Part shown: piece by piece, positions 1-64,000 of the stretch
How positions within the stretch are numbered: the stretch's first letter is position 1
How the letters are laid out: each line of letters begins with the position of its first letter
From: Methanolacinia petrolearia DSM 11571
GTDB lineage: Archaea > Halobacteriota > Methanomicrobia > Methanomicrobiales > Methanomicrobiaceae
Assembly (NCBI RefSeq): GCF_000147875.1
Contig: NC_014507.1
Coordinates: 1,798,001-1,862,000 of the forward strand
Direction: 5' to 3'
Length of the DNA stretch: 64,000 nucleotides
Notes under the pieces: generated by a model
Databases searched by the model: none
Seen by the model: only the letters and a program-made list of their open reading frames with translations
Told to the model about the DNA's origin: nothing
Translations under genes and position numbers: made by a program

Positions 1-713
1 GCGGTCCGATTGTATTTTCCCTCCTCCGGGAAGAAACCGGCATTGAGCACGATCTTTCCCCTGAACACGGCATCGAGAACGGACTTTATGCTTCGACAGG
101 AGATGTCGAGCCTGTTGAACTCCCGCCCAAGTTTATGGAGCTGCGGGCTGTGGGCGTCCGAGTTTGAGAGGAAGGGAATTCCCAAGAGCTCAGGTATTCG
201 TTCTCCATACGTCGTATCCGCACTGAGGCCGAGTTCAAGAAAATCGACCGGCTCACCGCCGTAGCATTCATGAAGGGAATCGAACCTCCCGTACATGCCG
301 GTCCAGGGAGTGAAGGCATGAGCCGGACCGATATATGCACCGGCATCATGCACGATCTTTGCAATCCTCCCGCCGTCAAGATTCACGTGCGGCCTGCCGT
401 CGGAGTCGATATTTTTAGAATAAGGCCTGAACTCTTCGGCGATAGTTTGTGCCTGGTCGAAATCCTCCATCAGGATCAGGTGATGAACTCTTCCTTCGGC
501 CTGAACCTCTGTAGTCGGGATAACCGTTACATCCTTATCGTCGGGGCCGTAATCATCCCACATCTTTCTCCAGACTGGATGTAATGCATCGCCCGAGCCG
601 AGAATATCAAGACCCTTGATCAGGCACGAATCGATTAAATTTTCAGGAGTAGTGTTCCTGGACGAAGCCATCGAAAAAAGAGAATGTATATGGAAATCCG
701 CATTGCAGATCAT
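1..713 (-). CDS. endoQ: Endonuclease Q (PHP-domain DNA repair nuclease), C-terminus outside window
   Basis: Reading the minus strand from ATG at 711-713 gives about 237 codons with no stop before the window edge, so only the N-terminal part is present. The protein opens with a PHP metal-binding signature, ADFHIHSLFS (H8, H10), followed by GSGDALHP, VHHLILM, YSKNIDSDGRPH, IGPAHAFTPW, FLELGLSADT and LSNSDAHSP. This series is the hallmark of the archaeal endonuclease Q family (formerly TIGR00375), which nicks DNA 5' of deaminated bases such as uracil and hypoxanthine. The ATG lies three bases after the stop of the PAC2 gene, so the two are probably co-transcribed. The zinc-finger C-terminal part of the family lies beyond base 1. 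A PHP phosphoesterase of another kind is unlikely given the number of matching motifs. Confidence 0.88.
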   Translation of the reverse strand, partial: MICNADFHIHSLFSMASSRNTTPENLIDSCLIKGLDILGSGDALHPVWRKMWDDYGPDDKDVTVIPTTEVQAEGRVHHLILMEDFDQAQTIAEEFRPYSKNIDSDGRPHVNLDGGRIAKIVHDAGAYIGPAHAFTPWTGMYGRFDSLHECYGGEPVDFLELGLSADTTYGERIPELLGIPFLSNSDAHSPQLHKLGREFNRLDISCRSIKSVLDAVFRGKIVLNAGFFPEEGKYNRT

Positions 714-716
714 ACA

Positions 717-1472
717 TCACCCGATATAGCTCAGCTCATCCTCTGTCTTCATCTGTTCCATTGTCTTGAGCCTTTCAAGGAAGACTTCCATCTCGGACGC
801 CCTCTCCTGGAGTTTTGCAGAGTCGATGCTTATACCGAGCATCTTTGAAAGAACGGCAAGGAGACAGTTAGAACTCTTCGGATCGACGATATAGCCGGAT
901 GTCTCTCCCATCAGGCAGATACCCTCCATTCCGCGTTTCGCCCCGAGGCCGAGAAGGAGGCCGGAAGCACCGATGATACCTCCGCCGGGTTCGTCCTGTG
1001 CAAAAACAGCGCCGGAATTTGTGACCTCTTCCTTAAGTTTTTCGTCATTGACGGCCGCGATGACACGGATGTCCTGGATGAGATGGCCCACGCCATATCC
1101 CCCGAGAGTGTAGATCCGCTTTATACCAAGTTTTTCCGCAATATCGAGATATGTATCGGTAAGAATATAGTGACCTTCAGCAGAGCCGCTCTGGAAATCG
1201 CCGACCAGAAACATTATTCTCACTTTTTCGTCGGCGTACCTGTATATCTCGTTTTTAGGCAGATGTGCGACTCCTGCCGCATCGACGAGAACCTGGGGAG
1301 GGAAAAAAATGGACCTGATCTCTGCGATCTTCTCAGCACCAAGCTCTTCCATCATGTGTTCGGCAGCAAGTTTCCCTACCTGCCCCACACCCGGAAGCCC
1401 CTCGATCATAATGTCGCATGAAAAGTCATCGGAATCGCTGCCAAAAAAATCTACAGATATATCTTCAATCAT
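717..1472 (-). CDS. PAC2-family proteasome assembly chaperone-like protein
   Basis: 251 aa. The N-terminal segment MIEGLPGVGQVGKLAAEHMM is the typical opening of archaeal PAC2 proteins (COG1938/COG2047), followed by the family's middle segments LVGDFQSGSAEGHY, YTLGGYGVG and GGGIIGASGLLLGLG. Archaeal relatives (PbaA/PbaB) help assemble or cap the 20S proteasome. This copy ends in SYIG and lacks a clear HbYX tail, so direct docking into the proteasome alpha ring is not shown by sequence. Its start overlaps the end of the Nop10 gene by 8 bp, within the L44e-S27e-aIF2alpha-Nop10-PAC2 run that is conserved in many euryarchaea. A second PAC2 paralogue lies at 39.4-40.1 kb. Family assignment is firm; the precise partner is not. 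Confidence 0.88.
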   Translation of the reverse strand: MIEDISVDFFGSDSDDFSCDIMIEGLPGVGQVGKLAAEHMMEELGAEKIAEIRSIFFPPQVLVDAAGVAHLPKNEIYRYADEKVRIMFLVGDFQSGSAEGHYILTDTYLDIAEKLGIKRIYTLGGYGVGHLIQDIRVIAAVNDEKLKEEVTNSGAVFAQDEPGGGIIGASGLLLGLGAKRGMEGICLMGETSGYIVDPKSSNCLLAVLSKMLGISIDSAKLQERASEMEVFLERLKTMEQMKTEDELSYIG

Positions 1473-1620
1473 CTTTTATCTCCCTCCTGTATTTCCCGTA
1501 GGCATCCTGTGGAGAATACCGGGGAGGATGTGCATTAAATGTTTCCTTCCCGCATACAGGACATATTGAGGAAAGGGTATAATGCCCGTCATCGGGGCAT
1601 TTTCTGATCCTCTTGCTCAT
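1465..1620 (-). CDS. nop10: Nop10-like H/ACA ribonucleoprotein protein
   Basis: 51 aa from ATG at 1618-1620, one base after the aIF2-alpha stop. Longer readings upstream are antisense-like and overlap aIF2-alpha. The sequence begins MSKRIRKCPDDGHYTL and contains CPVCG, AHPPRYSPQDAYGKYRR, which is the Nop10 core. Nop10 binds the pseudouridine synthase Cbf5 in H/ACA guide-RNA complexes that modify rRNA. Many archaeal homologues have an N-terminal CPxCG zinc knuckle half; here it reads CPDDG, so one presumed zinc ligand is replaced by Asp while C8, C20 and C23 remain. The C-terminal Pro-Pro-Arg-Tyr segment that contacts Cbf5 is intact. Neighbouring translation genes support the call. Confidence 0.92.
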   Translation of the reverse strand: MSKRIRKCPDDGHYTLSSICPVCGKETFNAHPPRYSPQDAYGKYRREIKDD

Positions 1621-1621
1621 A

Positions 1622-2410
1622 TCAGTTCTTACCGGACTTCTGCTTACGGACAAACTCGCCGTAGCCCTCGGCTCTCTCAACAACTCCAATAGCTGCTTTT
1701 GCGACTTTGTTTATAGCTTTTTCAGCCGATTTGTAATCGGGAGCCGTAACCTTTACCCGGTATTTTGGCGCACCGACATAGAAAAGTTCGATCTCGACAT
1801 CTTCTTCCACTTTGGGGTTTGCACTCCGGAGCGCCCTGCGAATTACATTTACCCCGTCGGGTTTGTTCGATGTCAGAATCAGCGTGCCTGAAATTGTAAC
1901 TTTGGGAAGTTTAACATTATCGTTTGCAATCGACACCAGCGAATCGGCGACCTTCTTCTCCAGATCGAGCTTTTTGAGCGTCGTCTCTTCGTCGATCAGG
2001 ATATCCTCGAAAACGGGGAATAAGGCACCGTATTCTCTATAGAATATCTTCTCGATCTCGTCTCCGGGAAAACCGCTTGCTTCGGATATGAACTCTATCC
2101 ATTTCCTTGCTTTCTGCTCGTTCTTCCACTCGTTGATCTTTTCTTTCCGCTGGTGATCGTTGACATCCTTCAGTGAGAGATCGATATGTCCGCGGCTTTT
2201 GTTTACATGGAGAACTTTGCAAACTACCTTCTGCCCTTCCCGTACAAAGTCGCGGATGTGCTTGATCCAGCCACGCGCAACTTCTGCTATCGGGATTAAG
2301 CCTTCGTTGTTATTGTATTCATCCAGGGTGACAAATGCAACGAAATCCTTGACACTCGTCACCGTGCAGACTACAAGTTCCCCTTCTTCAGGCCACTCTC
2401 TCTCGTACAT
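1622..2410 (-). CDS. eif2a: Translation initiation factor aIF2 subunit alpha
   Basis: 262 aa. Residues 1-85 form an S1 RNA-binding domain (EGELVVCTVTSVKDFVAFV, NNEGLIPIAEVA, KVVCKVLHVN, RGHIDLSLKDV). A helical middle domain and a C-terminal alpha/beta domain follow (VTISGTLILTSNKPDGVNVI, YRVKVTAPDYKSAEKAI). It is one of the three subunits of the archaeal initiator-tRNA carrier aIF2. The length matches the family (about 260 aa). It sits between S27e and Nop10, with 9 and 1 bp gaps, in the classical archaeal gene string. Start ATG at 2408-2410 is the only sensible one because conserved sequence begins immediately. Confidence 0.97.
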   Translation of the reverse strand: MYEREWPEEGELVVCTVTSVKDFVAFVTLDEYNNNEGLIPIAEVARGWIKHIRDFVREGQKVVCKVLHVNKSRGHIDLSLKDVNDHQRKEKINEWKNEQKARKWIEFISEASGFPGDEIEKIFYREYGALFPVFEDILIDEETTLKKLDLEKKVADSLVSIANDNVKLPKVTISGTLILTSNKPDGVNVIRRALRSANPKVEEDVEIELFYVGAPKYRVKVTAPDYKSAEKAINKVAKAAIGVVERAEGYGEFVRKQKSGKN

Positions 2411-2419
2411 GTATAACGG

Positions 2420-2608
2420 TTACTCGTTGGCGGCAATAATCTCTGCCTTTATTTTTGCATTGCCGCCGCTGGGCTCTGCCAGAACCTTACCGCAGACAAC
2501 ACAGTTTACGACTGTGCTTGCCCTCTGGAAGATTACCTGTTCGTTTTCGCAGTCCGGACACTTGACAGTGTAGAATTTTGTCCTGTTATCTCTGTTTACT
2601 CTGACCAT
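2420..2608 (-). CDS. rps27e: 30S ribosomal protein S27e
   Basis: 62 aa from ATG at 2606-2608. A longer reading from GTG at 2617 adds three residues, but a GGAGTGA ribosome-binding site sits about five bases before the ATG and favours the shorter form. The zinc ribbon is visible as CPDC (C17, C20) and CVVC (C36, C39), with YTVKCPDCENEQVIF and the C-terminal GGNAKIKAEII typical of the archaeal S27e family. The ribosome-binding site overlaps the end of the L44e gene, which indicates translational coupling of the two ribosomal genes. Confidence 0.96.
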   Translation of the reverse strand: MVRVNRDNRTKFYTVKCPDCENEQVIFQRASTVVNCVVCGKVLAEPSGGNAKIKAEIIAANE

Positions 2609-2613
2609 TATAA

Positions 2614-2892
2614 TCACTCCGTAAGTTCGAATTTACCGGCCTTGACTCCCGATCTGAGGTGAGCCTTGCCGCACTTTGTGCACCTGTATCTCACGTTGAT
2701 CCTCTTTGTGGGTTTGTCTCCACCGGGCACTTTCGAGAACTTACCCATGTTACCGACCTTGCTTCTGCGACCTTTTTGGCGGTCGATCCAGTGAAGGTGA
2801 AGGTCACGGCCCTTCTTTACCCTTTCGACCTCGTGGATCTCGTGTGTTCTGCAATACGGACAATATGTCTTGAATTTTGTTGGCATCTTCAT
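2614..2892 (-). CDS. rpl44e: 50S ribosomal protein L44e
   Basis: 92 aa. It has two zinc-ligand pairs, CPYC near residues 11-14 and CTKC near residue 72, with [14 protein letters not shown] and the [16 protein letters not shown]-type basic core of archaeal L44e. The protein sits in the large subunit near the E site. The start codon could be ATG at 2892 (MKMPTKF) or the second Met two codons later; both are seen in the family. First gene of the run L44e, S27e, aIF2-alpha, Nop10, PAC2, endonuclease Q. The 95 bases between it and the GINS gene hold no clear gene and are the likely promoter region of this ribosomal operon. Confidence 0.96.
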
Positions 2893-2987
2893 AAAATCTC
2901 AAGCCCCTTAAGCTGGAATATTCACCAGGATCCATAAGACCCGGAATCTTGGAAATCAGGTATTGATTATCCTGATAAATCTCATTA

Positions 2988-3656
2988 TTATTTGCCAACC
3001 CTTATATTTAAGGCTATGTTGCGGGTGTACAACACGGACGCATTTTTCTCTGGCAGCATAACAATGTCCTCTTTCGAGAGTGTATATATCCTGCCGTCAA
3101 GCCCCATAAAAGAGTCGATATCTTCCGAAACATAAACCGGTTCGTAACCCTGCGGTTCGTCTGTCGGAACTGCCGCATCTTCAGCGACAATACCGATATC
3201 GGGAAGGAAGGATTCACCGGATTCCATTACCGGGACAGGAATTTCATCGACTGCCGCAGGCGCGGAGAGCGCCTCCATATCGGGCTCGATCATCCTGCTC
3301 CTGCATGCCTTTACGGATTTAAGGATCTCCTCGTACATCTCCCTCTCGGGAGGGAGCATCCTTTTCAGCTCATCCTTATCCGTCCTCTCGCCCTGGACGG
3401 TAACAAGTGCGAGTTTTATAATTTTATTGAGGCGAAGGGACGAGATGTCCTGCAGCGTAGATGTAACGCTTTCGATCTCATCGATAAGCTCGCTCACGCG
3501 CCGGGTGCTGAAATTATCGATGGATTTCTCTTTCGCCTCGGAGTACAGCTCCTGGAGATATTCCGCAGAATCCCTGAAGGTTTCGTGACTGATCTCGGCA
3601 AGCCTGCCGCTGTCCCTTTCCTCGAGTACAATCAGCCTTAGGTAATCCAGATCCAT
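2988..3656 (-). CDS. gins51: GINS complex subunit (Gins51-type)
   Basis: 222 aa from ATG at 3654-3656, preceded by GGGAGATAGGG. The opening MDLDYLRLIVLEERDSGRL and the helical region EYLQELYSEAKE, FSTRRVSELIDEIE, LRLNKIIKLALVTVQGE match the A-domain of archaeal GINS proteins. After a Pro/Glu/Ala-rich linker the C-terminus (VYVSEDIDSFMGLDGRIYTLSKEDIVMLPE) is the small B-domain, so the order is A-B as in Gins51. GINS joins MCM helicase, Cdc45/RecJ and primase at the replication fork. It starts two bases after the stop of priS, a common archaeal arrangement that couples primase and GINS synthesis. Confidence 0.9.
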   Translation of the reverse strand: MDLDYLRLIVLEERDSGRLAEISHETFRDSAEYLQELYSEAKEKSIDNFSTRRVSELIDEIESVTSTLQDISSLRLNKIIKLALVTVQGERTDKDELKRMLPPEREMYEEILKSVKACRSRMIEPDMEALSAPAAVDEIPVPVMESGESFLPDIGIVAEDAAVPTDEPQGYEPVYVSEDIDSFMGLDGRIYTLSKEDIVMLPEKNASVLYTRNIALNIRVGK

Positions 3657-3658
3657 CC

Positions 3659-4789
3659 CTATCTCCCGCTGCCCGCATATCTTCCCGCACCTCTTGCGCA
3701 CAGGAAGACTGCAAGAGCTTCAGGTACAGTATTTATCCCTTTTTCTAGTGAATATGTGTTTCCGAGAACAGGCATCGCAAGGCTGAAACCCATATCGACC
3801 TTTACCGGGGATTCACCGAACACAACGGCGTCTACAAGCGGATCGAATTCTTCGAGCTCCTTAACCGTGAGCGGCACCACCCTGAAGCCGCTGCCGCCGT
3901 GGAGAGAACCAGGCATACGGATCAGCCTTTTTATATCGGTGGTCACCGGTTCGTCCGTCAGGGCGGCTCTCTCGCGGATCTTTTCGACAAGAGGGCCTTC
4001 CTCCTGCTCCAGGACCTTTCCGAGAGTTCCGAATACTGGAACATCCTTCTTTCCGCTCCTGATCCTCTTTGAGGTATCTTTCAGCGAATCGACGAATGAC
4101 TCGGCCGACGGATCACCTACTCCTTTTATGGTGCCTACGGTTTTGACGGCGTCTTTGCGATCTGCATTCTGGAGGTCGTCGAAGTATTCGAGAACTGCGG
4201 ACCTGTATCTCGCAGACCATCCGGTGTTGCGTCCTCCCGAGAGCATAAACCCTGGATCGATTCCTATTCCGCAGACATAATCGACAAGCTCGCGCCTCTC
4301 CGCACTGCCCCACTGCCTGGTCTCAAGATTCCTGATGTGGATATGATACCCCCTTCCGCCCGAGAATACGATGCTTATGTCCCTGTTCAGGAATCCGAGT
4401 TCGCCGGTAAGCATATCCAGCAGTTTGAAGACCTCTTCCTTTACGCGGTCGAGCATAACGTCATAGGCCCCCCTCATGATGTGATCGGCGTCGAGATCGA
4501 ATACGAGGTCAGCACCGGACCAGACTTTCTCCTGCATGGTGGATGCGGAAGGAAGATGGTAATATGCCGTGGAATGATACGCGTGCCTGGGCACCATCGA
4601 ACGCATATATGCCTCGACCTCGTTCTTCGAACCGAAACCGATATGCCTTCTCATCCTGACCTCGCCGTCGGGCTCGAAGAATATGAAACCCCATTCGCGC
4701 TGTTCGGTTGCAGGAGGAAACATAAAAGTGGCGGTTTTGTAATACTCCTCAAAACGCCTTTTCAGGTATTCGAAGGTTGCGGCATCCAT
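3659..4789 (-). CDS. priS: DNA primase small (catalytic) subunit PriS
   Basis: 376 aa. The catalytic triad region reads VFDLDADH (D98, D100), with VFSGGRGYHIHI downstream, the SxRGxHxH motif typical of archaeo-eukaryotic primases. Near the end are RLIRMPGSLHGGSGF and other family blocks. PriS makes RNA/DNA primers with PriL, which is not encoded in this window. Its start ATG shares one base with the Elp3 stop (TAATG), and the GINS gene follows two bases downstream, so Elp3, PriS and GINS form one transcription unit. Length is normal for the family. Confidence 0.96.
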   Translation of the reverse strand: MDAATFEYLKRRFEEYYKTATFMFPPATEQREWGFIFFEPDGEVRMRRHIGFGSKNEVEAYMRSMVPRHAYHSTAYYHLPSASTMQEKVWSGADLVFDLDADHIMRGAYDVMLDRVKEEVFKLLDMLTGELGFLNRDISIVFSGGRGYHIHIRNLETRQWGSAERRELVDYVCGIGIDPGFMLSGGRNTGWSARYRSAVLEYFDDLQNADRKDAVKTVGTIKGVGDPSAESFVDSLKDTSKRIRSGKKDVPVFGTLGKVLEQEEGPLVEKIRERAALTDEPVTTDIKRLIRMPGSLHGGSGFRVVPLTVKELEEFDPLVDAVVFGESPVKVDMGFSLAMPVLGNTYSLEKGINTVPEALAVFLCARGAGRYAGSGR

Positions 4790-6414
4790 TATAATTCCTT
4801 AACCATATATGGGCCGCTTCTATTGTATCCTTTTTTCCTGTAATAAGGCCGTACACCGATACCGCTCATTATACCGACACTTTCGTATCCTGCTTCGCCT
4901 GCGACTCTCTCGGCTTCTTTTAAGAGACGGTCCCCGAAATTCCTGTGCTGCCATTCGTTCGGGCCCGCCTTTTCCGCAATAGGCACGACGGCCCCGTAAA
5001 CATGGAGCTCACGGACGAGGGCGGAATCGAGAATCTCCTCTCGCCACGGTTCGGCGGGGAATCTCAGGCGGATAAAACCGATGAGAGATTCGCCCGAGAC
5101 ATACCGGATGAAGAACTCGTCGCCGCCGCAGCACCTGTACCTGATCGTATCGATCTCGGGGGGTTCGCTGATCTCATTTCGTCCCGCCTCGCTGCATCTT
5201 ATGCACCTGCACCGTCCGCCAGTGCTTTCAAGCCTCTCTTTTGCAAGCTGGCGGAAGTTGCTGAAATGCGATCCACGCAGAATAAGTTTTGCAGGGATAT
5301 CCCTCTGGACCCGCTGGAGACGGACATACGGCGGGAGTTTTGATTTACCGTATGCAACCAAGTCGATGAGGTCATCCTCGTCGTAGACATCGTATTGGCC
5401 GGATCGCCACAGCTCCTCGATCTCCGAGCCGGGCGTTACAAGGGTGGGATAGATCTTCAGGAAATCCGGGCAGAACCTCTCGTCTGTAAAAAGGAGGTCG
5501 AACATTTTTTTGTCGTCTTCGATCGTCGCCGAAGGAAGGTTGGGCATCACGTGAAATCCGACCTTGAGCCCTGCATCCCTCAGGAGACGGTTCGCCTCCT
5601 CCGTAGCCTCTACACCGTGACCCCTGCGATTGTACTCGAGGATTCTATTTTCGATCTGCTGGACGCCAAGTTCGACCTTCGTAACCCCGAGGGCGAGCAT
5701 ATCGTCGATGTGCTCCTTCATGCACCAGTCGGGCCTTGTCTCGAAGGTCGCCGCAATGCACCGGACCCTGGCGGTCTCGTTCTCTTCGCAAAGTTCTTCG
5801 AAACTGAATATATCGCCGCGGTCCTCCCCGCCGTATTCGTTCATCGCACGGATGCACGATCTCATGAACCAGTACCTGTACTCCGGGTCCCTGGCGGTTA
5901 TCGTCCCGCCCATTACTATGAGTTCTGCCTTGTCGACGTGATGCCCGAGCTCCTCGAACTGCCTCAGTCTCGCCTGCACCTGGGTGTAAGGGTCGTATTC
6001 GTGCTGCCTGGCACGAAGGGCGGCCGGCTCCTCCCCGGTATAACTCTGCGGAGAGCCGAACGGGTGCTCCGGTCCTCCCGGACAGGGGAGGCATTTCCCG
6101 TGGGGGCACTTGTGCGGAGACGTCATGACGGCCACCGGGGCCACACCCGAGATCGTCCGTGCAGGTTTTACCTGTAGATATGCACGGAGGATCTCTTTTT
6201 CCTCATCGTTCTCCGCTGCCGCGAAGATCTCGGAATTTTTCGGCATCCGCTCAAGGGAATATTTTCTGCAGACCGAAGCCTTGATCTTCTGGATATCAGA
6301 CTGATCTTTTGCTTCGGATTTAATCAGGGAGATTATCTCCCTTAAAAAAAAAATTGAATCTTTGGATTGTTTAGTGTTCAACAGCAACCTCTTCAGTACC
6401 AGTCCCCGGAGCAT
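4789..6414 (-). CDS. elp3: Elp3-type tRNA U34 carboxymethyltransferase (radical SAM + acetyltransferase)
   Basis: About 541 aa from ATG at 6412-6414. Elp3 installs carboxymethyl-type modifications on wobble uridine. Visible parts are the radical SAM cysteine cluster in SPHKCPHGKCLPCPGGPEHP, MGGTITARDPEYR, VELGVQQIENRILEYNRRGH, GFHVMPNLPSATIEDDKKMF, and a C-terminal GNAT domain (RELHVYGAVVPIAEKAGP, HRNFGDRLLKEAERVAGEAG). The start is uncertain. Conserved sequence begins around 6345-6360, no ATG lies between the UPF0058 stop (6371) and there, and a T10 tract followed by AAGGGAGAT (6335-6343) suggests either a non-ATG start near 6327 or an ATG inside the upstream gene. I used 6414, the nearest ATG. 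Function is certain; the N-terminus is not. Confidence 0.93.
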   Translation of the reverse strand: MLRGLVLKRLLLNTKQSKDSIFFLREIISLIKSEAKDQSDIQKIKASVCRKYSLERMPKNSEIFAAAENDEEKEILRAYLQVKPARTISGVAPVAVMTSPHKCPHGKCLPCPGGPEHPFGSPQSYTGEEPAALRARQHEYDPYTQVQARLRQFEELGHHVDKAELIVMGGTITARDPEYRYWFMRSCIRAMNEYGGEDRGDIFSFEELCEENETARVRCIAATFETRPDWCMKEHIDDMLALGVTKVELGVQQIENRILEYNRRGHGVEATEEANRLLRDAGLKVGFHVMPNLPSATIEDDKKMFDLLFTDERFCPDFLKIYPTLVTPGSEIEELWRSGQYDVYDEDDLIDLVAYGKSKLPPYVRLQRVQRDIPAKLILRGSHFSNFRQLAKERLESTGGRCRCIRCSEAGRNEISEPPEIDTIRYRCCGGDEFFIRYVSGESLIGFIRLRFPAEPWREEILDSALVRELHVYGAVVPIAEKAGPNEWQHRNFGDRLLKEAERVAGEAGYESVGIMSGIGVRPYYRKKGYNRSGPYMVKEL

Positions 6415-6637
6415 ATCCCACGTTCTGGATCTGCTCGTTCTGAAGATATCCCACGAGTTCTTTTCCAAGAGTCAAAATTGCCTCCTTGTGGCAGACTTTA
6501 TTCTTGTGAATGTGAACCGGAGAAATGTTTAATTCGTCATAATGAGTTGTAAGTACGTCTTCGTTTCTAACCGATTCATAGTACTTTTTTACATGCACCA
6601 AAAGCATGTGTAGATGTAATAATTCCTCTTTCTGCAC
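6371..6637 (-). CDS. UPF0058 family protein
   Basis: 88 aa from GTG at 6635-6637, with GGTGAT just before it. The opening MQKEELLHLHMLLVHVKKYYE and the middle SPVHIHKNKVCHKEAILTLGKEL match UPF0058, a small helical, His-containing family of unknown function found in methanogens and haloarchaea. The stop is followed by a T10 run on the same strand (6344-6353) that may act as an archaeal-type terminator. Upstream is an AT-rich promoter region containing a 9-bp inverted repeat. Elp3 reads in the same direction downstream. The biochemical role is unknown. Confidence 0.85.
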   Translation of the reverse strand: MQKEELLHLHMLLVHVKKYYESVRNEDVLTTHYDELNISPVHIHKNKVCHKEAILTLGKELVGYLQNEQIQNVGYAPGTGTEEVAVEH

Positions 6638-6675
6638 TAGATCACCAATCCTTACAAATTAACTTCAGTCAGAAG

Positions 6676-6707
6676 CAGATATAATTTATTGGTGATCTTT
6701 ATATCTG
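6676..6707. promoter_or_regulatory. Inverted repeat in UPF0058 promoter region
   Basis: CAGATATAA at 6676-6684 is matched exactly by its reverse complement TTATATCTG at 6699-6707, with a 14-base spacer. The element lies 39-70 bases upstream of the UPF0058 start. Its left arm overlaps an AT-rich, TATA-like stretch on the minus strand, so a repressor-type operator or a promoter-embedded dyad is plausible. The regulator is not known. Confidence 0.45.
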
Positions 6708-6918
6708 ACCTTGTGCAGTCGTCTGAAACAACAAAGAGATCAGCAATCCCGGATGATTGATCCGAAGCTGAAAACATCATAAAATTTGAATTTAATTCAA
6801 TAGCCCACGATCAGGTTATTTATTTTGTTTATGCGCACCGATTCGCATTAATACGTATATAGAGAAAAACGAGGTGACCATTTATCTGATTATCTTGTTT
6901 TTTTAGATTCAGGTCATT

Positions 6919-7899
6919 TTAGATTGTCGTATTATAGATGACATCACTGAACCCTAGATCAGTATAGATGACATCAACTCTGATGAGAACCGTATTGTTG
7001 CCTGACAGATAATCACCCCGGAGAATTGCGGATGAATTATTTCCGTACAGCAGTCCTTCCGGTGGATCGATTGAAAGATCCAACCCCGAGTTCATTATTA
7101 TGGACTGCGTGCTGACATCCTTTCCGTCGACTGAAATATTCACGAACCGGAGGCCAGGTCCTCTCTGCGGACACCCCGGATCAGGAGCCAGGAGAATAAG
7201 GAGAGACTCGTCTTCCATACGATATACATTCACACTGTCAAAAGGACGATAAGCGGGATTATCTCTTTCAATGACTCCCGAGGCCATCCCGATATATGCA
7301 ATAACAGGCGGTACTATCAATAACGCAAGGATGACGAGAATCAAAAAACGGTAAGCATAAATCATCCCATGAAAGGACGGTTTCTCCCGGACGTCAACTG
7401 TCTCTTGTTTTAATTCCTGCCGGGAATGACGGTACCATGCACCAAGCGACTGGAGAATGCATGACGTGATTGCGAATGCTGAAAAAAGGATTAGCCATTC
7501 TATCAGTCTGAAGAAAAGCGTACCCGTCTGTACACTGATGATACCATTCTCCCAGGAAAACAAAAACGGCCGGGATAATAAAACGTTAATCGATGAAAAA
7601 ACAAATGCCGTAGTTATCCCTGAGAGAAGTCCTGTAAATACCGGACCCGGACCCTTCTCTCCGCCTGAACAAAACAGATCGGATGCAATCATCCCAAATA
7701 CCCAGAAAAGAATTAAAGATAATCCGATCACCTGGAGATCCTTTACGCGGGAGGCGGAGACATTGTAATCGAGAACCGGAGCCCAGATCTCCTGCAGAAA
7801 AATTACCATTACTGCCAGGCAGATACCGCCGAAGCAGCCCCAGAGGATTATTGCCGGTTGAATATCCGGCAGAATTCTCTTTTTACGAAGGTTTCCCAT
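6919..7899 (-). CDS. Multi-spanning membrane protein with extracytoplasmic C-terminal domain
   Basis: 326 aa from ATG at 7897-7899; a TTG three codons upstream is the alternative. I do not recognise the family. After a basic N-terminus (MGNLRKKR) there are about five hydrophobic segments: roughly residues 17-38, 56-78, 87-108, 125-150 and 183-208. A C-terminal domain of about 115 residues follows, with several NxS/T sequons (FVNIS, YGNNSS, SGNNT, YNTT) that suggest it lies outside the cell and is glycosylated. It is the last gene of a three-gene minus-strand set with the PepSY-like protein (17 bp upstream) and the cysteine peptidase. It could be a transporter-like or sensory membrane partner of the exported peptidase; that role is inferred from position only. 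Confidence 0.7.
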   Translation of the reverse strand: MGNLRKKRILPDIQPAIILWGCFGGICLAVMVIFLQEIWAPVLDYNVSASRVKDLQVIGLSLILFWVFGMIASDLFCSGGEKGPGPVFTGLLSGITTAFVFSSINVLLSRPFLFSWENGIISVQTGTLFFRLIEWLILFSAFAITSCILQSLGAWYRHSRQELKQETVDVREKPSFHGMIYAYRFLILVILALLIVPPVIAYIGMASGVIERDNPAYRPFDSVNVYRMEDESLLILLAPDPGCPQRGPGLRFVNISVDGKDVSTQSIIMNSGLDLSIDPPEGLLYGNNSSAILRGDYLSGNNTVLIRVDVIYTDLGFSDVIYNTTI

Positions 7900-7916
7900 A
7901 TATATCAATCAGTTAA

Positions 7917-8738
7917 TTATACGATAGGGTTTATTGATAACACCTCGCCGGAGACCGCATCAACAATAACCGTTCCACCATGGCCAAGGTCATCTTTAGT
8001 TGATTCGATGGTATCTACGATCCATACAAGCTTCTGGCTTGCTCCGTCAGGAACTACCACTAATTTTGACTGAACTTTTGCCGATGATCCCATAGCAAAT
8101 GTTTCCAGGGCGGTTTTCTGAGCGGTTTCCTGTGATACTTTCGGTGTGGTTTCAATAAGCAGTGGACGATCGATACCTATATACGCAATTGAATCACTGT
8201 CAGGGAACACGGAAATCATGACCACAGACGGAGTATAGGCTTCACCAACCATCTCTTTCCAAGTAAACAGATATTCCCTGCCTGCATCACCATGATCAAC
8301 GATCCGTGATTCGAAAACCATATCTTTTTCACTAAAGTTTCGGTAGTTTTTTTGAACGAATGATTCTGCCTGATCTTTCATTCCTGCGATATCTTTCGCA
8401 GTGATGGAGCACACAGATAATCCGTTCCGGACTATTGCAGATTCAATCTCACCGGTTTTCGCATTAACATAAAAACGACCGGTATCGGTGGTCACTTCGT
8501 ATACTTTCCCACTGGGAAATTCTATCATCTCACGACAGTTGACATTTTCGTCCGAAGAGCCGGTAAATTTTATAATATTCTCTTTAACTACGCCTGTTTC
8601 AATTGTTTCAGGAGATAACATAACTTCTGTACTCTGATTATTATCTAAAGCAGAAGCTGAACATACAAGGATTAAAGATAAAACCAGTAAGATTCCAATC
8701 GTTTTTGAGAAGTCAAATTTCTTCATTCTATTCGCCAC
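7917..8738 (-). CDS. Exported PepSY-like domain protein
   Basis: 273 aa. The N-terminus MANRMKKFDFSKTIGILLVL-LILVCSASA is a clear signal peptide, with cleavage likely around residue 30. The mature part carries PepSY-type strands (GRFYVNAKTGEIESAIV; SQETAQKTALETFAMG; LVWIVDTIES; GGTVIVDAVSGEVLSI), probably two repeats. PepSY domains occur in propeptides and inhibitors of secreted peptidases. The gene ends 2 bp away from the start-side neighbour 8740-9432, which encodes a caspase/CHAT-like peptidase, so an inhibitor or chaperone role for that peptidase is a reasonable inference. No catalytic residues are seen. Composition is AT-richer than the core genes. Confidence 0.72.
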   Translation of the reverse strand: MANRMKKFDFSKTIGILLVLSLILVCSASALDNNQSTEVMLSPETIETGVVKENIIKFTGSSDENVNCREMIEFPSGKVYEVTTDTGRFYVNAKTGEIESAIVRNGLSVCSITAKDIAGMKDQAESFVQKNYRNFSEKDMVFESRIVDHGDAGREYLFTWKEMVGEAYTPSVVMISVFPDSDSIAYIGIDRPLLIETTPKVSQETAQKTALETFAMGSSAKVQSKLVVVPDGASQKLVWIVDTIESTKDDLGHGGTVIVDAVSGEVLSINPIV

Positions 8739-8739
8739 C

Positions 8740-9432
8740 TTAACTTCCTGACATTGCAGGGTCGATTATAATATCCTCATCACCTTCTATGACATAAGAG
8801 TCAATTCCACCAGGATTAAGCAATCCATATTGCAATCGAACGTCAATGAGAGCCCATTCTACTGCGCCATTGAGAGTATATTGTTCATCCAAGTAGCTCC
8901 AAAACTTATCTGACCACCATGCTGCCTGACCTTGTGTGATATAATTACTGAAACCAACGGAACTATCAACCCCTTTGGACTCTGATTCATCCAATAGGTT
9001 TCCGTTCGTTGCATCGCTGTTTGCACTATTGCATGAAAGGTATACCGCGAGGGCGATATCATGAAGTGAACTGTAGGAATAGTCCGAAATCTTAAGTAGA
9101 GAAGGATTATCTGCGGTTATCGCCTCCATAGGGTCCCCACTACTTTCCTTGAAAAGTATCCTGCCGGGAGCTCCATGGCCAAAAAAGAAAAATACCTGAT
9201 CTGAAGCCATCCTGTTATAAGCATCATCTGCATCCTCATTCAAATAATATGAAGAAGAATATCCCATGCTGGATAGTTCACTTCGTGCGTTCTGAGCTAT
9301 TGATCTCGTATCCATACCATCATAGTAGTTTGTCCCATACGAACTTGCCTGGTAGGCGTTTACGCAGGGTACGAATGTAATTGCTATCAGTAATAGTGCT
9401 GACAGGAAAATACAAAATCTTCGTTTTTTCAT
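8740..9432 (-). CDS. Exported caspase/CHAT-like (clan CD) cysteine peptidase candidate
   Basis: 230 aa with a signal peptide (MKKRRFCIFLSALLLIAITF, cleavage likely after VNA at residue 26). The mature domain shows the two clan-CD blocks: a hydrophobic strand then His-Gly (VFFFFGHGAPGRI, H86) and a second strand then Cys (IALAVYLSCNSANS, C134), with the expected spacing of about 48 residues. Such His/Cys dyads occur in caspase-like, CHAT and gingipain-type enzymes. The small size suggests a minimal catalytic domain. It is the first gene of a minus-strand operon with the PepSY-like and membrane proteins. The promoter lies about 190 bp upstream, next to a 20-bp box shared with two other promoters in this island. 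The ribosome-binding site is AGAGGT. Proteolytic activity is inferred, not shown. Confidence 0.72.
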   Translation of the reverse strand: MKKRRFCIFLSALLLIAITFVPCVNAYQASSYGTNYYDGMDTRSIAQNARSELSSMGYSSSYYLNEDADDAYNRMASDQVFFFFGHGAPGRILFKESSGDPMEAITADNPSLLKISDYSYSSLHDIALAVYLSCNSANSDATNGNLLDESESKGVDSSVGFSNYITQGQAAWWSDKFWSYLDEQYTLNGAVEWALIDVRLQYGLLNPGGIDSYVIEGDEDIIIDPAMSGS

Positions 9433-9722
9433 GTTTTCATTACCTCTGTTTTATTAATTAACGGAAGCACAATCCAAATCCACTTGATATGAAAAGGGAT
9501 TTGATTAATGCTTCACTCAAAAAGGGCTTTTTAAGCTACAAGCCTGTAAAAACCCCCTACAATATTTTTTTGGGACACCTCAGGATGTCCACAACGGAAA
9601 ATTTACCATACCTAAATAAACTATTTATGAGCCAAAATTCGTCACGTATGAAAAGAGGTACAGATGATAACACCTATAAATCACGTTGCCCTTCTGTAAA
9701 TTATTAGTAAGGCCCTCTATAT
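9433..9722. other. Non-coding leader/promoter region of the peptidase operon
   Basis: 290 bases without a convincing gene. On the minus strand it holds the shared box (9627-9646), a TATA-like GTTTATTTAG (9612-9621) and a leader of about 150 bases. The leader contains a short hairpin at 9571-9589 (GGACA/TGTCC arms on the minus strand) and the ribosome-binding site AGAGGT. A 72-codon plus-strand reading at 9489-9707 is compositionally unconvincing. Confidence 0.5.
9627..9646 (-). promoter_or_regulatory. Shared 20-bp operator box, site 1 (peptidase operon)
   Basis: Plus-strand sequence ATGAGCCAAAATTCGTCACG. Read on the minus strand it precedes AAATAGTTTATTTAG, placing a TATA-like element (9612-9621) six bases after the box. 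It matches sites 2 and 3 in at least 16 of 20 positions, in the same orientation relative to the downstream gene. The core is a dyad of the type TGACRAA-T-TTTGTCA, imperfect at this site. Confidence 0.65.
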
Positions 9723-10238
9723 TTACCGTTTATCTCCCTGCCGCAAACACACAAAGGCAACGACAGAAGCTGCTATTGCAGCAATCAAACATGAAAAACT
9801 AAAACCCGGTGATTTCTGCGTTTCAACCAGTTTATCCTCTGCCCGGGAAGAAGATCCTGAAGATTCAAGGTATTCCTGAGGTATTTCCCAAGTCTCATTT
9901 ACATCAAGAATCCAGACAGCAACTATCTGCGCCGGATCACCACGTTCAACATACTTTCTTTCCAGAAAGACCAGTTGCTTCCCGCAGGAATCAGCCGGGG
10001 AAAGATGAACGGATCTGAAGTCATCATTGACCTGCTCACTGTACCATGACCCAACACCGCATTCTAGGATATATTCCATGATGGTAACATTGTTCTTTAC
10101 AGTAGGGTACATATTTGTCAATATCTCGACTGGAGCCCCAGTACCGGGAAGGAGTTGCGTGGATTCTGTTGTGATTTCAACTCCGGAAACTATACCACAT
10201 ATGAAGATAATTGTGAAAATAAACGCGATATTTTTCAT
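9723..10238 (-). CDS. Exported protein with C-terminal PGF-CTERM-like sorting signal
   Basis: 171 aa. It begins with a signal peptide (MKNIAFIFTIIFICGIVSG) and ends in a sorting-type tail: SPGFSFSCLIAAIAASVVAF followed by basic residues. The Pro-Gly-Phe, hydrophobic helix and basic end fit the PGF-CTERM signals processed by archaeosortase, preceded by a Ser-rich linker (SSGSSSRAED). Two cysteine pairs (CGVGSW, ADSCGKQ) could be disulphides. The central domain is not recognised. It lies 7 bp downstream of the transglutaminase-like gene and is probably co-transcribed from site 2. It is likely an S-layer-attached or lipid-anchored surface protein, perhaps a substrate or partner of the transglutaminase-like protein; the partnership is inferred. 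Confidence 0.68.
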   Translation of the reverse strand: MKNIAFIFTIIFICGIVSGVEITTESTQLLPGTGAPVEILTNMYPTVKNNVTIMEYILECGVGSWYSEQVNDDFRSVHLSPADSCGKQLVFLERKYVERGDPAQIVAVWILDVNETWEIPQEYLESSGSSSRAEDKLVETQKSPGFSFSCLIAAIAASVVAFVCLRQGDKR

Positions 10239-10245
10239 AAAAAAT

Positions 10246-11538
10246 TTAGTTATATTCTGGCAATTCTCCTAAAGGAATAGCAACCAGATCTTCATATCTC
10301 AACAGACCATCTCCAGCAGGGTCTTCAGTAAAACGGCTGTCATCAGCATCAGTATATTTTGTAAGATACATATGAGTATTATTCCCATGATTATATATCT
10401 GTGGGTTGTTGAAAGAATTCCATGTTGGATCAGAATGGATCCAGGAATTACCATCCCAGTTTTCAAGGATAGCATGCCCAATACAAGACCCAGTTTCATT
10501 AAGCCATGTTATGCCAAGGAACCGAGAAGGGATTCCGAGCGAGCGGCTAAAAGTTACATCCATCGTGGCATGTTCATCACAGACACCTTCATATTCATGA
10601 TTAATAATGTAGAGATCTGATGCAGCATAGAGCGAATATAATTCGTTAGAAACATACTCCATTTTATTAAATACGTAATCATTCAGTTTTTGAGCAGTGT
10701 CATATGGCGAGCTTGTATTGTCGCCTGCTGCTGCTGCCTCAAGGATGATAGCATATCCATCATTGTATGGGAAATGATACAAGTCGCTGGTTTCAAGGTT
10801 ATCTCCACTATCAGGATCTGGCAAATGCGATGCATCATTGTTATATTTTTCAATCGCATCAAGAGCAAGCTGCCCGGACCATGTCACTGTATTGCTGGGA
10901 TCTACCGTGATAAATAATCCCATCGGTTTAATCCCTACGGAGCTATAATTCCCAATAACCTGAAATGGGATATTGACTGAACAATTCATACCAGGGGAAA
11001 GATCAGTGAATGTCGCCGTTGAACTTAAACCATCTTCAATTGATACGAAATAAACCGTGCCACTTGCGTTTGTTGATCCAAAATTATGAATAATTACGTT
11101 CTGAGATACGATGGTGTCCTGCGTCCAATACCAATTAAAATAACCGTATTCTGGGGCCACTGTCGGGACAAGGGCTTTCGCCTCGGAGTTTGTTTTCAAA
11201 GATGGCTTAACAAAGTTGATCTTTACTGCTTTCATTGAAGATTTTTGAGCATCAACATAATTATTATTGGTAGGGAACTGGATATCCGAGTCGATAACTT
11301 CAACACCAGGATATTTTTCTGCTGTTTCCTTATCCATCTTCTCGATCGGAACAGGCGTTACCACCGGATTATACTCTGACATGTCCTTTTTTCCAGCCCA
11401 TTCATCAAACTGACCAACCCATCCAGGGGGTGTTGGATTTGAATCGTTTACTGCGCTAACAACTGGAATGAACATCATTCCTGCAAATACTAATATCACT
11501 AGCAAGCTCAATACCCGCAGACTCGTTTTGATTTTCAT
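10246..11538 (-). CDS. Exported transglutaminase-like domain protein
   Basis: 430 aa. A signal peptide occupies about residues 1-30 (SLRVLSLLVILVFAGMMFI). Residues about 145-225 form a CARDB/Ig-like beta domain (NVIIHNFGSTNASGTVYF ... LFITVDPSNTV). The C-terminal half is a transglutaminase-like (papain-fold) domain with an intact triad: C320 in EGVCDEHA, H355 in CIGHAILE and D370 in IHSDPTW. Such proteins act as peptidases or crosslinking enzymes outside the cell. The gene heads a two-gene unit with the PGF-CTERM-like protein. It has a 150-base leader and the shared 20-bp box with TATA element upstream (11716-11750). The ribosome-binding site GGTGA precedes ATG. Confidence 0.82.
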   Translation of the reverse strand: MKIKTSLRVLSLLVILVFAGMMFIPVVSAVNDSNPTPPGWVGQFDEWAGKKDMSEYNPVVTPVPIEKMDKETAEKYPGVEVIDSDIQFPTNNNYVDAQKSSMKAVKINFVKPSLKTNSEAKALVPTVAPEYGYFNWYWTQDTIVSQNVIIHNFGSTNASGTVYFVSIEDGLSSTATFTDLSPGMNCSVNIPFQVIGNYSSVGIKPMGLFITVDPSNTVTWSGQLALDAIEKYNNDASHLPDPDSGDNLETSDLYHFPYNDGYAIILEAAAAGDNTSSPYDTAQKLNDYVFNKMEYVSNELYSLYAASDLYIINHEYEGVCDEHATMDVTFSRSLGIPSRFLGITWLNETGSCIGHAILENWDGNSWIHSDPTWNSFNNPQIYNHGNNTHMYLTKYTDADDSRFTEDPAGDGLLRYEDLVAIPLGELPEYN

Positions 11539-11730
11539 TTTTTCACCAGATATAATAAAACCAGAAAAAAGGAGATAATTGAAACATGTGTGATCTTTGA
11601 TACAATGTTGCTCCTGTGATATTCCGGTTAAATCCTTAGATACAACAATGCCGATATTTTTTATCAGCTTTTACAGGACAATAACAGACTGTCCAGATCA
11701 GTCCTATAACAATGACTTTATAAACGGTTT

Positions 11731-11750
11731 ATGTGTCAAAATTTGTCATG
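11731..11750 (-). promoter_or_regulatory. Shared 20-bp operator box, site 2 (transglutaminase-like operon)
   Basis: Plus-strand sequence ATGTGTCAAAATTTGTCATG. On the minus strand it is followed after six bases by the TATA-like GTTTATAAAG (11716-11725), the same geometry as site 1. It differs from site 3 (read on the minus strand) at only two of 20 positions. The gene start is 193 bases further on, implying a long leader. Confidence 0.7.
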
Positions 11751-11974
11751 TTATAGTAAACCAAATTATAACAAGAATAGCTATAAAATTCTGAAAAATC
11801 GTATTATTTGCCTTTAATTTTTAATAAAATTACATTTTTTAGAGATTCTAGAATCAGGGGAATGACTGTGATACCATAATCCCCCGATCCGCGGGTATCA
11901 CTGGAATAACCGCTTTATTGAATATTATGTACCGGTATTAATTTTCTCTCTGCCAAAATTAATCCGGTTATAAA

Positions 11975-11994
11975 CATGACGAATTTTGTCACAT
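11975..11994 (+). promoter_or_regulatory. Shared 20-bp operator box, site 3 (PPC-like gene)
   Basis: Plus-strand sequence CATGACGAATTTTGTCACAT, containing the best dyad of the three (TGACGAA, T, TTTGTCA). AAAAAGTAATTG follows, a weaker TATA-like element, and the start codon of the PPC-like gene is 43 bases after the box, so the transcript would be nearly leaderless. The orientation relative to the gene is the same as at sites 1 and 2. Confidence 0.68.
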
Positions 11995-12036
11995 AAAAAG
12001 TAATTGACAGTACCCTGAACGCTTACCTGTGATACC

Positions 12037-12486
12037 ATGAAACTAAACTGGTTAGCGATTTTGTTCATTATTGTTGCGGCACTTGCCGTACCATCTGTAT
12101 CGGCAAAAATAATCGAAGAAAAAGACGGATATATCGTAACTACTTGTGATAAAAGTCTCAATCTGCCAGAAGCTTTTAAATCCACTTCAAGATCGATCTC
12201 CCAAGGCCAGACCGACTGGTATTCAACCTCGGTTCCCGCAGGGAAAACCTCTTTATATGCAGATTTAAACTGGGGCGACACTTCAGATTCCATCTCGCTT
12301 ACGATCCTGGCACCAGACAGTACACTTGGACCGTATTATGATTCTGCAGACGGACATATTGATGGCCGGATAAATCTGAGAATTTCAAAATCCAGCGGTA
12401 TTCCGTCAGGCACATGGTGGTCAAAGATTTATGGAGAAATGGTGAACGGTGCTCAAAGTTACACATACTCCGCATCTGCAATTTAG
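12037..12486 (+). CDS. Small exported PPC-like beta-sandwich protein
   Basis: 149 aa with a signal peptide (MKLNWLAILFIIVAALAVPS, cleavage near VSA at residue 23). The mature part has the strand pattern of bacterial pre-peptidase C-terminal (PPC) domains: SISQGQTDWYSTSVPAGKT, LYADLNWGDTSDSISLTILAPD and a C-terminal SGTWWSKIYGE. PPC domains are usually appended to secreted peptidases; a stand-alone one next to a peptidase island is uncommon. GTGAT lies three bases before ATG. The box at 11975-11994 is 43 bases upstream. The regulator gene starts 52 bases downstream, after a T-run, and may be read through from this promoter. Function is unknown. Confidence 0.7.
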   Translation: MKLNWLAILFIIVAALAVPSVSAKIIEEKDGYIVTTCDKSLNLPEAFKSTSRSISQGQTDWYSTSVPAGKTSLYADLNWGDTSDSISLTILAPDSTLGPYYDSADGHIDGRINLRISKSSGIPSGTWWSKIYGEMVNGAQSYTYSASAI

Positions 12487-12538
12487 ACCACAATCTTTTT
12501 TTAGTAATTAATTTATTTATTACAAAGGGGGGGAGGTT

Positions 12539-13303
12539 GTGGTACGTTCACATCGTTTACTGATACTTCTTCTTTATGTATCTTTGATTCTTTCATCTAA
12601 TGCAAGTGCAACGTTAAACGAATATATCGTTGAACCGGTCACTCCTGATATGGACACCGGCACGCCTCTGGATACAGTTCTTATCAATTTCTGGGACCTC
12701 CCCCCAGGAGCCATGTTAATTGCCCTCGCTCTTTCTGTTTCGTCCTTTCTCGGGTTTCCAGTTGAATTATTTTTTTATATTAAATTGTATATGATCCTTG
12801 GATACCGTAAAATATCCCGGAATACTGTTCTGACCAACGAAACACGAAATCAGATTTATTCATGCATCAAGGAAAACCCTGGTATCATCTTTAACGATCT
12901 TGTACGCAGGAGTGGTATAAACAGAGGAAATGTCTCTTACCATATCAATATCTTGAAATATACAGGGAAAGTTAACGTTCTGGATTCTTCAGGCAACCCC
13001 AGATATTTTGAAAATTCCGGAGTATATTCCAAATCTGAAAAACTTGTTTTAAAATATCTCAGGAATGACAAAGATTGCCGAATTTTAAAATTGCTTTTAG
13101 AAAAACCCGAATTGACCCGAAACGATATCGGGGATTACATAGGTCTAACCCCCTCAACAGTCAGCTGGAGAATGAAAAGACTCGGTGATGAAGAAATAAT
13201 TCGGATTCAAAAAAACGGAAAAAACGTCAGATATGAGATTAATCCTGAAATTCAACAATATCTAGGAAAATATCTTGTGAATGAGCAGGACAAAATACCG
13301 TAA
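12539..13303 (+). CDS. Membrane-tethered double winged-helix transcription regulator
   Basis: 254 aa from GTG at 12539, chosen because a strong GGGGGGAGG lies just upstream. An N-terminal hydrophobic segment (residues 6-25, signal peptide or anchor), an exported loop of about 30 residues and a second membrane helix (about 58-82, MLIALALSVSSFLGFPVELF) place the rest in the cytoplasm. Two winged helices follow: residues about 96-155 (RNQIYSCIKENPGIIFNDLVRRSGINRGNVSYHIN) and about 165-235 (LKLLLEKPELTRNDIGDYIGLTPSTVSWRMKRLGDEEII), similar to MarR/ArsR-type regulators of Methanomicrobia. It is the only regulator in the exported-protein island and the natural candidate to bind the shared 20-bp dyad, perhaps in response to an envelope signal. 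The binding is inferred. Confidence 0.78.
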   Translation: MVRSHRLLILLLYVSLILSSNASATLNEYIVEPVTPDMDTGTPLDTVLINFWDLPPGAMLIALALSVSSFLGFPVELFFYIKLYMILGYRKISRNTVLTNETRNQIYSCIKENPGIIFNDLVRRSGINRGNVSYHINILKYTGKVNVLDSSGNPRYFENSGVYSKSEKLVLKYLRNDKDCRILKLLLEKPELTRNDIGDYIGLTPSTVSWRMKRLGDEEIIRIQKNGKNVRYEINPEIQQYLGKYLVNEQDKIP

Positions 13304-13455
13304 ACAACACGGTTAAAGAACCCTAAACAGCTTAGTGAAAAATAATGTTTCAGAGGTTTTATTGTACCAACTGCAATACGAATAGTACATTAGCCCTATT
13401 AATCGGACTCACAGGTGTATTCAACTCCTAAACAGAGCCGTCTTTATACCCACAC

Positions 13456-13914
13456 TCATTTCGGAATAAGCTCAACGCATTTCAGGTTTTTGCCTCTCTC
13501 GCAGGATTTCTTTTCCGAATCGACGATCCTCGTTACAAGATATTTCCCGCTCTCAACAATACCTTCGGGAAAGCACTTTTCATAATTGTCACAACCGATC
13601 TCGGGGCAGATGAAATCCATCGTAATCTCGGAGTTCAGGATTGCCTTCTTCGCATCGATCAGGACCATGACCGGCGAGTCGACGACCTCTACGGCACAGA
13701 CCCCGTTATGATGAACATTGCATGGCAGGATATTGGAGTTCCTGATTCCGGTAATCCTGTAACTCTTTCTCGGGGTAAGATTGTTGCATACCTTATGCAT
13801 CCTGCACCCTTCGCAGTCCTCAAGCTCTCCGCGGTAAACGAATTCAAGGCCCTCTTCCGCAAGGTCGCTCCCGATAAGGGTTATTTTTACTTCATCTACG
13901 CTCACTTTATACAC
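13456..13914 (-). CDS. UPF0179 family protein
   Basis: About 152 aa. ITLIGSDLAEEGLEFVYRGELEDCEGC and the paired cysteines (CEGCRMHKVC; CPEIGCDNYEKC; CERGKNLKC) identify the UPF0179 family of methanogens and other archaea. The cysteine spacing suggests a metal or iron-sulfur site; function is unknown. The start is either GTG at 13914 or GTG at 13905, the latter preceded by AAGGTG at good spacing. It is downstream of egsA by 14 bp and probably shares its transcript. The 150 bases beyond its stop, towards the island, show no gene. Confidence 0.88.
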   Translation of the reverse strand: MYKVSVDEVKITLIGSDLAEEGLEFVYRGELEDCEGCRMHKVCNNLTPRKSYRITGIRNSNILPCNVHHNGVCAVEVVDSPVMVLIDAKKAILNSEITMDFICPEIGCDNYEKCFPEGIVESGKYLVTRIVDSEKKSCERGKNLKCVELIPK

Positions 13915-13928
13915 CTTTTAGATCCCTT

Positions 13929-15011
13929 TTACTCCTTGTAAAGCATTGCTACAAGTTTTTCTGCACATTCACGCTCCATTCCCGCATCAAGAATCGTAAA
14001 TCTCTCCGGCCGGATCTTTCTCGCCATCATAAGCGCTTCGACCGCAGTTTCGTCTTCGATGCCGATCTTTGCCGGGGTCACCGGCGCTCCTATTGCCTTA
14101 AGCGAACTCCTGAGGCCACGCCAGTCTCCCCCGTGCAGGTACATCGTCATTATCGAACCGATTCCGCACTGCTCGCCGTGAAGACCTTTGCCGGGAGCGA
14201 GAATGTCCAGTGCATGACTGAATTTGTGCTCTCCTCCGCTTGCGGGACGGGAAGATCCCGCGATGCTCATCGCCACGCCGGATGACACCAGGGCTTTTGT
14301 TACGATCCAAGCCGCCTCTTCAGATCCGGGTTTGATAAGTCCTGCATTCTTTACGAGTATGTCTGCGGTCATCGCCGAGAGAGAAGCAGCATATTCGCTG
14401 ATCGCCTCCCCGCGAAGCCTGTGGGAAAGTTCCCAGTCGAGTATTGCGGTCCTGTTGGAGATTATATCCGCACAGCCGGATGCCATAAGCCTGAAGGGGG
14501 CCTTGGCGATAATCCCGGTGTCTGCAATAATTGCAGAAGGGGGTTGCGCATCGAGCGAGACTGCTCCCTTCTCCGTCGAAACCGAGGCTCTCGAAGATGC
14601 TATGCCGTCGTGGGAGGCTGCGGTCGGCACACTGATAAAGTGCTGATCGAGATTGTATGAAACAACCTTTGCAAGATCGATAACTCTTCCACCGCCGACG
14701 CCTATAATGAAATCATGGCTCTTTGCGGCCTCCTGGGCTTCATTTATCGAATCGAGTGATATGGATTCAGACATGAAAACTTCGGTACTACAGCCGCTCT
14801 CATTTATAAGATCGAGGACCCTGGCACCTGCCGCCTTCATCGTATGTTCGCCGGAGATTATCAGCGCAGACCTGCCGATATGCAAATCCCTGCAGACATC
14901 GGGGAGCTGTTCGACCGCATCATGCCCGATGATAATATCTCTTGGCATCTGGAGCCATTTCGATTTGTCGAATTGAGGGTTTTTGAGTACTTTTATACTA
15001 TCTGCGCTCAT
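13929..15011 (-). CDS. egsA: sn-Glycerol-1-phosphate dehydrogenase
   Basis: 360 aa. It reduces dihydroxyacetone phosphate to sn-glycerol-1-phosphate, the first step of archaeal ether-lipid backbones, in the cytoplasm. Matches include the nucleotide-binding GVGGGRVIDLAKV, SVPTAASHDGIASSRAS, the metal-site Asp in ADIISNRTAILDW, GGEHKFSHAL and GLHGEQCGIGSI with zinc-ligand histidines. Length is normal. It is transcribed divergently from the DUF63 gene with only 14 bases between start codons, so each promoter must lie inside the other gene or the transcripts are leaderless. Confidence 0.96.
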   Translation of the reverse strand: MSADSIKVLKNPQFDKSKWLQMPRDIIIGHDAVEQLPDVCRDLHIGRSALIISGEHTMKAAGARVLDLINESGCSTEVFMSESISLDSINEAQEAAKSHDFIIGVGGGRVIDLAKVVSYNLDQHFISVPTAASHDGIASSRASVSTEKGAVSLDAQPPSAIIADTGIIAKAPFRLMASGCADIISNRTAILDWELSHRLRGEAISEYAASLSAMTADILVKNAGLIKPGSEEAAWIVTKALVSSGVAMSIAGSSRPASGGEHKFSHALDILAPGKGLHGEQCGIGSIMTMYLHGGDWRGLRSSLKAIGAPVTPAKIGIEDETAVEALMMARKIRPERFTILDAGMERECAEKLVAMLYKE

Positions 15012-15025
15012 TATTTTATCAATAA

Positions 15026-15871
15026 ATGATTGGGGATTTTATATACAAATATTACGTTGGTCCAATCGTCAACGGCGGAGCGTATACAATCGTTGATACG
15101 CTCACCTACGCAATTATCCTGATTGTATCGGTGTACCTGGTCTATAAATGGCTTATTCGCGCTGGAATCGAGATTGACAAGGACTTCGTCCTGTCGCTTA
15201 TTCCGTATATCGTCCTGGGCGGATTTCTCCGTGTTGTCGAGGATACGGGAATTATACCCTATCCCTATTATGTTCTTTTGATAACTCCGCTGATTTACTT
15301 CGTGATTTTCTTCTATGCGATAGTGGTCCTGGTGCTCTCAAGAGCACTTGAAGGGAGAAAGATCATAGCGGATTATCACAAGGGTTTTGCAACAGGGGGG
15401 ATTATTGCATGCGCGATCTCCCTGGTTCCGCTGGTTTGGTACGGGCTCACGGTAACCCAGATAAACTTCTTCGTGATGTTTTCAATCCTCGGGATTGCAT
15501 GCATATCGTCCCTTGCAGTCTGGGCGTTCGTCAAATACGCCCTTAAATGGGATTATGTCGACGACATCCTTTACAGGCTGCTAATATTCGGGCATATGCT
15601 CGACGCAAGTGCGACAAGTTTCGGTATAGACCTCCACGAGGTGACGTATGTCGAGCAGCATGTCGTGGGTTCGGCATTGATCGAAGCGACCGGCACCGCA
15701 TTTTCTATGTTCGCGTTAAAGCTCGTCGTGATAATTCCCGCGATCTATATACTCCAGATCTACAGGCAGGAAGGAAACAAAGCGCTGTTCCACCTGATTA
15801 TTCTCGCGATGATCATGGTAGGGCTTGCACCGGGAATACGCGACATGGTGAGGATGATCCTCTATGTTTGA
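15026..15871 (+). CDS. DUF63 family membrane protein
   Basis: 281 aa, about seven to eight membrane helices. The opening MIGDFIYKYYVGPIVNGGAY and the block FGHMLDASATSFGID, YVEQHVVGSALIEATGTAFSMFALK are characteristic of DUF63, an archaeal membrane family of unknown function. Histidines and acidic residues inside the helices (HMLDAS, YVEQHV) suggest a metal-dependent or transport activity, but nothing is proven. Its 3' end overlaps the SpoIIM-like gene by 8 bp, and proS follows 3 bp after that, so the three are one operon. Confidence 0.9.
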   Translation: MIGDFIYKYYVGPIVNGGAYTIVDTLTYAIILIVSVYLVYKWLIRAGIEIDKDFVLSLIPYIVLGGFLRVVEDTGIIPYPYYVLLITPLIYFVIFFYAIVVLVLSRALEGRKIIADYHKGFATGGIIACAISLVPLVWYGLTVTQINFFVMFSILGIACISSLAVWAFVKYALKWDYVDDILYRLLIFGHMLDASATSFGIDLHEVTYVEQHVVGSALIEATGTAFSMFALKLVVIIPAIYILQIYRQEGNKALFHLIILAMIMVGLAPGIRDMVRMILYV

Positions 15872-16439
15872 TAAGAAACTCTCTTACAGCATCTCTTTTT
15901 CACTCGTAATCTTCGTAGTCTTCCTGGCAATCGGTGCACTGACGATCAGCCAGAATTCCGAGAGTGCCGAGACACTTATCCAGGCATTGAACGACGATCT
16001 CTTCAGTTACATAAACGAACAGGACTCCGCAACGATGGCGGTTACTCTCTTTGTCAACAATCTCGAAGCATCGATCCTTCTCTTCATAGGCGGTGCGACG
16101 TTCGGGGTTGTAACAATGATCGTGCTGCTGACAAACGGAGTGATTATCGGTTTTGTCCTGGAATACGCTGCAAAGGCCCAGGGAGTGGCGGCAGTCGCAG
16201 CGGGTATAATTCCGCACGGCGTCTTCGAGATCCCTGCGTTCATTATCTCTTCGGGTCTCGGGTTTCTCCTTGCCGAATCGTTGTGGATGGAGTATAAGGG
16301 ACTGGACGATGCGGCAGAGTATGCCGGAAAACTCGCCAAAGTTTTTCTCATGATTGTAATTCCCCTTCTCGCCGCCGCAGCGATTATAGAGGCTTTTATT
16401 ACGCCCCAAATCATAGATCTAGTAGTTCAGGGAGTCTGA
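15864..16439 (+). CDS. SpoIIM/DUF95-like membrane protein
   Basis: 191 aa with five hydrophobic segments. FVNNLEASILLFIGGATFGVVTMIVLLTNGVIIG and the GIIPHGVFEIPAFIISSGLGF block (the PHG-x-EIPA motif) define the stage II sporulation protein M family, common in archaea where no sporulation exists. Its role is unknown; relatives have been linked to membrane remodelling or transport. It overlaps the DUF63 gene by 8 bp and lies 3 bp before proS. Confidence 0.9.
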   Translation: MFDKKLSYSISFSLVIFVVFLAIGALTISQNSESAETLIQALNDDLFSYINEQDSATMAVTLFVNNLEASILLFIGGATFGVVTMIVLLTNGVIIGFVLEYAAKAQGVAAVAAGIIPHGVFEIPAFIISSGLGFLLAESLWMEYKGLDDAAEYAGKLAKVFLMIVIPLLAAAAIIEAFITPQIIDLVVQGV

Positions 16440-16442
16440 TAA

Positions 16443-17876
16443 ATGTCTGAAGACAGCGGTTCATTGCCCTCAAAGAATAATTTTAGCGAATGGTATAACG
16501 AGATACTCTGGCGGGCCGAGATAATGGATGTCAGGTATCCCGTAAAGGGACTTTATGTCTGGTTCCCGCACGGTTTTGCGATAAGGAAGGCGACTTACGG
16601 CATACTGAGGGAACTTCTCGACAGGGATCACGAAGAGACTCTCTTTCCGCTCTTAATTCCGGAATATGAATTCATGAAGGAGGCGGAGCATATCAAAGGG
16701 TTTGAAGAGGAGGTCTACTGGGTGACGAACGGAGGGCTCAGCAAGCTCGACGTTCCCTTGGCACTTCGCCCCACGAGCGAGACTGCAATCTACCCGATGT
16801 ATGCGTTATGGGTCAGGTCCCATGCGGATCTCCCGATCAAGCTCTACCAGATCGTGAATACGTTCCGCTACGAGACGAAGCACACGAGGCCTCTCATCCG
16901 TCTCCGGGAGATTACGTCCTTCAAGGAGGCCCATACCGTTCATGCGACATGGGAGGAGGCGAAGGAGCAGGTGGAGGATGCAATCGCCCTGTATAAGGAG
17001 TTCTACGAAAGGCTTTGCGTCCCGGTGATTATGTCGAAGAGGCCGGACTGGGACAAATTCCCCGGTGCGGATTATACTATCGCTGCGGATGCGGTGATGC
17101 CGGACGGACGAACGCTCCAGGTAGGGACCGCACACCATCTTGGCGACAACTTCGCAAAGACCTTCGAGATCTGTTACGAGGATGAGAACGGGGAGCAGCA
17201 GTATGCCTTCCAGACCTGCTACGGGATCTCGGAGAGGTGCATCGCCGCCTTGATCTCTATTCACGGCGACGACAAGGGTCTTGTTCTTCCCCCCGAGATC
17301 GCTCCTGTTCAGGTCGTTATCGTCCCGATTATAATGAAGAAGATGGCCGAAGAGGTAACGCAGGCTGCGAAGGATATCGAAGCGGAGATGAAAGCCGCAG
17401 GGCTGAGAGTCAAAATCGACGACAGACCACTCAGACCGGGCGCCAAATATTACCACTGGGAGATGCGTGGAACACCTCTCAGGCTCGAAATAGGACCGAG
17501 AGATCTTGAGAACGGCGTCGTGATGGCCGCCGACAGGTTCGGGGAGAAGACGAGCATCCCGCGTGAAAACCTAAAGGAAGGCGTCAGGGCGTTTATGGAT
17601 CAGTTCAAAGAGCAGCTGAAGTCGAGAGCCGTCGAAAGAATCCGCAGCCAGATCAAAATAGTCGAAGAGCCCGACGAGATCAAAGAGGCAGTAGAGTCGG
17701 GAATTGCGATCGTACAGTGGTGCGGCTGCGAGGAATGCGCAAAGGAGATCGAGAAAAGATACGATGTCAGTGTCCTCGGCGACGAAATCAGGTCGGAATT
17801 TATCAGGAAGTCCGAAGGAAAATGTATAATCTGCGGCAAGCCTTCGAAGCAGGCTGTTGTCGGAAGAAGTTATTGA
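16443..17876 (+). CDS. proS: Prolyl-tRNA synthetase
   Basis: 477 aa, the short archaeal/eukaryotic-like class II type. Motif 2/3 regions are visible: [38 protein letters not shown]-type, [14 protein letters not shown] and [18 protein letters not shown]-terminal zinc-binding extension follows ([33 protein letters not shown]) ending in the conserved tyrosine of archaeal-type ProRS. It charges tRNA-Pro in translation. Last gene of the DUF63-SpoIIM-proS unit; a T-rich run follows the stop (17878-17893) and could terminate transcription. Confidence 0.98.
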
Positions 17877-18075
17877 TTTCTTTTCTTTTTTTTGAATGAT
17901 TTATCAATCATGAGCTTATTTTTTGTGAAATAATGCCTGATTCAGGATTTAATTATAGCCCTTCAACCAGTACTCTAATAATATAACATATTATTATTTA
18001 GAAAGAATTAAGCCTTATTCTAAACTATTTTTGTTTATTCCTATTGTTAGTGTAACTCATAATAGGGGGGTTAAA

Positions 18076-19887
18076 ATGAAACTAATATCAGTTACTCTTA
18101 AAAATTTTCGATGTTATTTGGATGAAAAAACCATTCAAATTCAAGATTTAACAACTATAATTGGAAAAAATGATATTGGCAAATCAAGTGTTTTAGAAGC
18201 ACTTGAAATTTTTTTTAATAACGATTCAGTAAAAATTGATTCAGAAGATTGCCATTTATCAGCTTCGGAAAAGATTGTGGAAATAACTTGTGAATTTGAT
18301 GATGTTCCAGATGAAATCATAATTGATTCAAACGCCTATACCACATTACCCAAAGAATATCTCTTAACTGCCGATAAAACCTTACGTATTAAGAAAATTT
18401 TTAAATGTACTTCTGCAAAGCCAAAAGAAGAAATTTTTATTTGTTCATGTCATCCCACGACAAAAAACTATGAAGATCTGCTTGAGCTAAAAATTACTGA
18501 ACTCAAAAAGCGACTTGATGACCTAAGCATCCCAAAAGAGGGAATCAACCTAAGTAGTAAACCTTCAATTAGACACGCTATTTGGAAATCTTGTCCAAAT
18601 TTAAATACCGCTTATACTGAAATTCCAGTGACGAAAGAAGACAGTAAAACAATCTGGGACAAAATCAATGAATCTCTCCCCATTTATGCCCTTTTTCAAA
18701 GCGATCGTAATAGTCGTGATTCAGATCCAGAAGTTCAAGATCCAATGAAAATTGCTATTACCACAGCTCTTTCAGATCCAAGTATTCAAACTAAGCTTAA
18801 TGAAGTTCAAGATGCAGTAAAAATAAAAGCCGTTGAATTGGCTGAAAGAACTCAGGAAGCATTAAAGAAAATAGATGCTGAATTAGCAGATGAATTAAAA
18901 CCAGAATTTAAAGCAGATCCAAAATGGGCAGGGGTTTTTTCTCTTGTTCTCAAAGATGATAAAGGAATTTCGGTTAATAAACGTGGGAGTGGTGTTCGAC
19001 GATTAATACTAGTTAGCTTTTTTCGTGCTGAAGCTGAAAGACAAAAGTCTGAAAATAATAATCAGAGTATTATATACGCAATTGAAGAACCAGAAACCTC
19101 ACAACATCCAGACAATCAGCGTATTCTTTTAGATTCATTTAAGGATTTAGCAGCAGAAAATGGTTGTCAGGTAATACTGACAACCCATAGTCCAAGTTTT
19201 GCTAGTTACTTACCTGTTGATAGTTTTATTTACATAAAAAAAGGAAAGGATATTCAACCTGAGATAATCTCTCTTGATGAAGGTGACCAGAAAACAATAG
19301 AGAATATCGGAGAAGATTTGGGTGTACTTCCTGATATTAAAAATAAAGATCTGGTGAAGGTATTGCTATGTGTTGAAGGACCTACTGACATAACTGCTTT
19401 CAAATGCCTAAGTAGAGCCCTTAATGTAGATGATCCAACAATTTTAAATTTGGACAATGATTCAAGGATTGCTTTTGTTCTTCTAGGCGGTGGAACACTT
19501 AAACACTGGGTTGAAAATAATTATTTACAAGGTTTGGGACTTCCTGAAGTTCATATATATGATAGAGATGTTCAAAGCTATGCTGATAAAATAAAAATTG
19601 TAAACTCAAGACCAGGCAGATCGTGGGGTGTTTTAACAAAAAAGTTAGAAATTGAAAATTATCTACATAGGGAGGCAATATATGAGGCACTCAAAATATC
19701 AATATCATTCGGTGATGAAGATGACATTCCTGAATTAATTCACCTTCAAAAAGGATGGAATCACAACACTATAAAAAATAAACTCGCAAACTATGCATTC
19801 CCTAAAATGACTGCTCAAAGGATTAAAGACAGAGATCCCGATGGAGAAGTTGAGGGTTGGTTAAGAAAAATTGAAAAAATGTTTTAA
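18076..19887 (+). CDS. OLD-family ATP-dependent nuclease (ATPase + TOPRIM)
   Basis: 603 aa from ATG at 18076, preceded by GGGGGG at 18065-18070. An N-terminal ABC-type ATPase has Walker A GKNDIGKS (G30-S37), a shortened signature-like GSGVRRLILVSFFRAEAE, Walker B IYAIEEPETSQHP near residue 336, and TTHSPSF. The C-terminal TOPRIM has CVEGPTDI (E434) and the DxD of IYDRDVQ near residue 495. OLD nucleases take part in phage defence and DNA repair. No UvrD-like helicase (GajB) or other partner lies beside it, so it is a solitary class 1 type. Base composition is far more AT-rich than proS upstream, and a broken toxin gene follows 6 bp away, both pointing to horizontal acquisition. Confidence 0.88.
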   Translation: MKLISVTLKNFRCYLDEKTIQIQDLTTIIGKNDIGKSSVLEALEIFFNNDSVKIDSEDCHLSASEKIVEITCEFDDVPDEIIIDSNAYTTLPKEYLLTADKTLRIKKIFKCTSAKPKEEIFICSCHPTTKNYEDLLELKITELKKRLDDLSIPKEGINLSSKPSIRHAIWKSCPNLNTAYTEIPVTKEDSKTIWDKINESLPIYALFQSDRNSRDSDPEVQDPMKIAITTALSDPSIQTKLNEVQDAVKIKAVELAERTQEALKKIDAELADELKPEFKADPKWAGVFSLVLKDDKGISVNKRGSGVRRLILVSFFRAEAERQKSENNNQSIIYAIEEPETSQHPDNQRILLDSFKDLAAENGCQVILTTHSPSFASYLPVDSFIYIKKGKDIQPEIISLDEGDQKTIENIGEDLGVLPDIKNKDLVKVLLCVEGPTDITAFKCLSRALNVDDPTILNLDNDSRIAFVLLGGGTLKHWVENNYLQGLGLPEVHIYDRDVQSYADKIKIVNSRPGRSWGVLTKKLEIENYLHREAIYEALKISISFGDEDDIPELIHLQKGWNHNTIKNKLANYAFPKMTAQRIKDRDPDGEVEGWLRKIEKMF

Positions 19888-19893
19888 AAAAAT

Positions 19894-20166
19894 TCACGGG
19901 AAGACCGAATAAATCTCTTCCCTGCTTTTTACACGATAAAAAATAATCTTATTGTCCTCTGTAATTTCAAACCCAATCCTGTACCTGCCCTGACGAATCC
20001 TGAAAAATCCGGGCATTCATTTCATCCTTCCGATATCAAATTCTGAAAAAATATCATCAGATTCAGGTATTTCATTAAAAACAAGTTTCTCAATGCGTTT
20101 CTGAACAGGATTTGGTATTTTGGAGAGATCCTTCAGGAAAGATTTCTTATAGTAGCATTCAGGCAT
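19894..20166 (-). pseudogene. RelE/ParE-type toxin interrupted by an in-frame TGA
   Basis: Reading from ATG at 20164-20166 gives MPECYYKKSFLKDLSKIPNP ... FDIGRMK (49 codons), then TGA at 20017-20019. The same frame continues with MPGFFRIRQGRYRIGFEITE ... IFYRVKSREEIYSVFP to a stop at 19894. Joined, this is a normal-length RelE-superfamily toxin in which the expected Lys-Gly-Tyr-Pro turn (K-G-Y/x-P before the FxRIRxGxYRI strand) has become Lys-stop-Met-Pro. The antitoxin gene is immediately upstream, ending 1 base before the toxin start. The simplest reading is an inactivated toxin; separate translation of the two halves (a second ATG follows the TGA directly) is less likely. Confidence 0.8.
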
Positions 20167-20167
20167 T

Positions 20168-20371
20168 TCAGGCGGATTCTTTCAAGCCCCTGTAATATTT
20201 CAAAGCATCAGAGCGGTTGAGCGGTTCTTCGTCATCCGCTTCATTGATACATTTTGCAAGCCCGAAATCCTCGATGACGGATTCAATCTTCTCAAAGGTT
20301 GAAATATCCAGGATTACACCGACCGGTTTGTTATCTTCGGACATAATATACCGGCGTTTTATATCGAACAT
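20168..20371 (-). CDS. Antitoxin of a RelE-type toxin-antitoxin pair
   Basis: 67 aa from ATG at 20369-20371; GGGAGAG lies six bases before it, so a longer reading to 20386 is not preferred. MFDIKRRYIMSEDNKPVGVILDISTFEKIESVIEDFGLAK resembles the Phd/YefM-like antitoxins that accompany RelE toxins: a short beta segment with KPVGVILDISTFEKIE, then a helical acidic tail (CINEADDEEPLNRSDALKYYRGLKES) that would wrap the toxin. It precedes the interrupted toxin by one base. If the toxin is dead, this antitoxin is probably a remnant or protects against related toxins elsewhere. Confidence 0.78.
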   Translation of the reverse strand: MFDIKRRYIMSEDNKPVGVILDISTFEKIESVIEDFGLAKCINEADDEEPLNRSDALKYYRGLKESA

Positions 20372-20389
20372 CAAAATCTCTCCCAAAAA

Positions 20390-20450
20390 CGTTCATGAAA
20401 CAAATGTTTCATGCACTGTTCATGTAAATCACAAAGTGATTTGCATGTAA
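20390..20450 (+). repeat. Dispersed intergenic palindromic repeat, copy R1
   Basis: Two adjacent dyads: TTCATGAAACA with TGTTTCATG, then CATGTAAATCAC with GTGATTTGCATG (20421-20447, nearly perfect palindrome). Related copies lie at 20971-21013 (inverted), 52478-52542, 55712-55765 and, degenerate, 58338-58400. It lies between the antitoxin start and the pdaD stop. Confidence 0.75.
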
Positions 20451-20453
20451 AAA

Positions 20454-20957
20454 TTATTCCATCAAAAAGACCGCAGCAGCGACAACGGTCGTCCAGAGGC
20501 CGTCGGCATCGACGATCGCCGATTCGGTTATGTTCATGGTTTTCGCGGGAACCTTTTGCCAGACGCTTTTGAACATGTTTTCCGCGATCTTCTCGGCATA
20601 ATCCCCTGCCTCCTCCTTCGTCTCGTCGTAGGTGTGGTATTCGGTAAAATATCCCCAGTTCGTCTCGGGCTTCTCCGGGATGGCACATCCCACGGACGCC
20701 GTGATCCTCCGCGAAGGCTCTTTGGACGAAAGCCGTGACAGGACGGTGAAGACCACACTGCCGGGAAAAAGCTCTTTGATACCCGCACTCCGGGATATGA
20801 TTTGGCATTTCGGCGGTAAAATCGAACTTACTTCGACAAGATTATAGCACTCTATCGAGGCCCGGCGGAGGGCCATCTCGAAGGAAGTCAGCTTGTCCTC
20901 ATGACTCCCGCATCCGGAGGTGAAAAACACCTTCTTTGGTACAAATTGTCCGGTCAT
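20454..20957 (-). CDS. pdaD: Pyruvoyl-dependent arginine decarboxylase
   Basis: 167 aa from ATG at 20955-20957, with GGTGAT nearby. It converts arginine to agmatine for polyamine and agmatidine synthesis. The protein is a self-processing proenzyme: the family cleaves between the two serines of EVSSILPP (S44/S45), giving a pyruvoyl group on the new beta-like chain. Other family blocks are PKKVFFTSGCGSHEDKLTSFE, GSVVFTVLSRLSS and the C-terminal NITESAIVDADGLWTTVVAA. Longer readings upstream run antisense through the MFS gene and were discarded. The gene is bracketed by oppositely oriented copies of the palindromic repeat, 15-20 bases from each end. Confidence 0.95.
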   Translation of the reverse strand: MTGQFVPKKVFFTSGCGSHEDKLTSFEMALRRASIECYNLVEVSSILPPKCQIISRSAGIKELFPGSVVFTVLSRLSSKEPSRRITASVGCAIPEKPETNWGYFTEYHTYDETKEEAGDYAEKIAENMFKSVWQKVPAKTMNITESAIVDADGLWTTVVAAAVFLME

Positions 20958-20970
20958 TTGTTTATCACCC

Positions 20971-21013
20971 GGTTTTACATGAAACAGTCCATGAAACCTT
21001 TGTTTCATAAACG
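20971..21013 (-). repeat. Dispersed intergenic palindromic repeat, copy R2 (inverted)
   Basis: Read on the minus strand it gives CGTTTATGAAACAAAGGTTT and CATGGACTGTTTCATGTAAA, an inverted, shorter version of R1 that lacks the second AAATCAC/GTGATTT dyad. It lies just upstream of pdaD. Confidence 0.65.
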
Positions 21014-21121
21014 TTTTTTTGAATAATTTTGATTTTTCACGTATTAAAACTATATAGCACGAAAAATACCGGATTCCCATAGATAGCTCCGGCTGGTTTT
21101 CGATATCGCAAATACCGGCGA

Positions 21122-22543
21122 TTATAGCTCCTGTTCGGGCTCTTTTACAAAGAATGTCAGAACCGTCGTAGCGAGGCAGATCATGAGCGCAATGGCGAAG
21201 GTGTAGGTAAATCCGGTAACCATGAACTCCGGGACCGGCTGGACGGGGGCCATGTACATCTCGCCGCCGGAGATGCCGATGATCTCTTCGAGCGCCGTCC
21301 CGAATACGACGATCCCGAGAGCCGAGCCGAAGTTCCCGAAGGTCTTCATTATCCCGGAGGACACCCCTTTCTTGTCGGGCGGACTGTGCCCGAGTATCAG
21401 TTTCCGGTTGGGGGTCAGGAAAATTCCCATCGAAAAGCCGAATACCGCAAGTGCGAGAGCTGAAAAAATGTATCCCATAATACCGGCAAACAACGAAAAG
21501 ATCAGGAAGACCATTGTTACGGTCAGGCATCCGGAGGTGCATAACATCTTCGAGCCGACTTTATCCGACACCTTCCCTGCGAACGGTGCGACAATCATCG
21601 AAACCGTTGCAGGGATCAGAAGGAGAAGCCCGACAAGGGCAAGATCGAAGCCCTTGACGATCTCGAAATACAGCGTAAAGATCAGTATTATCCCGGTGAA
21701 TACGGTTTTTATCATAAAACCGGAGACATTCGCAAGGACGAACGAATTGTTGCCGAAAAGCCTGAAGTCGAGAACCGGCTCACTGGCACGATTCTCCCAC
21801 ACGACAAAGGCAATCCAGAATATAGCCGAAAGAACGAATACGGCCACAATCGGTGTCGATGTCCAGCCGAACTCCCGTCCCTTGTTCAGGCCGAGAAGAA
21901 GAGTAGAGATCCCGAGAACCATGAAGAACGTCCCGGGAATGTCGAAAGACCAGACCTTCGTCCCCGGTGTTATCTTCGGAATAAACCTGTAGGCGAGCAG
22001 CATTCCGGCAATACCTATCGGGACGCAAAAGAAGAAGATGTACTGCCATCCGGCGAATGAGGTTATAATCCCCCCTGCAACAGCCCCGAGTGCAATCCCG
22101 GTAGTTGCAAGCGTGGCGATTATACCCAGGCCAAAACCCTTCTCTTCTTTCGGGAGGAAATTCACGATAATCACCGGAGCCGTCGCGGAAAGCATCGCTC
22201 CTCCAACCGCCTGGACCATCCTGAAAAAGATAAGAAAATGTATTCCGGGAGAAAAACCACACAGAAATGTTCCGGCAGTAAATACGGCAAATCCCGAGAT
22301 GAATATCTTTTTTACGCCTTTGATATCGGCAAGTCTCCCGAATGCAAGAATCGTTCCCGACAGGACGACGAGATAGATTACCAGAGCCCACGAGACCGTG
22401 CTCAGATTCGAATCGAAATACAGTGCAATCGAAGGAAGTGAGACATTCAGGAGACTGATATTGAACGAACCGATAAATACCCCGAGACCGACGGTGAAGA
22501 TCAGCCATTTCACGGGATAGTCCCGGTTACCTCGCCCCTCCAT
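21122..22543 (-). CDS. MFS multidrug-type exporter (DHA2/14-TM)
   Basis: 473 aa, about 14 membrane helices. The N-terminal helices FTVGLGVFIGSFNISLLNVSLPSIA, VSWALVIYLVVLSGTILAFGRLADIKGVKKIF (the motif A loop GRLADIKGxKK) and motif C-like GLGIIATLATTGIALGAVAGG identify the EmrB/QacA-type drug:H+ antiporter family. The substrate cannot be told from sequence. Upstream (start side) the ferritin gene ends 50 bases away in the same direction; downstream lie the palindromic repeat R2 and pdaD. No local regulator is seen. Confidence 0.92.
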   Translation of the reverse strand: MEGRGNRDYPVKWLIFTVGLGVFIGSFNISLLNVSLPSIALYFDSNLSTVSWALVIYLVVLSGTILAFGRLADIKGVKKIFISGFAVFTAGTFLCGFSPGIHFLIFFRMVQAVGGAMLSATAPVIIVNFLPKEEKGFGLGIIATLATTGIALGAVAGGIITSFAGWQYIFFFCVPIGIAGMLLAYRFIPKITPGTKVWSFDIPGTFFMVLGISTLLLGLNKGREFGWTSTPIVAVFVLSAIFWIAFVVWENRASEPVLDFRLFGNNSFVLANVSGFMIKTVFTGIILIFTLYFEIVKGFDLALVGLLLLIPATVSMIVAPFAGKVSDKVGSKMLCTSGCLTVTMVFLIFSLFAGIMGYIFSALALAVFGFSMGIFLTPNRKLILGHSPPDKKGVSSGIMKTFGNFGSALGIVVFGTALEEIIGISGGEMYMAPVQPVPEFMVTGFTYTFAIALMICLATTVLTFFVKEPEQEL

Positions 22544-22593
22544 ACTACCTTGTTGTGAAAAAAGAATTATAAATTATTTGATCCCCTGCGGGA

Positions 22594-23130
22594 TTACTGC
22601 TGGCCGGGGGCTGTTGTGGGCTGGAGGGGTACATAGACCCTTGTCCCGAGTTCCTTGTCGAGAGTATAGAGCAGCGAGAGGTTGTCGGTCTTTTCAATCT
22701 TTTCAAGCTGATCGACGATTTGCCCTGCATCGTCCTCTTCTTCGACCTGCTCGTCGACGAACCACTGGAGCATGTTGCTTGTGGCATGGTCCTTCTCCTC
22801 GGTTGCAATATCAACGAGGTTGTAGATCATCTTCGTAACATTCTGCTCGTGTTCGAGCGAATGCCTGAAGGCTGCAAGCGGAGAGGCCCATTCAGACTGA
22901 GGGGCATCGATCGGCTGGAGGACAACTCTTCCGCCCCTCGATATGACATACCTGTAGATCTTGATTGCATGATCCCTCTCCTCCTGTGCCTGGACATATT
23001 CCCACTGTGCAAATCCTTTCAGCCCTTCCGATTCATACCATGATGACATCGACAGGTAGAGATACGATGAGTAAAGCTCCCACTTGATCTGGTCGTTCAA
23101 TGCCTGTTCCATTCTTTGATTTATAGCCAT
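22594..23130 (-). CDS. ftnA: Ferritin
   Basis: 178 aa, a four-helix non-haem ferritin. It oxidises and stores iron inside a 24-mer shell. Ferroxidase-type residues lie in NDQIKWELYSSYLYLSMSSW (E17-type ligand), AQEERDHAIKIYRYV (ExxxxH ligands) and HEQNVTKMIYNLVD / TSNMLQWFVDEQVEEE. The C-terminal extension is Pro/Gln/Thr-rich. In a strict anaerobe it probably protects against oxygen and iron stress. The next gene upstream is the 2-oxoacid oxidoreductase beta subunit, 65 bp away in the same direction. Confidence 0.95.
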   Translation of the reverse strand: MAINQRMEQALNDQIKWELYSSYLYLSMSSWYESEGLKGFAQWEYVQAQEERDHAIKIYRYVISRGGRVVLQPIDAPQSEWASPLAAFRHSLEHEQNVTKMIYNLVDIATEEKDHATSNMLQWFVDEQVEEEDDAGQIVDQLEKIEKTDNLSLLYTLDKELGTRVYVPLQPTTAPGQQ

Positions 23131-23195
23131 TTTCTTATTCTCCTGTCATTCGAAGATTGATTTGAAATTATTTAATCCTTGCTGAGACTGCAAAA

Positions 23196-24038
23196 TTAAC
23201 TGTTCAGGTATTCAAGCACCGCCTTCCTGCGATCTTCGGGATCAGAGGTGGTGTTACTGAATCTCTCTTCAAAGATCTCTCTTTCGGCCCTGTATATCAG
23301 CCCGAGCGGGATTCTGGCATCGCTGTTGTAGTCCCACTCCGAGGCTGCTGAGAAAGCCCTGTTGATATCCCCGGTATCTCCCTCGTAATCGTAAACATGC
23401 TCGTCGTAGCATTGCGATTTGTTATAGAAGCTCGCACAGATCTGGATCACCTCGATGAAAGAAAATCCCCTGTGGGATATTCCTTTCTTAATCAGGTCCT
23501 GGAGATGGTCCATTCTCCCGGTATACCCCCTTCCGATAAATGTCGCACCCGAACAGAGCATCAGCTTCAGGGGATTGAACGGCAGGTCGCTCCCGTCAGG
23601 GGGATTTGATTTGCCGTGATAGCTGTCCGGTGAAGTGGGCGTGTACTGCCCGGTGGTAAGGCCGTAGACGCGGTTGTCATGCACGACTACGGTAATATCA
23701 AGGTTTCTCTTTGCAGCGAAGAGAAGATGTTCGAGGCCCTCCGCATAGGAATCCCCGTCGCCGACGCAGCATATGACCTTCAGGTCAGGGTTCGCAATCT
23801 TGATCCCTGTTGCATAAGGAATCGCCCTTCCGTGCAGGGAGTAGAGGGTGTTGATGTTGAGATAGTCCGCGATCTTGGCGTGGCAGCCGATACCTGTAAC
23901 AAGAACGATCTGTTCGGGTTTTATTCCCTCCTTCCCGAATTCTTCGATAATATTCTTTATCGAATGAAGGATTGCAAAGTTGCCGCATCCCTCGCACCAG
24001 GTATTGGGGGCATCCGTGATCAGGTTCCCGGCAGCCAT
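23196..24038 (-). CDS. korB: 2-oxoacid:ferredoxin oxidoreductase, beta subunit (TPP-binding)
   Basis: 280 aa from ATG at 24036-24038, which overlaps the alpha-subunit stop by one base (TGATG) and has AGGAGGTG just upstream; a GTG one codon earlier is possible. The TPP/Mg site is visible as CCVGDGDSYAEGLEHLLFAAKRN with NRVYGLTTGQYTPTSP downstream. The N-terminal WCEGCGNFAI and GIGCHAKIADYLN carry cysteines of the iron-sulfur-linked beta subunit. It forms a two-subunit enzyme with the next gene, making acyl-CoA and reduced ferredoxin from a 2-oxoacid and CoA, or running in reverse in biosynthesis. The acid (2-oxoglutarate or pyruvate type) is not certain. Confidence 0.92.
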   Translation of the reverse strand: MAAGNLITDAPNTWCEGCGNFAILHSIKNIIEEFGKEGIKPEQIVLVTGIGCHAKIADYLNINTLYSLHGRAIPYATGIKIANPDLKVICCVGDGDSYAEGLEHLLFAAKRNLDITVVVHDNRVYGLTTGQYTPTSPDSYHGKSNPPDGSDLPFNPLKLMLCSGATFIGRGYTGRMDHLQDLIKKGISHRGFSFIEVIQICASFYNKSQCYDEHVYDYEGDTGDINRAFSAASEWDYNSDARIPLGLIYRAEREIFEERFSNTTSDPEDRRKAVLEYLNS

Positions 24039-25714
24039 CACAGCACCTCCTTAAGCCGTTCTTCAAGCGTTTCGATCGTCATCTGCCTCCCGGTGTAATT
24101 CAGGATCATAGCGTCGACGGAATACCCGTGGTTTCTTATGATCTCTGCAAGCTGCCCGGTTGAATTGTCCTCGACGACGATCATGCGTTCGTAACCCGAG
24201 ACCAAATCTTCGAACTGCTTCTCAGGGAAGGGGTGAAGCACCACAGGCTGGACCGATCTCAGCCCCGTCTTCCCGCATACCTCGCTGCAGAGCGGACCGT
24301 TGGAGCCCCAGGAGACGACGACGGTTTTCGACTTCTCGTTCCCGGACCTGATGATGCAGTCTTCTTTCTCCATCGCCTCTTTTATGGCATGGTCTTTCAG
24401 CATCCGTTTTTCGGCAAGCTTTTCCAGGATCAAAGGATTGTCCGTTGAAATTCCCGATTCGTCATGAGTTTTGCCGTTGATCTTTACAGGCCCGAAATCC
24501 CCGGTGAAAAACCCGGCCGGAGATATTCCGTCGCCTGTGAATTTGTACCTGAGGTAATCTCCGTAACCTGCGGCGGCAACGGATGCGGTATAATCATATC
24601 TTTCATCTACGACATTAGCCGGATCAAAGCTGTAAAGGGAATCGCCGAGCGTTACATCCGTCAGGACGATGACCGGGATCTGGAACTTCCACGCAAGACC
24701 GACCGCCTTTGCAGACCACACAAATGCCTGCTCCGCATTGCCGGGGGAGACTACGATTCGCGGAAACTCCCCGTGTCCTGCGGATATTACATACGGAAGA
24801 TCGCTCTGTGCAGTATATGTCGGAGCACCCGTCGACGGGGACTGCCTCTGGGCGTTGACGATCACGATCGGCACTTCGGCGATGCCGGAAAACGACAACC
24901 CCTCGTTCATCAGGCAGAAACCGCCTCCCGACGTTCCGACCGCGGCTTTAGATCCGCAGCAGGCCATACCCTCGGCCATAAGGATGGCTGCAATCTCCCC
25001 TTCGGGCTGAAAAACTTTGATATTGAATTCATCCTTTTTGGACGAGAGAAAATGAAGAATTCCCGAAGCAGGAGACATGGGGTATGCGATATATCCTTCG
25101 ACTCCACCGTATGCCAGCCCGAGCCCTACGGCTTCACTTCCCGAGACGACTTTATCATTTTTCCTGCCTGCGCCTGCCCGGTTCAGGGATATTTTCTTTT
25201 CCGCGTGTTCGAAACCGCTCTTTGCGACTTTCAGGTTCAGATCGCTTTTTACCGGGAATTTGCCCCTTAGGATCGGCTCCACGTGTGACCATTCAAAACC
25301 TGCGGATTTGCAGAAGGCACCTATAAGGCATGAATTTATCATGATCGGAATTCCGGCCGCATCCTCTACGATGGAACTTGCAGGAATACCCGTGCCTTCC
25401 ACTTTTTTCACCCTGTCCGAGTTGAATATTACCACTGTATCCTTGGAAAAATTATCCTTATGGAGGTTTATCGTATTTTTATCGAGGGCAATTGCGATAT
25501 CGTATCTTCTTTTTATTCCGCCGGGACTTCCTTTCGATGCCCTGATTACTGAAAAATTGTGGCCCCCTTTTATCAGAGACGGGTGATCGAATATCATGAA
25601 GATGTTATAACCGCTTTCGGACATTATCTCGGCAATAACCTGCCCGGCCCGGTTTATTCCTTCACCTGCCTTTCCTCCGATCAGTATTTCGATCTCATCT
25701 TCAGTTTCTTTCAT
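24038..25714 (-). CDS. korA: 2-oxoacid:ferredoxin oxidoreductase, gamma-alpha fused subunit
   Basis: 558 aa. Residues 1-185 are the gamma domain (LIGGKAGEGINRAGQVIAEI, HPSLIKGGHNFSVIR), and residues about 195-558 the alpha (pyrimidine-binding) domain, with GSEAVGLGLAYGGVEGYIAYPMSPAS, GTSGGGFCLMNEGLSFSG and PSTGAPTYTAQSDLPYV. The order gamma-alpha in one chain is the usual KorA-like form of two-subunit enzymes. Its stop overlaps the beta start by one base, which implies coupled 1:1 synthesis. Ferredoxin is the likely electron acceptor; substrate specificity cannot be read from sequence alone. Confidence 0.92.
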   Translation of the reverse strand: MKETEDEIEILIGGKAGEGINRAGQVIAEIMSESGYNIFMIFDHPSLIKGGHNFSVIRASKGSPGGIKRRYDIAIALDKNTINLHKDNFSKDTVVIFNSDRVKKVEGTGIPASSIVEDAAGIPIMINSCLIGAFCKSAGFEWSHVEPILRGKFPVKSDLNLKVAKSGFEHAEKKISLNRAGAGRKNDKVVSGSEAVGLGLAYGGVEGYIAYPMSPASGILHFLSSKKDEFNIKVFQPEGEIAAILMAEGMACCGSKAAVGTSGGGFCLMNEGLSFSGIAEVPIVIVNAQRQSPSTGAPTYTAQSDLPYVISAGHGEFPRIVVSPGNAEQAFVWSAKAVGLAWKFQIPVIVLTDVTLGDSLYSFDPANVVDERYDYTASVAAAGYGDYLRYKFTGDGISPAGFFTGDFGPVKINGKTHDESGISTDNPLILEKLAEKRMLKDHAIKEAMEKEDCIIRSGNEKSKTVVVSWGSNGPLCSEVCGKTGLRSVQPVVLHPFPEKQFEDLVSGYERMIVVEDNSTGQLAEIIRNHGYSVDAMILNYTGRQMTIETLEERLKEVL

Positions 25715-25763
25715 AAAAACTGAAAAGGGGGGTATGTGATATATTCCTTTTTATTGTTGAAAT

Positions 25764-26504
25764 TCAGCTCTTTACAATCGGGCAGGCGTTCCTGTCGAAC
25801 GGATTGATCCTCATCTGCAGCGAGAACAGGTAAGGGAAATGCTCGTCGAGATACTCCATATATTCGATCCAGCTTATCACTATTCTCCCGTAAACACGGT
25901 TTATGTCTCCCTTAAGGTGGGTAACATCGGTTCCGGGCAGTTCCCTGAACTCCTCCCTGTAGCCGAGCTCCTCCTGTAGATGGAAGACCGCCCTCAGGAG
26001 TTCGGTAAAGGATTCGTTCTCGAGAAGGATCGGGTTTTCCAGAAGCCGCAGGAGAAAGTCTCTCTTTTCCATGAGATATTCCTTCAGAGCGGCCATATCA
26101 TCGAGTGAGAGGTCGGCAGAATAATCGAAATTTTCGCATTTCTTTTTTGCACCGGAAAAACTGTCTTTTCCCCATTCGCCGGTCACATCGAGCATTGAAG
26201 AGAGAGTGTTGCAGTCTTTGTCCGCCCTGGTGAAAAGCGATATCAGGTCGTTTCCGGTTTCAGAGAAAAACGTGCCGATTACCATGTTCATCTTCCTCAG
26301 TCTTTCTCTCTGCGATCTCATGGTGAGAAGCCTGTTAATTACAAGCGTTACCAGAAGGACGTTTATCGGGAGAAAACCAAGAGAATTGAATACATAATTC
26401 ACCGTGTCTCCGGGATTCTGAAGGATCAGAAATTTCAGTGAATATATAATCACAGTAACCAGTACAAGAACGATTCCGAGTTTCATTTCCCAGTTCATCT
26501 TCAT
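25764..26504 (-). CDS. Conserved hypothetical membrane protein
   Basis: About 246 aa from ATG at 26502-26504; an upstream Met (26522) is also possible. I do not recognise the family. Two membrane helices lie near the N-terminus (GIVLVLVTVIIYSLKFLIL and FLPINVLLVTLVINRLL). A soluble, mostly helical domain of about 180 residues with many Glu/Leu heptads follows, consistent with a coiled-coil cytoplasmic region. It ends with NPFDRNACPIVKS. It stands alone between the oxidoreductase and a divergent lipoprotein gene. No catalytic motif is apparent. Confidence 0.6.
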   Translation of the reverse strand: MKMNWEMKLGIVLVLVTVIIYSLKFLILQNPGDTVNYVFNSLGFLPINVLLVTLVINRLLTMRSQRERLRKMNMVIGTFFSETGNDLISLFTRADKDCNTLSSMLDVTGEWGKDSFSGAKKKCENFDYSADLSLDDMAALKEYLMEKRDFLLRLLENPILLENESFTELLRAVFHLQEELGYREEFRELPGTDVTHLKGDINRVYGRIVISWIEYMEYLDEHFPYLFSLQMRINPFDRNACPIVKS

Positions 26505-26592
26505 AATTAGACAAATATCCATTTATGGAATAAAAAAATGCCCTTTTCGGAAACACAAAAAAATAAAATACCAGGCATCCATAACAAATTCT

Positions 26593-27042
26593 ATGAAAAA
26601 AATTATCTTATCATTTCTGGTTTTGGTGATTTTTGCCTTAATTTTCGCGTGCGGATGTACCGATTCGGGGAGTTCTTCAACATCGGCAGGAACGACTACG
26701 GCAACGGAATCTGCACAAGGGTCCGGGTTCTCGCTTAGTCCGACCGCTACGGACGAGATACCATCTGATTACCAGGTCGGAGCAAAGGCGTACAAGGACC
26801 CGATCAGCGCAATGATCAATGTCGAGTTCACCGGCGGTAAAGGATTATACATGACCGAATCCGTATCCACGACAGTATATCTCTCTGACGGCAGCACGGT
26901 CACCGAAAGTATCGAACCCCAGATGGGCTCCGATGTCGAGATCCAGGGAACAAAAGGGGAAGACAGGGTGACTGTGACCGCAACAATGCAGAACGGCCAG
27001 TCCTACAAGATCTTCGACGAGATTATCGGGTACAGGGACTGA
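26593..27042 (+). CDS. Small exported lipoprotein-like protein
   Basis: 149 aa. MKKIILSFLVLVIFALIFAC is a signal peptide with a lipobox-like end (C20, then C22), followed by a Ser/Thr-rich spacer of about 25 residues. A compact beta-rich domain follows (YQVGAKAYKDPISAMINVEF; STTVYLSDGSTVTESIEP; EDRVTVTATMQNGQSYKIFDEIIGY). The layout fits a membrane-anchored, surface-exposed protein; function is unknown. Transcription is divergent from the 25764-26504 gene with about 88 bases between, and it converges on the riboflavin-pathway reductase gene with an 11-bp gap. Confidence 0.7.
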   Translation: MKKIILSFLVLVIFALIFACGCTDSGSSSTSAGTTTATESAQGSGFSLSPTATDEIPSDYQVGAKAYKDPISAMINVEFTGGKGLYMTESVSTTVYLSDGSTVTESIEPQMGSDVEIQGTKGEDRVTVTATMQNGQSYKIFDEIIGYRD

Positions 27043-27053
27043 ATAATCAAAAA

Positions 27054-27734
27054 TCAATTTTTAATTATTTTCCATTTTAAAAGAACGCCTGAATCGATCT
27101 TTTCCATGCTGGCAATCTCAAGTTTTGTGAATTCATTCTCGCGAATGAAACCGGTTCCGTCTGCAGGCGTCGGCGCCGATGCTCCCCCGATAATTACGTT
27201 CCCTATGCATGTATAGTATTCATCGACCAGGTCATCTTCGAACAGCGACCAGATCAGGCTCCCTCCGCCCTCGACCATCAGTGTTTCAATACCCATTTCG
27301 GCAATTTTTGCGAGGAAAATCCTGAGATCCACCCTTTCGTCACCTGCCTGAACTATCTCCGCATATTTTCCGAGTTCATCAATCTTTTTCGGATCTGCAG
27401 ATTTGGATACCGCAATTATTCTCCTCCCCGGACCTTTATGCAATATTTCTGCACTGCATGGAGTTCTCGCTTTGCTGTCGACGATTATCCTGACGGGATT
27501 CTCATCCCTTCCGGAAGAAAGGCGTTTTTCCTTTAACTCCGGTGATTTAACAGTAAGCGACGGATCATCTGCAAGCACGGTTCCAATCCCGACCATAATT
27601 GCATCGTTTTCCGCCTTCAGAATATCTACCCGCCTGAAATCATCCTGCCCGGAGATCTTCACCTGTTTTCGCTCAATAGTAGAGAGTTTGCCGTCTGCGC
27701 TCATTGCAAGATTTACTGTGACATAGGGAAACAT
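27054..27734 (-). CDS. 2,5-diamino-6-ribosylamino-pyrimidinone 5'-phosphate reductase (RibD C-terminal type)
   Basis: 226 aa. It performs the NAD(P)H-dependent reduction of the ribosyl side chain in archaeal riboflavin and F420 precursor synthesis. Family blocks are VNLAMSADGKLST, ENDAIMVGIGTVLADDPSLTV, NPVRIIVDSKARTP, MVEGGGSLIWSLFEDDLVDEYY and IIGGASAPTPADGTGF. The stand-alone reductase without a deaminase domain is the archaeal form. No other riboflavin genes are nearby. It converges with the lipoprotein gene. Confidence 0.92.
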   Translation of the reverse strand: MFPYVTVNLAMSADGKLSTIERKQVKISGQDDFRRVDILKAENDAIMVGIGTVLADDPSLTVKSPELKEKRLSSGRDENPVRIIVDSKARTPCSAEILHKGPGRRIIAVSKSADPKKIDELGKYAEIVQAGDERVDLRIFLAKIAEMGIETLMVEGGGSLIWSLFEDDLVDEYYTCIGNVIIGGASAPTPADGTGFIRENEFTKLEIASMEKIDSGVLLKWKIIKN

Positions 27735-27856
27735 GATCTACAAGATCTTTTTATGCTCTTATAAAAAACACTTCTCAAGCGTTAATAAGTTGAAAAAAAC
27801 ATTAAATCAAATACAAAAATCCTTTATTCTGGTAAGATGAACATCTTTTATATTTT

Positions 27857-29650
27857 ATGAAAGTTGATCAAAACGAAGCCTGTTTCAGTATATCCAATAA
27901 TTATTCAGATACAGAAATTATCAGGATCTTCGTTATAGCCTGCTTCATTCTTTTGTCGGTATTAGTAAGTGTCCTTGCATTCAATATACCGGAAACGCAA
28001 TGGAATTACCCGGGGATATTTATCATTCCGCAGATCTATTATATTCCCATACTCCTGATATCCCTGTGGTATCCGAAAAAGGGGATGCAGGCGTCAGTAT
28101 TATTAATTGCCGGATTTTTAGGCGTTTCATCATATTACTATTACATGGGTCTCCCGGTAGATCCCTTCATTGCCGGCCTTAATGTCGCCATGATCATATG
28201 GGTAGTGATAACAACCACGTACCTGGCAGAATCTTCAGGACTTGTAAATATTAAATACCGGGCTTTTTTCAGGAATGCAGGAGCAGGGATGCTTATATTT
28301 GATATAAACAATTTCAGGATTCTCGATGCCAATGAAAAAGCCAAAGAGATCCTTGGAGTTCATGATGACGAGATAATCGGAAAAAAGATTGAATCCCTGA
28401 TCGATATGGATGACCTGGAACCTGAAATGTTCTATGACATTGACAATAAAAAATTCGAACTTTATTCAGGGAACGGAAAAAGAACAATCTCCCTCTCATC
28501 GCATTTCAATGATTCACTGGGCCATATAGAGTGTACTATCCTGGACATAACTGAGCAGGAAACAGAAAAAAAGAATGCAAAAGAGATTAAGATGAAGATG
28601 CTTGAATTTTTAAGATCTTCCAGTGATCTCATATTTGTCCTGGATCTCAACGGAATTATAAAATCTTTCGACTTGCAGACTGCCGGGGATTATGATATAA
28701 AAACGTCGGATTATATCGGGAAACCGGTGGAACAATTTATCCCGGAAGATTCAAAGATAAAATTTTCCAGGTATTTTGAGGAAGTCATCGACACAGGCTG
28801 CACAACCACCTTTGAGACGAAGATCAGCATAAAAGGTGAAAATAAGACATTACTGATAATAATAGGAGCAATTACATCCGCCGGAAAGACTGAAGAAGTT
28901 CTCGTCGCATTGCATGAAATAGGGAACAACCTCCCCGACAAGGAAGAACTTATTCTTGAGTTTGAAAAGAGAAGATGGGCAAATTTCATCAACACTGCTG
29001 CACATGAACTGAGAACGCCGCTCCAGCCCATTTTAGGCTACCTGCACCTGCTTACGGATAAGGATTACCAGGCAGAGATGAGCCCTGAGGTTGCATCCAT
29101 AATTGAAAAGTGCCTTTTAAGTACTGAAAGAGAATGCGAAATTGTAGAAAAAATACTGGAAGCCGGACTCTCCGAATCATTTAAAATAAACCTGAATGTT
29201 GAAGAGATTGAATTAAAACAGCTTGTTGAAGAGATACTGAATATTAACAAAATTCGTTGCAATGCCGAAGTAATTGTCGATCTCAGCGATTCCGTGAGAT
29301 TCAATGCAGACAGAGATCGAATATATCAGGTCTTTGAAGGTATTATTTTAAACGCGGTGAAGTATAATTCGGATCCCAAAAAAGTGTCAATCAGCTACAG
29401 GGAAGACGATTCGAACCATATTATCAGCATTTCGGATAACGGAATCGGAATCCCGCCGGACTCGGTAAATGATATCTTCGAACCGTTTTTTATAAGAAAT
29501 TCTTCGGACCTCGTCAGGGGAACGGGAAGAATCGGCCTCGGGCTTTCAATTGCGAAGAGATATATCTCCCTTCATAAAGGTGATATCAGAGTTCAGAGTG
29601 TTCCGGGTGAAGGAAGCACATTCACTGTAATCCTGCCGAAAAAAATATGA
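27857..29650 (+). CDS. Membrane PAS sensor histidine kinase
   Basis: 597 aa. The N-terminal 125 residues hold about three membrane helices (IIRIFVIACFILLSVLVSVLAF; IYYIPILLISLWYPKKGMQ; LNVAMIIWVVITTTYLA). Two PAS domains follow (about 140-235 and 250-365: NAGAGMLIFDINNFRILDANEKA; SDLIFVLDLNGIIKSFD). The kinase core has the H box AAHELRTPLQPILGYLHLL, N box VFEGIILNAVKYN, G1 ISDNGIGIPPDSV and G2 GLGLSIAKRYIS. It autophosphorylates and would pass phosphate to a response regulator, but none is encoded in this window. Next downstream is the UPF0316 gene on the same strand, 61 bp away. Confidence 0.93.
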   Translation: MKVDQNEACFSISNNYSDTEIIRIFVIACFILLSVLVSVLAFNIPETQWNYPGIFIIPQIYYIPILLISLWYPKKGMQASVLLIAGFLGVSSYYYYMGLPVDPFIAGLNVAMIIWVVITTTYLAESSGLVNIKYRAFFRNAGAGMLIFDINNFRILDANEKAKEILGVHDDEIIGKKIESLIDMDDLEPEMFYDIDNKKFELYSGNGKRTISLSSHFNDSLGHIECTILDITEQETEKKNAKEIKMKMLEFLRSSSDLIFVLDLNGIIKSFDLQTAGDYDIKTSDYIGKPVEQFIPEDSKIKFSRYFEEVIDTGCTTTFETKISIKGENKTLLIIIGAITSAGKTEEVLVALHEIGNNLPDKEELILEFEKRRWANFINTAAHELRTPLQPILGYLHLLTDKDYQAEMSPEVASIIEKCLLSTERECEIVEKILEAGLSESFKINLNVEEIELKQLVEEILNINKIRCNAEVIVDLSDSVRFNADRDRIYQVFEGIILNAVKYNSDPKKVSISYREDDSNHIISISDNGIGIPPDSVNDIFEPFFIRNSSDLVRGTGRIGLGLSIAKRYISLHKGDIRVQSVPGEGSTFTVILPKKI

Positions 29651-29711
29651 TCTGCTCTTTCCGTTATAATTATTTTCTTTAATTTCAATAAAATAACCTT
29701 GGAGGATAATC

Positions 29712-30287
29712 ATGATACCGGTGGAAGTCCAGACATACGTAATTCTGCCAATATTCATATTTTTTGCACGAATTGCTGACGTTTCTTTTGGTACGCTGAG
29801 GATCATATTCATATCAAGAGGACTAAAGTACCTGGCACCCATAGTCGGTTTTTTCGAGATCAGCATATGGCTTATGGCAATAAGCCAGGTCCTTACAAAT
29901 ATGGGCCACTATTCTGCATTTTTAGCTTATGCCCTTGGTTTCGCAGTAGGTAACTTTGTAGGCATACTTATCGAAGAAAAAGTGGCGATGGGGGTCTCGG
30001 TTATAAGAATAATTACCCAGTATTCGGCCTTTGATCTTATAGAATACCTCAAGAGTTCGGGGTTCAGGACCACAAGCACCGAAGCACAGGGCCAGTACGG
30101 CAGCGTTTCAATAATCTATACGGTAATTAAAAGAAAACAGATTCCCGAGGTTCTTGACATACTTAAAGAATACAATCCCAATGCATTCTATACAATAGAG
30201 GATGTCAGGAGTGCCGGCGGTTCGTTTGCCCAGGTGGCGCCCAAACCGGTAAGAGGAGTCGGCAGATTTTCAAGAAAAGCCAAATAA
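29712..30287 (+). CDS. UPF0316/DUF2179 family membrane protein
   Basis: 191 aa with three N-terminal helices (YVILPIFIFFARIADVSFGTLRIIFISRG; APIVGFFEISIWLMAISQVL; AFLAYALGFAVGNFVGILIEE) and a soluble C-terminal DUF2179 domain (FDLIEYLKSSGFRTTSTEAQGQYGSVSIIYTVIKRKQIPEVLD). This is the UPF0316 family found in bacteria and methanogens; function is unknown, possibly ligand or nucleotide sensing. GGAGGATAATC lies just before ATG. It may be co-transcribed with the histidine kinase. Confidence 0.88.
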   Translation: MIPVEVQTYVILPIFIFFARIADVSFGTLRIIFISRGLKYLAPIVGFFEISIWLMAISQVLTNMGHYSAFLAYALGFAVGNFVGILIEEKVAMGVSVIRIITQYSAFDLIEYLKSSGFRTTSTEAQGQYGSVSIIYTVIKRKQIPEVLDILKEYNPNAFYTIEDVRSAGGSFAQVAPKPVRGVGRFSRKAK

Positions 30288-30292
30288 AATTT

Positions 30293-30841
30293 TTAGTTTT
30301 CTCCGTCTATTACATCATCGATAAAACTCTGAAGCTGTACCAGAGTCGGAGGATCTATCCCTTTTTCAACCGCGAGAAAGATCCCCGACATATCAAAGAT
30401 TCTTAATTTGCTGGCGATGAAATGAATGAATTTAATCAAATTTTCAGGTGTAATGTAGATAAGCATACTGTTTACCGTATTCAGGAGAACGCATACTTTG
30501 TTGTTTTTAGTTTCTTTCAGGACTTTCGATACGGCAATCCCCATGGAAGTCAGGTCCGAGGGAGAACTTACAAATATACAGTTTTTGGAATCTTCAGCCT
30601 CTTTTCCTATTGCGTACCTGGTGATTGCATCGATATAGAATACCTTTTCAGTATCGATACCTTCTTTCTGGTAATCTTTTACCAGAATGGAATACGGATT
30701 GTTTGTCGTTAACACGATAACAGTGAAACCTTCGCTTGTGACATCTTTTATTATCTCAATGTTCCTCTTTTTCAGCTCCAGGGGCTCGGACAGGACAAGG
30801 ATCAGGTGGTTTTCCGATATTTCGTCAAGTAAACTTTTCAT
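30293..30841 (-). CDS. Degenerate RecA/KaiC-like protein of a sensory locus
   Basis: About 182 aa from ATG at 30839-30841, inside a GAGGCGGATC context; a Met four codons earlier is the alternative. The pattern (HLILVLSEPLELKKRNIEIIKDVTSEGFTVIVLTTNNPYSILVKDY; VFYIDAITRYA; SSPSDLTSMGIAVSKVLKE; KVCVLLNTVNSMLIY) resembles RecA-superfamily proteins found beside archaeal PAS sensors, but there is no Walker A. It may be a binding rather than an ATPase domain. It follows the two-PAS protein directly, overlapping or abutting its stop, so the pair probably forms one signalling unit. The function is inferred from context. Confidence 0.6.
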   Translation of the reverse strand: MKSLLDEISENHLILVLSEPLELKKRNIEIIKDVTSEGFTVIVLTTNNPYSILVKDYQKEGIDTEKVFYIDAITRYAIGKEAEDSKNCIFVSSPSDLTSMGIAVSKVLKETKNNKVCVLLNTVNSMLIYITPENLIKFIHFIASKLRIFDMSGIFLAVEKGIDPPTLVQLQSFIDDVIDGEN

Positions 30842-30849
30842 GATCCGCC

Positions 30850-31920
30850 TCATTGCAGTAAAAAATCCTTCAATTCATCAGGCATTTCTTTGAAAGAATT
30901 CTGAACCGCCCTGTTAAGATCCTGGAGATTTCTGAGGATCTGCTCCGAGTTCTTTATTTCAATCATTAATTCGAGCAGGATCTCTTCCGTCCCGATATCT
31001 CCAACATTTATTTTCTCATGGAGTTCATACAGATTGTCCCGTATAATCTCTACAGGGTATTTCAGCCGCATCACAGAATGGCCGATATACCTGAAGATCT
31101 CTTCCTGCATCTCCTTTTTTCTTGTTATATCCAGGCCGATTACAACATAGCCGTCAAGGTTTCTGTCATAATCATACATCATTTTGGTATTCCAGAGAAC
31201 ATTCTTTTTTTCTCCGGAACGGGTCAGGATCTCGGTCTCGAACATCTCCCTCTTCTGCGGATCGGAAAAAATCCCGAAGACGTTTTCCTTAACCTGTTTT
31301 CTGTACACAGGGTCCGGGTAAAGCTTTTTCCAGATTTCGTCGCTGCCAATAACTTCAGCGGCTTCATACCCGGAGATCTCTTCTGCGAAACGGTTCCATA
31401 TTCTGATCCTTGCCTCCCGGTCCAGAAATATTATAAACACGTTCGCATTCATCAGGAGGACTTTGAGGCCGGTTTCAGCCCGGATTATATCGGAAATATC
31501 CAGGCCGATGATGAAATATCCCTCGCATTCTTCCGCATCGTTCCTGATCTCCTTTGTGTTCCAGGATATTATCCGCTTCTCCCGATCTTTCCGGACGATT
31601 CTTGTTTCAAATTTATCAAGACCCATCGTGTTGGATATTATCCGGTCGATTTTTCCGGTTATTTCTTTCCTGTATTCAGGATTAGGGTAAAGTTTAGTCC
31701 AGATCTCGTTGCTGCCTATAACTTCTTCGGCAGAATAACCGCTCATTCTCTCGGCCGCCGAATTCCAGATCACTACACGCGTGGCAGGATCAATAAAAGA
31801 GATCCAGACATTCGAGTTCATCAGGAGCATTTTAAAAAAATCTTCCCCGAAAACATATTCTAAATTATTTAATGCCTTGTCTCTTTTGTTCTCTTCAGGC
31901 CCTGCATCTTTTTTTCCCAT
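30850..31920 (-). CDS. Cytosolic two-PAS-domain protein without output domain
   Basis: 356 aa, no membrane helix. Two PAS domains that closely resemble each other occupy about 25-150 and 150-270. Each has an opening LLMN(S/A)N(V) strand, an EVIGS(N/D)EIW segment, KLYP(N/D)P(E/V)YRK, a late ISWNTK/VLWNTK strand, and a closing G(Y)-(F/V)(I/V)IGLDI. This looks like internal duplication. The C-terminal 85 residues are helical (EEIFRYIGHSVMRLKYPVEIIRDNLYELHEKI) and resemble a kinase dimerisation segment without the H box or ATPase, so it may be a phosphorylation-free adaptor. It is followed by the degenerate RecA-like gene. Confidence 0.8.
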   Translation of the reverse strand: MGKKDAGPEENKRDKALNNLEYVFGEDFFKMLLMNSNVWISFIDPATRVVIWNSAAERMSGYSAEEVIGSNEIWTKLYPNPEYRKEITGKIDRIISNTMGLDKFETRIVRKDREKRIISWNTKEIRNDAEECEGYFIIGLDISDIIRAETGLKVLLMNANVFIIFLDREARIRIWNRFAEEISGYEAAEVIGSDEIWKKLYPDPVYRKQVKENVFGIFSDPQKREMFETEILTRSGEKKNVLWNTKMMYDYDRNLDGYVVIGLDITRKKEMQEEIFRYIGHSVMRLKYPVEIIRDNLYELHEKINVGDIGTEEILLELMIEIKNSEQILRNLQDLNRAVQNSFKEMPDELKDFLLQ

Positions 31921-32036
31921 AAAACTCCCTCATATGGACAATAAGAATGAGGGGATAAATAGTTTTGGTCGTTTAGGTTGTGATTGATACCAGCGATTAC
32001 AATTTTTAATATAAACTCAAAAATTAGAGAAATGAG

Positions 32037-32110
32037 TGCCTCAACCCGGATTTGAACCGGGGACAACCAGATCTTCAGTCTGGCGCTCTCCCGGGCTGAG
32101 CTATTGAGGC
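32037..32110 (-). tRNA. tRNA-Phe (GAA)
   Basis: The minus strand folds as a cloverleaf: acceptor GCCTCAA/TTGAGGC, D arm GCTCAG, anticodon stem CCAGA/TCTGG with loop CTGAAGA (anticodon GAA), and T arm CCCGG-TTCAAAT-CCGGG. The discriminator base is A and CCA is not encoded. A TATA-like TTTATTAG lies about 35 bases upstream (near 32145 on the minus strand). Confidence 0.95.
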
Positions 32111-32338
32111 AGGTGAGCATACAATATTGGTTATTCTGACTAATAAATGATTTGATTTGAGAAGAAATACCCCCAAATATCTTAAATATGATTATTATAC
32201 TAGGCAATCATCACGCTTTTTTTCCCGAATCATGTTGAAGAATTTTCCGGGGGCATCTCATACGGATGCACAAAAATTTCACGAAAAAAAAGGTATTTAA
32301 ATTACAAATCTCAAAAAGCTGTTCTGAGAACGTGTCCC

Positions 32339-34150
32339 TCAAATCTTATACTTTTTCATATCGACGACAACCGCACCTGCAAGCGACGAGACTTCATTGA
32401 TCGCAACTCCGATCTCTTCCACCGAAGCACTGGTCTCTTCGGCAAGGGCTGCCAGCTCCTCAATTTCCCGGAAGACATCTCCGGTAAGTCCCGTGAGTTC
32501 TCTTGTGTTGTTGGAGACATTATTAGCTATCGCAGCCTGTTCGTCAATTGCATGGACAATTGTCTTTATATCCGAATTTATGGTCTCTGCATTGTTTATG
32601 ATAGTGTTGAGGCCATCGATAGTCTTGTTCACGCTCTCGACACTGTTGATAATCTCTTCATTGGCCCTGTTTATTGCAGAGGCGGTCTTTTCGCTGGATG
32701 CCTGGACATCTATTACGACCTTTTCGATATTGTCCGTTGCCGCCCGCGCTTCGCCGGCCAGGTTCTTAACTTCACCTGCAACCACTGCAAAGCCCCTTCC
32801 GTGCTCTCCCGCCCTCGCAGCTTCAATAGCTGCATTAAGCGCGAGAAGATTGATCTGCCCTGTAATATCATTAATGAGTTTGACAACACGGCCAACCGTT
32901 TTTATCTGCTCAGACAGGGAGTTGATCTCGTCTACACTGCTCTTTGCAATCTCTTCAACCGAATGCATAAGTTCGCGGGAATCATCCCCCGAGGACTGGG
33001 CGACCTTCCCTATTTCGACAACATAACCGGTTTTTTCCATAACCTCGTTTGAGGCAGCCGCTATCTCCTGGTTGGATGATGACAATCCTGTTATCTGCTG
33101 GTTGATACTGTCGATTCTTTCGTTCAGTTTTCTGGTAAGAACTGCGGAGTTTGATGCGGATTGCGCCACTTTTTCAGTCGCATCGGCCATATCACCGGCT
33201 CCCTTGTTGACTTCCATCGAATTGTCATTTATCTTTTCGACAGAACTCTTAACTTCAGATACAAGACCGGAAAACGTCTCTGCAACATTGTTAAGACTTC
33301 TCTTTATTGCTGCCATGTCACCTTCGAAGACGAGGCTTTCATCGACTCTGGCACGGAAGTTTCCATTTTCAAACTCATCGGCAATACGCCCTATCTCGGA
33401 TACCACATCGCTGGTTATCTTACCGAGGTTATTTATGCTGTTTTTCAGAACAAGGAATTCACCCTGGAAATTAGCCGAATCATCTATACGCTTACCAAAT
33501 CTGCATGATGAATATTCCTCAAGAGTTTCTACCAAATATTCAAAGGGAACTGAATATGCATCCAGAATGCTGTTTATACCTTCGGCAACATTTCTCAGGT
33601 CTCCGGAATGGTTTGAGGTCTCGACCCTCTTTTTGATATTTCCCCTTTCCACCTCTTTTGAGATATCAAGGATGTCATCGATTGCTTCCTTCATCTCCTC
33701 GTTACGGTTGAAAATGTTCATCGAGGCAGGCAGAAGACTCCCGATGACATTTATCAGGTTTCTCTCCTCCTTTAAAAACGGACCTTCGTAATCTTCGGGC
33801 ATCTTTTCCAGGTACAGGACATCCAGAAAGCCCTCAATGCCGTTCGCATCGGTAAACGTTACTCTCTGCTTCCACTGGGTTTCCCTGAAATTCGGGCTTT
33901 TGATATCATAATTCCTGTACTTAAACCTAGCAACGGTAATCTCGGGATATTGCCAGCCGGGAGGGATCAGTTCGACAACTTTTTTCAGAATATATTCCCT
34001 CTTAAGGGACGTATCGAATAAAAAATTTGAGACTCCTTTCACAAGCGCCTGCTCCTTTAAACGCTCATTATACTGATATGCAAGCAATTCCAGTCTTTCT
34101 TCTGCAGGTTCCGGAGAAGACATTAACTCTTTTAATCCTTCAAATTTCAT
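32339..34150 (-). CDS. Cytosolic methyl-accepting chemotaxis-type receptor
   Basis: 603 aa from ATG at 34148-34150, chosen because GGTG lies six bases before it. There is no membrane helix. Residues about 25-150 form a GAF/PAS-like ligand domain ([46 protein letters not shown]). A stretch of HAMP-like repeats follows ([48 protein letters not shown]). The C-terminal 270 residues are the helical signalling hairpin, with the conserved tip [19 protein letters not shown] and [16 protein letters not shown]. No che genes are in the window. It would signal to CheA through cytoplasmic arrays. Confidence 0.93.
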
Positions 34151-34617
34151 TTTTAACACCAAATGCTGACATTTATAGCTCTATGGAAAATTCGCAGATA
34201 GCGGCATTTTCCAGATTTCAGTTTTATTAATAATCGTTACTAAAAATCGGATAATATAGCTGATATTACATAAATCACGGGAAATCACATCCTTTCGATT
34301 TAAATTTTCAAATATTTTTTGAATGTCAGTTCATATTTTTTAATTCTACAATTTCAAAAGTCAATTTCTAATTCATGACAGTACAAGTAGAAGTATCATT
34401 CTACCATTTAAAATCGTTACTACATATGAGTACTTATTCTATATAGCAATCAGACAATAATTAGAGAATTAATTCAATTAATAGAGTCAGTTCAATGGTA
34501 TTTAATTGATTAAATAAATATCAGTACCAAATCAACACACAGATCAAGTTGTTTCTAAAGACTTTAAGAATGTTATATATTAATATTAAACCTAATTTTT
34601 AATAACGGGATTGAAAG
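34151..34617. other. AT-rich intergenic region with a repeated 11-mer
   Basis: 467 bases without a gene, between the chemoreceptor and the divergent DHH gene. AATCGTTACTA occurs at 34232-34242 and again at 34412-34422 in the same orientation. A TATA-like TTATATAT at 34573-34580 precedes the DHH gene by about 40 bases. Nothing else is clear. Confidence 0.4.
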
Positions 34618-35613
34618 ATGCTTAAATCAAAGAAAAAAAAGAAAGAAGAAAATCAGGATAAGTTTTTAAGAGCGATAAACGACAGAAAATCTAAGATCAT
34701 TCATCTTACACATAACGACCTTGATGCAGCAGGCTGCGATGCGATCCACAGGCTAAAATACGGGGAATTATTTACAATCTGGTCCTCGATAAGCAAGTTT
34801 GAGGAAAATCTCAAAATAGTTTCAAAGCTGCCTGGGAAAGGGGACACCATAAGCATATCGGATATTGGATATCATAAAAAATCATCCGATTACCTGAAAT
34901 CTGCGAGAGAAAACGGGTGGAATATAGAATGGAGAGATCACCACCGCTGGAACGATGCGGAAAAAGAAGAGATCTCAAATCTTACGGACTATTTTAAAAT
35001 TGATACGGAAACATGCGCAACAGGGATAGTTGCCAGGGATCTCATGCCGGGCGATGAACATGCAAAAGAGATCGCCAGAGTAGTCTGCGATTATGACCTG
35101 TGGAAACATGAGGACCCCAGATCACGGATTCTCGGAGAAGTAGGAAGCAAGTGGAAAAACCTCGATATGATCAGGGACTGCTTTGTCTCGGGAAAGATCG
35201 TCAATAAAGAAATCGAAAAAATATACGAGGAAATTTCAAGGGAAAAAGCGGAAGCAATCGAAAAAAGCATTAAAAAATCCAGGATCTACGAAGGGCGGTA
35301 CAAAGTCGCATTCGCACCGATGTACGGGTACCCGAGCGAAACCGCACATGCAATAAGGGACAAAATGGACACCGATATTGAGGTGATATTTTCAGACACC
35401 GGAAAGTTCTCGATCAGATCTAAGCCGCCTGTAAGCCACCTGATCGCAAGGGAATTTGGAGGAGGAGGACACCCGCCTGCCGCCGGAGGGCAGTTCGATT
35501 ATTCAATATCAGACAGGATATCTACATTTTTATTCGGGAAAAACAGGCATTTCAAACGCCTGTCCGAGGTGGCGGAAAAATATTATGAAGACACCTCAGG
35601 CAACAACAAATGA
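34618..35613 (+). CDS. DHH-family phosphoesterase
   Basis: 331 aa. The opening is highly basic (MLKSKKKKKEE). Catalytic DHH-type motifs follow: THNDLDAAGCDA (metal-binding DxD), SISDIGYH, RDHHRWND (the DHH signature variant) and, in the DHHA1 domain, FGGGGHPPAAGGQ, the nucleotide- or nucleic-acid-binding loop. Members hydrolyse cyclic dinucleotides, nanoRNA or related phosphodiesters; which one this gene uses cannot be told. The start has GGGATTGAAAG upstream. Its 3' end overlaps the convergent gene at 35596-36384 by 18 bases. Confidence 0.88.
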   Translation: MLKSKKKKKEENQDKFLRAINDRKSKIIHLTHNDLDAAGCDAIHRLKYGELFTIWSSISKFEENLKIVSKLPGKGDTISISDIGYHKKSSDYLKSARENGWNIEWRDHHRWNDAEKEEISNLTDYFKIDTETCATGIVARDLMPGDEHAKEIARVVCDYDLWKHEDPRSRILGEVGSKWKNLDMIRDCFVSGKIVNKEIEKIYEEISREKAEAIEKSIKKSRIYEGRYKVAFAPMYGYPSETAHAIRDKMDTDIEVIFSDTGKFSIRSKPPVSHLIAREFGGGGHPPAAGGQFDYSISDRISTFLFGKNRHFKRLSEVAEKYYEDTSGNNK

Positions 35614-36384
35614 CCTTTCTTTAAGATTCTCCCAGTAATCCGCCCCGCATCCCCTGCAATAACCACCCGAAAGAACAGAATCGGGATCGAATTCGGAAAG
35701 AACTCTTTCATAATCACTCTCCCCGGGATCAACTACGGTCACGGAATCTATCTCGTATTCCGGCATTATTTCAAATAATACATCCAGTTTTTCCGGGAAC
35801 ACTGCAATATCCTGCTGGTATTCAAGAATCGAAGAGATCGTTTTCGAACCGCCCGCCGGTGAAAAGAAGAACAACTTCGGATCGGACAATTCCTCAAGCT
35901 CAATCTCAGAAAAACGGTCTGAAATAATGATATGCCCTTTTATACCGCGATCTCTCTGCTCACGCATCATCTTCCTGTACACCTCGCACAGGGCTGAGAT
36001 GAAATCCGCGTGATCGTTGAAGTAATAATCCTGTATCCCGAGGGAAGAAGGTGCGGGCAGTGCCATATAGCATCCTTTTCGTAATTTCCGGACCCTTTGG
36101 GCATCCAGCGATATATCATCCGGAACAGGATACGGTTCTGAGCAAAGACAGTCGGATTTAATTCCTCCGATCGATTCGGAGACCCTCGCCGAATAGTAAA
36201 GGCCACCCGTACACGGGATATCCACCTTTTTCTGGGCAAGGAGAGATTTTTCGAGATTATAAGAAACCAGATCGCACCGTGATCCCCTTTGTCCTGAAAT
36301 CCATTTCGCAAGGCCTTTGGAATCGGGTTCGCCCATGTATTCCGAACCAAGAGACCGGAGGACAAGATCATATCTTCTTTTCAT
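35596..36384 (-). CDS. Conserved methanogen protein of unknown function
   Basis: 262 aa from ATG at 36382-36384. I do not recognise the family. Visible segments are MKRRYDLVLRSLGSEYMGEP, WISGQRGSRCDLVSYNLEKSLL, a Cys-containing KSDCLCSEPYPVP, HIIISDRFSEIELEEL, VTVVDPGESDYERVL and a C-terminal GGYCRGCGADYW that might bind metal. It is soluble, with no signal peptide. It is divergent from metG with 42 bases between starts, and overlaps the DHH gene tail to tail. A TATA-like TATAAATAT lies just upstream of the start. Confidence 0.6.
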   Translation of the reverse strand: MKRRYDLVLRSLGSEYMGEPDSKGLAKWISGQRGSRCDLVSYNLEKSLLAQKKVDIPCTGGLYYSARVSESIGGIKSDCLCSEPYPVPDDISLDAQRVRKLRKGCYMALPAPSSLGIQDYYFNDHADFISALCEVYRKMMREQRDRGIKGHIIISDRFSEIELEELSDPKLFFFSPAGGSKTISSILEYQQDIAVFPEKLDVLFEIMPEYEIDSVTVVDPGESDYERVLSEFDPDSVLSGGYCRGCGADYWENLKERSFVVA

Positions 36385-36426
36385 GAATATCAGATATTTA
36401 TACAATTAATAGCTAAAAAATTAGGC

Positions 36427-38436
36427 ATGAATAAATCCCCCGTTCTTGTGACCTGCGGGCTTCCATATACCAACGGCCCGTGCCATATAGGTCACCTCAG
36501 AACATACGTTCCTGCCGATTTCTACGTCCGTTTCCTTCGGCATTGCGGAGAGGAAGTGGTCTTTATCTGCGGATCTGACAACCACGGAACTCCCGTCGTA
36601 ATCAGCTCCGAAGCGGAAGGGATCTCACCCCGTGAAATATGTGAGAGATATCATACTCATTTTTACGAGACTTTCAGGAAGATGGAAGTGATCTTTGACA
36701 GGTTCGGGATGACGGACGACCCCGCCAACCATAAGAGAACCAGATCGATTGTCACGGACCTGATAAATAACGGATACATATACGAAAAGACCGTCAGCCA
36801 GTGCTATTGTCCGCATTGCGAGATGTTCCTGCCGGACAGGTACGTCGAAGGCACATGCCCGCACTGCGGGGAGAAGGCAAGAGGAGACGAATGCGATCAG
36901 GGCTGCGGCAAGCACCTTGAACCCGGCGAAGTTCTGGACCCGGTCTGCAAGATCTGCGGGGAAAAGGCTGAGATGAGGGAACAGGATCACTTCTTCTTCA
37001 AACTTGGCGATTTCAATGATTTCCTGAAGGGTTTCCTCCCGGAACTGAAAGGGACGCTCAACGCGAGAAATTACGCGATGGGCTGGATAAACGAAGGTCT
37101 GCACGACTGGTGTATTACACGGACACTCGACTGGGGAGTCAAATTCCCGGGAAGAGACGATCTTGTCGTATATGTCTGGGTCGATGCACCGATCGGCTAT
37201 ATGGCGTTCACCGAGGAATGGGCGGAAAAGACCGGCGGGAACTGGGAACAGTTCTGGAAGGGAGACGCACCCATAACCCATTTCATAGGACAGGACATCA
37301 TTTATCATCACTGCATATTCTGGCCGGCGCTCCTGAAAGGTTCTGGGTATTCGACCCCTTATTCAATAGTCGCCAGCGGAATGGTGAAGATAGATGACAG
37401 AACCTTTTCGAAGAGCAGGGGCTATGTCGTCTGGACCAACGACGATTATCTCGATCTCGGCCTGTCGCCGGACTATCTCAGGTATTACCTGCTGTCCTAT
37501 ACGAGCCACACGAAAGAGCTGAATTTTTCATGGAGAGAATTCCAGGCGAGGGTAAACAACGAGCTTGTAGATACTCTCGGGAATTTCATATACAGGACGG
37601 TCCACTTCGCATCAAAGAAGCTTGGCGGAATTCCGGATATCGGTGCCGACGAGGAGATCCTTGAAGAGATAAAGAAGAGAACCGCACTTGCAGAGTCTGC
37701 CGCAAGGGAGTACGAATTCAAATCCTCTATCGAGGAGATGATGGCTCTTGCATCGTTCGGAAATACATACATCCAGACCAATGCACCGTGGAAGATGATC
37801 AAAGAGGACAGAGAAGGAGCGGAAAAAGTAATCCGCAACTGCCTCCAGATAGTAAAGGCACTTGCTCTCCTCTTCGATTCGGTAATTCCTGAAAAGGCAC
37901 AGAATATCTGGGAGCAGCTTGGTTACGTGGACAAGATTTCCGATCACAACCTATCCGAAGTAACGGACGGATTCAGCGGTACGAAGCTGAACAAACCGGA
38001 GATACTTTTTGAGAAGATCGAAGACGAAAAGATTGCCGAATACGAGTCGACCATGAATATGAGGGTCGAACAGGCAAAACAGAAAGAAAACAGAACAACG
38101 ACAACAAAGGAAGAGAAGAAGATGATATCTATTGACGAATTTGCAAATGTAGAGATGAAGACGGCAAAGATTCTCGAAGCTGAAAAGATCGAAGGATCGG
38201 ATAAACTCCTGAAGATCCAGGTCGACCTCGGCGATGAAAAGAGACAGATCGTATCTGGTATTGCCAAATTTTACAACCCGGAGGAGCTCATAGGTACCGA
38301 TGTCATCGTCGTTACAAACCTGAAGCCCGCAAAATTGTTCGGTGTCGAGTCGCAGGGCATGATCCTTGCGGCAGGCGACGAGGCATCGCTTTTAACACCG
38401 AAACGCGATGTCTCTCCAGGGACGAAAGTTCTCTAA
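36427..38436 (+). CDS. metG: Methionyl-tRNA synthetase with C-terminal tRNA-binding domain
   Basis: 669 aa. Class I signatures are the HIGH motif in GPCHIGHLR and the KMSKS variant in RTFSKSRGY. A double zinc knuckle lies between (CPHCEMFLPDRY; CPHCGEKARGDECDQGCGKHL; CKICGEKAE). A highly charged linker (EQAKQKENRTTTTKEEKK, near residue 545) leads to an OB-fold tRNA-binding domain (EFANVEMKTAKILEAEKIEGSDKLL; QIVSGIAKFYNPEELIG; KLFGVESQGMILAA). In many archaea the OB domain is separate; here it is fused. Charges tRNA-Met. Confidence 0.97.
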   Translation: MNKSPVLVTCGLPYTNGPCHIGHLRTYVPADFYVRFLRHCGEEVVFICGSDNHGTPVVISSEAEGISPREICERYHTHFYETFRKMEVIFDRFGMTDDPANHKRTRSIVTDLINNGYIYEKTVSQCYCPHCEMFLPDRYVEGTCPHCGEKARGDECDQGCGKHLEPGEVLDPVCKICGEKAEMREQDHFFFKLGDFNDFLKGFLPELKGTLNARNYAMGWINEGLHDWCITRTLDWGVKFPGRDDLVVYVWVDAPIGYMAFTEEWAEKTGGNWEQFWKGDAPITHFIGQDIIYHHCIFWPALLKGSGYSTPYSIVASGMVKIDDRTFSKSRGYVVWTNDDYLDLGLSPDYLRYYLLSYTSHTKELNFSWREFQARVNNELVDTLGNFIYRTVHFASKKLGGIPDIGADEEILEEIKKRTALAESAAREYEFKSSIEEMMALASFGNTYIQTNAPWKMIKEDREGAEKVIRNCLQIVKALALLFDSVIPEKAQNIWEQLGYVDKISDHNLSEVTDGFSGTKLNKPEILFEKIEDEKIAEYESTMNMRVEQAKQKENRTTTTKEEKKMISIDEFANVEMKTAKILEAEKIEGSDKLLKIQVDLGDEKRQIVSGIAKFYNPEELIGTDVIVVTNLKPAKLFGVESQGMILAAGDEASLLTPKRDVSPGTKVL

Positions 38437-38878
38437 GAACTACTATTCTCTTATTTTTAGATTTAAACGGGCATAAGCCCCTGCGGGGCAGCCCTATGCT
38501 AAATTCGCTACGCGAATTTGCGCAACGGTGATAACCCGGCCTGGACTCTACCCGTTCGAAAGAATACATTTCATGAAACGAACCGGTGACCGAAGGTCGC
38601 CCTAGGTTTCGGAAGGGCGAAGCCCTTCGGTTGCCTCGGCCGCGAGAAGAACAATCCCAAAAATGGAGGTTGTCCCGGGTTTCGAAAGGGAGACAGCCCT
38701 CCGGTTGCCTCAGACGGGAAAATGGAGCCGGAGGGATGCTTGTCCATCCCGAAGGTGACCTATCGCCACAGAGGGGGTGGGTCGCAGGGAGGGGGAAACT
38801 TCCCCCTCCCTTAACCATGAATAATTCAACAAATCTAAGATCTTTCACAGCCCTTCAAAAAAATCATAAAAAAAACAA
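38437..38878. other. GC-rich non-coding block downstream of metG
   Basis: 442 bases. The first third holds hairpins (GCCCCTGCGGGGC around 38476-38488 and AATTCGC/GCGAATT around 38502-38519). A fragment resembling the palindromic repeats (CGTTCGAAAGAATACATTTC at 38552-38571) follows. A tandem imperfect duplication sits at 38605-38650 and 38678-38720. No frame looks coding. It could be a relic element or a structured RNA. Confidence 0.45.
38605..38720. repeat. Imperfect tandem duplication in GC-rich block
   Basis: Two units begin GGTTTCGGAAGGGCGAAGCC (38605) and GGTTTCGAAAGGGAGACAGC (38678). Both continue as CCT-x-CGGTTGCCTC-x-G and have an internal hairpin pairing AAGGG with CCCTT or AGGG with CCCT. 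Spacing is 73 bases. Confidence 0.55.
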
Positions 38879-38953
38879 CGGGCCTGGAGGGATTCGAACC
38901 CCCGACATCCGGGTTAGAAGCCCGGCGCTATGTCCAGGCTAAGCCACAGGCCC
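38879..38953 (-). tRNA. tRNA-Arg (TCT)
   Basis: Minus-strand cloverleaf: acceptor GGGCCTG/CAGGCCC, D arm beginning GCTTAGCC, anticodon stem CCGGG/CCCGG with loop CTTCTAA (anticodon TCT), and T arm GGGGG-TTCGAAT-CCCTC. The discriminator base is G and CCA is not encoded. A TATA-like TATAATATAA lies about 20-30 bases upstream on the minus strand. Confidence 0.95.
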
Positions 38954-39019
38954 AAACAAAAGATTACCTTATATTATACGCCTGTTCAGGTTAATTAATC
39001 TTTTTTTTTCAAAAAAAAT

Positions 39020-39412
39020 TTAGCCGGCATGGAAGACTGCCGACGGGAGAATGTCAACGACAGTCGGTTTGGCCCAGTACCTTCCGTCAACACCCTTCGC
39101 AATAGTGTTGTCAACATATTTTACCTGAATTCTGGCCGACATTCTCTCCTTTTCCTCGTAATAATAGGGATTGATATATTCGACCATTCTCTTCATGTTT
39201 ATCGTTATAGAGAGAACCTCGACGATAATCCCGGGATCGCCCGAGCACACATCATCGAGATCGATATGCGTCATGAACACATGATCGCCGGGGAGAACAT
39301 CAGTGAGAGTGATAATGTTATGGGCGCTCTGGAGTTCAAGAGTCCTCGGTTTTCCCTTCTTTAATTCCGCTATTACATTCGGGGAAATACCGGTAATTGC
39401 TGCAATCTTCAT
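39020..39412 (-). CDS. DUF473 family protein
   Basis: 130 aa from ATG at 39410-39412, with GGTGG five bases before; a reading from 39427 starts inside the preceding gene. MKIAAITGISPNVIAELKKGKPRTLEL, HNIITLTDVLPGDHVFMTHIDLDDVCSGDPGIIVEVLSI and SARIQVKYVDNTIAKGVDG fit DUF473, a small methanogen family of unknown function. It lies 11 bases after the PAC2 gene at 39424-40149 and is probably co-transcribed with it. Confidence 0.85.
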   Translation of the reverse strand: MKIAAITGISPNVIAELKKGKPRTLELQSAHNIITLTDVLPGDHVFMTHIDLDDVCSGDPGIIVEVLSITINMKRMVEYINPYYYEEKERMSARIQVKYVDNTIAKGVDGRYWAKPTVVDILPSAVFHAG

Positions 39413-39423
39413 TCCTGCCACCC

Positions 39424-40149
39424 TCAACCGTACATTGGCAGGTGCTCTTTCTTAGGTACCTGCTGCTGCTCTTCCGTTTTCTGCACCTGTTCCGCCATCT
39501 TCTGCATGGTTGCCTCGATCTCTTCGGCCTGCTCCATCAGCGGTTTGACATCGACATTCAACTCCTCATATACCTTGTTAAGCACCTCAAGGACTGAAAC
39601 TGCCGAACGTGGGTCCGGGGTGTTTACAGTTTCCCCGAGGAATCCAATACAGGGGATCTCAAGGGCCTTGCAATCCGAGAGTATGCTTCCGGGAACGCCG
39701 GAGATACTTCCCATCGAAAGGATCTCAGTGTGGTCCTTTATTTTTTCGAGCAGACCCTGTTCGGTCGCGACACCGAACACTCTCTTTTCCAGGGTATTGG
39801 TCACAATTCCGGCAATGACATTGATCTCCCCGACATCGTAGTCCTTCAGCCACTGGATAATCGTATTCGACAGTTCATAGCTGATTGTCGGATGAATCGG
39901 TATATCCGAAACAAATGCAAACATCGAATCCTTTTCATAAATTCTCAACGGGGCGTTTACAAGTCCGTCCATCATCATTACTATCGGCGGGAAGTACTTG
40001 CTTGTGATGCTCCCGACATATTCAAAACCTGCATTATCAACAAGATACTGCATAGAGATGCTGCCAACAAGACCGCTTCCGGGGAAACCGATAAGTGCTA
40101 TATCGTGCTTGCCTTTTGAAGGCTCAGCTTTAATTCTTATATCTTCCAT
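39424..40149 (-). CDS. PAC2-family proteasome assembly chaperone with HbYX-like C-terminus
   Basis: 241 aa. The family opening ALIGFPGSGLVGSISMQYLVD and the blocks PPIVMMMDGLVNAPLRIYE, ISYELSNTIIQWLKDYDV, GVPGSILSDCKALEIPCIGFLGET identify a PAC2 protein (PbaA/PbaB-like). The C-terminus, after a Gln/Glu-rich coiled segment (EEIEATMQKMAEQVQKTEE), ends Pro-Met-Tyr-Gly, which satisfies the hydrophobic-Tyr-X pattern used by activators and chaperones to dock into proteasome alpha-ring pockets. That distinguishes it from the paralogue at 0.7-1.5 kb. It is followed by DUF473. Confidence 0.88.
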   Translation of the reverse strand: MEDIRIKAEPSKGKHDIALIGFPGSGLVGSISMQYLVDNAGFEYVGSITSKYFPPIVMMMDGLVNAPLRIYEKDSMFAFVSDIPIHPTISYELSNTIIQWLKDYDVGEINVIAGIVTNTLEKRVFGVATEQGLLEKIKDHTEILSMGSISGVPGSILSDCKALEIPCIGFLGETVNTPDPRSAVSVLEVLNKVYEELNVDVKPLMEQAEEIEATMQKMAEQVQKTEEQQQVPKKEHLPMYG

Positions 40150-40276
40150 AAAATCCCCTAATTATCTCATTGGCGAAACAGTTTATATACATTCCCATAA
40201 TGCACAATTCAAACGGGCAGAATTCGCAAATATCGCGATCTGAATAAATTAATCCGATGAAGGACAATAATACTGC

Positions 40277-40621
40277 ATGCAGGAATACTCCATTAAAAGA
40301 GGTTTCAAAGACGGCCTCGAAGAAAGGATGAAAGACGGTCTTGAGAAATATTTCGACGCTGTCGGTACTGAAAAAGACGGACACTATGAGATAGAATTCG
40401 GATCGTTCAGCTGCCTTGAAGCATGGATCAACGAAAAAGGAAGCCTCCTGTGTGTCGACACACATTCAAGATCGGACCTATACGATTCATTCTCCGAAGA
40501 CGAGGCCGACAAGATCGTTCTCGATACGAACAGGAGATTCAGGGACTACCTGGAGTACGTCACCGGCTACAACACGAAAGAACGAAAGAAGAAAGCAACT
40601 GAAGCTGTTAAAAACAAATAA
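40277..40621 (+). CDS. Small methanogen protein (DUF5611-like)
   Basis: 114 aa. MQEYSIKRGFKDGLEERMKD, YFDAVGTEKDGHYEIEFGSF and LEAWINEKGSLLCVDTHSRSDL with a basic C-terminal tail (YNTKERKKKATEAVKN) look like a small conserved methanogen family, probably DUF5611. No catalytic motif is seen. It is divergent from the PAC2 gene with 127 bases between and convergent with leuS (42-base gap). A very A-rich stretch follows the stop. Function is unknown. Confidence 0.65.
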   Translation: MQEYSIKRGFKDGLEERMKDGLEKYFDAVGTEKDGHYEIEFGSFSCLEAWINEKGSLLCVDTHSRSDLYDSFSEDEADKIVLDTNRRFRDYLEYVTGYNTKERKKKATEAVKNK

Positions 40622-40663
40622 TCAATAATTTTTGTTCAAATTAATAAAATAAAAAAATTAAAT

Positions 40664-43447
40664 TCATTCGATTACGATCGCCGGCTTGAACGGAAGCGCC
40701 TGCTGTGCCTTCTGGTGAGTGCTCTCCTCTGCAGGAACAATATTTAGAGGAAGACCAAACTCCTTTTCGATGAACTCTCTCGCACTTTCGAAGACCTCCT
40801 CCTCGTCTATCGAAACAGAAGATATTCTCTCGACAACCTCGGGAGGCAGACGGTGGATCAGGTTTGTAATCTGTTTTGCGGCATCTGTCGCACTCTTTCC
40901 ACGTTTTCTCATATCTTCGTCCTTCATGATCTCAGAGATCACCTTGCCTTTGTTGTCGGCCATGGAAATCTTTTCAAATATACTGAACTTCCAGTCGGGG
41001 GAGATGAAAAGCGTGAGGCCCGAAGGCTCTATCTGGATCAGCTTCATGATCGAATCGATATCCTCGACCGTTCTCGACAGGAGCTCCTCCGCAAGCTCAA
41101 GGGACGGATCGATCAGTGACTCATCAGGTTCAGGCCAGGATGAAAACGCGACCTGCCCCTCTCCGCCGATCTCTTCCCAGAGTTTCTGTGCCGAGAAAGG
41201 TATGAAAGGTGCAAGCAGCCTGATCCATGAATCGCTGATCTTGTTCACGGCGGCAGACTGGCGGACATCGCCCGGGAGCCTCTTCCTGTACCACTTGAGA
41301 TCCGACTCTATGGCAAAATATGCCTCCTGAAGCGCCTGGCGGGTCTGGAAAGAGTTCATTGCCGCAGTTGCGTTCTTTATATGCTCCTGCATCCTGGATA
41401 TGAGCCATGTATCTATCGGGTATTCCCCGTCAGCCTCAAGGCTGTCTTCCACATTATTGATGAAGCGTTCAATCTGTTTTCTTGTCGATGAAACAAGCTC
41501 CCGTCTCCAGTCGAAGTCCTGCCAGGGTTCCGCACTTCCGACAAGGAACATACGAACGGTATCAGCACCGACTTCCTCCACGGCATCCTCAAGCAGGATC
41601 ACATTTCCTTTTGAAGAGGACATCTTCGCTCCTTCAAGGAGTCCCATTCCGAAGACAACCATTCCCCGGGGCTGCAGTTCCTTCGGGAACAGCGCCTTGT
41701 GATGGAACAGCTGGAACGTAAGATGGTTAGAGATCAGGTCCTTTGCCGAGAACCTGAAATCATATGGATACCAGTATAGGAATTCGGACCTGAGATCCTC
41801 GACCGTCTCCTTGTCGAGAGGCAGACCTTCAGACGAGCCTTTCCCGAGGAATATATAATCGAATACCTCGGGGGTCAGCTTTGCTGCTTCGAGTTTTATC
41901 AGCTTGTGCGCAATCGTATAGAAGGCCATATAGATTGTCGAATCCGAGAGCGGTTCGACGAGCCAGTTCTTGTCCCACGGCAGTTTGGTTCCGAGACCTA
42001 CGCGGCGGGTGCACGCCCAGTCGTTCAGCCAGTCTATCGTCCTGTCGAATTCGGCACGGACTTCGGCGGGTACAATATTTATCTCCTTAAGCTGTTCGTG
42101 AACAGCCTCTTTCCATACGGGATCGCTGTACTGCAGGAACCACTGGTCCTTTAAGATCCTCACATAGACCGTTCCGCCGCAGCGGCACATGACGTTGCGC
42201 ACGTCAAACTCGTACATTACATGAGAGCCGTGCTGTTCCAGCATAATCTGGGAGAACTCTTCACGGGCAACCTTCACCGGTTTTCCGCCGTACTGGGGCA
42301 ACATACGCCCGCCGGAAAATTCCGCACTGTAGACCTCCTGCGTAAGAGTCTCCATACCGGGATCGTTCTGGTCTTTTATACCCGATCTCTCAACTGCATC
42401 CCTTGCGGGGCACTCCCCGTAACCCTCGACAACAATGAGCGGAACGGGTTTTATGGAAGTATATTTCCCTGCGGACTGAAGATCCCTCAGGGCGATATAG
42501 TCGAAGGGAGCATGTGCCGGGACACTCATTACGATTCCGGTCGCCATATTGGGATCGACAAAGGTCGCAGGCAGTACAGGTACTTCTCCGCAGAACGGAT
42601 TCGACACAGTCTGGTCGACCAGTTCCGAACCCTTAATTTCGCCAAGATCTTCTACGACATGATCCTGGAGACCGATCTTTTTCGCCGCCTCGGGAGAGAG
42701 AATCCACTTCTGGCCGTCCACCAGGACCTTCCTGTAGATGACATCAGGGTTTATCCAGAGATTTGTAACTCCGTATGTCGTCTCGGGCCTGAGAGTAGCG
42801 CACGGGATCAGGAAATCGTTCCACTTAAACATTATCAGTACGAATTTGACTATCTCCGCCTTCTCTCCCTCAAGCAGGTCGTGGTCTCCGACAGGGTTGT
42901 CGCACTGAGGGCAGTACTTTACCGGATGTGCCCCACGGACGACATGGTTGCCCTCCATCAGGTGAAGGTACTGCCATTCGATGAATTTGCTGTACTGGGG
43001 GTATACTGTAGTAAAGCGCCTTCTCCAGTCGATTGAAAGACCACAGTTGCGCATAATCCGTTCATATTCGCTGCTGAAATAGCGGACAATCTCGTCGGGA
43101 TCAACGAATTTTTCCAGGACATCTTCGGGAACCCTGTACAGATCGCGGTACAGTTTGATTGTCTTCTCATCCCCGTTTGCGATTCTCCTCGAAATACCGA
43201 TTACAGGCGTTCCGGTTACATGGAATGCCATCGGGAAGAGAACATGCTTACCACGCATCCTGTAATAGCGTGCGATCACGTCAGGAACTATATACGTCCT
43301 GCCGTGCCCTACATGCATCGCACCGCTTGGATACGGATAGGCAACATTTACATAGAATTTATCTGCTTCGCCCGGGTCAGCTTCAAAAATATGCGACCAG
43401 GCGTCCCTGTATTCTTTTTCATATTCACGCATGTCAAATTTCGCCAA
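40664..43447 (-). CDS. leuS: Leucyl-tRNA synthetase
   Basis: 927 aa, archaeal type. Class I signatures are the HIGH motif in GAMHVGHGRTY and KMSKS as KMSSSKGNV. The editing CP1 domain lies in between (ATLRPETTYGVTNLWINPD; GIVMSVPAHAPFDYIALRDL). A zinc-type segment appears as CPQCDNPVGDHD and CRCGGTVYVRILKDQWF. The long C-terminal anticodon-binding region ends LPFKPAIVIE. Charges tRNA-Leu. Monocistronic, convergent with the small gene at 40277-40621; the neighbouring PIN-ATPase gene reads in the same direction. Confidence 0.97.
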   Translation of the reverse strand: MAKFDMREYEKEYRDAWSHIFEADPGEADKFYVNVAYPYPSGAMHVGHGRTYIVPDVIARYYRMRGKHVLFPMAFHVTGTPVIGISRRIANGDEKTIKLYRDLYRVPEDVLEKFVDPDEIVRYFSSEYERIMRNCGLSIDWRRRFTTVYPQYSKFIEWQYLHLMEGNHVVRGAHPVKYCPQCDNPVGDHDLLEGEKAEIVKFVLIMFKWNDFLIPCATLRPETTYGVTNLWINPDVIYRKVLVDGQKWILSPEAAKKIGLQDHVVEDLGEIKGSELVDQTVSNPFCGEVPVLPATFVDPNMATGIVMSVPAHAPFDYIALRDLQSAGKYTSIKPVPLIVVEGYGECPARDAVERSGIKDQNDPGMETLTQEVYSAEFSGGRMLPQYGGKPVKVAREEFSQIMLEQHGSHVMYEFDVRNVMCRCGGTVYVRILKDQWFLQYSDPVWKEAVHEQLKEINIVPAEVRAEFDRTIDWLNDWACTRRVGLGTKLPWDKNWLVEPLSDSTIYMAFYTIAHKLIKLEAAKLTPEVFDYIFLGKGSSEGLPLDKETVEDLRSEFLYWYPYDFRFSAKDLISNHLTFQLFHHKALFPKELQPRGMVVFGMGLLEGAKMSSSKGNVILLEDAVEEVGADTVRMFLVGSAEPWQDFDWRRELVSSTRKQIERFINNVEDSLEADGEYPIDTWLISRMQEHIKNATAAMNSFQTRQALQEAYFAIESDLKWYRKRLPGDVRQSAAVNKISDSWIRLLAPFIPFSAQKLWEEIGGEGQVAFSSWPEPDESLIDPSLELAEELLSRTVEDIDSIMKLIQIEPSGLTLFISPDWKFSIFEKISMADNKGKVISEIMKDEDMRKRGKSATDAAKQITNLIHRLPPEVVERISSVSIDEEEVFESAREFIEKEFGLPLNIVPAEESTHQKAQQALPFKPAIVIE

Positions 43448-43483
43448 TTAAAACCAGCTCCGAATAATTGATAATAAGTTATT

Positions 43484-45415
43484 TTATACAGGCCTCAGCC
43501 TGATCTCTTCTCCGTCATTATACCTGCGTATCATTTCCTGTGCGATACTGTTGTTTTTGGACATATGGATCTCGCCGTCGTCATTTACCGTGGCGGTGAA
43601 GAGGTACTCCTTCCCTCCGAAAACATCCACGATCTTTCCCCTGTTCTCAGGAGAACTGACGATAAGATTCTTCCTGTCGATGCGGATATCGAGGCCGCCC
43701 TTTTTACCGGCGTCCCCTGCTGCAGGCATAAGAACGGGTTTGTCATAATCGGCCTCCTTCTTCGGCTGAACTTCCGACGAATATTCACTCATCGGCCGTA
43801 TATCGATACCGATACTCAATTTATTAACAATAGAGGCGACGTTTTTCCCGCCCTTTCCGATTGCTGCAGGAACATCCTTGTCGTCGATATAAACGACCGC
43901 CTTATTCTCATTCTGCATGGAGACTATGATCTTTCCTGCAGTGAAACGGCCGATCTCTCTCTGGATCTCTCTCTCCACAAGCCTCATGGAGATATCTCCG
44001 CCTGCCGCTTCCTTCTCCGCTTCCGGCTGTTTTCCCGGTTCGGACAACTCGGTTGCCTTTTCAGAGATCAATATGGTCTCACCGTCATACCTGAAGATCT
44101 CGGACTCGACCTTTCCGGTGGAGTAATTGACGACCGATATTACAGGCCTTATCGACAGTTCGTCATCCTCATCAGGTATGAATTCGGGCACTTTGAAATC
44201 GAAGAGAAGGTCATAAACTGCTGCGATCTCACCGTCTTTTACGAGAACAATCGTATCGATCACCTGGTTGATTACACCGAATTCGACCCTTCCAAGGAAT
44301 CTCTGCAGGGCATCCCCGGCATTTGTTGCGTGCACGACGCCCACCATGCCTACACCTGCAAGCCGCATATCTGCAAACACCCTGAAATCGACATTTTTCC
44401 TGAGTTCATCGAATATGACGAAATCCGGCCTTATCAGGAGCATGACCTCTGCGGTATTCTCCATGCTTCCTTCGAGTGCGGTGTACTGCGTAATTTTGTC
44501 AGGAACCTGGATATCTCTCGGTGCCTCCATAGTCTTGACAACAGAACCCTTTTCAGACAGGAATACCGCTGCACTCTGTGCAAGAGTAGTCTTTCCAGTA
44601 CCCGGAGCTCCGGTGATAATAATTCCCCTCTTCCCTCCGGAAAGCTTCTTCCCGATAACATCGGCCATCTTGTAGTCGTTAAGCGATCTTTCGACGATGG
44701 GTCTTACCGCTGTAATCTCCATACCATCTGAGAACGGCCTCCTGGAGATGGATATACGCATCGAGCCTATCTGAACGATAGTTATACCTCTCTTCTCGAG
44801 TTCGATGAATCCGTCGGGATCTCTCTTTGCCCTCTCAAGTATCTCCTGGGACATGTGTTTCAGTTCATATTCGGAGAGAGGCTCTTCCCTGAGATAGATG
44901 ATTTTGCTGTCGCGAAGCGTCCCCTTCTTTGCCACAGGCTTTGTTCTCTCTTTTAAAAAGACCGCCAGGGTATTCTCATCGAAATAGTTATCGATTGTCA
45001 GAGGTGAGAATTCCCCGATCTGGGGTTTTAGGTATAATACATTAATCCCCTTCGCTCTTGCAACCTCGGACTGAACTATATCCGATGTTATAAACAGGGC
45101 GTCTTCGTGCTCAAGAGCGACCTTTCGGATTAAAGCATCGATCTCTCCCCCGCTTGCCAGTTTTACCTGGTCAAGACTGGGTCTCTCGCCCACATATTTA
45201 ATCTCTATAATCCCTTCTTCTGCCAGTTTTGAAAGTTCCTGAAGCTCGGTAAGACCGCTGAAACCGATTTCTCGACCCTGGTTTGCCTGCGCCTCCAATT
45301 CTGCTATTACGGCCTCCGGAACAATTATTGTGGCCCCTTTATATTCACCCGAATCCTGAATCATCGAGGTGATGCGTCCGTCTATAACGACGCTGGTATC
45401 TGGTACAAGTTTCAT
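43484..45415 (-). CDS. PIN-domain/ATPase/KH-domain protein (PINc-VapC ATPase)
   Basis: 643 aa. Residues 1-125 are a PIN nuclease domain with acidic residues D6 (VPDTSVVIDG), E39 and D112 (ALFITSDIVQSE). Residues about 225-420 form a PilT/VirB11-like ATPase with Walker A GAPGTGKTT (269-277), Walker B VIFDELRKN and GVVHATNAGDAL. Residues about 525-590 carry a KH domain (VYIDDKDVPAAIGKGGKNVASIVNKLSI), followed by a small basic region. This fused family is widespread in archaea, and its target is thought to be RNA or ribosomes. It is the next gene upstream of leuS on the same strand, 36 bp away. Confidence 0.92.
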   Translation of the reverse strand: MKLVPDTSVVIDGRITSMIQDSGEYKGATIIVPEAVIAELEAQANQGREIGFSGLTELQELSKLAEEGIIEIKYVGERPSLDQVKLASGGEIDALIRKVALEHEDALFITSDIVQSEVARAKGINVLYLKPQIGEFSPLTIDNYFDENTLAVFLKERTKPVAKKGTLRDSKIIYLREEPLSEYELKHMSQEILERAKRDPDGFIELEKRGITIVQIGSMRISISRRPFSDGMEITAVRPIVERSLNDYKMADVIGKKLSGGKRGIIITGAPGTGKTTLAQSAAVFLSEKGSVVKTMEAPRDIQVPDKITQYTALEGSMENTAEVMLLIRPDFVIFDELRKNVDFRVFADMRLAGVGMVGVVHATNAGDALQRFLGRVEFGVINQVIDTIVLVKDGEIAAVYDLLFDFKVPEFIPDEDDELSIRPVISVVNYSTGKVESEIFRYDGETILISEKATELSEPGKQPEAEKEAAGGDISMRLVEREIQREIGRFTAGKIIVSMQNENKAVVYIDDKDVPAAIGKGGKNVASIVNKLSIGIDIRPMSEYSSEVQPKKEADYDKPVLMPAAGDAGKKGGLDIRIDRKNLIVSSPENRGKIVDVFGGKEYLFTATVNDDGEIHMSKNNSIAQEMIRRYNDGEEIRLRPV

Positions 45416-45537
45416 TAAAAAACCACCATTAAACTCATGTTGCTAATCATTAATTATACTTTTATTAAAAATCATGAAAAATAAAAAGCCGGAAATCTGC
45501 CGGACATATGGTTCCGCTGAAGTGATTCATCCGCCAT

Positions 45538-45927
45538 TTACGGAGATTTTAATTTTTTGTCATTCTTTTTATAAATCAAACCAGGATCAAACATCTTTTT
45601 TGCCACCACTTCACCGTCTATTGTCCTGTAAAAACACTTTTCATAGCCTGTATGGCATGCGCCCTTTCCCTTCTGCCTGACCTGGTAGACGAGGGTATCC
45701 TCATCGCAGTCGACAAGTATCCTCACAATCTCCTGGACATTGCCGCTCTCTTCGCCTTTCTTCCAGATCTTTCCCCGGCTCCGGGAATAATAATGTGCAT
45801 AACCCGTGGCAACTGTCTTATTAACTGCATCCTGATTTGCATATGCAAGCATCAGGACTTCCATTGAATCCGCATCCTGTGCAATTACAGGAACAAGGCC
45901 GTTATCGTCAAAATTTATTTTCAGCAT
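45538..45927 (-). CDS. hisI: Phosphoribosyl-AMP cyclohydrolase
   Basis: 129 aa. It opens the adenine ring of PR-AMP in histidine synthesis. Conserved motifs are [74 protein letters not shown], with the metal-ligand cysteines and Asp residues intact. No phosphoribosyl-ATP pyrophosphatase domain is fused. Its start overlaps the A24 peptidase stop by one base (TAATG), an unexpected operon partner for a histidine gene; no other his genes are nearby. Confidence 0.96.
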
Positions 45928-46919
45928 TATACAACTCCGGCGATCTGCAATAATAAACTGAATATATCACCTATAAAAAACGTGAACAGGAATCCTGCCA
46001 GTATGGGAATGATAAACGGAACCCCGAAACTGATCCACACAGAACCGGCCTTTTTGTAGAGTTCCAGCTCTTTTTTGTATTCGGAAGGATTGTTCCGGAA
46101 ATCCTGGGTATACATCCTCCTTTTTCCCGAGACCATTCTGCCGATTGATGAACTGAACTTCAGGAACTTCCTCTCGATCCGATCGCCGTTTTCTTCAAAC
46201 TCCTCGATGATATACCCGAAATGATCAGTGATGTCCTTCCCCGGAACAGGGTAACCGATGAACATATACTTCAGCGGAGCCCTGTTCTTTTTAAGGACAT
46301 TATAGATGAACAATCCCACAGGTACTGAAAGGTTCAACAATACCGCATTGAGCATTACGCTCATCGGGAAGAAGAATGTCACCTCCGGATAACCCCATAA
46401 GGGTACAACCGGGAAAAAAGGGATCGTGGAGGATATTATTATCATCGCCGTAGAATCGGCTCCGCCCCAGAGATGCATAACCGAGATCAGCTCGAGGAAG
46501 ATGCAGAAGATAAACGAGATTAATGCAAATATTGAAAAAAAGTTGATATAGCCGGTAAAATAGCTGAATACCAGAACGGAGGAGGGTATTGATAATAAAA
46601 ACCATGAGATATATGTCTCCGCCAGGATCTTTTTGTCGAGCTCGGAACTGTCGACCTTTTTGATATAAACAGTATATGCCCAGTCTAAAAAGAGTAGCAT
46701 AAATGCAATTATAAAGGGAAGGATCGAGAACTGCAAAATATCGATCCCGGCATACTGACCGTAGTTGAGATAGTAAAAAATAATCACCAGAGCACCTGCA
46801 ACTGCAATTGCAGGAATCCACGTCACAAACGGAACCCTTCTCTGTTTAATGTCCAGATATGAGGCATAAAATAATGTAATCGCAATTGCCAGTGAAGAAA
46901 TAATAAGAAGTTCAGTCAT
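45927..46919 (-). CDS. A24-family prepilin/preflagellin peptidase
   Basis: 330 aa, about eight membrane helices. Aspartyl catalytic residues are D23 in [11 protein letters not shown] and D155 in [10 protein letters not shown], the GxGD-type motif of A24 peptidases (here GGAD). The enzyme cuts class III signal peptides of archaeal pilins or archaellins. The long cytoplasmic loop (about residues 220-300, [19 protein letters not shown]...) is larger than in bacterial PilD. It is divergent from the type IV pilus genes beginning at 47084, with 164 bases between, and probably serves that locus; no pilin gene was seen in the window. It is the first gene of a unit with hisI. Confidence 0.88.
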
Positions 46920-47083
46920 ATATCAAACATTAATTGTTTAACAAGACCTTATTTTTAGTGTTTATTTTTGAAATTATTCTGGTAATAGATATCTTCAAAT
47001 GTGATTGTATCAGAAACCTTTCTATCTGGAATAGAATATTTCTGATTCAGTCCATAACCGGGGGGACATAAGGGCGGGGATTT

Positions 47084-47698
47084 ATGGAAATAATTGAATT
47101 ATTTGAAAAGGTTTTGAATGATGCCAATTATGCCGGTGAATTTAATTTTAGTGATCTCAACGGGATAATTGGTGAAAAAAAATATCATGCCCTTGCAGTT
47201 CAGACCAGGGGGAAGAGCACCTGCATACTGGTTTTTGTAAACGGCGAAGGAGAGGGGGCGATACAGGTTGACGGCCACGGGATGATGTTCGGGGATAAGG
47301 TAGTATATAATATTGATAAAAATGGTTCTTTCAGGTTATTTCTGATTGATAAAAACCTGGCGGAATCTATCTCTGCAAGATCCAGGATTTATGAAAAGAG
47401 CCATCTGATGGAGACGGAAAAAACTCGGGACCTCCCTGAATTTTCCAAATTCAGCCTGAAACCTGCAAAAATCACGCTCATAATAACACACGAAGGGCTC
47501 CCTGCAGAGGGTCTTAAGGTAAAAATATTCAGGATCGGAGACACCGGACTTCTGGATACCACATCCAAAGAAGGGCATGTCTCATTTGTCCTGCATAAAG
47601 GGAAATATGACTGCACAATTACCGACAATGAAAATAGGGAACATAAATACGAGATAATTCAGCCGGGAAGAGACGCAGTCATCAATCTTGAGATATAA
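47084..47698 (+). CDS. Hypothetical protein of the pilus locus with Ig-like C-terminal domain
   Basis: 204 aa, no signal peptide. The N-terminal half (YAGEFNFSDLNGIIGEKKYHALAVQTRGKSTCILVFVNGEGEGAIQVDGHG) is unrecognised. The C-terminal 85 residues look like a carboxypeptidase-regulatory/Ig-like fold (PAKITLIITHEGLPAEGLKVKIFRIGDTGLLDTTSKEGHVSFVLHKGKYDCTIT). The ribosome-binding site is GGCGGGG. It is 24 bases ahead of the pilus ATPase on the same strand and likely co-transcribed. Perhaps an accessory or adaptor protein of that machine; the role is inferred from position. Confidence 0.6.
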   Translation: MEIIELFEKVLNDANYAGEFNFSDLNGIIGEKKYHALAVQTRGKSTCILVFVNGEGEGAIQVDGHGMMFGDKVVYNIDKNGSFRLFLIDKNLAESISARSRIYEKSHLMETEKTRDLPEFSKFSLKPAKITLIITHEGLPAEGLKVKIFRIGDTGLLDTTSKEGHVSFVLHKGKYDCTITDNENREHKYEIIQPGRDAVINLEI

Positions 47699-47721
47699 AT
47701 TGGGAGGAGGTGCAGCTGTAT

Positions 47722-50547
47722 ATGGACGATAAAAAGAATAATAAACATAAATTCGGATCATTATTCAAAAAGCAGAAATCCACGGATGATGCCGAATCAC
47801 CAGGCAATACCGGATCTGCAGGGTCAGGATATGAGAAGCTGTTATTTGAAGAAAATGAACCTGAAACACAAAAAAATATTCCGGGCAGAACAGCAGATCA
47901 GGATTACGACGATCTAAGTACTCTTTTATCAAAATTTCAACCGGAAAAGAGGGAGAATAAGTCATCTCAACAGGAATCATATCTTTTTCAGCCCATCAAT
48001 CCAAAAGAAGAGATCCAACCTGAGTCTTCAAATATAGTGTCTCTTTCTCTGGAGAAAAAAGATGATTTCTCAGATCTTCTGAATTTTAAAGAACAAAAAA
48101 AGGATGAGAGAACAGGTTCTTCCGGGGCGACGAATAACGACGGTTCTGCAGAGCTGAAAAAGATCTTTGAACTGATGAAAAGTTCGGAACAGCAGAGCGA
48201 CAATCGCGAAATCGGACAATATGACAGCTCTACTTTATTTGAAGAAGAGGTTACGGATTCAATAAACGAACCTGTGATCGTTCCTGAGGAAAAAAAGGAG
48301 ATCGCTGAAGAAGAGACAAAAAACTGGGAAGATATTATTCAGCCTTTCCAAACTCCCGGGATCTTCACCCAGAAGACAAAATCTTTTCAGGAGATTATCG
48401 ACTCCGTTACAAAAAAACCTGAAAAACAGCCTGTAATCCAAAAGCCGGAGCAGCCCCCCAAAAATACAGAGGAACTGGCCACGGAGATAATTGCCGAAAA
48501 AGATATACCTGATAATAATCCGGCAAAAAAACGTCCCCAGGCTAAAAAGACGCAATGGTCTGAATATTCCGGCGAAAAAGAGAAGCCGGAGCAAACCCCT
48601 GAAAAAGCAGAAGAGCTGCCTGCAGAAATAATTGCCGAAAAAGAGATCACGGACAACAATCTGGCAAAAAAACGTCCTCAGGCTAAAAAGACACAATGGT
48701 CTGAAGATTCTGGCGAAGAAGAGAAGCCTGGAGTTGTATTAATCGACCAGTACGCCGAAGACTTTTCCGGGCTCATCCTTCCCGAAGGTGCTACCTTTGA
48801 GATAGAGGAATTCAAGATTAAAACACGAAAACCGGCTTTCGAGGCTGAAGACAGGGAAAAAGTCCTTTCAAGGATCGACCAGATATTTGAGAAGAAGATC
48901 TCTCTCCCGAAAATCGATGAGACTCTGGAAGAAGAAAATAAAAAAGAGCGTAAAAAGGAAAAGAAAAAATTATTCTCCAAGGTCAAGGATGTATCGGCCA
49001 AAGTTGACGAGTACGATCCTAATATTCACGGAAGCCTGGTTGATCTTGAATTCAGGGCGGAAGAGGGGATTGAAGACGTTGAACTATATCCGATCAACGA
49101 ACCGTATGCATATGTCAGGATTACTTATGACAAAAATTCAAACGAATACCTCTACAATGTTCTCGAACCTGAGTTAAATGACGCCGAAAAGGAATTGTAT
49201 GCCGAGATAGAACAGAGACTCTTTGAAACCCTGGATGTCAATACGAAATCGATCAGCCCGGACGAAGCCAGAGACATACTCAAAAAAGCGGTACTTGAAA
49301 TTCTTCGTGATTATGGTATAAAATTAACTCCGGAGAAAAGAGAGAAGATTATCTACAGCATCAATAAGAATTTCATCGGAGACGGCCTCATCGACTCCCT
49401 TATGCACGACAAGTACATAGAAGACATTTCATGCGACGGCCTGAACACCCCAATCTTCGTGTTCCATTCAAATTACGAGTCGCTGCAGACTAACCTCATG
49501 TATTACAAAGCTTCAAATCTCGACTCTTTTGTGACAAAACTTGCACAGAGGGCGGGCAAATACATCTCGATAGCAGAACCCATGCTCGATGCGACAATGG
49601 CAGACGGATCGAGGATTCAGATGACTCTTGGAACAGAGGTTACGGCTCACGGTTCTACATTTACCATCCGAAAATTCAAGGAAGAACCGATTACCCCGAC
49701 AGATCTTACGGAATGGGGAACCTTCTCACCCCTTTCGATCGCCTACATCTGGATTGCCGTTGAAGCGGGAAAATCATGCATATTTGCCGGTGGTACGGCT
49801 TCGGGAAAGACCACATCGCTGAATGCAATATCCCTGTTCATTCCACCGCTGGCAAAGATCGTCACGCTTGAGGATACGAGGGAATTAAAACTGCCGCATA
49901 AAAACTGGATTCCGAGTGTGACGCGAGAATCTTTCGATGCGGACGGAAAAGGCACCATCGACATGTACGAACTCCTGAGAGCTGCACTGAGGCAGAGGCC
50001 TGAATATATCCTTGTAGGAGAAGTAAGGGGCCAGGAGGCGCTGACATTGTTCCAGGCGATGAGTACAGGTCACGTAACATATGCAACAATGCATGCGGAT
50101 TCGGTCGCCAGCGTCGTCCACCGTCTTGAAAACCCGCCCCTGAATGTCCCGAGGAATATGTTAAACGCCCTCGATCTTGTAAGCGTCCAGGTGCAGGCCA
50201 GAATAAGTGGTAAACGTATTCGCCGGAACAAACAGCTGATCGAGGTTCTCGATATCGATCCCCGGACGAAGGAGCTGATTACCAATGAAGTCTTCAAATG
50301 GCATCCCTCAACCGACGAGATCAGGTATTCAGGAAAATCGTACATTCTCGAAGAGATTATGGAGGAAAAAGGCTGGGATGACGACAGGATGAAGGAGGAG
50401 CTGAAGAGAAGGCAGGAGATTCTCGAATGGATGAGAATTAAAAACCTCCGCAACTACAAGGATGTCGGCCGGGTTCTCATGTCCTACTTCAGGGATCCCG
50501 ATGCAATAATTAAGTTCGTGAGGAGTGAGCTTTATGAACAGTTATGA
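47722..50547 (+). CDS. Type IV pilus/secretion ATPase (GspE/TadA-FlaI-like) with long acidic N-terminus
   Basis: 941 aa from ATG at 47722 with GGAGGAGG nine bases before. The first 330 residues are disordered-looking, rich in Lys/Glu/Gln/Ser, and include two 47-residue repeats (codons at 48442-48723). The ATPase part (about 440-900) shows the N-terminal domain, Walker A GGTASGKT (G690 onward), Asp box VTLEDTRELKLPH, Walker B ILVGEVRGQEALTLFQAM, and His box THVTYATMHADSV-type. It powers assembly of an archaeal pilus or secretion filament. Two TadC/FlaJ-like membrane proteins follow directly. The N-terminal extension is much longer than usual for the family and may tether or regulate the motor. 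Confidence 0.88.
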   Translation: MDDKKNNKHKFGSLFKKQKSTDDAESPGNTGSAGSGYEKLLFEENEPETQKNIPGRTADQDYDDLSTLLSKFQPEKRENKSSQQESYLFQPINPKEEIQPESSNIVSLSLEKKDDFSDLLNFKEQKKDERTGSSGATNNDGSAELKKIFELMKSSEQQSDNREIGQYDSSTLFEEEVTDSINEPVIVPEEKKEIAEEETKNWEDIIQPFQTPGIFTQKTKSFQEIIDSVTKKPEKQPVIQKPEQPPKNTEELATEIIAEKDIPDNNPAKKRPQAKKTQWSEYSGEKEKPEQTPEKAEELPAEIIAEKEITDNNLAKKRPQAKKTQWSEDSGEEEKPGVVLIDQYAEDFSGLILPEGATFEIEEFKIKTRKPAFEAEDREKVLSRIDQIFEKKISLPKIDETLEEENKKERKKEKKKLFSKVKDVSAKVDEYDPNIHGSLVDLEFRAEEGIEDVELYPINEPYAYVRITYDKNSNEYLYNVLEPELNDAEKELYAEIEQRLFETLDVNTKSISPDEARDILKKAVLEILRDYGIKLTPEKREKIIYSINKNFIGDGLIDSLMHDKYIEDISCDGLNTPIFVFHSNYESLQTNLMYYKASNLDSFVTKLAQRAGKYISIAEPMLDATMADGSRIQMTLGTEVTAHGSTFTIRKFKEEPITPTDLTEWGTFSPLSIAYIWIAVEAGKSCIFAGGTASGKTTSLNAISLFIPPLAKIVTLEDTRELKLPHKNWIPSVTRESFDADGKGTIDMYELLRAALRQRPEYILVGEVRGQEALTLFQAMSTGHVTYATMHADSVASVVHRLENPPLNVPRNMLNALDLVSVQVQARISGKRIRRNKQLIEVLDIDPRTKELITNEVFKWHPSTDEIRYSGKSYILEEIMEEKGWDDDRMKEELKRRQEILEWMRIKNLRNYKDVGRVLMSYFRDPDAIIKFVRSELYEQL
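48442..48723 (+). repeat. Two in-frame 141-bp repeats in the pilus ATPase N-terminus
   Basis: Each unit encodes 47 residues starting KPEQ(P/T)P and ending W-S-E-(Y/D)-S-G-E-x-E. The shared core is EE-L-x-x-EIIAEK-x-I-x-DNN-x-AKKRPQAKKTQWSE. They lie at 48442-48582 and 48583-48723. A third copy begins with KPG but diverges at once. Confidence 0.9.
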
Positions 50548-51457
50548 GAGATTCTGCTTCTCGATATTTGGAAAAAGAGCGAAAAAGAAGAGAGAAGATT
50601 ATCTCACCCTGAGAAACGACATGATCAGGGCCAGGATGAAAACTCCATATGAGGCCTATATTTCAACCGCCTACTTCTCATCGATCATTGCAGGATTGAT
50701 GGCTGCAATCCTCTTCTCGCTGATTACATATCTGCTGAGGCTTCCCGAGATTTTCGTGTATAAGGGAAATGTCCCGGATATATTTATTGAAATGAGCAAA
50801 TACAGCCTGATTTTAGGCACCGTGTTCGTTCTGATTATATCATTGGTTGTAGTCGGGGGGCTGACATATTCGATCTTTCTTATATACCCAAGCATCCTGG
50901 CCGGCGACAGAAGGAGAAACATAGACTCCACACTTCCGTACGCCATAAATTACATTACCGCCATGTCAACGGCTGGCATTACGCCTGCAGAAGTGTTCAG
51001 GCTTCTTGGCAACAGCGAAATCTACGGCGAAAGTGCAGTGGAGGCCAGGTACATAACGAGAGAGATCGACGTCTTCGGAAAGGACCTGCTGGACGCCCTG
51101 AGACTGGCAGGCCAGTACACACCCAGCGACAGAATGAGGGACTTCCTACAGGGTGCAATTGCAAGTATCTCGAGTGGAAGCAATCTCACGGAATATTTCA
51201 GGAACAAATCGGAGCAGTACATGAAGGAGAACCGGCAGACGCAAAAGACTTTCCTCGAAACTCTCGGACTTATCTCCGAATCTTATGTAACCGCCCTTGT
51301 CGCAGGAACGCTTTTCCTGATTATACTGCAGTCTATAATGTCGACTATCAGCAGTACTTCGAGCCCAATGTTTTTGTACGTCGTAATATACGGGATAATT
51401 CCGCTGGGGAGTATAATGTTCGTGATTTTAATTGATGCAATGACTCCGGAGATGTAA
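50534..51457 (+). CDS. Type IV pilus inner-membrane platform protein (TadC/FlaJ/GspF family), first
   Basis: 307 aa from ATG at 50534, with AGGAG at suitable distance; a GTG nine bases earlier is possible. It overlaps the ATPase stop by 14 bases. Helices lie at about 43-65, 85-110, 240-262 and 272-296. The T2SSF fold shows as PYAINYITAMSTAGITPAEVFRLLGNSEIYGESAVEARYI and DFLQGAIASISSGSNLTEYFRNK. It forms the platform that the ATPase turns. A second homologue follows immediately. Confidence 0.88.
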   Translation: MNSYERFCFSIFGKRAKKKREDYLTLRNDMIRARMKTPYEAYISTAYFSSIIAGLMAAILFSLITYLLRLPEIFVYKGNVPDIFIEMSKYSLILGTVFVLIISLVVVGGLTYSIFLIYPSILAGDRRRNIDSTLPYAINYITAMSTAGITPAEVFRLLGNSEIYGESAVEARYITREIDVFGKDLLDALRLAGQYTPSDRMRDFLQGAIASISSGSNLTEYFRNKSEQYMKENRQTQKTFLETLGLISESYVTALVAGTLFLIILQSIMSTISSTSSPMFLYVVIYGIIPLGSIMFVILIDAMTPEM

Positions 51458-51458
51458 A

Positions 51459-52469
51459 ATGGGACTATTTGGGAAGAAAAAAAATGAAGATGCCATCCCC
51501 GGGGAGACAGACCTGGAACAAATCGAGATATTTGAAAAGATCGATTCAAAGAGGAAACGAAGGGAAGGGTTCAACAGAATTCTTGAAGATCCGGTAAAAG
51601 TACTGACTGAAAAGCCCGAAAACATTCTTATTGTCTCCGCACCGATAGCGCTGCTGTTCTTCGTCTTCGGGTTTATATCGGTCATATCGAACTACGGAAT
51701 ATACTCCCTGCTGAATTCGACGTTAATTGACGACATCTTCGTGATCACAATCCTCATAATGCTCATACCCCTTGCATTTCTCGATACCAAAGAATCGATG
51801 AGGACACGAAATATCGAGGTTGCGCTGCCGAATTTCTTCAGGGATGTCGCAGGGATGAACGAGAGCGGAATGACACTTCCAAACGCCATCCACACCGTTT
51901 CGGACGGAGATTACGGAACGCTTACCCCGTATATAAAAAAGCTCGACAACGAAGTTTCGTGGAATATTCCGTTTATAAACGCCATACACAGGTTTGGTGA
52001 AAGGCTGGGGACTCCGCTCGCGAAAAGAAGTGTGGATCTTATCGCAAAGGCAAGCCAGGCCGGCGGAGATGTAAGCGAGGTGTTAAGGGCTGCTGCAAAC
52101 GATTCATACGAATTCGTCAGTCTTGCAACCGAAAGGCGGAACAATATGCTGATCTATATCGTTATAGTTCTTGTATCGTTTCTTGTCTTCCTTCTGGTAA
52201 TTGCGATTATGACTAGTACGTTCCTCGACACCATGGCCGAAGCCGGAGCGGCAGTTGCATCCTCGGGAACAGACACCTCAGGACTCTCCTTCGGCGGAGC
52301 CATAGATATGGACTTCTACAGGAGGCTGTTCTCCCATGCCGCAATGATCCAGGCATTTTTCTCCGGACTTGTAGCAGGTCAGATGGGTGAAGGAAGGGCA
52401 ATAGCCGGCCTGAAATATTCATTGATTATGCTGATAATCGCGTGGATTTCGTTCAGGTTCTTCATCTGA
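51459..52469 (+). CDS. Type IV pilus inner-membrane platform protein (TadC/FlaJ/GspF family), second
   Basis: 336 aa, starting one base after the previous stop. A basic/acidic N-terminus (KKKNEDAIPGETDLEQIEIFEKI) precedes helices (about 65-85, 92-112, 225-250, 305-332). T2SSF blocks are ALPNFFRDVAGMNESGMTLPNAIHTVSDGDYG, RFGERLGTPLAKRSVDLIAKASQAGGDVSEVLRAAAND. Paired TadC-like proteins beside one ATPase are typical of archaeal pilus systems other than the archaellum. Palindromic repeat R3 starts 9 bases downstream and may cap the transcript. Confidence 0.86.
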   Translation: MGLFGKKKNEDAIPGETDLEQIEIFEKIDSKRKRREGFNRILEDPVKVLTEKPENILIVSAPIALLFFVFGFISVISNYGIYSLLNSTLIDDIFVITILIMLIPLAFLDTKESMRTRNIEVALPNFFRDVAGMNESGMTLPNAIHTVSDGDYGTLTPYIKKLDNEVSWNIPFINAIHRFGERLGTPLAKRSVDLIAKASQAGGDVSEVLRAAANDSYEFVSLATERRNNMLIYIVIVLVSFLVFLLVIAIMTSTFLDTMAEAGAAVASSGTDTSGLSFGGAIDMDFYRRLFSHAAMIQAFFSGLVAGQMGEGRAIAGLKYSLIMLIIAWISFRFFI

Positions 52470-52477
52470 AAAAAAAA

Positions 52478-52542
52478 GTTCATGAAACAAAGATTTCATG
52501 CACTGTTTCATGTAAATCACAACGTGGTTTGCATGTTAAATT
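52478..52542 (+). repeat. Dispersed intergenic palindromic repeat, copy R3
   Basis: Very similar to R1: GTTCATGAAACAAAGATTTC, then ATGCACTGTTTCATGTAAAT and CACAACGTGGTTTGCATG. Both dyads are present (arms AAATCAC 52514-52520, GTGGTTT 52524-52530). It lies between convergent genes, the pilus protein and aIF1. Confidence 0.75.
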
Positions 52543-52846
52543 AATTTATATTTTCAAGTTTGTAACCCCTGTCCATCAGGAGTTTCTTTACGCGTTCGCG
52601 GTGATTACCCTGAAGTTCGATTGAATTGCCTTTAACAGTACCGCCGCAGGCAAGTTTTCCTTTCAGATGCTTCTGCAGTTCATCCAAATCGATATCGTAG
52701 GGATCAAGGCCCTCGATTATTGTTACTTCTTTGCCGTAACGCCTCTTATTGATCTTAACGCTAATCTGCTGTTGTTCCTTTGCGACTTCTTCACAAATAC
52801 ACAGTTCTTTTGGCAGTCCACATTTTGGACATATACCACCAGTCAT
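52541..52846 (-). CDS. Translation initiation factor aIF1 (SUI1 homologue)
   Basis: 101 aa. An N-terminal zinc-ribbon-like segment ([15 protein letters not shown]) precedes the SUI1 fold: [55 protein letters not shown]. aIF1 helps select the start codon on the small ribosomal subunit. Length and motifs are normal for the archaeal family. It faces the pilus operon tail to tail, separated by repeat R3, and is divergent from cobQ. Confidence 0.95.
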
Positions 52847-53045
52847 TACATTGTACCTTACAAATCTGATTATATATTTGTTAGCATGATTTCAGGCCAA
52901 ATCTGCTACAGCAGGGTATTCACACAGGAAAAAAATACATGAAAATACCCATAATCCGGTGAGAAATGCCAATACGCGCAAAATATTTTTCCCAGCGGCA
53001 TATGTATCATATTATACCAATTTATTTAGCTTTAGCACAGATTTA

Positions 53046-54521
53046 ATGAAGATAATGTCGCTGATGATCCTGGGGAGCTCCTCACATGCAGGCAAAAGCA
53101 CAATTGTTACAGCAATTTGCCGAATGCTTTATAATCACGGTTATTCCTGCGCACCTTTCAAATCACAGAATATGAGCCTTAATTCATATGTCACCAGTGA
53201 CGGCAAAGAGATCGGCATCGCACAAGCCATACAGGCGATGGCAGCAGGCGTCGAGCCGGCGGCCGAGATGAACCCGATCCTTCTTAAGCCGAAGGGCGAC
53301 AGGACCTCCCAGATAGTGCTGCTCGGCAGGCCGTACAAGGACATCAGGATCGGAGAATATTACAACGAAACCGGACAATTACTCGAAACGGCCCTGAAAT
53401 CCTATTATTCACTCGAAGAAAAATTCGGAAACATCGTCGTGGAGGGAGCTGGAGGAGCCGCTGAAATGAACCTTTATGACAGGGATATCGCAAACATCCT
53501 GCTTGCGGAAAGACTGAACATCCCTATCGTCATCGTCGGCGATATAGAAAGAGGAGGTATTTTTGCGCAACTTATCGGAACATATCAGCTCCTGCCCGAT
53601 AATGTCAGAAAAAATGTCGTAGGGTTCATAATCAACAAATTCATGGGTGATCCGGATTTATTCAGGAAGGGAATATCGATAATCGAAGAAAAGACCGGAA
53701 TAAAAGTTCTCGGCGTAATGCCCTATTCCCACGTAGAACTTCCAAGTGAAGATTCCCTCTCGATACAGGACAAATTAAAGCACAATTCAGAGGATAAACC
53801 GGTAAATATCGGAGTTGTCAGGCTTGATAAGATCTCGAATTTCAGCGATTTCGAGCCTCTTGAAAGATACGCGGAGATAAGATACCTGAATCCGGCCGAT
53901 TCATTTGAAGATATCGACTGCCTGATCCTTCCCGGGACAAAGAACACCATAGACGATCTGAACACCCTTAAAATTTCGGGATTCGACCGGAAACTGAAAA
54001 CGCTTATTGACAAAAAGATCCCGGTCTTCGGAATATGCGGCGGATTCCAGATGCTCGGAAGAGTGATCGAAGATTCAGGAATAGAATCCGGAGAACCCTG
54101 TACAATAGAAGGTTTCGGGATTCTGGATCTAAAAACCGAATTTCTCGAATATGAAAAAACCACAGCAAAAGTCAGGAGAAGATCGCTTGGGAAAGAGCCG
54201 ATTCTCTCGCGGATCGATGAGGCATCCGGCTACGAGATACATATGGGTAAAACGGAACTTGGAGAAGGAGTCACGGAGGCATTTGAAGGCGAGGGGGCGG
54301 TATCGCCCGACGGTATGATCATAGGCACCTACATGCACGGGCTGTTCAATAATGAAAATGTGGTTTGTGCATTAATGAGTTACCTGTACGAGCAAAAAGG
54401 CCTTGATTTCGCGATAAACGAATCAGAAAAAAACGGGATCGAATCTGCATTCGATAAACTTGTTCACTCTTTTGAAGAAAGTATTGACACCTGTGCAATT
54501 CTCAATCATTTTAATAAATGA
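53046..54521 (+). CDS. cobQ: Cobyric acid synthase
   Basis: 491 aa from ATG at 53046; ATG at 53055 is an equally good start (MSLMILGSSSHAGKST). It amidates the side chains b, d, e and g of adenosylcobyrinic acid a,c-diamide in cobalamin synthesis. The ATP-binding P-loop-like SSHAGKS, KSQNMSLNSYVTSDGKEIGIAQAIQA, VVEGAGGAAEMNLYDRDIAN and the glutaminase domain (ICGGFQMLG with the nucleophile Cys; TYMHGLFNN) are all present. An AATTTATTTAG element about 25-30 bases upstream suggests a nearly leaderless transcript. No other cob/cbi genes adjoin it. Confidence 0.95.
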   Translation: MKIMSLMILGSSSHAGKSTIVTAICRMLYNHGYSCAPFKSQNMSLNSYVTSDGKEIGIAQAIQAMAAGVEPAAEMNPILLKPKGDRTSQIVLLGRPYKDIRIGEYYNETGQLLETALKSYYSLEEKFGNIVVEGAGGAAEMNLYDRDIANILLAERLNIPIVIVGDIERGGIFAQLIGTYQLLPDNVRKNVVGFIINKFMGDPDLFRKGISIIEEKTGIKVLGVMPYSHVELPSEDSLSIQDKLKHNSEDKPVNIGVVRLDKISNFSDFEPLERYAEIRYLNPADSFEDIDCLILPGTKNTIDDLNTLKISGFDRKLKTLIDKKIPVFGICGGFQMLGRVIEDSGIESGEPCTIEGFGILDLKTEFLEYEKTTAKVRRRSLGKEPILSRIDEASGYEIHMGKTELGEGVTEAFEGEGAVSPDGMIIGTYMHGLFNNENVVCALMSYLYEQKGLDFAINESEKNGIESAFDKLVHSFEESIDTCAILNHFNK

Positions 54522-54578
54522 ATCATCATAACCTGTTTACATCATAATACCAAATATGAGGAAGTGGGAAACGTGGTA

Positions 54579-54920
54579 ATGAGGCAGTCTTTTTCAGTTG
54601 ATCCTGATATAATGGAGAGAATCGACAAATATTCAAAATCGAGGGGAATTAAAAGGGAAGAGGCGATTTTGGAACTTGTTGAGGCAGGAATAAATTTTAC
54701 GGAAGGCGGAGGGGAGATAAAAAGTGAAAACAAGAGATCGTACGAGGAATTCTACAAAATAAGGAAAGATCTCGACAATATGCAGAAGATGATACAGGAG
54801 ATCAAGAGCCAGATGCATGATATCAGGACGATCGCGGTATCAAACAACAAACAGATGGACAATATCCTGCAGGAAAAAGATGAAAAACCCAGAAAGAAGG
54901 GACTTTTTAATATCAACTGA
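54579..54920 (+). CDS. Ribbon-helix-helix regulator with coiled-coil tail
   Basis: 113 aa from ATG at 54579; GTG at 54573 or 54564 are alternatives. Residues 1-45 are CopG/RHH-like (MRQSFSVDPDIMERIDKYSKSRGIKREEAILELVEAGINF), a DNA-binding dimer fold. A charged coiled coil follows (about 60-100, YEEFYKIRKDLDNMQKMIQEIKSQMHDIRTIAVSN), and the tail is basic (KPRKKGLFNIN). It follows cobQ on the same strand by about 60 bases and may or may not regulate it. Its target is unknown. Confidence 0.72.
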   Translation: MRQSFSVDPDIMERIDKYSKSRGIKREEAILELVEAGINFTEGGGEIKSENKRSYEEFYKIRKDLDNMQKMIQEIKSQMHDIRTIAVSNNKQMDNILQEKDEKPRKKGLFNIN

Positions 54921-55191
54921 TAATATTAAGAATACTCCTGTAACCCTCATTTTTCAGATCGTCGCATTCTACTGCTTCAACCCTGTTGAAATCAACCGAA
55001 TCGCTGCTCCTGCATAATGTACAGTATGCTCTTGCAGGAGAAGTTTTCCAGACGCCTGCCTCCCGGAATCGTTTGGAATGCACACAGAACCTGCACTTAT
55101 CGACTGATTCCCTCTTTTTCGGTAGGCACTGAACCTCACCGTTTTCAATTTCCAGGACACGCGGCCTGCCGTCATTCGAAATATCTGACAT
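54913..55191 (-). CDS. Small cysteine-rich protein of unknown function
   Basis: 92 aa from ATG at 55189-55191, with AGGTTACG before it. Two CxxC pairs (CRFCVHSKRF and YCTLCRSSD) plus C22 and C76 suggest a zinc ribbon. No homology is recognised. The start lies inside the end of the YkgJ-like gene (20-base overlap), which suggests translational coupling, and the stop overlaps the convergent RHH gene by 8 bases. Existence is fairly supported by the cysteine pattern and the ribosome-binding site; function is open. Confidence 0.6.
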   Translation of the reverse strand: MSDISNDGRPRVLEIENGEVQCLPKKRESVDKCRFCVHSKRFREAGVWKTSPARAYCTLCRSSDSVDFNRVEAVECDDLKNEGYRSILNIIS

Positions 55192-55684
55192 CGTAACCTG
55201 AATCCTTCATTATCTCAACGATTTTCTTTTTCTGTTCATTCAGTTCAAGATCCAGGACGGAGTTTACGGCAGAATTCCATAATTGTTCAAGCTCCTTATC
55301 GTCCGTTACGATGGTGGACCTCCCCTTCACCATCCCGGCCGGATTTCCATTGCTCCCGGAAATCCTGCATGTACAGCACTTATATTTTTTGCAGAAAGAG
55401 GGGATGGAATCATGGATAGAACAGTAATAATTTCCGTTTTCGTCTTTATCCATTAAAAAAGGGCACCATTCTGCGGGTGTATCCCTGTTAAGAGGATCGA
55501 TTCTGCCCCTGAAATTCCTGTCAACAGTGGCATAGAATAATTCGTTTGACAGGTCATGCCGGACCGCATATCTGCCGGGACCCATAACCCCCGTAACTTT
55601 GACGTACCTGCCCATGCCCATGCAGCACCTGCCGCAAAGCGTGCAGACAAATTCATTCATTAACGAATATTTGGTAATACCCAT
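55172..55684 (-). CDS. YkgJ-family cysteine cluster protein
   Basis: 170 aa. CTLCGRCCMGMGRYVKVT opens the cluster, with further cysteines in EWCPFLMDKDENGNYYCSIHDSIPSFCKKYKCCTCR. This 8-Cys pattern is the UPF0153/YkgJ Fe-S or zinc cluster family (COG0727). Role unknown; relatives may bind Fe-S clusters. The start is ATG at 55682-55684. It is followed by the small Cys-rich gene in an overlapping arrangement. The repeats R4 and A lie just upstream. Confidence 0.85.
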   Translation of the reverse strand: MGITKYSLMNEFVCTLCGRCCMGMGRYVKVTGVMGPGRYAVRHDLSNELFYATVDRNFRGRIDPLNRDTPAEWCPFLMDKDENGNYYCSIHDSIPSFCKKYKCCTCRISGSNGNPAGMVKGRSTIVTDDKELEQLWNSAVNSVLDLELNEQKKKIVEIMKDSGYDVRYFE

Positions 55685-55711
55685 TATAAATCATTGATGA
55701 GTGCAGCAAAA

Positions 55712-55765
55712 CGTTCATGAAAAGAATATTTCATGTAAATCTCAACATGCTTTTCATGTAAAAAC
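55712..55765 (+). repeat. Dispersed intergenic palindromic repeat, copy R4
   Basis: CGTTCATGAAAAGAATATTT, then CATGTAAATCTCAACATG, CTTTTCATGTAAAA. Related to R1 but with weaker second dyad. Its last bases merge into the GC-rich repeat A. Confidence 0.6.
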
Positions 55766-55887
55766 TAAATTCAACAGCTCAGGGGACCCTTGCCGGTTCC
55801 CCGAGCGTGCCATGGTGAGATTATCTTCGGGCAAGGCCCCTGGGCAGGGGCCGTCCGGTGGCCCTGCCGCCGGTGCCGGGGTTGCCG
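55753..55887 (+). repeat. 135-bp GC-rich repeat, copy A
   Basis: Begins TTCATGTAAAAACTAAATTC, continues AACAGCTCAGGGGACCCTTG, and ends GGTGCCGGGGTTGCCG. It contains a 7-bp hairpin GGCCCCT (55835-55841) / AGGGGCC (55846-55852). It matches copy B at 57341-57475 over all 135 bases with about 11 mismatches and no gaps by eye. Confidence 0.85.
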
Positions 55888-56030
55888 GAGAAAGACACGA
55901 GATAACAAAGAGCCAAGAAGTTTGCTGGAATTTGGGTAGGGGATCTAAAGAGTTCAGACCTTGATTTTCATGTCAAATCTAAAAATTCAATATTCTGATA
56001 TATTAGTATTAATAAAAACATTCAGATAAC

Positions 56031-57209
56031 ATGAAAGTCTGCATAATGTGCGGCGGAGAAGGCACAAGGCTCCGTCCACTCACATTTGAAAGGCCTAAAC
56101 CCTGCATCCCGATTGTCAATACCCCGTCGATAAAACATCTTGTCAGTCACCTGTCAAATCTCGGATTTACAGACGTTGTGATTACGATCGGCTATAAAGG
56201 CGACGATATCGAGAGGGCGCTCGGAGACGGCTCACTGATGGGAGTGAATATTACATATGTCCGCGAAGAGACAAAGCTGGGAACTGCAGGCAGCGTCAAA
56301 AATGCGGAAAAATACCTGAACGACTCTCCGTTTCTTGTCGTCGGCGGGGATCATGTAACGGACATAGACCTGCTGGAATTTTACCGCGATCATCTCAAGG
56401 GCGACAGTCTGGTCTCCATAGGCCTGATAAGCATAGACAATCCGTGCGAATACGGAATCGCCGAGATCGATGTGAATTACCATATCATGAGGTTTTATGA
56501 AAAGCCGTCGCCGGGTGAGATCTTTTCAAACCTCGCAAGTACCGGTATATATGTATGCGATCCCTCGATATTCGACCACATCCCGGAAAACCGGAAATAC
56601 GATTTCGCAAAGGATCTCTTCCCTAAACTTATGGATTCGGGAATAAACATCGGAGGGTGGCTTGCAAGAGGCAACTGGACCGATGTAGGAAGTCCGAGAT
56701 CACTCCGTGAAGCTGAAAAATGGAAACTCAACCAGATGCGCTATACGAATATAAGCGGGAGCGTGTCGATAACCGGCGGCAGCGTGGTAGGCCCGGTACA
56801 GTTCGGAGATTCTGTGAAGATAGGCAAGAACACACGGATCATCGGTCCCGTTTCCATAGGATCGGGTACAAAAATCGGAGATAATGTACTGATCGGTCCC
56901 TACACAAGTCTTGGAGAATGCTGCAGCATAGGAAATAATTCCAAGATCTTCTCTTCATCCATCTACAACAATGTGGATATCGATGAAAATACAACGATAA
57001 GCGGCAGTATAATCGACAACGACGCAGAGATCGGAGTCAGCTGCAATATCGAGAATAATACGGTGATAGGCCCCAGGGCGGTGCTGAAAGACGGAGCGGT
57101 TCTTCATTCAGGCACAAGGATCTGGCCCGAGGTTGTGATCGAAGAGAACTGCGTCGTAAAAGAGAACGTATTGAATGATCATTTTGAGACGTCATATAAC
57201 GGCTCATAG
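56031..57209 (+). CDS. Sugar-phosphate nucleotidyltransferase with left-handed beta-helix
   Basis: 392 aa. The N-terminal nucleotidyltransferase domain opens MKVCIMCGGEGTRLRPLTFE with KPCIPIVNTPSIKHL, LGTAGSVKN and VVGGDHVTDIDL (the metal-binding Asp). The C-terminal third (about 255-375) has hexapeptide repeats of a beta-helix (GSVSITGGSVVGPVQFGDSV, IGKNTRIIGPVSIGSGTKIGDNVLIGP). It would make NDP-glucose or GDP-mannose-type donors for glycans or glycosylation; the nucleotide and sugar cannot be told. It stands alone between the two copies of the 135-bp repeat. Confidence 0.9.
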   Translation: MKVCIMCGGEGTRLRPLTFERPKPCIPIVNTPSIKHLVSHLSNLGFTDVVITIGYKGDDIERALGDGSLMGVNITYVREETKLGTAGSVKNAEKYLNDSPFLVVGGDHVTDIDLLEFYRDHLKGDSLVSIGLISIDNPCEYGIAEIDVNYHIMRFYEKPSPGEIFSNLASTGIYVCDPSIFDHIPENRKYDFAKDLFPKLMDSGINIGGWLARGNWTDVGSPRSLREAEKWKLNQMRYTNISGSVSITGGSVVGPVQFGDSVKIGKNTRIIGPVSIGSGTKIGDNVLIGPYTSLGECCSIGNNSKIFSSSIYNNVDIDENTTISGSIIDNDAEIGVSCNIENNTVIGPRAVLKDGAVLHSGTRIWPEVVIEENCVVKENVLNDHFETSYNGS

Positions 57210-57507
57210 ATCTTTTTTTATCCGGCTCTTCGCTTAATCTGTGTATGTATAAAAAAACAGGTTTCACAATTTTTAGCAATCACCGCAAAGAGACGCGGTA
57301 AATTCATGGCGTTGTACATAACGGAATATAGCAAAAAACGTTCATGTAAAAACTAAATTCAACAGCTCAGGGGACCCTTGCCGGTCCCTTGGGCGTGCCG
57401 TGGGGAGATTATCTTTGGGCAAGGCCCCTAGGCAGGGGCCGTCCGGCGGCTCGGCCGCCGGTGCCGGGGTTGCCGAAACGCATGAAACAGCGAAAAGCCC
57501 ATCATCT
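57210..57507. other. Intergenic region holding repeat copy B
   Basis: 298 bases between convergent genes, no coding frame. It contains the 135-bp repeat copy B (57341-57475) preceded by a truncated palindromic repeat end (CGTTCATGTAAAA). The first 120 bases are AT-rich with nothing clear. Confidence 0.5.
57341..57475 (+). repeat. 135-bp GC-rich repeat, copy B
   Basis: Same orientation and length as copy A. The hairpin arms are GGCCCCT (57423-57429) and AGGGGCC (57434-57440). Compensatory-looking changes lie outside the stem. No flanking target-site duplication is obvious. Confidence 0.85.
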
Positions 57508-58293
57508 TTATCCGTGCCTGACCAGCCTGTGAGTAACCGCCATTAACGGATGGCGTGCGTAATCGAGGACTTTTACATCGTCAAGCGTATGCAGGTTCAT
57601 CTCGCGGGCAGTCTTCTCCAGGCCCAGTTCGATATCGGCCCCGATTTCTATGATGTATGCGTCGAGTTCTTTTATCCCCATCCTCTTCGCTGCAACGGCA
57701 CGGTGGTGGCCATCGACAAGGATCAGTTTTCCGGGTTTCCTTACCACGATGATCGGTTCGGCAAGCCCCTTCTTTATCTCGTATATTCTTCCTTCGAGCT
57801 CGTCTTCGTAGATCTTCGACTGGGTAGGAAGCAGGCTGTCGACGGACACGATCTCTTTTGTCAGTGTAGGATTGACATTGTGCAGGATCTTCAGCGTCTC
57901 AATAAATTTATAGACTTTTTCAGGGGATACATGCTCGATCTGCGATCTGATGACATCCGCATTTGATATGATTCCCATCAGGTTGCCGTCCTCGTCCACA
58001 ACAGGAAGCTTCTGGATGCCGGACCTGAATATAACCCTCGCGGCATCGTTTATACTCATATCGGGGTCCGCGACGATCAGGTGCCTGCTCATAATCCTAT
58101 CCACGGGAGACGTAGGATACACGAACAGGAGATCTCTTGCCGCAATATACCCGACAACTTTTTTATTGTCCACAACAGGAAATCCGTCGTGATGTGTAAC
58201 TTTGATCGTCTCTATAACGTCTTTTGCCGTGCCGTTTACATCGATGGTCACGACGTCATAGGTCATATAATCCCTGACCTTCTTTTTATCCAT
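57508..58293 (-). CDS. CBS-domain pair fused to a ParB-like domain
   Basis: 261 aa from ATG at 58291-58293; a reading from 58341 adds an unsupported N-terminus. Residues 1-115 form two CBS modules (RDYMTYDVVTIDVNGTAKDVIETIKVTHHDGFPVVDNKK; RIMSRHLIVADPDMSINDAARVIFRSGIQKLPVVDEDG) that bind adenosyl nucleotides. Residues about 130-230 resemble the ParB/Srx N-terminal fold (LILVDGHHRAVAAKRMGIKELDAYI). This pairing is seen in methanogens as a possible energy- or SAM-sensing protein. The target is unknown. It stands alone. Confidence 0.86.
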   Translation of the reverse strand: MDKKKVRDYMTYDVVTIDVNGTAKDVIETIKVTHHDGFPVVDNKKVVGYIAARDLLFVYPTSPVDRIMSRHLIVADPDMSINDAARVIFRSGIQKLPVVDEDGNLMGIISNADVIRSQIEHVSPEKVYKFIETLKILHNVNPTLTKEIVSVDSLLPTQSKIYEDELEGRIYEIKKGLAEPIIVVRKPGKLILVDGHHRAVAAKRMGIKELDAYIIEIGADIELGLEKTAREMNLHTLDDVKVLDYARHPLMAVTHRLVRHG

Positions 58294-58337
58294 TGTGAAT
58301 AGAATTGTTTTAAACCGACTTGAATAATTCGGAAAAA

Positions 58338-58400
58338 ACATTCATGAAATAAAAATTTTTTTAGAAAATATCGTGTAAATCACGACGTGATTTTAAAAAA
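58338..58400 (+). repeat. Dispersed intergenic palindromic repeat, copy R6 (degenerate)
   Basis: Starts ACATTCATGAAATAAAAATT and contains the dyad AAATCAC-GAC-GTGATTT (58377-58393). Degenerate compared with R1, located between the CBS-ParB start and the Hsp20 stop. Confidence 0.55.
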
Positions 58401-58404
58401 AAAG

Positions 58405-58872
58405 TTATTTTATCTCTATATTACCGCCCGCTCCAAGAGCGATCTTTTTCAGGTGGACTTCAAGGACGCCGTTGTTGAACGACGCAGTTGCGCCTTCTTC
58501 GGATACTTCGACAGGGAGCGACACATGGCGGATCATCTCGCCGTATGTTCTTTCCCTGAGATAGTATCCCTTCTCTTCATCCTCTTCCTCTATCTTCTTC
58601 TCCCTGTTGCAGGATATTTCCAACGTCTTTGGGTCTACGAGCCTGATCCGGACGTCATCTTTCTCTGCACCCGGAAGATCGGCTACAACATATGTCTCAT
58701 TCTCATGATCTATTACATCGACGCGGCATTCTCCCGAGATAACAGGTTTAATCCGGTTTGAGAAAAAATTCTCACCCGAAAATGATTCAGAGAGCCTGTT
58801 CTCCATCATATTCATAAGTTCATCGATCTCGTTCCAAATCGAGTATACAGGATACATACGTCTTCTTATCAT
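58405..58872 (-). CDS. Hsp20/alpha-crystallin small heat-shock protein
   Basis: 155 aa from ATG at 58870-58872, with GGAGGTG eight bases before it. The alpha-crystallin domain spans about residues 55-150: ECRVDVIDHENETYVVADLPGAEKDDVRIRLVDPKTLEISC, EKGYYLRERTYGEMIRHVSLP and the C-terminal GVLEVHLKK. It binds unfolding proteins without ATP. It lies upstream of repeat R6 and is divergent from the membrane-anchored gene at 59024. No heat-shock operator is obvious. Confidence 0.93.
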   Translation of the reverse strand: MIRRRMYPVYSIWNEIDELMNMMENRLSESFSGENFFSNRIKPVISGECRVDVIDHENETYVVADLPGAEKDDVRIRLVDPKTLEISCNREKKIEEEDEEKGYYLRERTYGEMIRHVSLPVEVSEEGATASFNNGVLEVHLKKIALGAGGNIEIK

Positions 58873-59023
58873 TCTTACTGCACCTCCTGTCTCCGGCTCA
58901 TAGCCTAACCCTTTGTTAGCGTCAATCATATTTAATTATGATCCAAATGACAATTATCTCCATCCAACGACAAAATAAAAAATATGAAACTATTTATCAG
59001 AAGATAGACCAAATTTATAAAGG

Positions 59024-59704
59024 ATGTCCAAAAAAAGGAAGGAGCCACGAAAGAAGGATAGGGACTGGCAAAAGCTGCTCTCGCGTGCATTTATTGTCGT
59101 CATTCTTCTGGCCTGTGTAATCGGTTTTAGTCTGTCGTTTTCATTCTTCTCAATATTCAAGAAAGCCGAAGCAGGAGATATCGTCACTGTGGATTATACG
59201 CTGTACTACGAGGAAGGGTACCCGATAGTTTCGTCGGATGCATATGTTGTCCAGGATGCATATGAACAGGGTATTCCTGTCGCATATACAAGCTCCCTGC
59301 AGCTTCAGGCGGGCAGCCTCCAGTCTGACAATCTAATCCCGGTCTCAGTATACCAGTATTATCTTGGAAACACGGAGTATGCGCTCCTTGATCTTGAAGT
59401 CGACGCAATGAGCAGTGACGTAATAGACATGCACACGAATGATGTCAAACAGATAGACCTCGAATTTGCTCCGACCCTTACATACAATATTTCCGCCGAA
59501 GATTTCGACAGCGTGGAGGGTATGAATTTCTCAGAAATCGCGGTAGGCATGCTCATGTTCCCGGATCTAAGTGGGAATTTCAACGAATCCGTTAATGCAA
59601 CAAAGATCATCAGGCCCTCCGTTATCATTGCCAAGACAAACGATTCCGTAACACTAAGGTACGGATATGCCCTGGCTGAGATCAAGGTAACAGATATTAA
59701 TTAA
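59024..59704 (+). CDS. Membrane-anchored FKBP-like domain protein
   Basis: 226 aa. A basic N-terminus (MSKKRKEPRKKDRDWQK) and one hydrophobic segment (about 20-48, AFIVVILLACVIGFSLSFSFFSIF) anchor it facing outward. The exported part begins KAEAGDIVTVDYTLYYEEGYPIVSSD, a pattern like FKBP-type peptidyl-prolyl isomerases, but the rest of the FKBP core is diverged, so isomerase activity is doubtful. It may be a folding factor for exported proteins. It stands alone. Confidence 0.65.
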   Translation: MSKKRKEPRKKDRDWQKLLSRAFIVVILLACVIGFSLSFSFFSIFKKAEAGDIVTVDYTLYYEEGYPIVSSDAYVVQDAYEQGIPVAYTSSLQLQAGSLQSDNLIPVSVYQYYLGNTEYALLDLEVDAMSSDVIDMHTNDVKQIDLEFAPTLTYNISAEDFDSVEGMNFSEIAVGMLMFPDLSGNFNESVNATKIIRPSVIIAKTNDSVTLRYGYALAEIKVTDIN

Positions 59705-59861
59705 AATTCACATTTTTAAAATTCAGGGGAATAACATCCCCAGAGTCTCATTTTTATAAAAGATCTCCATATTACGAATTCAATGATCTCTCATACCACC
59801 GCTATTGCTTATTTTTAGAATATCTATTGTGATGAGATTGTGCAACAAAGAGATCTTACTG

Positions 59862-60692
59862 TTAAAATTCTATCTTACAAACAAGGCTTGAATGATCACT
59901 CAACCTTTTTTCTCTTGGTTCGTGAACATATTTACACTCTATAATGTTAGGAATGAGATTTTCCGAAGCGAAAAAATGATCGTATCTATATCCGTCACCG
60001 GTCCTTCCAACCCAGCTATATTCCATTTTCGCCGGATTGTGATACCGGTAAGCATCTTTTAAATGGAAGTTCGAAAGGCTGGAATAAAATTCATATTCCC
60101 ATTCTTCAAAAAAGGAGTAATGAGGATTGTGATCTGATTCTAAAATGTTAAAATCACCACAGAATATGCGATTATTGCTTGTTTGATCATTTTCAAAACA
60201 TGACAATAAATTTTTCAGGAACTTCTTTTTCCTTTCTTTTTTCTCAGTACTGGCATCACGAGATGGTACATAAGTTACAATTATTTCAATAATCTTGTCC
60301 GATAATGGAATTTTAACTGACACAACGCGAGCACTAAGGAATGTCATAAGTTTTGAAAAATCACTAACTTCTGGTTTAAATTTACTAATTACCATCACGC
60401 CATACTCTTTGCCTTCTGGTTTTGGAAATACTACATTATATCCAAAACTTTGGAAATATTTCTCAATATAGAAGCAACCTTCACTATTTTTACACTCTGT
60501 AAGTAGTAATAAATCGAAATTTTGAGTGATTAACCATGCCGCCTGTTTCTTTGCTCGATCTATCGAAGGGTTTCCAATGTTCCAGCAGATTGATGAAATA
60601 CTCGATATTTTTTTTTCATTATCCTCTTGGATTTCGGTTTTGGGATCTGCCATAAAGGCATCCAATGTCAGATCAATAGAAATTTTTTTCAT
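59862..60692 (-). CDS. Endonuclease/exonuclease/phosphatase (EEP) family protein
   Basis: 276 aa. EEP motifs are intact: SICWNIGNPS (metal-site Asn), LLLLTECKNSEG (Glu), YGVMVISKF, CGDFNILESDHNP (Asp-x-Asn), YRYDHFFAS (Tyr-Asp-His) and the terminal LSDHSSLV (Asp-His). The family hydrolyses nucleic acid or phospholipid-type phosphodiesters; the substrate cannot be inferred. It is the third gene of an AT-rich unit, overlapping the kinase-like gene by 4 bases. Its 3' end is followed by about 157 bases without a gene. Confidence 0.85.
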   Translation of the reverse strand: MKKISIDLTLDAFMADPKTEIQEDNEKKISSISSICWNIGNPSIDRAKKQAAWLITQNFDLLLLTECKNSEGCFYIEKYFQSFGYNVVFPKPEGKEYGVMVISKFKPEVSDFSKLMTFLSARVVSVKIPLSDKIIEIIVTYVPSRDASTEKKERKKKFLKNLLSCFENDQTSNNRIFCGDFNILESDHNPHYSFFEEWEYEFYSSLSNFHLKDAYRYHNPAKMEYSWVGRTGDGYRYDHFFASENLIPNIIECKYVHEPREKRLSDHSSLVCKIEF

Positions 60693-61321
60693 GTTAATCC
60701 CTCACCAGACTGGTTATATAAATCGACAATACGTTTTGTGATACTTTCAGAATTCTCCTCAATTGAAGTAGATTCATTATCAAGAACATAAACGTTAAAC
60801 CCTTGCTTTTCTAAAAATTCCGCTGCTTGGCGATAGTAGTCTAATTCATCTTTACGCGCGGTTTTTTTTCGTTCAAAAAAACTACCATCACTGCGCAAAT
60901 TCAATCGTTTGTTAAGTGTATCTGGTGAAGCTAAAAGAATAACACTCAAATCGGGAATAATAACATTCTTGTTTATCTCCCATATGAACTCTAAATCAAC
61001 ATCATCAATCCGTTGTAGTACAAGTGATGACTCGACATACCGATCAGACAATACAATTTTTTTCTTTTGCAATGCAGGAAGAATCTCATGTTCGATATGA
61101 TAATATCTATCTGTAGCTGCGATGCATGCTAAAGTTTTGCCACGATATTTCTCTTCGGATTTACGCAAAAAATCGCCTATCAGAGAATCTGTTGGCTCTC
61201 TGGTTTTATAAGTTTCAAATCCTTGGGAAGTCAATTTTTTACAAAGGTCACCCATAATCGTTGATTTTCCTACTCCATTCGGACCATCGAGCGTGATAAA
61301 CAATCCATAAGAAGTATTCAT
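60689..61321 (-). CDS. Thymidylate-kinase-like nucleotide kinase
   Basis: 210 aa. P-loop GPNGVGKST (13-21), TREPTDSLIGDFL, ACIAATDRYYH, KKKIVLSDRYVESSLV (the DR[Y/H] motif) and LASPDTLNKRLNLR, plus a basic lid (RKKTARKDELDYYR). This is the TMP kinase fold. It overlaps the radical SAM gene upstream and the EEP gene downstream by 4 bases each, so its products are made together. It may feed a nucleotide substrate to the radical SAM enzyme, or act on a modified nucleotide; this is inference from the operon. Confidence 0.85.
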   Translation of the reverse strand: MNTSYGLFITLDGPNGVGKSTIMGDLCKKLTSQGFETYKTREPTDSLIGDFLRKSEEKYRGKTLACIAATDRYYHIEHEILPALQKKKIVLSDRYVESSLVLQRIDDVDLEFIWEINKNVIIPDLSVILLASPDTLNKRLNLRSDGSFFERKKTARKDELDYYRQAAEFLEKQGFNVYVLDNESTSIEENSESITKRIVDLYNQSGEGLT

Positions 61322-62406
61322 ATATCGATCCCCTTCCTTATCTCTGGACAGACTTCAGAATCAATGTCTCCAATTACCTTTCCAGAGTAAACGACAGCAC
61401 TTGGGCACCCTTTTCCACAAATGATATTCTTATCACATTTTTTACACAGATCATTATTTCCGAATGCATATCTGTGCTGAAATCCGTATTTATCAATTTT
61501 TTGGGGAAAATCTGCGTCCTTAACAATATTTCCTATGATGAATTCTGCAGGATTATACTGACTGTTTGGTGTATCCGCTGCAAAAACTAGGTACGCACAT
61601 ACAGCGACATTTCCATTTGCAAACACATAAAAGATGTTTCCAGCTTCACAGGACCCCAATGGAAACTCATTGTTTGGAAATCGGATGTAAATAACTTCAA
61701 TTTTGTTAGAGTACTTAAGTGTTGAACTCTGAATTGATCTTAAAGTATCTTCAGATGTGGCGTAATTTGCAACCCCAATGACTCCGCGCCCCATTGGAGA
61801 GACTGGATTCATGAGAACAAACTTAGCATTATTCAGGATTGCAAATTCACATAGTTTTTCGTACTCTTCAACATTGGCAAAAGTATTGGGTGTGACTAGG
61901 AATCCTTGTAGTAAGCCACATTCACTTAGTTGTTTGATTGTACTGATACACTTATCGAAAGCACCTCTTTTCTTCATAAATTTATCATGAGATTCTGACG
62001 AAAAACCATGAAGGCTCACGTTAATGTGTACATTGCGTTCGTGAGATAAGGCCTGGATTTGATCTGTGGTAATTACGGTAGCATTGGTACAAATTCCTAC
62101 ACTAATGTCTGCATTACTCAGCAGTTTAACGAAATCAATTATATTTGGATGTAGAAAAGGTTCACCCCCAGTGAGCGTAACACGTGAAACACGACACTGC
62201 TTTAATCGAGGTACGACAAAATCCTGAAAATCTTCTAATGTCATTGTTTCGCCTTGATTATCCGCAGAGGTAAAACAATGGACACAACGGGCATTGCAAA
62301 TGTCTGTAATTCGAATCAATGCTTTTCTAAAAGGCGGTTCAACAGAGGAACGAAAAAAACATGAAGATGCAATATTTTTTCTGATTAAGCCCCGGCAATT
62401 CTCCAT
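61318..62406 (-). CDS. Radical SAM/SPASM enzyme
   Basis: 362 aa. The cluster motif is CNARCVHC (C37, C41, C44), followed by VTLTGGEPFLHP (the GGE SAM-binding element) and ISVGICTNATVITTDQI, INVSLHGFSSESHDKFMKKRGAFDKCISTI. The C-terminal SPASM domain has CEAGNIFYVFANGNVAVCAYL and CKKCDKNIICGKGCPSA, which supply auxiliary Fe-S ligands. SPASM enzymes usually modify peptides or complex carbohydrates. The pairing with a TMP-kinase-like protein and an EEP hydrolase is unusual. The start ATG lies 1 base after the stop of a 45-codon ORF, with GAGGGA five bases before it. Confidence 0.88.
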   Translation of the reverse strand: MENCRGLIRKNIASSCFFRSSVEPPFRKALIRITDICNARCVHCFTSADNQGETMTLEDFQDFVVPRLKQCRVSRVTLTGGEPFLHPNIIDFVKLLSNADISVGICTNATVITTDQIQALSHERNVHINVSLHGFSSESHDKFMKKRGAFDKCISTIKQLSECGLLQGFLVTPNTFANVEEYEKLCEFAILNNAKFVLMNPVSPMGRGVIGVANYATSEDTLRSIQSSTLKYSNKIEVIYIRFPNNEFPLGSCEAGNIFYVFANGNVAVCAYLVFAADTPNSQYNPAEFIIGNIVKDADFPQKIDKYGFQHRYAFGNNDLCKKCDKNIICGKGCPSAVVYSGKVIGDIDSEVCPEIRKGIDI

Positions 62407-62407
62407 G

Positions 62408-62545
62408 CTATTCCCTCACCATTGATACTACCAGAACCAAATCCATGTCAGATGATTTTTTGTTTGGTACTAAATACTTTTCTCTCATGATGAAAATCAT
62501 TGAAAATTGATATTTGGTATGATTTTTGAGCAGGTGATTTTCCAT
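62408..62545 (-). CDS. Possible 45-codon peptide gene upstream of radical SAM enzyme
   Basis: Frame from ATG at 62543-62545 to TAG at 62408-62410 gives MENHLLKNHTKYQFSMIFIM followed by REKYLVPNKKSSDMDLVLVV and SMVRE. It ends one base before the radical SAM start. A TATA-like TATTTAAGC lies at 62575-62583 on the minus strand, about 30-40 bases ahead. The ribosome-binding site (GGCGG, 3 bases before) is weak. It could be a precursor peptide, a leader ORF or chance. Confidence 0.3.
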   Translation of the reverse strand: MENHLLKNHTKYQFSMIFIMREKYLVPNKKSSDMDLVLVVSMVRE

Positions 62546-62572
62546 AAACCGCCAGGTAAATTGTAAAGTAAA

Positions 62573-62584
62573 GCTTAAATAGAG
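62573..62584 (-). promoter_or_regulatory. TATA-like element of the radical SAM/kinase/EEP unit
   Basis: CTATTTAAGCTT on the minus strand is the best TATA match upstream of the cassette. With the usual spacing, transcription would begin near 62550, just before the 45-codon ORF and about 145 bases before the radical SAM start. Confidence 0.45.
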
Positions 62585-62907
62585 CCTAAATACGGCGAAA
62601 ATTACTATTTTTTGCATCCACACAGAAGCGCTGTACTCCACGATCTCCTGCCTGTTCGATATAAACATCGTCTGAAAAAAACAGGGCAATAACAGGCCGT
62701 TATATCCCTGCAGTTTGAGGTTTAATCAGCCTAAAATCCATATATTGGCGATATTTAAAACTGCCACCCAAAACCCGGATTAAAACGTGAAAATAAGCTC
62801 AGATTACAGGTTTTCAGGCCACATCATAAGCATAAAACAGGTCTAATCCCCGACGGGATGGGAGTCCTGGTTTTCCAAATCACCCAAAAAAAGAGTTCTG
62901 AAAAAAA

Positions 62908-63483
62908 TTAAACCTTTGTACCGTATATCCGCTTTATTTTCCTTGCATAGGCCTTCCAGCCCTCTTTTCTCATGACCGATCCCGACCTGAGTTTGATATG
63001 CGTTATCCTGAATCGAAGACCTTCCTCGTTGCAGACCTCATCGACCGCGAAATCCCTTTCACCATCTGTTTCAATATAAATCGGAATTGTCTTCCACCCG
63101 GCATGAACGGAGGCACGCACTACGACCTTTTCCACAATCCTTGTCCAGAGAGTCTCTATATCCGAGGCTTTCGCCTTTGTAAGACGCCTGGGGCCGGACT
63201 CTATACCGGTCACCTCGACTCCTACAGGTTCGTCGCCGACTTCAGCTACAATAATATCTCCTATTTCGACGATTTCATCCTCAAACATCTCGACAAGGCC
63301 TTTTTGGGACTCGCCTTCCCCGCTTACGATCGTCTTTATCGTAATTTCTTTCGGCACTTTAGGCTTTTCTTCATGGCGTACGTTCCCGCAGATATTGCAA
63401 CGCACCAGCAGATCGCTACCCTCTTTCAGGATCTCATGATCGGTTTCCTCTCCGCACGAAGGACAAAAAAATTCGGAATTCAT
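62908..63483 (-). CDS. HVO_0476-family zinc finger protein
   Basis: 191 aa. It opens with a zinc ribbon (FFCPSCGEETDHEILKEGSDLLVRCNICGNVRHEE, cysteine pairs CPSC and CNIC). A compact domain follows (IVSGEGESQKGLVEMFEDEIVEIGDIIVAEVGDEPVGVEVTGIES ... ASVHAGWKTIPIYIETDGERDFAVDEVC), typical of the conserved HVO_0476 family of euryarchaea. Its role is unknown, perhaps translation- or RNA-linked. It is divergent from the DUF371 gene with 57 bases between. Confidence 0.88.
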   Translation of the reverse strand: MNSEFFCPSCGEETDHEILKEGSDLLVRCNICGNVRHEEKPKVPKEITIKTIVSGEGESQKGLVEMFEDEIVEIGDIIVAEVGDEPVGVEVTGIESGPRRLTKAKASDIETLWTRIVEKVVVRASVHAGWKTIPIYIETDGERDFAVDEVCNEEGLRFRITHIKLRSGSVMRKEGWKAYARKIKRIYGTKV

Positions 63484-63540
63484 TACCTTATAATGTAGGC
63501 AGAATATGAAATATATTCTTGCAGACCAAATTTATTCAAA

Positions 63541-64000
63541 ATGCCTGAACATGACCCGTGCAACACGATAAAAGAATTAAAAGCTGTTGAAATAATCCAT
63601 TGCAGGGGGCATCCGAATGTTACAGGGACACACAGATCGACTTTCGAGATCACAAAGGAGCCCGAAGTCTCAAGAACCGGCACATGCATCATAGGAGTTT
63701 CTTCGGACAAAGGGGCAAAAGATCTCTCGGAAAAATTCAAAAAAATTCTTGCCGACGAGCGATCCGAACTAACTGCCGTTTTTGAGGTCGGCGGGTCGCA
63801 TTTTCAGGTCCGCTCGTTCGGTTCTGCAGGAATAACCCTTGAACATGAAACAGACCTTGTTTGGAGAAGAAGCAGTTTTACGTGTGGAAGAACAGTCGGG
63901 GTATATTCAGACTATACAGCCGGACAGATCCCGCGTGATATTATAAAAAAGATACAGGAAGGCGCGGAGATTACAGTAATACTTACTGTCCGGCTGAATC
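63541..64000 (+). CDS. DUF371 family protein (cut at right edge)
   Basis: 153 codons from ATG at 63541 are in the window without a stop. KAVEIIHCRGHPNVTGTHRSTFEITKEPE and TCIIGVSSDKGAKDLSEKFKKILAD followed by YTAGQIPRDIIKKIQEGAEI match DUF371, a small euryarchaeal family of unknown function. The start is preceded by ATATATTCT at about 63511-63519, suggesting a short leader. The end is probably just past base 64000 since family members are of this size. Confidence 0.88.
   Translation, partial: MPEHDPCNTIKELKAVEIIHCRGHPNVTGTHRSTFEITKEPEVSRTGTCIIGVSSDKGAKDLSEKFKKILADERSELTAVFEVGGSHFQVRSFGSAGITLEHETDLVWRRSSFTCGRTVGVYSDYTAGQIPRDIIKKIQEGAEITVILTVRLN

Follow-up and report, generated by a model that had tools for sequence, protein, structure and literature searches.

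A candidate operator of a predicted membrane-tethered winged-helix regulator in an exported-protein island of Methanolacinia petrolearia, with paralogous regulator-box pairs

The window analysed here, a stretch of 64,000 nucleotides from the genome of Methanolacinia petrolearia DSM 11571, contains an island of genes for predicted exported proteins with a 20-bp box repeated at three of its promoters (Table 1). The three boxes span at most 2.4 kb and each faces its own gene, and all three downstream genes have a signal-peptide-like start. Box 3 is the promoter box of an operon that encodes a partner protein and a regulator. The initial annotation described three box sequences agreeing at 15 or more of 20 positions, pointing the same way relative to the gene behind them; all three are present, with pairwise identities of 16, 17 and 18 of 20 (box 1 shows several departures from the consensus), and the coordinates confirm their orientation. 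The equal spacing to a TATA-like element, clear at two sites and weak at the third, also holds: the gap is 6 bp at all three, with AAAnnGTTTAT abutting boxes 1 and 2 and the weak AAAAAGTAATT in its place at box 3, so that the element after AAAnnG is of TTTATA type at boxes 1 and 2 and TAATTG at box 3. The three listed sites thus stand, and a fourth, degenerate box that lies back to back with box 3 was missing from that list.

Table 1. Features of the exported-protein island in the window and boxes of three sister islands
Feature	Position	Strand	Sequence and remarks
Box consensus, gene-ward reading			CATGACRAATTTTGTCACAT; 20 bp
Box 1	9627..9646	-	CGTGACGAATTTTGGCTCAT, then AAATAGTTTATT; TATA-like element ~9615-9620
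Box 2	11731..11750	-	CATGACAAATTTTGACACAT, then AAACCGTTTATAA; TATA ~11719-11724
Box 3	11975..11994	+	CATGACGAATTTTGTCACAT, then AAAAAGTAATTG; weak TATA ~12001-12006
Degenerate box 4	11948..11967	-	CCGGATTAATTTTGGCAGAG; back to back with box 3; faces weak TATA GAGAAAATTAATA
Hairpin 1 of predicted divergent small RNA	11891..11913	-	GCGGTTATTCCAGTGATACCCGC
Hairpin 2 of predicted divergent small RNA	11851..11890	-	Loop ATGGTATCACAG at 11866-11877
Hairpin near predicted start of box-1 transcript	9573..9590	-	GGACATCCTGAGGTGTCC; by eye; leader ~155 nt
Hairpin near predicted start of box-2 transcript	11676..11694	-	GGACAGTCTGTTATTGTCC; leader ~155 nt
P0004, predicted exported protein	8740..9432	-	Behind box 1
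P0002, predicted exported transglutaminase-like protein	10246..11538	-	Behind box 2; Transglut_core 3.9e-13
P0003, predicted small exported beta-sandwich partner protein	12037..12486	+	Behind box 3
P0001, predicted membrane-tethered double winged-helix regulator	12539..13303	+	PF24266 and HTH_24; model
Sister box	388 kb		GATGATTCGGTCAC
Sister box	265 kb		TTTGTCGTAGAAAA
Sister box	L122		CAGTTGGACGATTTGGACAT

The regulator gene follows that of the partner. Residues 100-169 of P0001 match PF24266 (HTH_HVO_0163_N) with 47.6 bits against a gathering cut-off of 31, and the protein also matches the Pfam family HTH_24. Its AlphaFold model (mean pLDDT 84.7) has two helices of hydrophobic sequence, at 2-20 and 56-86, and tandem winged helices at the C-terminal end, at 101-158 and 165-234. 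A transmembrane transcription regulator (TTR) is defined as one protein with a predicted DNA-binding domain and at least one transmembrane region; with winged helices recognized by Pfam and hydrophobic helices in the same chain, P0001 is by prediction such a protein, a membrane-tethered double winged-helix regulator. Two other assignments were rejected: the match to MsvR (NF053755) reaches 31.3 bits against a cut-off of 220 and aligns the winged helix alone, and the PADLOC matches to Csa3 and CARF rest on the generic winged helix alone. For the PF24266/HVO_0163 family, in which P0001 scores above the curated cut-off, we found no described operator or function in the open-access literature, and a search of the same literature (subscription papers lay outside its scope) for transmembrane HTH regulators of Methanoregula and for HVO_0163 returned no description of such a system.

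The partner P0003 is modelled as a beta-sandwich (pLDDT 85.8), with subtilase domains, GOLD domains and collagenase PPC domains as the nearest solved folds. In a genome of the same genus (G002), the short outside segment of the regulator and the N-terminus of the partner have the motif IIEEKxGYIV in common (L024:11598-12416 and L024:12456-12905), which hints at a possible interaction between the two proteins. For P0004, motifs seen by eye (FFFGHG...SCNSA) recall caspase-like peptidases and suggest a caspase-like fold; searches of Pfam and NCBIfam with this protein gave no family match.

Within the window alone, the agreement among the boxes is statistically modest, since 27% of random 20-mers find two extra matches of at least 15 of 20 there, and 1% find another match of at least 17 of 20. 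Across the 2.84-Mb genome the statistic is strong. Pattern searches, on which all genome-wide counts rest, found exactly three sites with at most three mismatches in 20, all of them the window boxes, and a reversed control pattern had no match at this threshold in the whole genome. Two more own-genome matches at 2.50 Mb (TGACAAATTTTCTCATAT) lie within coding repeats and were rejected as promoters.

A search of 40 genomes showed that the box recurs in homologous islands. G002 carries four boxes in at most 3.4 kb of a single contig, and a member of another genus (G014) has a box cluster too; their P0001 homologues are 61-64% and 55-56% identical, respectively, depending on the alignment. A protein search of genome contigs with P0001 identified two Methanoregula metagenome-assembled genomes, one of which (L130) combines a 68% identical homologue with three boxes arranged alike (the G168 match at L149 in the order search corresponds to it). 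Exact matches to the degenerate core TGACGARTTTTGWCAYA occur, among 232 genomes of the order, only in M. petrolearia itself (G000), G002 and G014, all of which encode a P0001 homologue; one-mismatch matches elsewhere are scattered, at about the frequency of the reversed control. Taken with the box at the regulator's own promoter and the co-divergence described below, this co-occurrence supports the suggestion that the island's winged-helix protein reads the box, and P0001 is very probably that reader. It is also what makes it most improbable that the box is read by a DNA-binding protein encoded elsewhere: the regulator gene stands under the box and would be a target in any case, but across the 232 genomes an exact box match goes together with a P0001 homologue, and among paralogues the type of box follows the type of regulator.

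Nineteen sites from four genomes align without gaps through box and TATA, with constant spacing, and yield the matrix CGTGACGAATTTTGWCACAT; a G014 match in L026 (6083) with no clear TATA beside it was left out of the count. Columns 3-8, 10-14, 16, 17, 19 and 21 are near-invariant, and columns 2, 9, 15, 18 and 20 vary. Because of this variation, the 7-bp dyad that had been proposed as the mark of a dimeric regulator survives only in part. Over the 19 sites its symmetry is 65%, with A, T or G in column 15 and G in column 7, where the dyad requires A, and the sister boxes described below lack it, so that we reject it as a dimer signature. A binding site of roughly 20 bp that is asymmetric and used in one fixed orientation would fit tandem winged helices on one chain better than a simple dyad.

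Could the boxes be leftovers of a local duplication of promoter segments, with no regulatory role? Exported genes of such islands have often been copied along with their promoters (as in G014 and L102), which speaks for this view. Among the three window sites, however, the box and its distance to the TATA are conserved and the flanks differ, and the constraint holds over four genomes; we give this explanation hardly any credence.

In their own genome, P0003 and P0001 have nine matches apiece, themselves included, many of them as adjacent pairs. Upstream of many such pairs lies a different box (Table 1). It is often doubled, with the copies back to back at a distance of about 8-20 bp and a separate TATA in front of each. 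In the 42 pairs that we examined, seven of them in the genome of M. petrolearia, the 20-bp box differs from type to type but keeps its promoter position, and in many islands the pair's own box is repeated directly before the TATA of exported-protein promoters within 15 kb. The proposed link between box and exported-protein genes is supported. Genome-wide, seven of eight copies of the 388-kb type and five of six of the 2508-kb type are local. The 875-kb type occurs also at 1.47, 1.49 and 1.62 Mb (G000:C1:1467853, 1491210-1492888 and 1624478), the last copy less than 1 kb from another member of the regulator family; with three such distant places, some regulons therefore exceed one island.

Box and regulator have changed together. 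Over the 42 loci, box mismatches correlate with how far the DNA-binding parts have diverged (Mantel r 0.577, with none of 5000 permutations as high; p 0.0002), in a comparison for which boxes were aligned by eye and in which much of the correlation comes from close homologues: r is 0.20 for pairs more than 55% divergent. The mean box mismatch rises from 1.8 at less than 30% divergence to 11 of 20 above 65%. When single specificity residues were considered with overall identity controlled, the best partial r was 0.29, with nothing centred on the recognition helices. A cleaner contrast than the Mantel test is offered by L131 beside G014. The L131 regulator is 54% identical to P0001 (G014: 55%), yet its box has changed to GTGTAAAGTTTTGACCGACA, and its recognition helices read KPGTLRYH and SGPLVTWY, as against NRGNVSYH and TPSTVSWR. 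Judged from these sequences, the pairs form one family of paralogues that co-diverged with their own boxes.

We therefore consider it likely that the box is the operator of P0001 and defines a small private regulon of exported proteins within this co-diverged paralogue family, and that the effect is most probably activation. We infer binding, activation, sensing and a role for the divergent RNA along the following lines. P0001, held at the membrane, would bind the box just upstream of BRE/TATA and help TFB/TBP onto the promoter, its own included; at that promoter, with its weak TATA, the two back-to-back boxes would provide both autoregulation and a divergent transcript, and the exported partner P0003 would probably be part of the sensor. 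Help to TBP/TFB, as the initial annotation had proposed, is plausible by analogy. Activation is favoured because a site upstream of BRE is the position of described archaeal activators, namely EarA (PMC5512572), TFB-RF1, which recruits TFB from such a site (PMC5937170), and ArnR of Sulfolobus acidocaldarius (PMC6396743), together with CsmR, for which activation is itself by inference (PMC13286277); the fixed spacing of the 19 sites through TATA agrees with this class. Binding to the same box with the opposite effect, P0001 hindering TFB at BRE until an outside signal frees the promoter, is an unlikely alternative. One end of the box adjoins BRE, and many winged-helix relatives, by sequence and fold, are repressors; against this, the TATA and the start site lie outside the box, a TATA as weak as that of the regulator operon is in keeping with an activator, and a CsmR-like position has been interpreted as activating (PMC13286277).

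The closest known system would be ArnR/ArnR1, membrane-bound one-component activators with an HTH that control surface or exported structures; binding requires both of two boxes placed immediately before BRE/TATA (PMC6396743). ArnR and ArnR1 are described with an N-terminal HTH, a HAMP domain and a C-terminal membrane part, whereas the winged helices of P0001 are C-terminal and doubled; their box is TCGAC-N5-GTCGA (PMC6396743), unlike the asymmetric 20-mer of the window, and the exported partner gene that precedes the regulator here is a further difference. P0001 may work like ArnR, but its reversed domain order and its different box set it apart from that group. EarA, from the methanogen Methanococcus maripaludis, is a soluble protein. 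As is proposed for P0001, it is a winged-helix activator acting just upstream of BRE; it differs in its short repeated 6-bp site, TACATA, and in its target, the archaellum operon (PMC5512572; site cited in PMC6396743). CsmR of Haloferax volcanii likewise has a semi-palindromic motif upstream of BRE/TATA; the motif is TATCA-N4-TGATA, the targets are archaellum and shape genes, and the consulted portion of the account notes no membrane anchor (PMC13286277). A survey reports that TTRs, which resemble P0001 in carrying a DNA-binding domain on a membrane protein, are enriched in Methanomicrobia; it covers prevalence, domains and topology, and the portion at hand notes no operators (PMC10269533).

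The divergent RNA, the membrane anchor, the partner protein and the sister islands with other boxes all go beyond the initial annotation. The counterpart of box 4 is intact, with a good TATA, in G002, G014 and L130, where this second regulator-promoter box is followed by two hairpins and no gene is apparent between it and the next box. In the window, the loop of hairpin 2 is complementary over 12 nucleotides to the start of P0003 (CTGTGATACCAT, 12027-12038); a direct repeat of that length was found at 8 of 2000 random places. The complementarity is 11 nucleotides in G002 and 14 in G014 (read from the sequences), and L130 has the same loop. Compared with shuffled sequences, the folding z-score is -3.6 in the window, -5.9 in G014 and a weaker -1.6 in G002, and in two base pairs both partners have changed across the four sequences. 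These features are compatible with a divergent RNA that might restrain the regulator operon by an antisense action. Rfam, searched with positions 9400-12060 of the window, returned only one sub-threshold viral snoRNA match, and no family for the divergent RNA or the leaders.

The larger result beyond the boxes of this island is the set of paralogous regulator-box pairs. More tentatively, and with considerable doubt, we suggest that the many regulator/partner pairs in methanogens of this order, in which a private 20-bp box that co-diverged with the regulator accompanies a bidirectional back-to-back promoter and, within the clade, a small RNA pairing with the operon start, may constitute a self-limiting, self-duplicating and self-respecifying cassette. 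To our knowledge, membrane-bound regulators of archaea with a known operator are few, and ArnR is the one that we found (PMC6396743). The present set would add dozens of regulator-box pairs with sites, one fold and one promoter geometry, and could reveal the rules by which tandem winged helices recognize their DNA and the means by which duplicated regulators avoid cross-talk, while methanogen exported-protein islands of unknown function gain a testable control circuit. Similar double-box promoters precede such pairs in other families of the phylum, and a genetically tractable member may therefore exist.

Apart from the boxes, the leaders after boxes 1 and 2 open with a GGACA...TGTCC hairpin, and similar hairpins lie behind effector-gene boxes of G002 (L024), G014 (L027), L130 and L131. 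On the G002 contig, a spacer-repeat array and apparent type I CRISPR-Cas genes, recognized by eye, adjoin the island (L024:1-9918). The partner gene of G014 is apparently interrupted between promoter and body by an insertion with a 311-aa open reading frame (L027:11350-12665); at a distance of 4.4 kb there is another copy of the promoter and the beginning of the partner gene, which is truncated (L027:6920-7337). Rfam gave no credible match to the L074 copy of another leader, of about 167 nucleotides, that is conserved after box promoters in sister islands (TCATGCATGTAGCATC...CCCGGGGGCATAA...GTCTCCGGGGGCA...GGAGAC; L074:6785-6951, minus strand). Further copies of this leader occur in L072, L075, L076, L079, L082, L084, L087, L094, L119, L122, L126 and L128; among 37 matches, 27 were aligned, and 4 of the 18 predicted pairs have changed on both sides.
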